Assembly: GCA_016193465.1 (NCBI GenBank)
Contig: JACPSE010000067.1
Coordinates: forward strand, 1 to 33,445
Length of the DNA stretch: 33,445 nucleotides
Direction: 5' to 3'
Source: Deltaproteobacteria bacterium
GTDB lineage: Bacteria > Desulfobacterota > Binatia > UBA9968
Under the pieces are notes generated by a model, which saw only the letters and a program-made list of their open reading frames with translations, made no database searches and was not told where the DNA came from. A program made the translations under genes and the position numbers. Every line of letters begins with the position of its first letter. The first letter of the stretch is position 1. This document shows positions 1 through 33,445 of this stretch, piece by piece.

Positions 1-1
1 G

Positions 2-184
2 AAGCGTGCCAAGGGGGACATAACGAAGTCTCGGGCGCTGATCATTGCCTGTCGTCCATACAAGTGGATAAAGGAGTTTGCGCCGGTGGTGGGTGCGAGC
101 AAGGATTTGCGTCAGAGGACTTTAGAGAAGTGGAGCCATCTGTTTAAAGCCGACACTCATAAAGGCCGAAATAATATCCGTTAA
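2..184 (+). CDS. UbiD-family decarboxylase-like protein, C-terminal end (partial)
   Basis: An open frame enters from the left edge and stops with TAA at 182-184, giving about 60 residues. The segment reading ALIIACRPYKW followed by EFAPVV resembles the ends of UbiD/aryl decarboxylases, which carry an 'IDATRP' motif followed by an F-P-x-V segment. UbiD enzymes are prenylated-FMN-dependent and reversibly decarboxylate aromatic or unsaturated acids. The Asp of the usual 'DATRP' is absent here (IACRP). Only the tail is visible, so catalytic residues cannot be checked. A PhtD-like gene follows on the same strand after 75 bases, which would suit an aromatic-acid locus. Identification rests on a short motif and is tentative; the codon pattern and clean stop make a real gene end likely. 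Confidence 0.5.
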   Translation, partial: KRAKGDITKSRALIIACRPYKWIKEFAPVVGASKDLRQRTLEKWSHLFKADTHKGRNNIR

Positions 185-259
185 GACTTTGGCTCCCGCT
201 GGGGAAAAAACAGCGGTGATTGAGTATCTGGAGGCTAGCAGAAAGGAAAGGGAACAACA

Positions 260-1264
260 ATGCCGGAACTTGAGCTTTCTTTTGCTACAGGTCAATACGA
301 CCGGGTGGAACCTTTAATTGCAGGCGAGGTTAAGCCTCAGGGCATTACGCTGCACTTTTCTCCCGTGGCCGGCCCGGACATCTTCTACCGGCAATTGAAG
401 TTTAGTCAGTTCGATGTCTCCGAGATGTCCTTCTCCTCCTTTCTGATGGCTCGAGCCAGAGGCTGGGGATACCAGGCCCTTCCTGTGTTTAACCACCGGA
501 TGTTTGAGTATACGAGGCTCCTCATTCGCAAGGATAGCGGCATAGAGAGACCCGAGGATCTGAAGGGAAAGAGGATTGGGACGGGCGATTACCAGCAAAC
601 GGCTGCCCTTTGGCTCCGCGGCCAACTACAGCACGAGTTCGGGGTTAAGCCTACAGATATGGAGTGGTTTATGGGGCGCTCGCCTAGATACAGCCACATG
701 GGCGCGGTGGGCGGATTCAAACTGCAACCTGGGCTGAAGCTGAGTCATGCCACTAAGGATCTTGGCACGATGCTTCTCAACGGTGAGTTGGAGGCTGCCC
801 ATTACCAATTCGGCGCTGCTATTGACCGGGCCACAGCGGATCTAACCCATCACCCTAGTGTGCGCTACCTTTTCCCGGATCGCATGACAGAGGCTATTCG
901 GTATTACAAGAAAAACGGTTTTTTTCCTGCCCATCACCTAACAGTGGTGCGGGAAAGCATTCTCAAGAAGCACCCCTGGGTTGCCATTAGCCTGTATGAG
1001 GCTTTTGAAAAGGCCAAAGCCTTGGCTATTGAGAAGCTTCGGCAGGCTAACAGGCTGTCGCTGATTCTGTTTGCCGACCAGTGGCTCAAGGCGCAGAGAG
1101 AAGTCTTCGGCGATGATCCCTACAGGTACGGTCTGAAGGCGAACGCGAAGATGGTGGATACGTTGCAGACCTATTCGGTAGAGCAAGGACTCACTGAGCG
1201 CAAGCTACCCTTAGAAGAGCTTTTTGCCGAGGAGATTCTCATCGCTGAAGACAAGGCATCGTGA
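260..1264 (+). CDS. PhtD-like (4,5-dihydroxyphthalate decarboxylase-type) SBP-fold protein, copy 1
   Basis: The 334-residue product begins MPELELSFATGQYDRVEPL and has no signal peptide. It matches the group commonly annotated as 4,5-dihydroxyphthalate decarboxylase or periplasmic-binding-like: an N-terminal 'DR..PL..G.V.P.G' strand-turn, then 'DVSEMSFSSF', 'RPEDLKGKRIG', and 'DPYRYGLKANAKMV' near the end. The fold is that of a type II solute-binding protein, so it is either a cytoplasmic enzyme or ligand binder, or an SBP secreted in another way. The ATG at 260 is preceded by a purine-rich SD (AAAGGAAAGGG). It is followed 156 bases later by SBP A on the same strand. A second, diverged PhtD-like gene (19645-20667) is likewise followed by an SBP of the same subgroup, so the pairing is repeated. 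Function beyond the fold is not proven. Confidence 0.8.
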   Translation: MPELELSFATGQYDRVEPLIAGEVKPQGITLHFSPVAGPDIFYRQLKFSQFDVSEMSFSSFLMARARGWGYQALPVFNHRMFEYTRLLIRKDSGIERPEDLKGKRIGTGDYQQTAALWLRGQLQHEFGVKPTDMEWFMGRSPRYSHMGAVGGFKLQPGLKLSHATKDLGTMLLNGELEAAHYQFGAAIDRATADLTHHPSVRYLFPDRMTEAIRYYKKNGFFPAHHLTVVRESILKKHPWVAISLYEAFEKAKALAIEKLRQANRLSLILFADQWLKAQREVFGDDPYRYGLKANAKMVDTLQTYSVEQGLTERKLPLEELFAEEILIAEDKAS

Positions 1265-1420
1265 GCTGCCGGCGCCGGACCAACCAAGCAACACTCATAG
1301 CGGGGGCGAACGTAGCGACGGCCAGGAAGGGTCGCACTCTCGAGCCGCGGTTTGAGACATAACGGATTGACCTCTGTAGTGGTTACGGATGCGTCCGCGT
1401 CAGAGACGAGGAGGTACACA

Positions 1421-2545
1421 ATGAAGCGTGCTTTTTCCACGTCAGCCCTGATAATCGCGTTCGGCTTATTCATTGGAAATATCTCCTTTGCTGCCTCGCC
1501 GAGCCCGGCGTTGCTGCAAGCGAAAAAGGAGGCTGAGGCGAAAGGGTACGTGTATCTCACGGACCGCGACGAGATCATCTCCAGGGCCAAGAAGGAGGGA
1601 AGACTTCGCGTTCTCACAAGCGTGGAGCCCGCGACCCTCAAGGCATCCAGCGCCGTGTTCACGAAGAAATACCCGTTTATCAGCCTGGACGTTCAACACT
1701 TCACCGGCACGGAAGCCGCGCAGCGAATTCTCCTCGAGGTCCAAAGCGGCGCCGCTCGGGACTCGGATATCATTTCACCCTTCCCTGACTTTCTCAAGGA
1801 GTACATCCCTCATTTCTTGAAGATCGATATTCTGGGAATGGCCGGGCAGGGCGTGCTGCAGATTCCTCTTCAGATGATAGATTCCATAAACCGCAACCTT
1901 GCCGCCTTCCACAGCCGTTTTCAGGTCACTGCCTATAACAAGAATCTGGTTCCCGCAAACCAGCTTCCGAAGCTTTGGGAGGATCTTCTCAGGCCTGAGT
2001 TCAAGGGCAGGAAGTTTGCCGTGGACATCCGTCCGACGGAGATCGCAGCGCTGGTTCCTGCCTGGGGTTTGGAGAAGACGCTTGACTTTGCCCGGAAGGT
2101 GGCAGCCCAGCAGCCCATCTGGGTTCGGGGCGCGAGCAGGACGTTGCCCGTTATTGTGGCTGGGGAGGTGCCGATGATGGTCGGGCCAAACTTCCAGACC
2201 GTGAAACGGGCTCAGGCAAAAGACCAAGCTGGCATCTTGCAATATGTTATCCTCGAGCCTGTCCCCGTAAGGTTAGCCGAGCCGCTGGGGATTGTGGCTA
2301 CTTCCCAGCATCCCCATGCGGCGCTTTTATACCTTGAATGGATGGCGGGTCCTGAAGCGCAGAGGATCGCGGATGAATATGAGCCTTTGGGTTCTTCGGT
2401 TTACGTGCGCGGCGGCGCGGTGGAGCAGGAGCTCAGGGGCAAGAAGCTCACGGTAGTACGATGGGAAGACTATCAGCATATAGGGCAGTGGCAGTCCAAG
2501 ATCGTTGAGGCGTTTGGTTTTCCCAAGGCGGACGTGGCGAGATAG
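1421..2545 (+). CDS. ABC transporter substrate-binding protein, paralog A
   Basis: A secreted type II SBP of 374 residues. The start is ATG 1421, preceded by GAGGAGGT; an upstream in-frame extension to 1352 lacks a site. The signal peptide is about residues 1-24 (cleavage SFA|ASP). Family landmarks in order: EAEAKG (37-42), RAKKEGRLRVL (55-65), FTGTEAAQR (94-102), ILGM (137-140), TAYNKNL (170-176), WEDLLRPEFKG (186-196), DIRPTEIAALVPAWGLEKT (202-220), QQPIWVRG (230-237), GPNFQT (255-260), EWMAGPEAQRIADE (306-319), SSVYVRGG (325-332) and C-terminal EAFGFPKA (363-370). It should deliver a small anionic or organic ligand to an ABC permease, but none is encoded nearby. Oddities: the usual W in 'DWD' is S (DSD, about 114-116), and the pocket-region His found in most paralogs is Gln. 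It shares 41-base identical blocks with paralog J. Confidence 0.88.
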   Translation: MKRAFSTSALIIAFGLFIGNISFAASPSPALLQAKKEAEAKGYVYLTDRDEIISRAKKEGRLRVLTSVEPATLKASSAVFTKKYPFISLDVQHFTGTEAAQRILLEVQSGAARDSDIISPFPDFLKEYIPHFLKIDILGMAGQGVLQIPLQMIDSINRNLAAFHSRFQVTAYNKNLVPANQLPKLWEDLLRPEFKGRKFAVDIRPTEIAALVPAWGLEKTLDFARKVAAQQPIWVRGASRTLPVIVAGEVPMMVGPNFQTVKRAQAKDQAGILQYVILEPVPVRLAEPLGIVATSQHPHAALLYLEWMAGPEAQRIADEYEPLGSSVYVRGGAVEQELRGKKLTVVRWEDYQHIGQWQSKIVEAFGFPKADVAR

Positions 2546-2691
2546 CGGTACCGCGTAGCATGAAGAGGCAATCTACGAATATCATTTCTTCAAAGCTGAA
2601 GGCGAGGCGTCCTAAGCTCTGCCGAGAATTCTGTGGACCGCTCTAAAGGGACCACGGTTCATAACTCGCTCGTTACTGAAGATTCCATTTT

Positions 2692-3828
2692 CTAGCGGTT
2701 CGGCCTGGCATCCTCCGCCTTGGGAAAACCAAATGCCTCCACAATTTTTCCCATCCACTCAGGTGAGTTCGCAAAGTGATCCCAGTCAAGCACCGATAGT
2801 TTCTTTCCGCTGATCAGATTCGCCACCGAAGAGCCGCGGGAGTAAAGGGAAGATTTCAACGGCTCATGCTTGTCAATGACCTCTTGCCCCTCGGGACTGC
2901 CTTCAAACTCTAACCAGAGAAGAGCGGCGTAAGGGTTACGGGCGTTGTTGATGATCCCTTCGGTAGCTGACACTCGAACCGGCACAGGCTCAACCAGCTT
3001 CATCTGGAGATTCCCCTTGGGGTTCTTTTTCACGGCTCTCATGGTGGAATGATAGTTGACCCCGGCGAAGAGAGGATACTCACCCGCGGCCATGGACGTA
3101 AGCCCGCGCGTCTGGCCGGAAACCCAGATCGGCTCCTGGGCGGCTAATTTCCGACAAAAGTTGAGAACCCAGTCGGAGCCCATTAGCGGCATCAAGCCTC
3201 GAAGTCCAAGTGGACGGACGTCCGCGACGAATTTTTTTCCCTTGAACTCCGGCTTGAGAAAGTCTTCCCATTGACCAGGAACTTTCTCGGACGAAATGAG
3301 GATTCTATTATAAGCAACTACTGTGACTGAGCTCGTCAACGCAACAACGGTTCGATTGCGGGGATCGACCATCCCAACCGGGATATTGAGAATTCCTTGC
3401 TGTGCCATCCCCAGAAGATCGAACTTTCTCAGGTAGGGAGGGAATTCATTATAGAAGTCCGACGTGACGTGGATGACGTCCCAGTCTCTTACGGCGTTTG
3501 CTTTCACCTCCATGACAAAGCGCTGGCCGGCATCGGTTCCCGTGATTTCCTCGACATAGACATCAATGAAAGGATACCTTTTGACGAACGCTTCGCGCAT
3601 CGACTTCATGGAGTCCAATCCACTCAGGACGCGGAGCTTACCTTCCTTTTTGGCCTCAGCTATGATCTCGTTGTGACTGGTGAGAAAGATATACCCTTTA
3701 GCCTCAGCCTCCCTCTTAGCCTTCAGCAGCTCAGGATTGGCCGCTGCCCCGTGTAGAGTAGAACTCGTCCCCCAGAACCAGACAAGAAGAACCGCTGCAG
3801 CCCTCTTAACAAGGAAAGCAACCTTCAT
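2692..3828 (-). CDS. ABC transporter substrate-binding protein, paralog B
   Basis: A 378-residue SBP. ATG 3828 has GGAGGGAG upstream on the minus strand; a six-codon extension to 3846 would run through that SD and is rejected. The signal peptide is about 1-29 (hydrophobic AVLLVWFWG, cleavage near GAA). It shares EAEAKG (40-45), EAKKEGKLRVL (58-68), ITGTDAGQR, DLLGM, VAYN, WEDFLKPEFKG (187-197) and the terminal EAFGFPKAE. The middle differs from subgroup A: after DVRP it reads LGLRGLMPLMGSDW rather than the TEIAALVPAWG block, and the pocket segment is GVNYHST (Y259-H260). It has the 'SPEGQ..DKHEPLKSS' tail typical of B, F and L. It is convergent with paralog A, and its SD region abuts a transposase fragment at 3846. 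Ligand unknown. Confidence 0.87.
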   Translation of the reverse strand: MKVAFLVKRAAAVLLVWFWGTSSTLHGAAANPELLKAKREAEAKGYIFLTSHNEIIAEAKKEGKLRVLSGLDSMKSMREAFVKRYPFIDVYVEEITGTDAGQRFVMEVKANAVRDWDVIHVTSDFYNEFPPYLRKFDLLGMAQQGILNIPVGMVDPRNRTVVALTSSVTVVAYNRILISSEKVPGQWEDFLKPEFKGKKFVADVRPLGLRGLMPLMGSDWVLNFCRKLAAQEPIWVSGQTRGLTSMAAGEYPLFAGVNYHSTMRAVKKNPKGNLQMKLVEPVPVRVSATEGIINNARNPYAALLWLEFEGSPEGQEVIDKHEPLKSSLYSRGSSVANLISGKKLSVLDWDHFANSPEWMGKIVEAFGFPKAEDARPNR

Positions 3829-3845
3829 ATCTCTCCCTCCTATCA

Positions 3846-3926
3846 CACTTAGGTCTATGGGAGGAGTCCCGGGTCCCGCCGGACACAGGCCCTGCAGGAA
3901 AAGAGATCGTCTTGGACCCCTCCTAA
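3846..3926 (+). pseudogene. Transposase C-terminal fragment (putative-transposase/IS91-like type), remnant 1
   Basis: From 3846 a frame reads HLGLWEESRVPPDT and on to a TAA at 3924-3926. 'HLGLW' followed by an acidic and Pro-rich tail is the hallmark C-terminus of the widespread putative-transposase family (IS91/IS801-like), usually preceded by 'IxxPExIxKIL'. That preceding part is lost here: the fragment joins directly onto the SD region of SBP B. The first 17 bases (CACTTAGGTCTATGGGA) are identical to 9121-9137 in remnant 2. It is the relic of an element, not an active gene. Confidence 0.6.
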
Positions 3927-4207
3927 TAGCCAGCTAATTTAAAAGCCTCACTACTCCAACTGGGGTTACTTGTCCAGCGGTGCCTGCAAGCCGAGATCAG
4001 ATTGCATAACACGTCATTATCGGGTACTGTCCCGCCTAAAACGGGGCTACGGGGCCAGTTCGTTTTCTCTCATGGCTGCTGGAGGCTCTCAAATACGGGC
4101 TGGAATTCTGTCGTCGGGGTAATTTTGAATTCTCGGTGGCTGAGCCTGAAAAGCGGCAATCATTTATGCTTATCCTCGGGAGGGCTTATGGGAAAGGAGG
4201 GAATGAT
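3927..4207. other. Intergenic region between divergent SBP B and the dehalogenase-like gene
   Basis: About 280 bases without a supported gene lie here, between the transposase fragment and the start of the dehalogenase-like gene. A 72-codon frame from 4002 has no recognisable protein character and no SD. A GTG in frame with the downstream gene (4136) is possible but has no ribosome site. I see no convincing -35/-10 pair, although promoters for both divergent genes would be expected in or near this stretch. Confidence 0.4.
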
Positions 4208-5497
4208 ATGCGGTTCTTAACGAAGGAAGTGGAGAGGCCAGGGGCGATTCCTGGAGAGCCAATCCCTCAAAAACCTCGGCGGAGGTTCTGGACCAGAAGA
4301 GTAGATCAGCCGACCTACGTGCGGGATATCGTTGGCTCCGTGGAGCGCTTTGACCAGAGGGACATTCTCCGCAATCGGCATCTGCTCCAGCCGGGAAGTC
4401 CCGAATACCGGGCCTACTATGCCCTGCATCCGGAGTGGGAAGAAAAAGATACCCGACTTCGCAGCCTGTATCCGTCCGAGGCCGAGTCAGAGAAAAGAAG
4501 AGCTGCCTTTGCTGAGGAGCCCCTGGCCCTGGCTTTAAGTAACTCCATTGATTATGCCCCTCCCTTTGCCCGGCCCGAGCTAGCCGACGGGCCAGTGAGT
4601 CCCTATAAAGTAGAACTGGACCCGGCGAGGGCGAACAGCGTTATCAAAGGCCTGGCCCGATGGCTCGGCGCCGACTTGGTGGGCATCTGCCGGCTCAACC
4701 CTTGGTGGATTTACAGCTATGCCGCTCGCGGCCCGGGGCGGTGGGGGAAACCCATAGAGGTGTCCCACAAATACGCCATTTCCATAGCCGTTGCCTCAGA
4801 TTGGAACTCTATCCTGGCTGGGAGGGGAGGAAAGTCTCTATGCGGCTCCTACATGACCCACCACTACGTCACGGGGCCCCTCATAGTGATCGCTTGCAGG
4901 ATAGCCGCTTTTATCCGAGCCCTGGGCTATCCGGCTACCGCCCAGACAGGAGACGGCACCCTCCTCGACCAGGCCATAGCCGTGGATGCCGGCCTGGGGG
5001 AGATGGGCCGCTCAGGGCTCATCGTCACCAAGGAGTTCGGGACCGCCGTCCACTTGCGCACCGTCACCACCGACCTCCCCGTGGCCGTGGACAAACCGGT
5101 GGACTACGGGATTCAGGACTTCTGCGCCCGATGTTTCAAGTGCGCTGAGGTCTGTCCTGTAAACGCCGTGCCTACGGGGGACAAGGAGGTGGTTCGGGGA
5201 ATAAGGATGTGGACCATAGACGCCGAGAAGTGCTTCATGCTACGCAGGGCCCACGGAAATGTGGCTTGCATGTCTTGCCTGGCCACCTGTGAGTTCACTG
5301 AGCCCCGAAACATCGTGCACCGGACGGCGGCGGAGCTGGCCGTCTGGGGTGGGGCGCCCGGCCGAAGTTTCCTGGTCTGGCTTTATGACAAGCTTTACGG
5401 GAAAGTCCCCCGTACTCACCGCTACCCCGATTGGCTGGAATTCAAGGGTCCCCCCGGCTTGCGGGAGCGAATATCCACCTTTCTCCACAAAGTCTAG
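4208..5497 (+). CDS. Reductive-dehalogenase-like corrinoid iron-sulfur protein
   Basis: The 429-residue product starts at ATG 4208 behind AAAGGAGGG (8-base spacing); a GTG at 4136 is in frame but has no SD. The C-terminal third carries two [4Fe-4S] motifs: C306-x2-C309-x2-C312-x3-C316-P (CARCFKCAEVCP) and C342-x11-C354-x2-C357-x3-C361, the layout of reductive dehalogenases (RdhA) and the related QueG family. The preceding 'HKYAISIAV' and 'ALGYPATAQTGDG' segments fit the corrinoid-binding nitroreductase-like core. There is no Tat signal with a hydrophobic stretch and no neighbouring RdhB membrane anchor, so it is probably a soluble, non-respiratory enzyme that removes halogen or reduces an aromatic or other substrate using cob(I)alamin. 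The final Cys is followed by E rather than P. It stands alone between SBPs B and C. Substrate unknown. Confidence 0.75.
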   Translation: MRFLTKEVERPGAIPGEPIPQKPRRRFWTRRVDQPTYVRDIVGSVERFDQRDILRNRHLLQPGSPEYRAYYALHPEWEEKDTRLRSLYPSEAESEKRRAAFAEEPLALALSNSIDYAPPFARPELADGPVSPYKVELDPARANSVIKGLARWLGADLVGICRLNPWWIYSYAARGPGRWGKPIEVSHKYAISIAVASDWNSILAGRGGKSLCGSYMTHHYVTGPLIVIACRIAAFIRALGYPATAQTGDGTLLDQAIAVDAGLGEMGRSGLIVTKEFGTAVHLRTVTTDLPVAVDKPVDYGIQDFCARCFKCAEVCPVNAVPTGDKEVVRGIRMWTIDAEKCFMLRRAHGNVACMSCLATCEFTEPRNIVHRTAAELAVWGGAPGRSFLVWLYDKLYGKVPRTHRYPDWLEFKGPPGLRERISTFLHKV

Positions 5498-5538
5498 CCG
5501 CGCCGGACTGTGTCAATGGGCAGCGACTTTTGGGTGAC

Positions 5539-5590
5539 CACTAACAGATGCATCGCGCACCGTGACTTTCCTCCTTGCCATCTGTTGGTG
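5539..5590. repeat. Inverted repeat between convergent genes
   Basis: CACTAACAGATG (5539-5550) pairs with CATCTGTTGGTG (5579-5590): 12 base pairs including one G-U wobble, around a 28-base spacer. It sits in the 170-base gap between the stop of the dehalogenase-like gene (5497) and the stop of SBP C (5668, opposite strand), where a bidirectional transcription end would be useful. There is no T-tract, so a classical intrinsic terminator is not supported. Confidence 0.4.
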
Positions 5591-5667
5591 TCCCGCCTCC
5601 TTCAATGCAATGGAATAAAAGGGGAGCGGCGATTTCCGATTGCATCTTTTCCATCTCTTACTGCTCA

Positions 5668-6789
5668 TTATTTGCCTGCGGCCTTCGGGAAGCCGTAAGC
5701 TTCAAACACCTTCGCCTGCCATCCACCAAAGTTTGCCTGATCCTCCCAGCTTACCACGGAAAGCTTCTTGCCCCTGAGCTCCTGCTCTACAACGCCGCCA
5801 CGGACGTAAACAGAGGAAGAGACAGGCTCGTGTTCATCTGCCAGCTTTTGTGCCTCAGGGCTGGCCATCCATTCGAACCATAGAAGCGCAGCATTAAGGT
5901 GTTGAGCAGAAGCCCGGATCGCTAACTCTAGAGCCGGCAAAATGGGAACAGGCTCCACAATGACGTATTGCAGGCTGCCAGAAACATCCTTTTCTTGAGC
6001 CCGTTTGAGAGTGTGAAAGTAAGGTCCAAGCATCATGGGAATCTCCCCGGCCATAATGGAAGTAATGACCCTGGTGCCTCCCCTCGCCCAAATGGGCTGT
6101 TGAGCCGCTACGCTGCGAGCAAAATCCAAAGTCTTTTCCATGCCCCACGCCGGCACAAGGGCGGCGACTTCCCTTGAACGGATATCAGCGGCGAACTTTC
6201 TCCCTTTGAAGTCCGGCTTAAGGAAATCTTCCCAACTCTTCGGTAGCTGGCCAGCAGATAAGAGATTCTTGTTGTAAGCAGTGATCACGAAGCGGCTGAG
6301 GGGGGCCACAATATTCCGGTTCCTGGAATCGATCATCTTTGGAGGAATAGCCAGCACCCCATGTTCTGCCATACCTAAAAGGTCAATCCTCTCAAGATAG
6401 GGTAGATAATCACCGAGGAAGTCGCGCGACAGATTAACTATGTCCCAGTCCTTGGCCCTGCCAGCCTGCAACTCTAGGATGAATCGCCGCGCCGCATCAG
6501 TGCCGGTGATCTCCTGAATATGAAGATTGATAAAGGGATATCTCCGCGTGAAGGCGGCAATTGAGGCTTTGATGTTCGGAGGCTCCATCTCGGCTAGAAC
6601 TCGGAGTTGGCCCTCCTTCTTGGCTTTGGTGACGATTTCGTCGTGGCCGGTGATAAAAATGAATCCCTTGGCCTCTGCCTCTCCTCTAGCTTTCAGCAAG
6701 TCAGGACCTGGTGCGGCAGCAAAAACAATTGAACCCACAGCCCACAGCTCGAAAATAGCAAGCAGAGCGGCCATCTTAAAAATCTTCAT
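5668..6789 (-). CDS. ABC transporter substrate-binding protein, paralog C
   Basis: A 373-residue SBP of the A/I/J/K subgroup. ATG 6789 has GAGGAGC upstream. The signal peptide is about 1-23 (AVGSIVFA|AAP). Landmarks: EAEAKG (37-42), TKAKKEGQLRVL, ITGTDAARR, LLGMAEHGVL, TAYNKNLL, WEDFLKPDFKG, LVPAWGMEKT, QQPIWARG, pocket segment GPYFHT, EWMASPEAQKLADEHEP, SSVYVRGG and terminal EAYGFPKAAGK. The first of the usual DIRPTEIAAL positions reads DIRSREVAAL. Its signal-peptide region shares a perfect 56-base block (6689-6744) with paralog E (10184-10239), although the bodies are diverged, which suggests recombination. Its 3' end closely resembles remnant D. An NMT1-like gene lies 80 bases upstream on the same strand, so the two could be co-transcribed. 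Confidence 0.88.
   Translation of the reverse strand: MKIFKMAALLAIFELWAVGSIVFAAAPGPDLLKARGEAEAKGFIFITGHDEIVTKAKKEGQLRVLAEMEPPNIKASIAAFTRRYPFINLHIQEITGTDAARRFILELQAGRAKDWDIVNLSRDFLGDYLPYLERIDLLGMAEHGVLAIPPKMIDSRNRNIVAPLSRFVITAYNKNLLSAGQLPKSWEDFLKPDFKGRKFAADIRSREVAALVPAWGMEKTLDFARSVAAQQPIWARGGTRVITSIMAGEIPMMLGPYFHTLKRAQEKDVSGSLQYVIVEPVPILPALELAIRASAQHLNAALLWFEWMASPEAQKLADEHEPVSSSVYVRGGVVEQELRGKKLSVVSWEDQANFGGWQAKVFEAYGFPKAAGK
6689..6744. repeat. 56-base block identical to 10184-10239 (SBP C and SBP E 5' regions)
   Basis: These 56 bases cover the end of the signal peptide and the first mature residues of SBP C. They are identical, third codon positions included, to 10184-10239 in SBP E, while flanking sequence and most of the two genes differ clearly. 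A recent gene conversion or unequal crossover is the simplest explanation. Confidence 0.85.
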
Positions 6790-6869
6790 TCTGCTCCTCT
6801 GTTTCTGAGCTTCTACGTAACTCGTTTTACTTTCCCCTGTCGGCCTGAGGTTTGTTCCTATGCCTATCT

Positions 6870-7832
6870 TTAAGAGCCCTTATAGAGCTCATCGATAAAG
6901 CCTGAATCGTCGATCTCCCTGAGCCAGTGGGTGTCCCAAACCGAAAGAGGATTTAGATCTTTAAGATCGGGAATATCCGGATAAGCACGTATCGCTTCCT
7001 CGAAGGTATGGTAGATAGCCAACGCGGATGGATAGGGCTTGCTCTCGAGCAGTTGGATCTGCCTTTCGAGAGTGTAGCGAAAATATCTATTGTCTTGTTT
7101 CGCTTTCTCATCAGCTCGGTCCTTAGTCATGATCAATATCGATTCCTCGGGGTGCGCCTTGACAAACCATATCCCATAGATCACGGCCTTTATGAGCTTC
7201 TCAACCGCATCAGGGTTGGTCCTGGTAAAATCTCCGGTAAGGGTCAAGGTTCCTCCCATAATGTTGGGAAAGTAACGGGACTCTTCCAGGATGACAAAAC
7301 CGGCTTCCTGGGCCTTGAGATCATAGGGGGGTCTTATATATGCCGCATCGATCTCCCCACGAGTGAGTCGATCAAGCATCTCCTGATTTACCTCGGCTCG
7401 CGCTGCATGCTTGACGAATTCGACCTCTCCCTCATCTACCTTGATTCCTTCCAACGTTAGCATACGCCATAGAGTAAGCCTGGGATGGGTCCCAAGGACC
7501 GCAATGCGTTTCCCCTTTAGCTCTTGAATCGATTGAATTGGGGGTTTTGCGCAAATGACAAGGGAGCATCCATTGGAGATACTCGCGACGCATGAGTACC
7601 TGATGCCATCTTTCTTGGCGCGAGCCGCATACGGGGTGAAGTGATGGCCGAAAATCAGGTTCGCCTTGCCAGCCTTCACATGCTGATCGACTTCGTCGAG
7701 ATCCACTTCGCCGGAAGGAACGTATCGAGCCTCCAAATCAAGGCCGAATTTAGACCAAATCTCTTTTTCTTTCATAATGGTAAGCAACACGTCATTGGTT
7801 TTGGACCGCTGATAAGCAACAATTTTCTCCAT
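6870..7832 (-). CDS. NMT1/SsuA-like substrate-binding-fold protein
   Basis: The 320-residue protein begins MEKIVAYQRSKTND and has no signal peptide. ATG 7832 has an AGGAGGGAGG SD. The sequence follows the NMT1/THI5/SsuA pattern: an N-terminal beta strand then 'GLDLEARYVPSGEVD', 'GKANLIFGHH', 'IQELKGKRIAVLGTHPR' (the typical 'dLkGKkIav' turn), 'GEIDAAYIRPPYD', and 'NPDAVEKLIKAVIYGIWFVKAHPE' split over a helix. Such proteins bind aliphatic sulfonates, nitrate/taurine-like or pyrimidine-like ligands, and this one may equally be a cytoplasmic binder. It lies upstream of SBP C and downstream of remnant D on the same strand, with no permease or ATPase partner. Its fold assignment is firm; the ligand is unknown. 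Confidence 0.78.
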   Translation of the reverse strand: MEKIVAYQRSKTNDVLLTIMKEKEIWSKFGLDLEARYVPSGEVDLDEVDQHVKAGKANLIFGHHFTPYAARAKKDGIRYSCVASISNGCSLVICAKPPIQSIQELKGKRIAVLGTHPRLTLWRMLTLEGIKVDEGEVEFVKHAARAEVNQEMLDRLTRGEIDAAYIRPPYDLKAQEAGFVILEESRYFPNIMGGTLTLTGDFTRTNPDAVEKLIKAVIYGIWFVKAHPEESILIMTKDRADEKAKQDNRYFRYTLERQIQLLESKPYPSALAIYHTFEEAIRAYPDIPDLKDLNPLSVWDTHWLREIDDSGFIDELYKGS

Positions 7833-7880
7833 TGTCCTCCCTCCTAATTTTTCCCGAGCCGGTCCTGATTACTTCGATCA

Positions 7881-8150
7881 TTATTTGCCTGCGGCCTTAG
7901 GGAAGCCATAGGCCTCTACTATCTTCGCCTGCCACTTCTCCATGTTCTGGACATGCTCCCAGCTCACCTCAGAAAGCTTTTTGCCCCTAAGCTCCTGCTC
8001 CACGGCGTCACCACGGACGTAAACAGAGGATGCCAAAGGCTCGTGCTCCAAGAAAAGCAGCGCTGCGTAAGGGTGAGACGCCGCTCCAACTACAAATTCC
8101 GTCTCCAGAAATCGCACTGATACCGGCTCGACTGGACTTGGTGTTTCCAT
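7881..8150 (-). pseudogene. SBP remnant D (C-terminal quarter with internal deletion)
   Basis: This 89-codon frame is the C-terminal part of the SBP family: it contains PVEPVSVRF, SHPYAALLFLEHEP, SSVYVRGDAVEQELRGKK and the terminal EAYGFPKAAGK. Relative to intact paralogs about 14 residues (the WMASPEAQ..ADE helix) are missing in frame, fusing FLE directly to HEP. No signal peptide or N-terminal lobe is present. It starts only 16 bases downstream of the metallo-hydrolase stop, on the same strand. It ends almost like paralog C, so it probably derives from a C-like gene. It is non-functional as an SBP. Confidence 0.85.
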
Positions 8151-8166
8151 CGTTGCAGAACTCTTC

Positions 8167-9021
8167 CTAAGCCTTTCCTTTTAGCGACAAATACATGCCC
8201 TCGATATCCTCAGGGACCATCTCTTGATGGCGCCAGGATGCGTATTCTGAGAGGTCAATGGTCCCTTTTATCTCCTCCAGAGTCTTGCCTTTGGCCATCA
8301 AGTCTGCCACTCGCTGCCGGAATGTGACCAAGTAGTCCTGGAAAAGCTTCAGCCCCTCTTTGTTGGTTAGCGGGCCATGACCCGGAACTACAACGCTAGC
8401 CGGTAGCTGGTAGAGGCGGTCAAGAACGAGGGGCCAATGGAGTGGGTTGGGGTGGGAGTATTGCTTGAGGACACAGTGGTTGAGGTAGAATAGGAGATCC
8501 CCTGTGAACAAGACTCCGTGCTGGGGAAGGAAGACAACGATATTGTCACTGGTGTGGGCCGGACCGAAAAACAGAAGCTGGATCTCCTCACCACCCAGGT
8601 GGACGGTCATGCGCTCGCTAAAAGTGAGGTCGGGAAGGAGCGTCGGGACAACCTCCCGGTCGGGCGACCTTAGCTTTACACGGCTTGTGTAGTGGTCCTC
8701 GCCGTATTCTATCATGTTCCTGTGGCATGCCTCGGAGGCGATGATCACGGCTCCCGCTTGGCTAAAAAGGGAGTTCCCGGTCACATGGTCCCAATGGCTG
8801 TGCGTATGAATGAGAAAGCGTATGGGTCTATTGGCAGCCCTCATTTCGTTGACAAGGTCATGGGCATGGCGCGTATTGCAGTCAATAAATATCACTCCGT
8901 CCGATGTGTTAACGACCCCAATGTTAGCCTGAGGATGAGCCGCTTCATAACCCAAATAGGCGTAAACCGTGCCCTTTACTAGCTCGACCTTTCGCCTGGG
9001 ATAAGCCGGTTTTTGTGCCAT
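8167..9021 (-). CDS. Metallo-beta-lactamase-fold hydrolase
   Basis: The 284-residue protein has an ATG at 9021 behind AGGAGGG. The zinc-binding signature is complete: H74-S-H76-W-D78-H79 (THSHWDH), H156 in GPAHTSDN, D175 in FTGDLLF, and H215 in VPGHGP. The spacing fits class B3-like/Zn-dependent hydrolases of the 'MBL fold metallo-hydrolase' type that often accompany catabolic clusters as lactonases, thioesterases or aryl-ester hydrolases. There is no signal peptide, so it is cytoplasmic. Directly downstream is SBP remnant D in the same orientation; upstream is a transposase fragment. The two metal sites appear intact, so enzyme activity is likely; the substrate cannot be named. Confidence 0.9.
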   Translation of the reverse strand: MAQKPAYPRRKVELVKGTVYAYLGYEAAHPQANIGVVNTSDGVIFIDCNTRHAHDLVNEMRAANRPIRFLIHTHSHWDHVTGNSLFSQAGAVIIASEACHRNMIEYGEDHYTSRVKLRSPDREVVPTLLPDLTFSERMTVHLGGEEIQLLFFGPAHTSDNIVVFLPQHGVLFTGDLLFYLNHCVLKQYSHPNPLHWPLVLDRLYQLPASVVVPGHGPLTNKEGLKLFQDYLVTFRQRVADLMAKGKTLEEIKGTIDLSEYASWRHQEMVPEDIEGMYLSLKGKA

Positions 9022-9063
9022 TTGGATGCCCTCCTAATACAAGAAATCACCACCATCGTCTAA

Positions 9064-9171
9064 AGATGCGATATCATCAGCTTCATTGACCAGCCAGAGA
9101 TCATCAAAAAAATCCTCCAACACTTAGGTCTATGGGAAGACTTTCACGCCCCACCGGATACCGATGCTATT
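9064..9171 (+). pseudogene. Transposase C-terminal fragment (putative-transposase/IS91-like type), remnant 2
   Basis: The plus-strand frame from 9064 reads CDIISFIDQPEIIKKILQ and then HLGLWEDFHAPPDTD. The 'I.FI..PE.I.KIL.HLGLW' pattern is the characteristic end of the putative-transposase family. No ATG or N-terminal catalytic part is present; upstream is the start region of the metallo-hydrolase and downstream is the stop of SBP E. It shares 17 identical bases with remnant 1 at 3846-3862. It is a relic of an insertion element. Confidence 0.7.
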
Positions 9172-9174
9172 TCC

Positions 9175-10284
9175 CTATCTCGCCTTGGGAAAGCCAAGGG
9201 CCTCAACGGCCATCTTTATCCATCTGGTCGTGTGCTCAAAAGTGTCCATAACCGCCAGTTTCTTTCCCCTGGTTGCCTTTTCCAGTTCTGAACCTGGCGC
9301 ATAGATCGAGGACTTGAGCGGCTCAATCTCATCCAGGATTCTCTGAGCTTCCGGGCTGGCCAGAAATTCCAGGAAGAGAATGGCAGCGTAGGGACGGGGA
9401 GCATTGTTCACAATGGCCTGTTGCACAGACAGACGAACGGGTATCGGCTCAATCAATTTACATACAAGAACCTTCCGGCGATCCCGCTTCTGAGCACTGG
9501 CGCAGGAATGGTAGTTGGTGAGCTGAAAGAGGCCATACTCTCCGGCGGTCATCGAGGCGAGCGCCCGGGTGTGCCCCCTAGCCCAGACAGGCTGCTGCTC
9601 CCTGAGCCCCCGGGCGTAGTTCACCATCCACTCCTCCCCCAACCCTGCGGCAAGAGGGGCAAAATTGAGCAGGCGGATGTCAACAAGAAACTTCCTGCCC
9701 TTAAACTCGGGCTTTAGGAAGTCCTCCCAGGTACTGGGTACCCGGTCTTCCGAAATCAGCTCCCCGTTGTAGGCAGTGGAACCAAGGGCGCTCCCCGCAT
9801 GGATGATGCTGCGGTGTCTAGGGTCGATCATCTTCGGCGGGATCCGTAGTACACCGTGCTCCGCCATTCCCAGGAGGTCGATTTTTTTCGCGTGAACGGC
9901 AAAGCTGTCATAGAGGTCCGTCGACACCCTAAATACATCCCAGTCTCTCGCAGTACCCGCCTGCAACTCCAGGAGGAAGCGCTGAACGGCATCGGTACCG
10001 GTGATCTCCTCAAGGGAGATGTCAATAAAAGGGTATTGCTGCTTGAATGCTTTTACTATATGGGGGTACGTGTCCGGCTCCATCGCGCTCATCACCCGAA
10101 CTCTACCCTCTTTTTTCGCCTTGGCTACGATCTCGTCACGGCGGGTCTCAAAGATAAACCCCTTTGCCTCCGCCTCTCCTCTGGCTTTCAGCAAGTCAGG
10201 ACCTGGTGCGGCAGCAAAAACAATTGAACCCACAGCCCAGAACTCCAAAATAGACAGCAGAGTGGCCAGCTTAAAAAACTTCAT
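9175..10284 (-). CDS. ABC transporter substrate-binding protein, paralog E
   Basis: A 369-residue SBP. ATG 10284 has GGAGGAGCG upstream; a 27-codon extension to 10365 would run into SBP F and has no SD. The signal peptide is about 1-23, almost identical to that of paralog C. Landmarks: EAEAKG, AKAKKEGRVRVM, ITGTDAVQR, DLLGMAEHGVL, WEDFLKPEFKG, QQPVWARGHTRAL, pocket segment LTNYHSC, EFLASPEAQRILDEIEP and terminal EALGFPKAR. The middle has its own block, GLGEEWMVNYARG, in place of the LVPAWGLEKTLDFAR block; only paralog L shares 'GEEWMVNYA'. It lies 37 bases downstream of SBP F on the same strand, so F and E are probably co-transcribed. Its different pocket region suggests a different ligand. 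Confidence 0.87.
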   Translation of the reverse strand: MKFFKLATLLSILEFWAVGSIVFAAAPGPDLLKARGEAEAKGFIFETRRDEIVAKAKKEGRVRVMSAMEPDTYPHIVKAFKQQYPFIDISLEEITGTDAVQRFLLELQAGTARDWDVFRVSTDLYDSFAVHAKKIDLLGMAEHGVLRIPPKMIDPRHRSIIHAGSALGSTAYNGELISEDRVPSTWEDFLKPEFKGRKFLVDIRLLNFAPLAAGLGEEWMVNYARGLREQQPVWARGHTRALASMTAGEYGLFQLTNYHSCASAQKRDRRKVLVCKLIEPIPVRLSVQQAIVNNAPRPYAAILFLEFLASPEAQRILDEIEPLKSSIYAPGSELEKATRGKKLAVMDTFEHTTRWIKMAVEALGFPKAR

Positions 10285-10321
10285 CTCGCTCCTCCTTCTC
10301 CAAGCTTCGACACGGCTCGTC

Positions 10322-11461
10322 TTATCTTCCCTTATCGACCTTTGGGAAGCCGTAGGCCTCCACAACTTTTGCCTGGTAGTCGGACATCCTTGTGAAGTGG
10401 TCCCAGTTCACTAAAGAAAATTTTTTCCCTTTGGTCAGCTTTTCCAGGGTGGAGCCAGGAACAAAAACTGAGGCGCCGTAAGGCTCATGTTTATCCGCTA
10501 TCCTCTGTCCTTGAGGGGAGGCCTGAAACTCCAACCACAGAAGCGCGGCATAAGGATGTTCTGAAGTGCTTAAAACCGCTGCAGCCTCAGTAAGCCTAGT
10601 GGGAACGGGCTCCAAGATCTTGTAGCCCAACGTCCCGGCAGGATCTTTCTCCACAGCCCTCATGGCGGTATGGAAGCCCGGTCCGATGAATAGGGCATAT
10701 TCTCCTGCGGCCATTACGGTGAGCGTCCGGGTTGCCCCTCGCACCCATATGGGCTGCTGGGCGGCTAACTTACGCGCAAAATCCAGGGTCCTTTCCAATC
10801 CCCAGGCCGGCACAAGGGCAGCGATCTCCGTGGGGCGGACATCGGCGACGAATTTTCTTCCCTTAAACTCTGGCTTGAGAAAGTCTTCCCAACTATCAGG
10901 AACCTTCTCAGGGGCGATGAGCTTCTTGCTGAACGCGACCACCTGAATGCCACTGGTGACGGCTATGATGTTTCGGTTGGCTGGGTCTACAATCTGAGCC
11001 GGGATGCGAAGCACTCCGTGCGTCGCCATGCCCAGGATATCAAACTTCTTTAAATAGGGCGGAAACTCATTATAGAAGTCTGTGGAGACATGAGTTCCAT
11101 CCCAACCCTTGGCCCTTCCTGTTTTCATCTCCAATATAAAGCGCTGAATGGCCTCGGTTCCTGTGGTCTCCTCAACGTGGACATCGAGGAATGGATACTC
11201 AGCCTTGAAGGCGGCCGCCATAACCTTAATCGTCTCGGTCTCCAGGGAGCTTAGGGCCCGCATTCTCCCTTCCTTTTTAGCCTTGGCTACGATCTCGTCA
11301 CGGCTGGTCTCAAAGATGAATCCCTTGGTCTCAGCCTCTTGCCTGGCCTTCAGCAAGGCAGGGCTGGGCGAGGCGGCAAATAGATCAGAACCAGCCAACC
11401 AGCACACGATAATAGAGTTGATAAAAAAGAAAGTCGCTATCTTGAAAAAAAACGCCTTCAT
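10322..11461 (-). CDS. ABC transporter substrate-binding protein, paralog F (mosaic)
   Basis: A 379-residue SBP. ATG 11461 has an AGGAGGTG SD. The signal peptide is about 1-29 (LFA|ASP); Cys20 lies within the hydrophobic core and is not a lipobox. It carries EAETKG (instead of EAEAKG), AKAKKEGRMRAL, TTGTEAIQR, YNEFPPYLKKFDILGM, WEDFLKPEFKG, QQPIWVRGATRTL, pocket segment GPGFHTA, EFQASPQGQRIADKHEP and EAYGFPKV. The N-terminal and C-terminal parts follow the B/L subgroup, but residues about 207-250 (DVRPTEIAALVPAWGLER and beyond) are of the A/J/K subgroup, so the gene looks chimeric. It is preceded by remnant G, whose frame ends in a TGA overlapping this ATG, and followed by SBP E. Confidence 0.88.
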   Translation of the reverse strand: MKAFFFKIATFFFINSIIVCWLAGSDLFAASPSPALLKARQEAETKGFIFETSRDEIVAKAKKEGRMRALSSLETETIKVMAAAFKAEYPFLDVHVEETTGTEAIQRFILEMKTGRAKGWDGTHVSTDFYNEFPPYLKKFDILGMATHGVLRIPAQIVDPANRNIIAVTSGIQVVAFSKKLIAPEKVPDSWEDFLKPEFKGRKFVADVRPTEIAALVPAWGLERTLDFARKLAAQQPIWVRGATRTLTVMAAGEYALFIGPGFHTAMRAVEKDPAGTLGYKILEPVPTRLTEAAAVLSTSEHPYAALLWLEFQASPQGQRIADKHEPYGASVFVPGSTLEKLTKGKKFSLVNWDHFTRMSDYQAKVVEAYGFPKVDKGR

Positions 11462-11619
11462 GTTTCACCTCCTGAACGGCTGGTTAACCTTATTGGGACA
11501 GGCTCTTGTAGGACCACCTTCAAATCCTGCATGCCCTTTTTCTTTAGCCGGGTGGCCGTATGATGATAGACACCTGAATGCAAGGCATACTCCCCCGATG
11601 CCAACGCGCTCAAAGCCCG
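11458..11619 (-). pseudogene. SBP remnant G (internal fragment of about 53 codons)
   Basis: Reading the minus strand from 11619 gives RALSALASGEYALHSG, then VYHHTATRLKKKG, then LQEPVPIRLT and a TGA that overlaps the ATG of SBP F. This matches the SBP family around residues 240-285 (R.L...AGEYAL..G..FHTA.R, followed by EPVP.RL). Both lobes' outer parts are missing. The fragment begins directly after the stop codon of the acetolactate-synthase-like gene (11621) and is in the same orientation. No ATG or SD belongs to it. It is a clear deletion or rearrangement scar. Confidence 0.8.
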
Positions 11620-11620
11620 C

Positions 11621-13318
11621 TTAATGTTCCCGTTCTAGATCTAGGGGACACTGGGGCCGCAGGTTCTCCAAATCAGTGTCGATGATGACCTCGAGGAGGG
11701 ACGGTTTGCCTGAGCTTAGGGCTCGCCCAACAGCAGGAACGATATCTTTAGGCTCCTCTACTCTTTCCGCATAAAGGCCAAATTCCTTGGCAAAAATAGT
11801 GAGGTTGGGAATGGGTAAATCAGTACCAATGATGCGCCCCTTATAGCGAGTAAGCTGCGAATGCCTTATGTTGCCAAAACTCCCATTTACGCATACCACA
11901 CAGAGAGCCTTGATATCGTAAAGAGCCGCCGTTGCCAGCTCCTGCAAGCACATCATCATTGAGCCGTCTCCGGTGATACAAACTACCTGCTTGTCGGGTA
12001 GGGCCAATTGAGCCCCCAGGGCTTCACAGTACTCTGAGCCCAACGAATGCCAGCCACCCAGATAGGCGGGCGGTACCAGGGCGTCAAACGCAAACTGAAA
12101 CCACTGATGGGTACCTCCAGACTCCGCTCCCACAACGGCATCTCTTGGAAGGGCTTTTCTTAGATCGGCGAGCAGCCGGAACCTCTGAATAGGAACCTTA
12201 TCGGAGCTCGCCTGCTGTCTAAAGCTCTCCGCCCATTCTTCCTTGAGCCTACGGATTCCTTTTATCCGGCCATCCTGCTCTAAAGACCGACGGGCCGCCT
12301 GCCGCGCCTCCACTTCCACCATCAAAATCATGTCTTGAAGGACGGCCTTCGCATCCCCGACTATTCCAACGTCCACGGGCCAGTTCTTGCCAATCTCAAA
12401 GGGATCGATATCAACCTGGATAATCTTGGCCTGTTTGCTGAGCACTTTCTCCGTATATTCTGCGGTGGTATTAGCGCTGAAGGTGCAGCCGATAGCCAGG
12501 ATAACATCGGCTTGCTGAAGTGTCTCGAGACAATACTCTCGGCCCTGATAACCTGCTACACCCAATGCTAAGGGATGATCTTCAGGAATCACGCCCTTAC
12601 AGTCGGCGGTTCCAGCTACAGGAGCACACAGCAGCTCAGCGAGCTTTAGAAGCTCCGCATTAGCCTGGGCAACATTGATTCCCCCGCCAGCCAGGATGAC
12701 CGGCCTCTGAGCCTTGATCAACATATCCAAGGCCCGGTTGATCTCCTGGGGATTGCCCCGCAAGGGAACAATGGGACGATAGCGCTCAGGAGGAAGGACC
12801 GCGACATCGGCCTTGCCTCTAAGGACATCTCTGGCCAGACCCACATAAACCGGTCCTGGTCTTCCTGTGGTAGCAGCCCTAAAGGCCCGCTGCATCATCT
12901 CAGGGATGCGTTCCACCCGTTCCACCCGCTCCGCTAGCTTGGTGACAGGTTTCATAACCGCCACTTGATCCATTTCGTGACGGTTGGACGCTCCCCGGCC
13001 GTACTCCAGGGTGCTGGACTCAGGAGAAAGCATTATGTAGGGCGTCGAGCTGTAGAAGGCGCCGACCACTCCGGTAAAGGCATTAGTCAGGCCAACGCCA
13101 TGATGCACAATGACTACGCCGGGTTTCCCTGTACTCCTGGCATAGCCTCCAGCCATGTAGCTCGCTCCCTGCTCATGCTGGCTCATGACGTACTGAATCT
13201 CCGGCGTACGATAGAGGACATCCAGAATGGTGAGAAAGGAACTCCCAGTAACCCCAAAGAGGTACCTTACCCCTTCGGCCTTAAGGCATTCGACAACAAG
13301 CTCAGCTCCAGTAGCCAT
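11621..13318 (-). CDS. Thiamine-diphosphate-dependent enzyme, acetolactate-synthase-large-subunit-like
   Basis: The 565-residue length and domain order (TPP-binding N domain, central domain, TPP-binding C domain) match the acetolactate synthase/benzoylformate decarboxylase/oxalyl-CoA decarboxylase superfamily. ATG 13318 is used because GGAGGT sits 4-6 bases upstream; the GTG at 13324 overlaps that SD. The catalytic Glu is E49 in SQHEQGASYMAGGYAR; the central domain has RPVILAGGGINVAQ; the TPP motif is G450-D-G-S with N478 (VNGSFG). There is no small regulatory subunit gene and no other branched-chain amino acid gene, so a catabolic carboligase or 2-oxoacid decarboxylase is more likely than biosynthesis. 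Remnant G, SBP F and SBP E follow on the same strand, suggesting an enzyme-plus-receptor operon. Confidence 0.85.
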   Translation of the reverse strand: MATGAELVVECLKAEGVRYLFGVTGSSFLTILDVLYRTPEIQYVMSQHEQGASYMAGGYARSTGKPGVVIVHHGVGLTNAFTGVVGAFYSSTPYIMLSPESSTLEYGRGASNRHEMDQVAVMKPVTKLAERVERVERIPEMMQRAFRAATTGRPGPVYVGLARDVLRGKADVAVLPPERYRPIVPLRGNPQEINRALDMLIKAQRPVILAGGGINVAQANAELLKLAELLCAPVAGTADCKGVIPEDHPLALGVAGYQGREYCLETLQQADVILAIGCTFSANTTAEYTEKVLSKQAKIIQVDIDPFEIGKNWPVDVGIVGDAKAVLQDMILMVEVEARQAARRSLEQDGRIKGIRRLKEEWAESFRQQASSDKVPIQRFRLLADLRKALPRDAVVGAESGGTHQWFQFAFDALVPPAYLGGWHSLGSEYCEALGAQLALPDKQVVCITGDGSMMMCLQELATAALYDIKALCVVCVNGSFGNIRHSQLTRYKGRIIGTDLPIPNLTIFAKEFGLYAERVEEPKDIVPAVGRALSSGKPSLLEVIIDTDLENLRPQCPLDLEREH

Positions 13319-13667
13319 TGGCACCTCCGTAATTGTCGCTAAGAAATTTTTGATTGTAGCCGGTTGGAAAGCAGCAAAAGCTATGCCATAGAGATAACGA
13401 AGGAAAGGACGAAACTAAACGGGGGCTCCCGACGGAAGATGAGCTGAGGACTATCCAGGAATTTGGAAAATCTTGACTCGTTTCTCCCGAAATTAAGAAA
13501 TTTTACTTTTAAAGGCTCAGAGGCGGTCACCACTATCACTAAACCTAAACTTCGGCTGAGTGGTATACATGTTGCTTCCCTTTGCGCTAACTAAATCAAA
13601 GAGTACCATAGCAAACAGCGCTCTCCCTCCCAGAGAGAGGAAATGATTAAAAGGTCAGGAGTTGGCC
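13319..13667. other. AT-richer divergent intergenic region
   Basis: About 350 bases separate the divergent thiamine-enzyme gene and the E1 alpha gene. No protein-like frame is visible. The stretch around 13460-13520 is clearly more AT-rich than the genes. TTGACT (13473-13478) could be a -35 for the rightward genes, but the downstream hexamers match the -10 consensus poorly. On the minus strand a TACAAT hexamer lies near 13355, without a good -35. It probably holds promoters for both directions, but I cannot place them firmly. Confidence 0.35.
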
Positions 13668-14681
13668 ATGGGTGAGCTGTCTCTGGAGACAACGAAGGCG
13701 CTGCTACGGCGGATGCTCCTCATCCGCCGGGCAGAGGAGCAGGTCATTCACTTCGCTACCGACTACAAGGAGCTGCTCACTGGCCACTATCACGTCTACA
13801 TCGGGCAGGAGGCGACGGGTGTCGGGGTCTGCCACGCGCTCCAGCCCGGCGATTACCTATTCACCACTCATCGCAACCACGGGCATGTTATCGCTCGGGG
13901 CGGCGAGTCCGGGCCGGTGCTGGCGGAGATCATCGGCCGCGTCGGCGGCTACAACCGCGGCCGCGGCGGCACCTTTCACGTCAGCGCCCCCCATCTGGGC
14001 ATCCTCCACACCTCGGCCATCGTGGCCGGTTGCGTTCCCCTGGCGGCGGGTGCCGCGTTATCGGCGCAGCAACGGGGCACCTCGCAGATCAGCGTGGCGT
14101 TTTTCGGGGAGGGCGCGATGGATGAAGGGGCGTCCTACGAGGCCTTGTCCATTGCAGCGCTCTGGACGCTTCCGGTCCTCTTCGTCTGCGAAACTAATGG
14201 CATGGCGGGCGGGCGGCGGGAAAAAGGCGAGAGCGGTCCTCGACTGGTAGACCGGGCCCTGGCCCTCGGCATCACTGCGGAGGTGGTGGACGGAACCCGG
14301 CTGGCGGCGGTGTGCGACGCCGCGGGCCGGGCAGTAGAGCGGCTGCGCGCCGGGAGCGGTCCCGTGTTCCTTCAGGTGCAAACGGGGAATACGTGGCCGG
14401 GCCACAGCGGCGGCCGGGCCGTGCTCCAGGGTGGTGACTTCGATCTCACCTGGGCGTACGACGCTGCGGCAGCTCCGCAGGAGCTGAGGGAGTGGATCGA
14501 AACCAGTGACTCAGTCTCCATTCTACTGCGGGACCTCGACCGGTCGGGTGTGCTATCGCGGGCGGCTGCCATAGAGCTGGACCGCGAGGTCCGGGCGGAG
14601 ACCCAGGCAGCAGCCAAGATGGCCCTTGAGAGCCCCTATCCCTCTCCGGAAGGCGCGCTCCAACATGTCTTCGGCAGATAA
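13668..14681 (+). CDS. Thiamine-diphosphate-dependent dehydrogenase E1 component, alpha subunit
   Basis: The 337-residue length is typical of E1 alpha subunits of pyruvate, acetoin or branched-chain 2-oxoacid dehydrogenases. ATG 13668 has AGGAG six bases upstream; the TTG at 13662 is too close to it. Motifs: YIGQEATGVG (45-54), THRNHGHVIARGG (67-79), NRGRGGTFHV (96-105) and the TPP/Mg motif G148-E-G-A-M-D-E-G ending in E175-T-N. The usual GDG and ENN are GEG and ETN here, conservative changes seen among acetoin-type enzymes. It is followed 15 bases later by the beta subunit. No E2 or E3 gene is present. Both genes are visibly GC-richer than the SBPs, which hints at separate ancestry. Confidence 0.85.
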   Translation: MGELSLETTKALLRRMLLIRRAEEQVIHFATDYKELLTGHYHVYIGQEATGVGVCHALQPGDYLFTTHRNHGHVIARGGESGPVLAEIIGRVGGYNRGRGGTFHVSAPHLGILHTSAIVAGCVPLAAGAALSAQQRGTSQISVAFFGEGAMDEGASYEALSIAALWTLPVLFVCETNGMAGGRREKGESGPRLVDRALALGITAEVVDGTRLAAVCDAAGRAVERLRAGSGPVFLQVQTGNTWPGHSGGRAVLQGGDFDLTWAYDAAAAPQELREWIETSDSVSILLRDLDRSGVLSRAAAIELDREVRAETQAAAKMALESPYPSPEGALQHVFGR

Positions 14682-14696
14682 CAAGGAGCTCCTGGC

Positions 14697-15644
14697 ATGC
14701 CAGAAATGAGCTACGCTGAAGCCCTGTCCCAGGCCTTGGTAGAGATCATGGAGCAGGAGCCGCGGGCAGTTCTTATCGGAGGCGCTTTCGGGCCGCTGGG
14801 CAAGCGCTTCGCCAACCGCATCAAACAGCCGCCCATTGCTGAGCTGGGCTACTGCGGCATCGCAGTGGGCGCGGCCATGACCGGGCTGCGCCCTATCGTC
14901 TCCCTGGGCACCGCCAGCTTCATCTACGAGGCGCTCCCCCAGGTTCTGAACGAGGCGTCCGTGGCCCGATATGGCAGCGCCGGGCAGCTTTCGGTGCCCG
15001 TGGTTTTCCATGTGCGGGTGGGGATTCGGGGAGCGGGAGCGATGCAGCACTCGGCGGCCCCGCAACCGATATTCTGGAACACGCCCGGGCTTCAGATCGC
15101 CGTACCGTCGTCGCCGGCTGATGCCAAGGGGCTGATGCTGACGGCCGCCCTGCGGAGCCAGGACCCAACGATCTTCATCGACCACACCCGTCTGCACCGC
15201 CTGCGGGGGCCGGTCCCTGACGGCCCCACGGAGGTGCCCTTCGGCGTCGCTCAGGTCAAGCGAGAGGGCAAGGACGTGACGGTCCTCGCAACCTCCGTCA
15301 TGGTGCCCCGCGCGCTGGAGGCGGCCGAGCAACTGGCGCGGGAGGACGGCATCGCGGCTGAGGTGGTGGACCTGCGGACCCTGGTCCCGTTGGACAAAGC
15401 CGCGGTGCTAGCTTCCGTGGCAAAGACAGGGCGCGTACTGATAGCCGACGAGACCCAGAAAAGCTGCGGTGTCGGCGCCGAGCTGGCGGCGCTGATCTGC
15501 GAGGAGGCATTCTTTCACCTGAAAGCGCCCGTCCGGCGGGTGGCCATACCCGACGTGCCCATCCCCTACAGCAAGTCTGAAGAGGACTATGTCACCCCCG
15601 GCAGCCACCACATCATGGCGGGTGTCCGGGAGATCTGCCGGTGA
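14697..15644 (+). CDS. Thiamine-diphosphate-dependent dehydrogenase E1 component, beta subunit
   Basis: The 315-residue protein starts at ATG 14697 with AAGGAG eight bases upstream, 15 bases after the alpha subunit. It shows the transketolase pyrimidine-binding domain (MSYAEALSQALVEIMEQ, 'IGGAFG', 'PPIAELGYCGIAVGAAMTG' spanning the conserved Glu) and the C-terminal transketolase domain (VLATSVMVPRALEAAEQL, 'VVDLRTLVPLD', 'VLIADET', 'VRRVAIPDVPIPYS'). With the alpha subunit it should form the E1 heterotetramer that decarboxylates a 2-oxoacid or cleaves acetoin. One sampled line (15301-15360) is 47 of 60 G+C, far above the SBP genes. SBP remnant H begins directly after its stop. Confidence 0.85.
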   Translation: MPEMSYAEALSQALVEIMEQEPRAVLIGGAFGPLGKRFANRIKQPPIAELGYCGIAVGAAMTGLRPIVSLGTASFIYEALPQVLNEASVARYGSAGQLSVPVVFHVRVGIRGAGAMQHSAAPQPIFWNTPGLQIAVPSSPADAKGLMLTAALRSQDPTIFIDHTRLHRLRGPVPDGPTEVPFGVAQVKREGKDVTVLATSVMVPRALEAAEQLAREDGIAAEVVDLRTLVPLDKAAVLASVAKTGRVLIADETQKSCGVGAELAALICEEAFFHLKAPVRRVAIPDVPIPYSKSEEDYVTPGSHHIMAGVREICR

Positions 15645-15645
15645 C

Positions 15646-15735
15646 CCAGGGGCAAGGCCCGTAGTAAGCTGGAAAAACTATCAGCAATATAGAGCAGTGG
15701 CAGTTCAGGATCCTTGAAGCCGTCAAGTGGCCTGG
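15646..15735 (+). pseudogene. SBP remnant H (C-terminal tail with frameshift)
   Basis: Directly after the E1 beta stop, CAGGGGCAAG and then ACTATCAGCA..TATAGAGCAGTGGCAG align with the end of SBP A (2437-2510, encoding RGKK, WEDYQHIGQWQSKIVEAF). After removing one extra A the frame reads IEQWQ, then ILEA. An inserted base and changes in the first part (GCCCGTAGTAAGCTGG) break the frame. It is in the same orientation as the E1 genes and corresponds to roughly SBP residues 338-365. It is a non-coding relic. Confidence 0.75.
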
Positions 15736-15739
15736 AAAA

Positions 15740-16774
15740 TCAATATTCTTGAAAGATCCGCTGTAGTTCGCGGATGTCTTTAGTCTTGGTTAACGCAAGC
15801 ATCAATAGAATTCTCGCCTTTTGCGGCGTGAGATTGTCTGCCGAAATCAAATGAGATCTGTTCCTATTAATCCTTACTCTTCCCATTCCTCCTCTCTGGC
15901 TTAACACCACGGGGAATCCGTTTGCGACTATTCTTTTTAGAGCTGCATCCATGGCAGGAGTTGGCGAGCCTGAAGAGAATCCAGCGATGACTAAACCCTC
16001 TGCCTTCCCCTTCTCTACGGCAGACTCAATCAGGACCTCATCCGCGTCCACATAGGTATAAACAATATCTACTCTCGGTAGGCTCTTGAAGTTGCTAACA
16101 TCAAATGGCGACTCCGTCGTGTGCTTCTTTAGGGGGGCGCGATAGAAGGTGATCTGATCGTTGTCTACGTACCCTAGGACACCGATATCTTTGCTGCTAT
16201 AGGTTTCCAAGCGAGAACTTATGGTTTTTGTTACTTCCCTTGCGGCATTGATGAGGTCGTTAGTGACGACGAGCGCGCCCTTACCCTTAGCCTCCTCGTT
16301 GGCAGCAACGCGGACGGCTTGGAGAAAATTCTTAGGGCTGTCCGAGCTCATGGTGGTAAAGCGGCGCTGCGCGGCTGTCAGCACCACGGGCCTTTCACTT
16401 TTGACAGTTAGATTTAAAAAATAAGCGGTTTCCTCCAGCGTATTGGACCCGTGCGTTACGACCACCCCTTTGACCTCCCTTTCTTTTTTGAGGATTTCGT
16501 TGATTCTCCTGGCGAGTATAAGCCAGTTTTTAATGGTTATACTATGGCTCCCGAGACGCACAATTTCCTCCACGTCCAGCCGAGCAATTTTCTTAAGCTC
16601 GGGAATTGCCTCCGCCACTTCACGTGCATGAAGTCTGCCTGATGGCGTGTTGGCAATGGTCCCACCTGTGGCGACCACCTTCACCAGAGGCAGATCTTTC
16701 GCGCTCCCGCCTCCGCCATCATGCAAAGCTGAAAAAACCATCTTGAGATCAATGAACTGCCAGAAAACCGTCAT
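15740..16774 (-). CDS. Asparaginase-family amidohydrolase with altered catalytic dyad
   Basis: The 344-residue protein belongs to the bacterial type I/II asparaginase fold. ATG 16774 has GGAGG six bases upstream; the TTG at 16792 is rejected. The N-terminal nucleophile loop is intact (ATGGTIAN, T39, equivalent to E. coli AnsB T12), as is K183 in EVTKT (AnsB K162). The second catalytic segment reads VVVTHGSNTLEETAYFL: the usual Thr-Asp (AnsB T89-D90) is S110-N111. Ser could still serve, but Asn for Asp alters the residue that holds the substrate amino group, so the substrate may be something other than asparagine or glutamine. The codons (TCC AAT) are unambiguous. No clear signal peptide is seen. 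It is convergent with the E1 genes and lies upstream of nothing obvious on its strand. Confidence 0.82.
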   Translation of the reverse strand: MTVFWQFIDLKMVFSALHDGGGGSAKDLPLVKVVATGGTIANTPSGRLHAREVAEAIPELKKIARLDVEEIVRLGSHSITIKNWLILARRINEILKKEREVKGVVVTHGSNTLEETAYFLNLTVKSERPVVLTAAQRRFTTMSSDSPKNFLQAVRVAANEEAKGKGALVVTNDLINAAREVTKTISSRLETYSSKDIGVLGYVDNDQITFYRAPLKKHTTESPFDVSNFKSLPRVDIVYTYVDADEVLIESAVEKGKAEGLVIAGFSSGSPTPAMDAALKRIVANGFPVVLSQRGGMGRVRINRNRSHLISADNLTPQKARILLMLALTKTKDIRELQRIFQEY

Positions 16775-16866
16775 AAAGAACCTCCGTCGCAACTACGGGA
16801 TCTTAATCAGATCTTCTCGACCCCCACATTGCCACTATACAGACGCTGGATAGGGGTCCACTGATG

Positions 16867-17997
16867 TTACCGCGACTTCTCCGCCTTTGGGAAGCCATAC
16901 GCCTCAAATATCTTTGCCTGCCATTGGTCTATGTTCTGATGGTGCTCCCAGCCCATTACGGAGAGCTTCCTGCCCCTTAATTCCTGCTCTACCGCTCCAC
17001 CCCGGACATAAACAGAGGAATCGAAAGGTTCGTGTTCATCAGTGTACTTCTGCGCCTCAGGACTGGCCATCCATTCAAACCAGAGAAGGGCAGCATGAGG
17101 GCGCTTGGAGGTAGCATGAATCGCTTCCGCAAGTGTCAGTCTCAGGGGAACGGGCTCGAGAATAACGTAGTGGAGAATGTCAGTGGGGTCCCTGCGCTGG
17201 GCCCTCTTTAGGCTCCCGAAATTGGGGCCGATCATAATTGGGATCTCCCCTGCGATAATGGCGGTTAGAGTTCTGGTCCCGCCGCGCACCCAGATCGGCT
17301 GTTGAGCGGATATCCTGCGGGCGAAGTCCAGAGTCTTCTCCAGCCCCCATGCAGCGGCCAGTCCAGCAATCTCAGTGGGCCGGATGTCGGCAGCGAACTT
17401 TCTTCCCTTGAATTCCGGCTTAAGGAGGTCTTCCCAGGTTTTAGGTATCCGGTTAGGTGGAACAAGCCTCTGATTATAGGCTGTGACCTGGAAACGGGTG
17501 AAGAAGGCCACAATGTTTCGATTTATTGGATCAATCATAGGGGGTGGTATTCGCAGCACCCCGTGCCGGGCCATCCCGAGGAGGTCGATTCTCTTGAGGT
17601 GCGGGATGTACTCGTTATAGAAGTCAGTGGAGAGATGAAGGATGTCCCAATCCATCGCCGCTCCGCTCTTGATTTCGAGGATGTTGCGCTGGGCAGAATC
17701 GGTGCCGGTAATCTGTTCGATATGAAGCTTGATGAAGGGGTACTTCTTGATGAAGGCTGCGGTGGAGGCCTTGATATTTGCAGCCTGCATCTCAGCCAGC
17801 ACCCGAAGCCCACCTTCCATCTTGGCCTTAGTCACAATCTCCTCATGGCTGGTTATGAACGCATAGCCTTTAGCTTCAGCCTCCTTTCCCGCTTTTTCCA
17901 AGTCAGCGTCGACAGAAGCGGCAAAGGTGTCTGAACCGCCGACAAAGAGTCCTAGTAATAGGCTGAAAGAAACTCTCGGAACAATACCAAATTTCAT
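16867..17997 (-). CDS. ABC transporter substrate-binding protein, paralog I
   Basis: A 376-residue SBP. ATG 17997 is chosen because AAGGAG lies six bases upstream; the GTG at 18003 touches that SD. The signal peptide is about 1-26 (DTFA|ASV). Landmarks: EAEAKG, TKAKMEGGLRVL, ITGTDSAQR, YNEYIPHLKRIDLLGM, TAYNQRLV, WEDLLKPEFKG, DIRPTEIAGLAAAWGLEKT, QQPIWVRGGTRTL, pocket segment GPNFGSL, EWMASPEAQKYTDEHEP, SSVYVRGG and EAYGFPKAE. The His usual in the pocket segment (NFH) is Gly here. It belongs to the A/C/J/K subgroup. It lies between the alpha/beta hydrolase (124 bases upstream, same strand) and the asparaginase-like gene (93 bases downstream, same strand), so all three may be one transcription unit. 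Confidence 0.88.
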   Translation of the reverse strand: MKFGIVPRVSFSLLLGLFVGGSDTFAASVDADLEKAGKEAEAKGYAFITSHEEIVTKAKMEGGLRVLAEMQAANIKASTAAFIKKYPFIKLHIEQITGTDSAQRNILEIKSGAAMDWDILHLSTDFYNEYIPHLKRIDLLGMARHGVLRIPPPMIDPINRNIVAFFTRFQVTAYNQRLVPPNRIPKTWEDLLKPEFKGRKFAADIRPTEIAGLAAAWGLEKTLDFARRISAQQPIWVRGGTRTLTAIIAGEIPIMIGPNFGSLKRAQRRDPTDILHYVILEPVPLRLTLAEAIHATSKRPHAALLWFEWMASPEAQKYTDEHEPFDSSVYVRGGAVEQELRGRKLSVMGWEHHQNIDQWQAKIFEAYGFPKAEKSR

Positions 17998-18120
17998 ATC
18001 CACTCCTTCATTCGCCGCCGCGCATATTATCTCAACGTCTCACGGATGGATTGTAGCCCCAGATACTACACCGTTGCATCTGAAGGGAGACAAGTTGATT
18101 AAAAACTGCTGCCGGCTTCT

Positions 18121-19389
18121 TCAGCTAGTCGCAAAATAGTCTCTCAATCCTGTGACCATCAGGTTGGCCAAGCGCTCGTTATAGGATTCGACGTGGCCAT
18201 AGTGGGTCAGTCGTGGGATCACGACCAGTCTAACCAGTTTCGCGTACTCGGCAAAGCGCCTTAAAGCGAAGACCTCGCGGCGATATTCCAGTCCCTTCTC
18301 TTTTCCATCGATCCAGTGGCCCTCGTCAAGCTCTCCCACGAAGTAGAGCATCTTCTTGCCTCGCAAGCGGTCAAGGTCAACTCTCATGGTAATGAATAGC
18401 TCCTCAGCGGGAAGAGCAGATCTTCTTTGTATCTCGTCATAGAGCGTGTCAAGGGCGTTGTGTTCTATCGATTGCAGCAGGGGCTTAAACATCGGCCGGC
18501 GGTGCTCTTCCAATTCAAACCATCTCACGGCGCTGCCCCATGGCTGGTTGGGTCCGACGTAGCCGCTTTTCGTGTATCCTTCCGGTGTCCGCCGGCTTAG
18601 CCCCGCTATGGCGCGATGCTGCCTGCTTCGCTCCGACGGTTCCTTATCATCCACGGCCATATGCCATTCTTTGATGATTCTGGCCGGCATCCCAGTGCCG
18701 AAACCCAGGCCCCCAATGAGTTGGTGTTTAAGCCCGTACTGCTCCATCAGATAGAAGTACTCCCCACCCGTGGAATGTCCCCACATATAGAGTTTATAGT
18801 CGGGCAAGTGCCGCTCGATCATGAGCTTGATTGCCTCAAGGCACATACGAAAGGTGTAAACCGTAAGGCGGTTCTTAAGCTCTTCATCGTCAGGGGTTTC
18901 CCCGATCACGAACTCTGGCCGCCGCACTGGAATGGGGGGCCAGGGCTTGTGACTGTAGTGGCCCGGTAGAGAGATAGTCAGCACCGTTAGCCCGAGGGAG
19001 GCCAGGTGTTGGGCAACGCCCACACGGGAGGCAGGTGGGGAGACCTTGGTGAGATCGAGAAACTCCTCTGGTCCATCAGGGGTGAAAAGGAACTCGCACT
19101 CGTTAGCTGCGCCACCGTGGATTATGACCACGGCTACTCTGGGAATCGACTCTTTTGCAGGGGTGAGAATTCTTCCATGGATGTCCCAGTGGAAGAGCTC
19201 TTGAGGTTTTCCCGGATTGGAATAGCGGAAGATGCTCTCTTGGACTTCCGTGACGGTAAAGGTTGTGCGAGGGAAGGGATCGGGAAAAGACTTGTAGTCT
19301 TCAAAGTCCATGTAGTAGATGAAATCATCACGCAGCCCTTCCCCTTGATTCACTGCGGCAATCAAGCGTCTCATGGCTCCTTCGCCCAT
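18121..19389 (-). CDS. Alpha/beta hydrolase
   Basis: The 422-residue cytoplasmic protein starts at ATG 19389 behind GGAGGA. The hydrolase core is visible: VAVVIIHGGAA (86-96, oxyanion loop), LTVLTISLPGHYSHKPW (134-150), nucleophile elbow GHSTGG with S206, a C-terminal acid strand MLYFVGELDEGHW and the catalytic His region LTHYGHVES. A roughly 80-residue N-terminal extension with several acidic and aromatic segments precedes the core. Alpha/beta hydrolases of this size cleave esters, lactones or C-C bonds; the sequence does not show which. It faces PhtD-like copy 2 divergently and is followed on its own strand by SBP I. No signal peptide is seen. Confidence 0.82.
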   Translation of the reverse strand: MGEGAMRRLIAAVNQGEGLRDDFIYYMDFEDYKSFPDPFPRTTFTVTEVQESIFRYSNPGKPQELFHWDIHGRILTPAKESIPRVAVVIIHGGAANECEFLFTPDGPEEFLDLTKVSPPASRVGVAQHLASLGLTVLTISLPGHYSHKPWPPIPVRRPEFVIGETPDDEELKNRLTVYTFRMCLEAIKLMIERHLPDYKLYMWGHSTGGEYFYLMEQYGLKHQLIGGLGFGTGMPARIIKEWHMAVDDKEPSERSRQHRAIAGLSRRTPEGYTKSGYVGPNQPWGSAVRWFELEEHRRPMFKPLLQSIEHNALDTLYDEIQRRSALPAEELFITMRVDLDRLRGKKMLYFVGELDEGHWIDGKEKGLEYRREVFALRRFAEYAKLVRLVVIPRLTHYGHVESYNERLANLMVTGLRDYFATS

Positions 19390-19501
19390 ACCTATTCCTC
19401 CCCGTTCACTTTGAAGCTAACTTCCAAACATAGCGCCTTCCTGACTCGCGCTCCAAGCTTATTACATTATGAATGCGTCGGGCAACCCAAGGCAGGCGAG
19501 A

Positions 19502-19529
19502 TTGACGTATTCGCAAAGACTGTGTTAAT
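19502..19529 (+). promoter_or_regulatory. Possible sigma70-type promoter for the PhtD-like/SBP J unit
   Basis: TTGACG (19502-19507) is followed after 16 bases by GTTAAT (19524-19529), preceded by TGT. The -35 matches 5 of 6 and the -10 4 of 6 consensus positions. It lies about 115 bases before ATG 19645 within the 255-base gap between divergent genes, which otherwise shows no gene. Confidence 0.3.
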
Positions 19530-19644
19530 TTACGCACGTTCGCATCTGAGAGAAGAATCTATAAGATGTGTGGCTTTCACGAAGGGTAGGATTCGCGCCC
19601 AAAATGACGCTGCCATGCAAAGAATCTTCAGGGAGGAAAAGGAG

Positions 19645-20667
19645 ATGGCTAAATTAACCCTCAGTCTTATCGCTCCGCCAGGTAATGAGAGAATCCAAGC
19701 GTTGATGGATGGGACTATACAGCCCGAAGGCGTAGAGCTCATAACCACGAAATCTATAGGCGCTGTCACGTTTTGGCGCCAGCTCAGATTTCAAGAGTTT
19801 GACGTAGCGGCTATGTCTATCACTTCATTTACGATAGCCAAAACGCGCGGTCTGGATATCGATTTAGTCGCCATACCTGTTTTTCCATCAGGGCGGTTCA
19901 TGCAGACGGAGCTTTCTTACCATGTCGATTCAGGGATCAAGGAGCCTAAGGATCTTGTTGGGAAGAGGATTGGGATACAAGAGTATCAGCAGACAGCTTC
20001 GGTATGGGTAAGGGGTATTTTGGAGCATGATTTCGGCGTGTCGCAGTACAAGGTGCATTGGCACATGGAGCGCGACGAGGAGTTGAGTCATGGCGGCGCG
20101 ACGGGCTTTACTCCTCCCAAGGGTATATCTTTTCAAAGAGTGCCGCGGGATAAGAGTCTGGCTTCGATGTTGGTCAACAATGAGATCGATGTGGCTTCTG
20201 TCCATAAGGCATTCGATGAGGTGCCGAATGTCGTCGACAAATCTACTCGTGTCCGGGGGAGGGAAGGAGATTGGAGCAAAGTAAGACCTCTGTTCCCCGA
20301 TCCCATTGTTGAAGGGGCAAGGTTCTTTAAGAAACATGGCTATATCCCGGCAAACAACATCTACGTCATTCGGGGGGAGCTCTATAGAAAACACCCTTGG
20401 ATCGCCTTTAATTTATACGATGCCTTTATGAAGGCCAAGGATTGGGCGCGGGAACATCTGCGCGAGATGATTCCGAATGGGCTGATATTTGGGAGGAGAT
20501 ATCTGGCCATGACAAGGGAGATCGTTGGGGATGACCCCTTTCCGTACGGGGTCAAGGCGAATCGGAAGATGCTCGAGACCTTAATTGAGTATACGTACGA
20601 ACAGGGCCTTATTCCGCAGAAACCCAAGATTGAGGATCTATTTGTTCCTAATACCTGGGATTTGTAA
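19645..20667 (+). CDS. PhtD-like (4,5-dihydroxyphthalate decarboxylase-type) SBP-fold protein, copy 2
   Basis: The 340-residue protein starts at ATG 19645 after GGGAGG (8-base spacing). The open frame extends upstream to 19006, but that part overlaps the opposite-strand hydrolase and has no start signal. It begins MAKLTLSLIAPPGNERIQAL, without signal peptide, and shares with copy 1 the segments FWRQLRFQEFDVAAMS, KEPKDLVGKRIG, EYQQTASVWVRG, HGYIPANN, RKHPWIAFNLYDAF and DPFPYGVKANRKM. Overall the copies are clearly diverged. SBP J follows 14 bases later, so they are an operon, matching the order PhtD-like then SBP A at the left end. It is a decarboxylase-type or ligand-binding protein of unproven function. 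Confidence 0.8.
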   Translation: MAKLTLSLIAPPGNERIQALMDGTIQPEGVELITTKSIGAVTFWRQLRFQEFDVAAMSITSFTIAKTRGLDIDLVAIPVFPSGRFMQTELSYHVDSGIKEPKDLVGKRIGIQEYQQTASVWVRGILEHDFGVSQYKVHWHMERDEELSHGGATGFTPPKGISFQRVPRDKSLASMLVNNEIDVASVHKAFDEVPNVVDKSTRVRGREGDWSKVRPLFPDPIVEGARFFKKHGYIPANNIYVIRGELYRKHPWIAFNLYDAFMKAKDWAREHLREMIPNGLIFGRRYLAMTREIVGDDPFPYGVKANRKMLETLIEYTYEQGLIPQKPKIEDLFVPNTWDL

Positions 20668-20681
20668 GAGGAGGAGCGAGG

Positions 20682-21809
20682 ATGAAAGCTGCTTTTTCCA
20701 AGTTATGGCCGATAATCGTGCTCGTCATGTTCCTTGGGAGTGTCTCTTTTGCGGCATCGCCCAGCCCTGCGCTGCTCAAGGCTAAGAAGAAGGAAGCCGA
20801 GGCCAAGGGCTATATTTTCTACCCGGACCATGATGAGATTATGGCCAAGGCCAAGACCGAGGGGAAGCTCCGTGCCATTGTTAATATGAGAACTCCCAAC
20901 ATTAAGGCCTCCGGCGCCGCCTTCAGGAAGCAATACCCGTTTATCGACCTGCAGCTTGAGGAAATCACCGGGACGGCAGCTAACCAGCGGTTTTTCCTTG
21001 AGGTTAAAAGCGGAATGGCCAAGGACTGGGATGTCATCCATATCTCCACTGATGTCCGCAGCGAGCTCGTACCTCATCTTTTAAAGGTCGATATCCAAGG
21101 GATGGCGGAACAGAAGGTCCTGCAGATTCCTCCTCCGATGATTGATCCCACAAACCACAGCGTTGTGGCCTTCTCCAGCCGTTTTCAGATTACTGCCTAT
21201 AACAAGAATCTGGTTCCCGCAAACCAGCTTCCAAAGGTTTGGGAAGATCTTCTGAGGCCGGAGTTCAAGGGCAAGAAATTTGCTGTGGACATTCGTCCGA
21301 CAGAGGTAGCGGCTCTGGTGCCCGCCTGGGGTTTGGAGAAGACGCTTGACTTTGCCCGGAAGGTAGCAGCCCAGCAGCCTATCTGGGTTCGGGGCTCGAT
21401 TGGGACGATGACCGCTATGCTAGCTGGGGAGGTTCCGATGATGGTCGGGCCCAACTTTCACAACATGAAAGAGATTCAGGCGAAGGACCGCGTTGGCGTC
21501 CTGCAATATGTTATCCTCGAGCCTGTCCCCTTAAGGTTCGGCAATCAGCAGGCAATTCTGGCCACATCACAGCATCCTTATGCCGCGCTCCTCTGGCTCG
21601 AATGGATGGCGAGTCCCGAGGCACAGAAGATAACGGATGAGCGGGAACCTCTGGCATCTTCGGTTTACGTGCGCGGCGGTACAGTAGAGCAGGAGCTCAG
21701 GGGCAAGAAGCTCTCCGTTGTGGGCTGGGAGTTCGAGAGGCATATGGAAGAGTGGCAGACGCAGGTCGTCGGGGCCTATGGTTTTCCAAAGGCTGAGTCG
21801 AGGAAGTAG
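20682..21809 (+). CDS. ABC transporter substrate-binding protein, paralog J
   Basis: A 375-residue SBP starting at ATG 20682 with GAGGAGGAGC upstream. The signal peptide is about 1-24 (VSFA|ASP). Landmarks: KKEAEAKGYIF, AKAKTEGKLRAI, ITGTAANQR, DIQGM, TAYNKNLVPANQLPK, WEDLLRPEFKG, LVPAWGLEKTLDFARK, QQPIWVRGS, pocket segment GPNFHNM, EWMASPEAQKITDE, SSVYVRGG and GAYGFPKAE. The LLGM motif reads IQGM. Two 41-base blocks are identical to paralog A (21192-21232 with 1928-1968, and 21324-21364 with 2060-2100). It is translated with the PhtD-like gene 14 bases upstream. The ligand is unknown but is probably related to that of paralog A, given the same partner gene. Confidence 0.88.
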   Translation: MKAAFSKLWPIIVLVMFLGSVSFAASPSPALLKAKKKEAEAKGYIFYPDHDEIMAKAKTEGKLRAIVNMRTPNIKASGAAFRKQYPFIDLQLEEITGTAANQRFFLEVKSGMAKDWDVIHISTDVRSELVPHLLKVDIQGMAEQKVLQIPPPMIDPTNHSVVAFSSRFQITAYNKNLVPANQLPKVWEDLLRPEFKGKKFAVDIRPTEVAALVPAWGLEKTLDFARKVAAQQPIWVRGSIGTMTAMLAGEVPMMVGPNFHNMKEIQAKDRVGVLQYVILEPVPLRFGNQQAILATSQHPYAALLWLEWMASPEAQKITDEREPLASSVYVRGGTVEQELRGKKLSVVGWEFERHMEEWQTQVVGAYGFPKAESRK

Positions 21810-21926
21810 GATTCAAAGATAGAAAGCAGGCTCAAGTTGCCATTCAAGCAAGAGTTAAAGCGTCTTAGGCCTGTAATAAACTTGCCATAGGGATAAAGTT
21901 AAATGGCGGGAGGAGGAGCTAAGCCA

Positions 21927-22979
21927 ATGCTCAAATATCAGTCGGTTGGTTTAACGCTCGTAGTCATGCTGGTAACGACGGCGCCGTTGGGCGCCCAGTC
22001 CAGCAAGTTCCAGCAGTTCCTGGGGGCGGCCAAGAAAGAGACGGAGATTAACCTTTGGAGTAACGTTCCCGAGGAGGGAGTGACGTCTCAGCTTATCGAG
22101 GTTTTTAACAAACGCTTTGGCATGAGGATCAAGGTAAACCAGGTGCCCATGGGCAGCAGAGACTTTACCCCTCGAGTTCTCGCCGGCTCTCAGGCCGGGC
22201 GGATAGAGGTAGATCTTGGTCAAGGCTCCTCGGATACGGTTTTTATACTGGCCGAGAAAAGTCTGCTTGAGGACTTCGATTGGGTTGGGATCTTTGGCCA
22301 GGAATTTCCTGCGATTAAGAGGCGTGTGGAGCGGCTGAGGCCAGCTTTCCGGGGCAAGGTCCTCGATTATTGGCATTTAGCCTATTGCATCGTTTATCGG
22401 GCGGATCGGGTCAAGGAAGCTGAGGTGCCGCGAACGTGGGAAGGTCTTACCGACCCGAAGTGGCGCGGCCAGGTGGCTGTCAACCAAGACGGTTCCCCCT
22501 TCCACTACTTCGCTCCTTTTTGGGGCACAGAGAAGGTATTTGAGCTAACCCGAAAGCTTATAGCCAATCAACCCCTATTTGCCAAGGGCTCACGGGGTGC
22601 GGCCGCTACGGTGGAGTCTGGGGAGGCAACCTTAGGAGTAGCCACCATTGGCCAGGCAGATTTTCGCAAGATTCAGGGGGCGCCGGTGGATTGGCTGACG
22701 CCGTCTGAGATTCCGATCGAGATCGAGCACTTGATTATTCCGAAGGGGGCGCCGCATCGTAATTTGGCCCATCTGTGGGCGGCTTGGATCACCACCGAAG
22801 GCCGGCCGTTGTTTGAAAAGCTCACCAGGAACGGTCTGGCCTGGCCGGAGGAAGACTCGTTTCTAAACAAGCGGCTCGCGCAATATGGGACCAAGTACAG
22901 ATTTATTGAAACTAAAGAACAGAACAAGATCATGATGGAAGTGCGGCAGAAAATTGCTGAGATGTATCTAGGCAAGTAG
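21927..22979 (+). CDS. Divergent secreted ABC substrate-binding protein (SBP family 1-like)
   Basis: A 350-residue protein. ATG 21927 is chosen because GGGAGGAGGAG lies directly upstream; the earlier ATG 21903 has no SD. The signal peptide is about 1-23 (APLGA|QSS). The mature part begins like Fe3+/2-aminoethylphosphonate-type SBPs: FLGAAKKETEINLWSN, then QLIEVFNKRFGM, VPRTWEGLTDPKWRGQVAV, VESGEATLGVA, and HLIIPKGAPHRNLAHLW. It lacks the EAEAKG segment and the GFPKA tail of paralogs A-L, so it is a separate subfamily. It is followed by the RidA-like gene (47 bases). A short tail relic of the same subfamily lies after the next molybdenum enzyme gene (25710-25742). No permease or ATPase is nearby. 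Confidence 0.85.
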   Translation: MLKYQSVGLTLVVMLVTTAPLGAQSSKFQQFLGAAKKETEINLWSNVPEEGVTSQLIEVFNKRFGMRIKVNQVPMGSRDFTPRVLAGSQAGRIEVDLGQGSSDTVFILAEKSLLEDFDWVGIFGQEFPAIKRRVERLRPAFRGKVLDYWHLAYCIVYRADRVKEAEVPRTWEGLTDPKWRGQVAVNQDGSPFHYFAPFWGTEKVFELTRKLIANQPLFAKGSRGAAATVESGEATLGVATIGQADFRKIQGAPVDWLTPSEIPIEIEHLIIPKGAPHRNLAHLWAAWITTEGRPLFEKLTRNGLAWPEEDSFLNKRLAQYGTKYRFIETKEQNKIMMEVRQKIAEMYLGK

Positions 22980-23026
22980 GTGAGACCGCGTATCGCTCTG
23001 TAGGTGTCCAGCTATAGGAGGTGGCT

Positions 23027-23446
23027 ATGGCGAAGGGTTGGAGCAAGACAGTGATAACTGCTCCTGAGGGGCGCGTTCCGCGCACCCGAGGGCCCACTTC
23101 AGCGCATGCGGTCCGTGTTGGGCCGCTGGTCTTTGTGACCGGGCAATCCGGGCGGCGCCCGGGTGAAGAGGGCTACGTGACGGATGCGGCAGAGCATGCC
23201 CGTCAGACCATGGAAAACATCAAGGGCATTCTCGAGGCGGCCGGGAGCTCTTTTGAGCATGTCATCAAGCGTGCGGTTCACGTGGCTAACGCTAAGCTCT
23301 ATCATGAGAAGATGCGCTCGGTGGTAGAAGACTATTTTACTACGCCGGTGGCAAGCACCACGCTTTGTGGGGGGTTGATGCGCGACGATATGCTTTTGGA
23401 AGTAGAGGTTGTAGCTGTGGTTCCTGGTTGGGAAGAGGGGCGTTAG
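23027..23446 (+). CDS. RidA (YjgF/YER057c/UK114) family protein
   Basis: The 139-residue protein has ATG 23027 after AGGAGG; the GTG at 23021 overlaps the SD. The family fold is evident: VRVGPLVFVTGQSG near residues 30-43, then QTMENIKGILEAAGSSFEHVIK split over the first helix, and the C-terminal LLEVEVVAVVP strand. RidA proteins deaminate reactive enamines/imines, and relatives act in aromatic catabolism as 2-aminomuconate deaminases. In canonical RidA an Arg precedes the 'LPKD..(I/V)EIEA' strand by eight residues; here that position is Leu (GGLMRDDMLLEVE), so classical imine deaminase chemistry is doubtful. It sits between the divergent SBP and a molybdenum hydroxylase subunit. Confidence 0.85.
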   Translation: MAKGWSKTVITAPEGRVPRTRGPTSAHAVRVGPLVFVTGQSGRRPGEEGYVTDAAEHARQTMENIKGILEAAGSSFEHVIKRAVHVANAKLYHEKMRSVVEDYFTTPVASTTLCGGLMRDDMLLEVEVVAVVPGWEEGR

Positions 23447-23489
23447 TCCCTCTTATTACAAGAGGGCCGAGGATAACAATGGTGGAGAG

Positions 23490-25706
23490 TTGGAGCGGGT
23501 AGACATTCGGGCAAAGATAACCGGACAGGCTCTTTACACCGAAGACCTTCCATTGCCGGCGGGCACGCTTTTCTGTGCAATTCTGCGCAGTCCCTACCCT
23601 CATGCCCGGATTCGCTCTATGAACGTTGAGAAGGCTAAAGGCCTTGCCGGAGTTCTTTCCGTGCTGACAAGGGATAACCTGACGGGCATGAAGTCGTATG
23701 AGCATCGGTCCCAGCCGCTTGTAGTGACAGACAAAGTTCGTTTTCAGGGTGAGGCAATAGGGGCGGTGGCAGCGGAGAGTTTGGCGATTGCTCAAGAGGC
23801 TGTGGAAATGATTGAGGTCGAGTATGAGGAATTGCCGGCTGTTTTCGACGTCAGGGAGGCGGCGGAGCCAGGTGCGCCGCTGGTGCATGAGGAGCGGGGG
23901 AGCAATTTTTTTGGCGATTTCAGGATTGCTTGGGGCGACATGGAAGAAGGGTTTCGGGAGTCGGACCGGACCTTTGAAGGGAGCTATTTTTTTCCTACGG
24001 TTTTTCACTATCCGATAGAGAACATCGGCGTATGCATCGCGGAGATGCGCGGCGGCGAGATTGAGCTTGTGGCGCCTGTGCAGCACGTCTTTAGTGGCAA
24101 GCGGGAGTTGGTGGGGCTTTTTGGGGTAGAGCCGGATAATGTGCGCATACGGATGTCCTATGTTGGGGGAGGTTTTGGGTCGAAGGAGGTGAAGCCTGAG
24201 CACGCCATTGCACTTTGGTTATCGCGGGAAACAGGCAGGCCGGTTATGTTTATCCCTTCGGCGGAGGACAGTTTTAAGACCGGCGTTCGTCATTCGATGG
24301 TGTGGCGTGCGAAGACAGGGGTGAAGTTGGATGGGACGTTGGTAGCTCAGGACGTTGAGCTGTTAGTGGATAAAGGGGCTTATGGGGAAGCCAAGGGGGC
24401 TGCCGTTCGAGGGGCATCGCTTGCCTGGGGGCCATATCGTATTCCTCATTTGCGCGTTGTTGCCCATTCTTATTACACGAACAAGGTACCGGCGGGGGCC
24501 TTTCGCGCGGTAGGGAGGGCGCAGACTACTTGGGGATTTGAATCGCACTATGACATGATAGCGCGGGAGTTGGGGATAGATCCGATGGAGTTTCGGCTGA
24601 AGAATTTTTATCGGCGTGGGGATCAGGTATTTGAGGGGACCGGGCCGTTTGATTCTGACATGGATGATCTGCTCTCGCGGGCGGTGCGTGCCATTGGTTG
24701 GGACGGGAGGTCAAAGCGGGTAGGGACAAAAAAGATGGCGCCGGAGGTGGAGTCCAAACTTCTGCGGGGCAACGGGATGTCAGTGACGTTTCGCCATGGT
24801 TACTCCGGGACCAGCGATGCCTGGGTGACGGTCACGGTGGATCGCAGCGGGGTTGTGAAGGTTCGGCATGCGGGGGTGGAGATTGGGCAGGGGGTTTACA
24901 CCATGCTTGCCCGGGTGGCGGCTGAGACTTTGGGCATCCCTGACAGCCAGGTGCAGGTCACTCATCCGGATACAAACAGCCCCTACTTTGACGGCGTCGG
25001 GAGTTCGCGTTGCACCGTCTCGTTGGGGAATGCGGCCCAGCGGGCGTGTGAGGATTTGAAGCGGGAGCTTCGGGAGGTAGCAGCGAGGGCGAAGGGCGGG
25101 AAGGCGGAGGATTGGCGCTTCGAGGGTGGACGGCTCCTGTATGGGGAGCAGAGCTTTTCTCTGGGCGAATTAGTGGCTGCTGAGGGCGCATCCCTCGTGG
25201 TGATGGGAAAAGGCTCGTTCGGGACTCCACGGTATAACAATCCCTGGCAGGGGGTAGTACCTCACTGGGAACTCAGCGCCGCGGTGGCCGAGGTGGAGGT
25301 GGACGCGGAGACGGGAAAGGTAAGTTTGCTGCAATATGCCAACGTGGCCGATGTGGGGAAGGCGATTCACCCCGTTGCCTGCAAAAGCCAGTTGGATGGT
25401 GGCGCGATTATGGGGCTGGGGAACACGTTTTATGAGGAGATTGTGTATCGGGACGGTCAAGTGGTCAACGCAGATCCTTTTCAGTATCGGCTTCCCCTGT
25501 TGCCCGACCTGCCGGAGAAGTTTTTTTCGTTGATGGTCGAGAATGGAGATGGCCCCGGTCCTATGGGATCGAAGGGCATGGGGCAGACGGCAGTGAGTCC
25601 GATCGCGCCGGCGGTGGCCAACGCCATTTATGAGGCCACAGGTGTGAGGATCACCGAGTTGCCCATCACTCCGGAGAAAGTGCTGCGGCTCCTGAGGAAG
25701 CTGTGA
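23490..25706 (+). CDS. Molybdenum hydroxylase large subunit (xanthine dehydrogenase/CoxL family), copy 1, frameshifted at its start
   Basis: The 738-residue frame is a molybdopterin-binding subunit: AKITGQALYTEDL (N-terminal ald_xan_dh domain), GGGFGSKEVKPEH (Moco loop), PAGAFRAVGRAQTTWGFESH, GVEIGQGVYTMLARVAAETL split across two helices, and GSKGMGQTAVSPIAPA near the end. Members hydroxylate heterocyclic or aromatic substrates or CO-type substrates. The catalytic Glu of the usual 'G.GE' motif is Gln (Q699). The best start by comparison with copy 2 is ATG 23479, but one T is missing after AGT, so that frame stops at once; TTG 23490 is the first codon of the open frame and has poor SD spacing. 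No FAD or 2Fe-2S subunit gene accompanies it. Long blocks are identical to copy 2. Confidence 0.82.
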   Translation: MERVDIRAKITGQALYTEDLPLPAGTLFCAILRSPYPHARIRSMNVEKAKGLAGVLSVLTRDNLTGMKSYEHRSQPLVVTDKVRFQGEAIGAVAAESLAIAQEAVEMIEVEYEELPAVFDVREAAEPGAPLVHEERGSNFFGDFRIAWGDMEEGFRESDRTFEGSYFFPTVFHYPIENIGVCIAEMRGGEIELVAPVQHVFSGKRELVGLFGVEPDNVRIRMSYVGGGFGSKEVKPEHAIALWLSRETGRPVMFIPSAEDSFKTGVRHSMVWRAKTGVKLDGTLVAQDVELLVDKGAYGEAKGAAVRGASLAWGPYRIPHLRVVAHSYYTNKVPAGAFRAVGRAQTTWGFESHYDMIARELGIDPMEFRLKNFYRRGDQVFEGTGPFDSDMDDLLSRAVRAIGWDGRSKRVGTKKMAPEVESKLLRGNGMSVTFRHGYSGTSDAWVTVTVDRSGVVKVRHAGVEIGQGVYTMLARVAAETLGIPDSQVQVTHPDTNSPYFDGVGSSRCTVSLGNAAQRACEDLKRELREVAARAKGGKAEDWRFEGGRLLYGEQSFSLGELVAAEGASLVVMGKGSFGTPRYNNPWQGVVPHWELSAAVAEVEVDAETGKVSLLQYANVADVGKAIHPVACKSQLDGGAIMGLGNTFYEEIVYRDGQVVNADPFQYRLPLLPDLPEKFFSLMVENGDGPGPMGSKGMGQTAVSPIAPAVANAIYEATGVRITELPITPEKVLRLLRKL
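24390..24747 (+). repeat. 358-base block nearly identical to 27906-28263 (gene conversion tract)
   Basis: Within the two molybdenum hydroxylase genes this block differs at only four positions, all synonymous, whereas adjacent coding sequence differs frequently. A second perfect tract of 131 bases links 25023-25153 with 28539-28669. The copies keep a constant offset of 3516 bases. Confidence 0.9.
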
Positions 25707-25709
25707 TTG

Positions 25710-25742
25710 CAAACCCGGCAGAAGATTGCTCAGATGTACTGA
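25710..25742 (+). pseudogene. Tail relic of a divergent-type SBP
   Basis: Just after the copy 1 stop, a frame reads QTRQKIAQMY and stops (TGA 25740-25742). It aligns with the end of the divergent SBP at 21927-22979 (EVRQKIAEMYLGK), at DNA level CGGCAGAAGATTGCTCAGATGTA against CGGCAGAAAATTGCTGAGATGTA, with single-base changes. All upstream parts of that SBP are missing. It marks a rearrangement junction between the copy 1 enzyme and SBP K. Confidence 0.65.
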
Positions 25743-25783
25743 GACAGATAGCGCGTCATTCCTTTGTGTGAAGGAGGTGCCCC

Positions 25784-26908
25784 GTGAAAACTGTTCTTCT
25801 CAAAGCGCTCGTCCTGTTTTTTATGTTTGGCTCCTTGTCCAGTCCTGCCGCCTTGGGCGCGGATAGCGCTGCTTTGCAGAAAGCGAAGAAAGAGGCCGAG
25901 GCGAAGGGCTACGCGTTCCTCACGGACCGCGACGAGATTGTCGCCAAGGCCAAAAAAGAAGGGCGACTCCGTGCTATTGGCAGCATGGAGAGCGCAACCA
26001 TTAAGGCCACCATGGCTGCTTTTACGAAGAGATACCCGTTTATTGACTTCTATTTTCAGGAGAGCACGGGATCGGATGCTGCCCAGAGGCTTCTTCTCGA
26101 GGTCAAAAGCGGGGTGGCTAAGGAGTGGGATGTCGTTGGACTCTCCACCGACTTCCGCACCGAATACATTCCCTATCTTTGGAAGGCTGATATCCTGGCG
26201 ATGGTGGAACGGGGAATCCTGCGGATACCTCCTCAGATGATAGATCCCAAACAACGCAACATTGCCTCCTTCCAGAGCCGCTTTGCGGTAACTGCCTATA
26301 ACAAGAATCTGATTCCTGCGAGCCAGCTCCCGAAGGTTTGGGAAGATCTTCTGAAACCTGAATTTAAGGGGAGAAAGCTGGCTCTGGACATTCGCCCTAC
26401 GGAGATCGCGGGGCTGGTGCCTGCATGGGGGTTGGAGAAGATGCTTGACTTTTCCAAGAAGATAGCAACCCAGAACCCTTTTTGGGTTCGGGGCGCGACC
26501 AGGACGCTGACTTCTGTTCTAGCTGGAGAGATTCCGATGATGGCGGGACCTAATTTCCACACCGTGAAAGGGGTTCAGGCAAAGGACCCTGCTGGAGTAC
26601 TCCAGTATGCTATCCTGGAGCCTGTCCCTCTGACCTTGGCCCTGCAGATGGGGATTCTGGCTGCCTCTCAGCATACCCACGCAGCGCTTCTCTTCTTTGA
26701 GTGGATGGCCAGTCCTGAAGCTCAGAAGATAGCGGATGAGAACGAGCCGATGAACTCGTCAGTTTATGTGCGCGGTGGTGCGGTGGAGCGGGAGCTTAAA
26801 GGGAAGAAGCTCTCTATTCCGAGCTGGGAGGACTATCAGCGTATAGGCGAATGGCAGTCCAAGGTCTTTGAGGCCTTCGGTTTTCCAAAGGCTGAGTTAA
26901 AGAAGTAG
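25784..26908 (+). CDS. ABC transporter substrate-binding protein, paralog K
   Basis: A 374-residue SBP with a GTG start at 25784, supported by a strong AAGGAGGTG four bases upstream. The signal peptide is about 1-25 (AALGA|DS). Landmarks: KKEAEAKGYAF, AKAKKEGRLRAI, STGSDAAQR (TGT is TGS), DILAM (for LLGM), TAYNKNLI, WEDLLKPEFKG, DIRPTEIAGLVPAWGLEK, pocket segment GPNFHTV, EWMASPEAQKIADENEP, SSVYVRGG and EAFGFPKAE. 'AAQQPIW' is replaced by 'ATQNPFW'. It belongs to the A/C/I/J subgroup. It lies between the two molybdenum hydroxylase genes, 77 bases after the first and 85 before the second, all on one strand, so it could serve either enzyme's substrate. Confidence 0.88.
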   Translation: MKTVLLKALVLFFMFGSLSSPAALGADSAALQKAKKEAEAKGYAFLTDRDEIVAKAKKEGRLRAIGSMESATIKATMAAFTKRYPFIDFYFQESTGSDAAQRLLLEVKSGVAKEWDVVGLSTDFRTEYIPYLWKADILAMVERGILRIPPQMIDPKQRNIASFQSRFAVTAYNKNLIPASQLPKVWEDLLKPEFKGRKLALDIRPTEIAGLVPAWGLEKMLDFSKKIATQNPFWVRGATRTLTSVLAGEIPMMAGPNFHTVKGVQAKDPAGVLQYAILEPVPLTLALQMGILAASQHTHAALLFFEWMASPEAQKIADENEPMNSSVYVRGGAVERELKGKKLSIPSWEDYQRIGEWQSKVFEAFGFPKAELKK

Positions 26909-26993
26909 GAGCTGCAATCGAATGGAAATAATCGCAAGTTCGCACCTCGGGTGGTAACAATCGCTCCGTTGTTGAGAAAAGGGTAACTGTGAC

Positions 26994-29222
26994 ATGGCGG
27001 AGAGTTTAGACCGTGTGGATATTCGGGCGAAGGTAACCGGGCAGGCCCTTTACACGGAAGATCTTTTATTACCGCCTGGCGCGCTCTTTTGTGCCATTTT
27101 GCGCAGTCCTTATTCTCACGCCCGCGTTCGTTCCATAAACATCGAAAAGGCGAAGCGGCTTCCTGGAGTTCTGGCTGTTCTCACGAGGGACCATCTCGGG
27201 GGCATGAGCTCTTACACGCATCGCTCTCAGCCGTTTATAGCCATGGGCAAAGTGCGATTTCAGGGTGAGCCGGTCGCCGGTGTGGCGGCAGAGAGTTTGG
27301 CCATTGCCGGAGAGGCGGTGGCATTGATCGAGGTGGAGTATGAGGAGTTGCCGGCGGTATTTGATGTGCGGGAGGCGAGGAAGCCGGATACTCCTTTGGT
27401 GCACGAGGAGCGGGGGGGCAATTTGGTGGGGGAGTTCAGGATCGGTTGGGGCGACATAGAAGAAGGGTTTCGGGAGTCGGACCGGACCTTTGAAGGGAGC
27501 TATTTTTTTCCTACGGTTTTTCACTATCCGATAGAGAACATCGGCGTATGCATCGCAAGCGTGCGCGGCGGCGAGATTGAGCTTGTGGCGCCTGTGCAGC
27601 ATCCCTTTAGTGGCAAGCGGGAGGTTGCGGAGTTGTTTGGGGTAGAGCCGGATAATGTGCGCATACGGATGTCCTATGTTGGGGGAGGTTTTGGGTCGAA
27701 GGAGGTGAAGCCTGAGCACATTATTGCGCTTTGTCTGGCGCGCCAGACAGGCAGGCCGGTTACGTTTATCCCGTCGGTAGAGGACAGTTTTAAGACCGGC
27801 GTTCGTCATTCGATGGTGTGGCGTGCGAAGACAGGGGTAAAGTCAGACGGAACTCTAATGGCCCTGGACATTGAACTGTCGGTGGACAAGGGGGCTTATG
27901 GCGGAGCCAAGGGGGCTGCCGTTCGAGGGGCATCGCTTGCCTGGGGGCCATATCGTATTCCTCATTTGCGCGTTGTTGCCCATTCTTATTACACGAACAA
28001 GGTGCCGGCGGGCGCCTTTCGCGCGGTAGGGAGGGCGCAGACTACTTGGGGATTTGAGTCGCACTATGACATGATAGCGCGGGAGTTGGGGATAGATCCG
28101 ATGGAGTTTCGGCTGAAGAATTTTTATCGGCGTGGGGATCAGGTATTTGAGGGGACCGGGCCGTTTGATTCTGACATGGACGATCTGCTCTCGCGGGCGG
28201 TGCGTGCCATTGGTTGGGACGGGAGGTCAAAGCGGGTAGGGACAAAAAAGATGGCGCCGGAGGCGGGATCGAAGGTTGTGCAAGGGAAAGGGATGGCCGT
28301 CTCGTTGCGCCATTGCTATTCCGGGACCAGCGATGCCTGGGTGACGGTCACGGTGGATCGCAGCGGGGTTGTGAAGGTTCGGCATGCGGGGGTGGAAATT
28401 GGCCAGGGGATTTACACCATGCTTGCCCGGGTGGCGGCTGAGACTTTGGGCATCCCTGACAGCCAGGTGCAGGTCACTCATCCGGATACAAACAACCCCT
28501 ACTTTGCGGGTGTTGGGAGCTCACGTTCAACGGTAACTTTGGGGAATGCGGCCCAGCGGGCGTGTGAGGATTTGAAGCGGGAGCTTCGGGAGGTAGCAGC
28601 GAGGGCGAAGGGCGGGAAGGCGGAGGATTGGCGCTTCGAGGGTGGACGGCTCCTGTATGGGGAGCAGAGTTTTTCTATAGGAGATATCGTGGCCGCGGAG
28701 GGAGCGTCGCTGGTGGTGATGGGGAAGGGATGGTTTGCTACTCCACGGTATAACAATCCCTGGCAGGGGGTGGTTCCTCACTGGAACCCGAGTGCCGCGG
28801 CGGCCGAGGTGGAGGTGGACGCGGAGACGGGAAAGGTAAGTTTGCTGCAATATGCCAACGTGGCCGATGTGGGCAAGGCGATTCACCCGCTTGCGTGTAG
28901 GGGACAGTTGGACGGTGGCGCCATTATGGGGCTGGGCAATACCTTTTATGAAGAGATGGTGTATCGGGACGGGCAGTTATTGAACGGGGATCCATTTCAG
29001 TATCGGCTTCCCCTGTTGCCCGACCTGCCGGAGAAGTTTTTTTCGTTGATGGTAGAGAATGGGGATGGGCCTGGTCCTATGGGGTCCAAGGCGACGGCGC
29101 AGGTGGCGGTGAGTCCGATAGCGCCGGCGGTGGCCAACGCCATTTATGAGGCGATTGGGGTGAGGATCACCGAGTTGCCCATCACTCCGGAGAAGGTGCT
29201 GCGGGCCTTAGGCAAGCTGTGA
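26994..29222 (+). CDS. Molybdenum hydroxylase large subunit (xanthine dehydrogenase/CoxL family), copy 2
   Basis: The 742-residue protein starts MAESLDRVDIRAKVTG at ATG 26994; the upstream AAAAGGG is a weak SD at a long spacing. Moco-domain motifs: GGGFGSK (230-236), GAFRAVGRAQTTWGFESH, MIARELGIDPMEFRLKNF, GVEIGQGIYTMLARVAAE and SPIAPAVANAIYEAIG, followed by LPITPEKVL. The end motif is GSKATAQ with Q703 where family members carry the catalytic Glu (usually KGxGE), so it is further degraded than in copy 1 (GMGQ). Without the electron-transfer subunits nearby it must borrow them, or has another role. It is 25 bases upstream of SBP L and probably co-transcribed with it. N-terminal 400 bases are diverged from copy 1, while later tracts are nearly identical. 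Confidence 0.87.
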   Translation: MAESLDRVDIRAKVTGQALYTEDLLLPPGALFCAILRSPYSHARVRSINIEKAKRLPGVLAVLTRDHLGGMSSYTHRSQPFIAMGKVRFQGEPVAGVAAESLAIAGEAVALIEVEYEELPAVFDVREARKPDTPLVHEERGGNLVGEFRIGWGDIEEGFRESDRTFEGSYFFPTVFHYPIENIGVCIASVRGGEIELVAPVQHPFSGKREVAELFGVEPDNVRIRMSYVGGGFGSKEVKPEHIIALCLARQTGRPVTFIPSVEDSFKTGVRHSMVWRAKTGVKSDGTLMALDIELSVDKGAYGGAKGAAVRGASLAWGPYRIPHLRVVAHSYYTNKVPAGAFRAVGRAQTTWGFESHYDMIARELGIDPMEFRLKNFYRRGDQVFEGTGPFDSDMDDLLSRAVRAIGWDGRSKRVGTKKMAPEAGSKVVQGKGMAVSLRHCYSGTSDAWVTVTVDRSGVVKVRHAGVEIGQGIYTMLARVAAETLGIPDSQVQVTHPDTNNPYFAGVGSSRSTVTLGNAAQRACEDLKRELREVAARAKGGKAEDWRFEGGRLLYGEQSFSIGDIVAAEGASLVVMGKGWFATPRYNNPWQGVVPHWNPSAAAAEVEVDAETGKVSLLQYANVADVGKAIHPLACRGQLDGGAIMGLGNTFYEEMVYRDGQLLNGDPFQYRLPLLPDLPEKFFSLMVENGDGPGPMGSKATAQVAVSPIAPAVANAIYEAIGVRITELPITPEKVLRALGKL

Positions 29223-29247
29223 AACTTTATTTAAGGGGGTGTGAACC

Positions 29248-30387
29248 ATGAAGGTGAGCTCTTTCAAGGCAGCGACGCTGCTGTTATTGTCTCTAAGCCT
29301 TGTGTTGGTCAGCCGTGATGTCTTTGCCGCGTCAGCCGGTTTATTAAAGGCGCAGAAGGAAGCTGAGGCAAAGGGATTCATCTTTGAGACTGGCCACGAC
29401 GAGATTGTCGCCAAGGCAAAGAAAGGAGGGGCCATCCAGATACTCAGCTCTTCGGAGCCTGCTAGCTATCCTCACCTGATCAAGAGCTTTAAAAACAGAT
29501 ATCCCTTCCTGGAAGTAAAGATGGTGGAGACCAGCGGGACCGATGCTGCCCAGCGCTTCCTCTTAGAATTGAAGACCGGCAGGGCGACGGAATTCGACGT
29601 AGTCAACCTCTCGCACGACTATTACCCGGAATACCTGCCCTTTGCGAAGAAGTTTGACATCCTGGGCATGGCAGAACAGGGGGTATTAAACATCCCGCTG
29701 AAAATGGTGGACCCTAAAAACCGCACAGTTGTGAGCTTGGCGACCGCCCTCTTCGTCGTCGCCTACAACAAAAATCTCATCTCTGCGGAAAAGGTTCCAA
29801 ACAGTTGGGAGGACTTCTTAAAGCCTGAGTTTAAGGGGAAAAAGTTTATGGTCGAGGTCCGGCCGCTCGTCTACTCGATATTTGCTTCGTGCCCGGAGCA
29901 AGGGTTGGGGGAGGAGTGGATGGTGAACTACGCGAAAAAGATGCGTGCCCAGGAGCCTGTCTGGATCCGGGGACATAGTAGAGGCCTGGCATACTTGAAT
30001 TCCGGTGAGCAGCTCCTTCACTCAGGGACCTACTACCACTCGGCTGTGAGGTTAAAGTCGAAATCCCCCAAGGATAACGTAGGGATAAAGTTTGTTGAGC
30101 CGGTGCCGGCAACGCTTTTAGAGCCAGAGATCGTATTAAACTCAAGTCGCAATCCCTATAGCGCCCTTTTGTTCCTGGAGCACGAGGCCAGCCCTGAAGG
30201 ACAGAAGATCCTAGATGACAACGAGCCGCTTAAAGCGTCTATTCACTTTCCGCTTAGCGCTGCGGCTAAGGAGGTCAAGGGGAAAAAGGTGTGTCTTAAC
30301 GATTATAAAACTTTTCCGATTACCCACAAGTGGGAAAAAATGGCTGTCGAGGCTTTTGGTTTTCCTAGAGAGGAGAAGGCAAAGTGA
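29248..30387 (+). CDS. ABC transporter substrate-binding protein, paralog L
   Basis: A 379-residue SBP with ATG 29248 after GGGGGTG, 25 bases past the molybdenum enzyme stop. The signal peptide is about 1-27 (DVFA|ASA). Landmarks: KEAEAKGFIF, AKAKKGGAIQIL (the Glu of KKEG is Gly), TSGTDAAQR, FDILGMAEQGVL, VAYNKNLI, WEDFLKPEFKG, a distinctive GLGEEWMVNYAKK shared only with paralog E, 'QEPVWIRGHSRGL', pocket segment GTYYHSA, EHEASPEGQKILDDNEPLK and EAFGFPREE. The adjacent Tyr-Tyr in the pocket segment is unique among these paralogs and recalls the Tyr pair of ferric-binding proteins, but the following His is also kept. The C-terminal 'VYVRGG' is replaced by IHFPLSA. A different ligand from the A-type SBPs is likely. 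Confidence 0.87.
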   Translation: MKVSSFKAATLLLLSLSLVLVSRDVFAASAGLLKAQKEAEAKGFIFETGHDEIVAKAKKGGAIQILSSSEPASYPHLIKSFKNRYPFLEVKMVETSGTDAAQRFLLELKTGRATEFDVVNLSHDYYPEYLPFAKKFDILGMAEQGVLNIPLKMVDPKNRTVVSLATALFVVAYNKNLISAEKVPNSWEDFLKPEFKGKKFMVEVRPLVYSIFASCPEQGLGEEWMVNYAKKMRAQEPVWIRGHSRGLAYLNSGEQLLHSGTYYHSAVRLKSKSPKDNVGIKFVEPVPATLLEPEIVLNSSRNPYSALLFLEHEASPEGQKILDDNEPLKASIHFPLSAAAKEVKGKKVCLNDYKTFPITHKWEKMAVEAFGFPREEKAK

Positions 30388-30389
30388 AA

Positions 30390-30440
30390 AGGTATTCACC
30401 TTGCTGACGGTTAACAGAAAAGCATCGTGGAACTCGCTGG
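30390..30440 (+). pseudogene. Possible enoyl-CoA hydratase/isomerase N-terminal relic
   Basis: In the 68 bases between SBP L and the first aldolase, the frame beginning at 30390 reads VFTLLTVNRKASWNSLE. This resembles the crotonase-family start 'V..ITLNRP...NAL', with a missing Pro and a disturbed spacing. It has no start codon or SD and runs into the aldolase SD region. It is a short similarity and could be chance. Confidence 0.22.
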
Positions 30441-30455
30441 AAAGGAGGTACATTT

Positions 30456-31217
30456 ATGACGACAGAAGATAGCGCAGAGTTGAAGGAGCAGGTTGCCCTG
30501 GCCAATCGTGCTTTGCACCATTACGGATTGGCCTCGTACATGGGTCATGCCAGTGCCCGCATACCTGGCACCGACCGCGTCCTTATCAGGCCCAGGTCCT
30601 ATGTGGGCATGGATCAGGTCACCGCGGGGATGATAGTGACAATAGACCTGGAGGGAAACATCATTGATGCGCCAGGCGGAGCACGAGTCCCTGACGGGTG
30701 GTCCTTGCATACAGAGATTTATAAGGCGCGCCCCGATGTGGGCGGGGTGGCCCACACGCACCAGAAGTGGTGCACGGTGTTTGGCATCGCTGGCCAGACC
30801 ATCCTGCCGGTGCACCACCCCTCCCGCTCGTCCGTGGTCTATCCAGCGTACGGGGTGTATGACCATGATTCCGACACGGCAACAGTAGACCAGGGAAGGG
30901 CCGTCGCTAAGGCGCTAGGGAGCGGTGTGGGCTGCCACCTGCGGAACCATGGTGTAGTCATCGTGGGTATTGATGTGCAGGAGGCGGTTGCTGCCGCCGT
31001 TAACGCCGAGCATCAAGCCGAGATGAATTGGCTGGCCATGCAGGCGGGCGAACGAGAAGAGATTCCCGAGCGCTACATGCGGCGCAGCATTGAAAGGCGC
31101 TTTGTCCGCAGAGAAAAAGAGAAGCATGAGGGTATAGAGCGCGATAACTGGGGCAACCTCTTCACGTGGGCCGACCAGGACCGGGAAGTGGTCCGCTTTA
31201 GACGCGTCCAGCTCTAA
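30456..31217 (+). CDS. Class II aldolase/adducin-family protein, copy 1
   Basis: The 253-residue protein starts at ATG 30456 after AAAGGAGGT. The fuculose-1-phosphate-aldolase-type site is complete: catalytic acid E87 in SLHTEIYKARPDV, zinc ligands H100 and H102 in AHTHQKW, and H165 in HLRNHGVVI; the N-terminal GHASARIPGTD forms the usual Gly-rich turn. Members cleave aldol substrates, or decarboxylate aromatic acids (the 3-hydroxy-2-methylpyridine-4,5-dicarboxylate decarboxylase group belongs here). The catabolic context favours decarboxylation or C-C cleavage of an aromatic-derived acid. It is followed after 45 bases by a paralog of nearly equal length, suggesting either a hetero-oligomer or successive steps. 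Confidence 0.88.
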   Translation: MTTEDSAELKEQVALANRALHHYGLASYMGHASARIPGTDRVLIRPRSYVGMDQVTAGMIVTIDLEGNIIDAPGGARVPDGWSLHTEIYKARPDVGGVAHTHQKWCTVFGIAGQTILPVHHPSRSSVVYPAYGVYDHDSDTATVDQGRAVAKALGSGVGCHLRNHGVVIVGIDVQEAVAAAVNAEHQAEMNWLAMQAGEREEIPERYMRRSIERRFVRREKEKHEGIERDNWGNLFTWADQDREVVRFRRVQL

Positions 31218-31262
31218 TCCTCTGTGAAGCTTCCGAGATGCTCTTGAAAGGAGGCGTCCGAA

Positions 31263-32000
31263 ATGACTACCAGGGGCATAGACGAATTGAAAGAAATTGT
31301 AGCCCTGTCCCACCGCATACTATTCGCAACCGGGCTCACTACTAGCTCCGGCCATTCCAGTGTGCGTATCCCCGGGACCGACAGATTCCTCATCAAGCCG
31401 TGGCCTCACATCCACATGAACCGGCTCCGGGCGGAAAATATCATCGTTCTGGACCTGGACGGCAACAAGCTGACCGGCCCGGACAACGTCACGCGCGTTA
31501 GCGAATGGGCCCTCCATGCCGAGGTGTACCGCGCCCGCCCTGATGTCAATGGCGTTGTCCATAGCCACCAAAAATGGGCTACGATGATGGGAATTGCCGG
31601 GAAAACTATCCTGCCGGTTTTGCACCCTGACCTTTCTGCCGTAGCCACAGAGCCCCTGCCCGTTTACGATGAGAGTTATGCCACCATTAAAAATGCCTCC
31701 GAGGGGCGGCAGGTGGCTGAGAAGCTGGGCAACCATATCGGCGTGCACCTGCGCACGCATGGGATGTTGTTCGCCGCGCCTAACCTGGAAACAGCCACTG
31801 TTGAGGCAATTCATGCCGAGTACCAGGCGGAGCTCACCTGGCTTGCCATGCAGATTGGCGAGCCCAAGACCATCCCCAAGCTTCTCCTGCGGCCGGGGCT
31901 GGAAAGAAGGGGGCCGGACTATATCCCCGAGGCATGGGAATACTATAAGTGGTTAGATGCCCATCCCGAGTCTGCCCGCTACCGCGTGGTTCAGGTGTAG
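31263..32000 (+). CDS. Class II aldolase/adducin-family protein, copy 2
   Basis: The 245-residue protein starts at ATG 31263 behind AAAGGAGGC. The same site residues are kept: E87 in ALHAEVYRARPDV, H100 and H102 in VHSHQKW, and H166 in HLRTHGML. The N-terminal SGHSSVRIPGTD parallels copy 1, but substrate-side loops differ (for example PWPHIHMN against PRSYVGMD, and an acidic 'YDESYATIKNAS' segment). Both copies end in a similar '(Y/F)R.VQ(V/L)' tail. The pair ends the rightward transcription unit, with a hairpin terminator 90 bases downstream. Product and substrate are unknown. Confidence 0.88.
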   Translation: MTTRGIDELKEIVALSHRILFATGLTTSSGHSSVRIPGTDRFLIKPWPHIHMNRLRAENIIVLDLDGNKLTGPDNVTRVSEWALHAEVYRARPDVNGVVHSHQKWATMMGIAGKTILPVLHPDLSAVATEPLPVYDESYATIKNASEGRQVAEKLGNHIGVHLRTHGMLFAAPNLETATVEAIHAEYQAELTWLAMQIGEPKTIPKLLLRPGLERRGPDYIPEAWEYYKWLDAHPESARYRVVQV

Positions 32001-32089
32001 GAGTTGCGGACACGGAGAGCAAAAGAGAAGCACATATTTGAGGAGCTCATTTTCGTCCTTCAGGGCCGTGGCGCCACGACCAGGCCTTC

Positions 32090-32128
32090 GCGTCGGCGCG
32101 CAAGCTAAAGAGCCGACGCCCTGTTTTT
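32090..32128 (+). terminator. Rho-independent terminator after the aldolase pair
   Basis: GCGTCGGC (32090-32097) and GCCGACGC (32112-32119) form a perfect 8-bp GC-rich stem with a 14-base loop, followed by CCTGTTTTT. The T-run lies only on the plus side, so it ends the aldolase unit. A loop-less palindrome CGTGGCGCCACG sits just upstream (32067-32078). Confidence 0.7.
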
Positions 32129-32163
32129 GAGTGGCTGAGGCGAGACTCTCCCTTTGTCCGATC

Positions 32164-33165
32164 CTAGGCCCCAAGCTTTCGATGAGACTCTTCCAGGTTT
32201 ACCTCCCTGATCTCGTGGAGCAACTCGCCCTCGTGGGTAAACCGCAAGTAGGGGAAGCGCTCCAAGGAGCAGTAATGGGCGAAATTCATCCTGATGCCGG
32301 GGGCGCAGCGCAGCATCATGGAAGGCTCCTTGCCGGTGCAGAAATGCTCATGGATAGTCTGCGGCCCTTGGACATGGAGGCATGTTCCTTTTTTCCAATC
32401 TATTCGCTCGCCATCGGCGACCGTGTAGCCTTCGCCTCCTAGAATATAAAGGATGGCCTCCATGTGGGCGTGCCTGCCTCCGAGCTGCTGGCCCGGTTTG
32501 TCGGACATGATGCCGCTGATCTGGATCTCAAAGTTTTTAAAGCCCTGCTTCGGGCTCATGAAAGAGACGACTTTTGAATGGCGACTCCAATCGCCCTGCG
32601 GGCCGTGCGAAGAGGCCTCCTCCCAGCAGAGAACTATCCGGCGTCCTTTTCTGTCGAGGCCCGATTGTGCTGCGGGGGCTTCAGGGCGGGAGCGCGTCTC
32701 TGCCGCATTGTCGAGCTGATCTATCTTCCCGAAACCGAGCCAATGCTCCAGATGAAGCGCCGTGAAGGAAAAATAGCGGACGGTAGCCTTCCCGGTATTA
32801 AAATGCTGGTGCTCCGCTCCGGAGGGGATCCAGATGGTGCTCCCTTTGCCCCAATCAAAACGCAGGCCGGGACCCTCCTCTCCAGCGAGTTTGATGATGC
32901 TGCATCCTTCTCCCTCGACGATGTAAATCCCTTCCTCCCCGTGGGCGTGCTTGCCCGTGTGCCAGCCCACTGGAATCTCGGCTATCATGGTCTCGCTGCC
33001 CCAGGTGTGGAAGCCGGTCTCGGGAGCGCACATGAGAGCGGCGCGGTAATCCTGGGAAGTGCGGATCCACTCAAGCTCCTCCTCATGGATTGCTTTGCGA
33101 GCTTTCTTTTTCTCTTTCTGGGATTGTTCCCAGAAGCTGAGCCATGTGTCGTAAAAATTTCCCAT
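32164..33165 (-). CDS. Bicupin protein (two cupin domains)
   Basis: The 333-residue protein starts at ATG 33165 behind AAGGAGGAGG. Two cupin domains are visible. The first has the metal motif G-x5-H73-x-H75 with E77/E78 (TGKHAHGEEG) and a second-motif His (H119/H121 in GAEHQHFNTG). The second has H232-x-H234-x-E236 (GRHAHMEAILYILGGEG) and H272/H274 (IHEHFCTGKEP). Bicupins include gentisate and salicylate 1,2-dioxygenases, oxalate decarboxylases and quercetinases; the layout here fits an Fe-dependent ring-cleaving or related dioxygenase but the class is not fixed. A highly charged helical N-terminus (residues 14-30) precedes the domains. It is convergent with the aldolases and has its own promoter candidate. 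Confidence 0.8.
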   Translation of the reverse strand: MGNFYDTWLSFWEQSQKEKKKARKAIHEEELEWIRTSQDYRAALMCAPETGFHTWGSETMIAEIPVGWHTGKHAHGEEGIYIVEGEGCSIIKLAGEEGPGLRFDWGKGSTIWIPSGAEHQHFNTGKATVRYFSFTALHLEHWLGFGKIDQLDNAAETRSRPEAPAAQSGLDRKGRRIVLCWEEASSHGPQGDWSRHSKVVSFMSPKQGFKNFEIQISGIMSDKPGQQLGGRHAHMEAILYILGGEGYTVADGERIDWKKGTCLHVQGPQTIHEHFCTGKEPSMMLRCAPGIRMNFAHYCSLERFPYLRFTHEGELLHEIREVNLEESHRKLGA

Positions 33166-33209
33166 TCTTTCCTCCTCCTTAGTTATGAAGCCGCCTAAAT
33201 CGGTGGGAC

Positions 33210-33237
33210 GTTATACTCAAACACGTTTTTATATCAA
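33210..33237 (-). promoter_or_regulatory. Sigma70-type promoter candidate for the bicupin gene
   Basis: On the minus strand TTGATA (33237-33232) is followed after 16 bases by TATAAC (33215-33210). Each hexamer matches 5 of 6 consensus positions. The -10 lies 45 bases before the bicupin ATG at 33165, leaving room for a short leader and the AAGGAGGAGG site. The surrounding AT-rich stretch differs from the flanking genes. Confidence 0.55.
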
Positions 33238-33274
33238 TCGCATGTGTCGCGCAATCTAAAATGTAACTCAGTAA

Positions 33275-33297
33275 TTGGGGTCAGGTCTTGTATCTTG
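33275..33297 (+). repeat. REP-like motif (TTGGGGTCAGGTCTTG) upstream of the RAYT
   Basis: The motif TTGGGGTCAGGTCTTG followed by TATCTTG lies 45 bases before the transposase start. Closely similar 'GGGGTCAGGTCTTG' sequences recur beside REP-associated tyrosine transposases in many genomes and are thought to be their recognition ends. Only one copy is visible here, since the element leaves the window. Confidence 0.5.
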
Positions 33298-33341
33298 TTA
33301 TTTGTGTTATTTGCCGTCCGTTGTGTTAGTTGCTCTAAGTC

Positions 33342-33445
33342 ATGGCTCGTCCTCTCAGAGTAGAATTTGATGGCGCGTTATACCATGTGACCTCGCGCGG
33401 CAACGCGCGAGAAGACATCTTCGGCGACGATGAGGACCGCAAAGC
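33342..33445 (+). CDS. REP-associated tyrosine transposase (RAYT, Y1_Tnp/IS200-like), N-terminal part
   Basis: The first 34 codons are present: MARPLRVEFDGALYHVTSRG, then NAREDIFGDDEDRK, cut by the window edge. 'MARPLR.EF.GA.YHV..RGN' is the near-invariant start of RAYT-family Y1 transposases, single-strand transposases related to IS200/IS605 TnpA that mobilise REP elements. The metal-binding HUH motif and catalytic Tyr would lie beyond the window. No strong SD is seen before ATG 33342. It marks the right edge of the catabolic block as a mobile-element site. Confidence 0.85.
   Translation, partial: MARPLRVEFDGALYHVTSRGNAREDIFGDDEDRK

What the first reader, a model, noticed from the sequence alone, without database searches (positions are those of the whole stretch)
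23490..29222. Gene conversion between the two molybdenum hydroxylase large subunits
The two genes alternate between diverged stretches (N-terminal 400 bases, 24325-24389, 24748-24800) and near-identical tracts: 24390-24747 against 27906-28263 with four synonymous differences, and 25023-25153 against 28539-28669 with none. Identity extends to third codon positions, so selection on protein sequence does not explain it. Recent conversion between tandem copies is the natural reading.
Basis: seen in the sequence. Interest (0 to 1): 0.65.

Follow-up and report, generated by a model that had tools for sequence, protein, structure and literature searches.

The report
Patchy gene conversion in twin genes
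Two neighbouring copies of a molybdenum-enzyme gene in a little-known bacterium share many short stretches that appear to have been copied recently from one to the other, while the stretches between kept old differences; this is a clean but ordinary example of a known DNA-repair by-product.

Summary
Genes A (23490-25706) and B (26994-29222) align without gaps and alternate between identical tracts and islands about 25% different. Thirteen exact runs of 40-131 bases cover 1,051 bases; at the islands' divergence the longest chance run has a 99% limit of 35-37 bases. Synonymous difference is 1.5% in tracts and 59-62% elsewhere. Constraint is not the cause: the same columns are as diverged from the nearest homologues inside as outside tracts, and in trees only the A-B split shrinks to zero in tract columns. 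In 28 control pairs from relatives the clustering ratio is at most 1.30, against 2.48 for A-B. Recent patchy gene conversion between resident copies fits best; direction and number of events cannot be told from one assembled genome, and no reads were available. Beside it: A and B belong to a well-supported large-subunit clade with glutamine where the presumed active-site glutamate usually stands; in 5 of 8 loci fetched from relatives such a gene sits next to a glutamate-type copy. A's start codon region is damaged, and some neighbouring solute-binding-protein genes show weaker signs of exchange. The conversion is a known kind; the glutamine clade is the more interesting lead.

The parts
23490..25706 (+). 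Gene A, molybdenum-hydroxylase-type large subunit homologue, 738 aa from a TTG start
   Evidence: Pfam Ald_Xan_dh_C, MoCoBD_1, MoCoBD_2
26994..29222 (+). Gene B, its paralogue, 742 aa; aligns to A without gaps at an offset of 3516 from A's TTG on
23479..23489 (+). Former start of A: ATG matching B's ATG at 26994; A lacks one base after codon 4, so this ATG is out of frame
23490..23943 (+). Diverged 5' block of A (113 of 454 bases differ from 27006-27459); covers the whole hammerhead domain
23943..24040 (+). Identical tract, 98 bases (B 27459-27556)
24046..24085 (+). Identical run, 40 bases (B 27562-27601); just above the 99% chance limit
24120..24203 (+). Identical tract, 84 bases (B 27636-27719)
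24264..24322 (+). Identical tract, 59 bases (B 27780-27838)
24389..24747 (+). Near-identical tract, 359 bases, 4 synonymous differences (B 27905-28263)
24748..24803 (+). Diverged island between two tracts
24804..24978 (+). Near-identical tract, 175 bases, 3 differences (B 28320-28494)
25023..25153 (+). Longest identical tract, 131 bases (B 28539-28669)
25286..25357 (+). Identical tract, 72 bases (B 28802-28873)
25479..25537 (+). Identical tract, 59 bases (B 28995-29053)
25784..26908 (+). Solute-binding-protein gene lying between the two copies
   Evidence: Pfam SBP_bac_6 and SBP_bac_1

Best explanation
A and B are paralogues that arose after their lineage split from the nearest homologue found (in genome G015) and then diverged to about 60% synonymous difference. 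More recently, stretches of one copy were copied over the other by recombinational repair (ectopic gene conversion), resetting about half of the gene in many short tracts. The rest, including the first 454 bases and the last 29, kept the old difference. Shown: the mosaic, the reset of the A-B split in tract columns only, and the absence of a matching pattern in the relatives compared. Inferred: that the donor was the resident copy, that the event or events were non-reciprocal, and that patchiness came from several short events or from repair of a long mismatched duplex. Direction is not known.
For: Bimodal divergence: synonymous difference 0.620 in the 5' block, 0.586 in internal islands, 0.015 in tracts. 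The replacement-to-silent ratio is alike in the 5' block and the islands (0.210 and 0.232, Fisher p 0.80), so the islands look like leftover ancestral divergence, not selected spots. Outgroup codon identity is similar in and out of tracts. A-B divergence per 20 codons does not follow divergence in any of 8 other pairs tested (Spearman -0.11 to 0.27, p above 0.1 in all 8). Trees: in island columns A and B are sisters (support 0.997) with tips 0.215 and 0.127 and stem 0.149; in tract columns tips are 0 and the stem is 0.306, so total path length is kept and only the split was reset. Controls: clustering ratio 2.48 for A-B against 0.86-1.30 in 28 pairs among 8 relatives' genes. Nine of the 13 runs are 72 bases or more and two are 59, above the longest of 5,000 simulated maxima (47). 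Flanks beyond both gene ends show no match and both ends are diverged, as expected if two old copies were patched.
Against: Five of the 28 control pairs show clustering at p < 0.05, so the shuffle null is somewhat liberal. Only one control pair (G021-G011, silent difference 0.18) has an overall silent difference as low as A-B (0.21), and it gives 1.30 (p 0.01). The tracts were chosen by the same data that score them as identical. At 25% divergence recombination should be rare, and the longest chance run is only about 22 bases at the median and 29-32 at the 95% point. In Salmonella tuf conversion only 14 of 394 tracts were non-contiguous (my sum of Table 1 in PMC5485169, passages), so 13 runs need many events or a patchy process. 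No second strain, read data or close ortholog was found to confirm or polarise it.
Confidence: 0.85

Rival explanations
1. Recent duplication followed by import: A and B were near-identical new copies, and diverged pieces from a related strain were recombined into one of them, producing the islands.
For: A is slightly farther from outgroups than B outside tracts (aa identity to G015 0.577 against 0.601; tip 0.215 against 0.127), as expected if A received foreign pieces. Third-position G+C is a little lower in islands (0.631, 0.633) than in tracts (0.670, 0.676). Mosaic imports with short interspersed recipient stretches are known after transformation of Helicobacter pylori (PMC2582958, passages).
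Against: Both gene ends are diverged and both flanks do not match, whereas a recent duplication should carry identical sequence to its breakpoints. Many separate imports from one equally distant donor would be needed. Island G+C is the same in A and B, so neither looks foreign to the other.
Confidence: 0.09
2. Assembly or consensus artefact: short-read assembly merged similar stretches of two copies that really differ.
For: The genome has 238 contigs, no reads are held, and exact runs are at most 131 bases, within a 150-base read (assumed). Merging of near-identical paths could erase isolated differences.
Against: Isolated differences survive inside tracts (4 in 359 bases, 3 in 175). A collapsed repeat would normally break the contig, and swapping copies exchanges blocks but does not create identity (inference). 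Merging of near-identical paths should not turn 25% difference into none.
Confidence: 0.05
3. Nucleotide-level constraint (overlapping gene, RNA structure, codon choice) keeps the tracts identical.
For: None beyond the identity itself; overlapping genes and RNA structure were not examined on their own.
Against: Outgroup pairs are about as diverged at synonymous sites in tract columns as outside, and divergence profiles do not correlate.
Confidence: 0.01

Closest known systems
Gene conversion between tufA and tufB in Salmonella (PMC5485169; passages read)
   Same: Non-reciprocal copying between two paralogues in one bacterial chromosome, bounded by the gene
   Different: tuf copies differ at 12 positions and few tracts are non-contiguous; here the copies differ by about 25% outside tracts and there are 13 exact runs of 40 bases or more
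Interspersed recipient sequence in Helicobacter pylori imports (PMC2582958; passages read)
   Same: Donor and recipient patches alternate; mean interspersed length 82 bases
   Different: There the donor is foreign DNA of the same species taken up by transformation; here the likely donor is a resident paralogue
Mosaic transformation tracts in Neisseria meningitidis (PMC6321871; passages read)
   Same: Recombined stretches interspersed with non-recombined ones; four models proposed there
   Different: Experimental import, not paralogue exchange
4-hydroxybenzoyl-CoA reductase alpha subunit (PDB 1rm6, chain A)
   Same: Best solved-structure match to B by sequence over 8-738 (E 5.8e-92)
   Different: It has Glu aligned where A and B have Gln; B scores 444.5 bits against a cut-off of 994.55 for this enzyme's NCBIfam model

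Membership tests
Ectopic gene conversion between paralogues | Sharp alternation of near-identical and diverged tracts beyond chance | tested here: met
Ectopic gene conversion between paralogues | Identity not explained by slow evolution of the same columns in relatives | tested here: met
Ectopic gene conversion between paralogues | Non-reciprocal change, flanks unaffected | tested here: inconclusive
   Flanks of the two genes do not match, but without an unconverted relative reciprocal exchange and direction cannot be judged
Ectopic gene conversion between paralogues | Present in raw reads of the organism | not testable with these tools
   No reads held
Xanthine oxidase family (molybdenum hydroxylase) large subunit | Hammerhead and two molybdopterin-binding domains | tested here: met
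   both proteins above gathering scores
Xanthine oxidase family (molybdenum hydroxylase) large subunit | Active-site glutamate | tested here: not met
   Gln in A and B at the aligned position (B residue 709); Glu in 29 of 34 large subunits collected from this genome and in 1rm6. The role of the glutamate is described for bovine Glu1261 in PMC3624778 (passages); that this column is that residue rests on recalled motif knowledge, since the bovine match stops before it
Xanthine oxidase family (molybdenum hydroxylase) large subunit | [2Fe-2S] and FAD subunits encoded alongside | tested here: not met
   None of 26 Fer2_2 and 23 FAD_binding_5 matches in the genome lies on the window's contig C55; supply from elsewhere in the genome is not excluded

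The most novel reading that the evidence does not exclude
A and B are members of a large-subunit clade that has lost the usual active-site glutamate (Gln instead). The clade works as a second, non-canonical large subunit beside a glutamate-type partner in a four-gene molybdenum enzyme. In this genome it has been duplicated and its cofactor-binding core is kept alike by repeated patchy conversion, while the N-terminal domain is left free to diverge.
Probability: 0.15. Interest if true: 0.6.

Novelty: new member of a known kind. Interest (0 to 1): 0.32.

Why it matters
It is a clean natural case of patchy conversion between strongly diverged paralogues (about 25% apart), where homologous recombination is expected to be rare, in a lineage with few held relatives (35 genomes in its order). 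It also warns that whole-gene identities and trees of such paralogues mislead: A and B look 87% identical but are two things spliced together. The side lead, a conserved Glu-to-Gln clade often beside a Glu-type subunit, would matter more if its enzymology were worked out.

Tried and rejected
Constraint as the cause was tested with outgroups and rejected. Selection keeping the islands different was tested by comparing replacement-to-silent ratios of the islands and the 5' block: no difference. Exchange with a third copy: the next copy in the genome (C98, 56% at protein level) gave only weak or short DNA matches to A (425 bases at 66%, 233 at 67%, and two stretches of 32-41 bases at 94% and 83% in the neighbouring C98 gene). 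A closer ortholog to polarise the tracts was sought in 57 relatives, 394 further genomes of the phylum (at most 2 candidates per genome scored, E limit 1e-200) and 34 of the order, overlapping sets; the best is 61% in G015. Genome contigs gave 5 relatives, the best 50%. Literature, open-licence papers only: gene conversion with xanthine dehydrogenase and tandem gave 5 listed papers on other subjects by title and abstract start; Binatota with xanthine dehydrogenase gave none; bacterial intragenomic conversion gave 4 listed, not read; tandem duplicates with conversion in metagenome-assembled genomes gave none; molybdenum hydroxylase with active-site glutamate and glutamine gave 4 listed, not read, none on such a replacement by title. 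Not tested formally: the 7 isolated differences fall in two tracts (24389-24747 and 24804-24978) and none in the others, which hints at more than one event but depends on how tracts are cut.

One search was a faulty run (loci on the minus strand were not turned); only its start-codon lines for gene A are used, and one search replaces its comparisons. One search left out the first 70 and last 12 alignment columns.

Full report
What was claimed.

The genes. A (23490-25706) and B (26994-29222) carry the hammerhead domain and both molybdopterin-binding domains. They are the only copies at this similarity found in the genome; the next, on contig C98, is 56% identical to B at protein level. I collected 34 large subunits from this 4.5 Mb, 238-contig genome. 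A solute-binding-protein gene lies between A and B. The window is a whole contig (C55) rich in such genes. No permease domain was named among the 28 window proteins scanned with Pfam, two of which matched no family; smaller and overlapping reading frames were not scanned.

The mosaic. From A's TTG on, A and B align without gaps over 2,217 bases with 279 differences. A two-state model fits rates of 0.45% and 25.1% difference. It finds a first diverged block of 454 bases and then 15 low segments (1,109 bases, 2 differences as cut; one segment is only 2 bases) alternating with islands of 4 to 117 bases. Thirteen exact runs of 40 bases or more sum to 1,051 bases. If the whole gene were as diverged as its islands, its longest exact run would be 21-22 bases at the median, 35-37 at the 99% point and 47 in the largest of 5,000 simulations. 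So the low segments of 28 to 36 bases could be chance, the runs of 40 and 44 are doubtful taken singly, and the eleven of 59 bases or more are beyond the simulations. Silent codons cluster beyond all of 20,000 shuffles.

Not constraint. With seven hand-set tracts, A and the nearest homologue (G015, 61% identical to B) share 39.5% of synonymous codon choices in tracts, and B and G015 40.6%. Outside tracts the figures are 34.0% and 40.2%. Against C98a they are 36.4% and 38.5% in tracts, 37.6% and 35.2% outside. Divergence along A-B does not track divergence in any of 8 other pairs. Trees from the two sets of columns (14 genes) place A and B together beside G015 in both. The A and B tips are 0.215 and 0.127 in island columns and zero in tract columns, while the summed path to the outgroup stays about the same. 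So only the time of the A-B split changed.

Controls. The same run test on 28 pairs among 8 relatives' glutamine-type genes gives ratios of 0.86 to 1.30, against 2.48 for A-B; 5 of the 28 have p below 0.05. Only one of these pairs (G021-G011) has a silent difference as low as A-B, and it gives 1.30, p 0.01. The null is thus slightly liberal, but the A-B value lies well outside.

Age and mode. Synonymous difference is 0.620 in the 5' block, 0.586 in internal islands and 0.015 in tracts, with no replacement difference in tracts as cut. The islands and the 5' block have the same replacement-to-silent ratio, so the islands look like untouched old sequence, not sites held different by selection. 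Several short events, or one long mismatched duplex repaired in patches, would both fit. Patchy outcomes are documented for transformation in Helicobacter pylori (PMC2582958, passages) and Neisseria (PMC6321871, passages). tuf conversion in Salmonella is mostly contiguous (PMC5485169, passages). The 5' block covers the whole hammerhead domain (residues 11-116 of A) and the tracts lie mostly in the molybdopterin-binding domains; with one gene pair I cannot say whether that is chance.

Around it. Among 45 pairs of ten solute-binding-protein genes of the window, eight were retested with 20,000 shuffles. The two strongest are 5668-6789 with 9175-10365, which share a 5' stretch at 83-89% and fall to 42-69% beyond it (ratio 2.29, p 0.0001), and 1352-2545 with 20682-21809 (ratio 1.69, p 0.0005). 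They were picked from 45 pairs; multiplied by 45 their p-values are about 0.005 and 0.02. Over 49 such genes of the genome (9 of the window and 40 other high-scoring matches), p below 0.001 occurred in 3 of 49 same-contig pairs and 4 of 1,127 other pairs (Fisher p 0.002). The pairs are not independent, but exchange between neighbours seems more frequent.

The clade. A and B have Gln where 29 of the 34 large subunits have Glu; the other exceptions are C98a and C24 (Gln) and C98b (Asn). In a tree of 48 large subunits, 11 Gln-type genes (A, B, C98a and the eight below) form one clade with support 1.0, C98b joins it with 0.999, and C24 is separate. Context was fetched for 8 of the 11 relatives' matches listed; all eight loci (L051-L058) hold a Gln-type gene, and in five (L052, L053, L054, L057, L058) a Glu-type large subunit is its direct neighbour. 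These five Glu-type neighbours also form one clade (support 1.0), so the pair looks inherited as a unit. A [2Fe-2S] subunit was found by Pfam near the Gln-type gene in L051, L052, L053, L054, L056 and L057, and an FAD subunit in L051, L053, L054, L057 and L058; in L055 the three neighbours scanned matched no family. The role of the glutamate (Glu1261 in the bovine enzyme) is as described in PMC3624778 (passages); that the column is this residue rests on alignment and recalled motif knowledge. So A and B are homologues of molybdenum-hydroxylase large subunits, but I do not file them as working hydroxylases.

Organism. One relative of the same family, G014, has a contig of the same length (30,130) as VBKE01000334.1, titled Deltaproteobacteria bacterium isolate DP_1. 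I recall that such genomes are now placed in Binatota; no call shows it.

Verdict. It is a new example of a known process, of moderate interest.

Noticed in passing
window 25602-25604 (A) and 29118-29120 (B); loci L051-L058: The clade of A and B has Gln at the position of the usual active-site Glu; in 5 of 8 loci fetched from relatives the Gln-type large subunit lies next to a Glu-type one, each of the five with an FeS and/or FAD subunit nearby. Both partners form well-supported clades.
   Followed up: partly
window 23479-23492: Gene A lacks one base after codon 4 relative to B, so its original ATG is out of frame; the only ATG, GTG or TTG start left in frame near the 5' end is the TTG at 23490, with a poorly placed ribosome site. 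Damage or sequencing error.
   Followed up: partly
window 6611-6799 and 10106-10294: Two solute-binding-protein genes share a 5' stretch (about 85%) far more alike than the rest, suggesting exchange of the signal and N-terminal part.
   Followed up: partly
genome G000; loci L089-L128: 153 matches to one solute-binding-protein in the genome (150 of 221 candidates scored). The 25 least diverged pairs among 49 genes have synonymous differences of 0.17-0.24 and dN/dS of 0.52-1.08, against 0.07-0.12 for five pairs of relatives' large subunits: a young, fast-changing expansion. A larger expansion of another SBP family is described in Rhodoplanes (PMC5994714, abstract).
   Followed up: partly
window 7878-8045 and 15647-15717: Short stretches between called genes match the 3' ends of solute-binding-protein genes at about 80%, likely remnants of lost copies.
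   Followed up: no
genome G000: 34 large subunits collected but only 26 [2Fe-2S] and 23 FAD domain matches, so several large subunits seem to lack partner genes or share them.
   Followed up: no
L057:10158-12431 (G014): This Gln-type large subunit lacks the 11 residues just before the Gln position that the other Gln-type genes from relatives carry (GDGPGPFGSKG in most).
   Followed up: no
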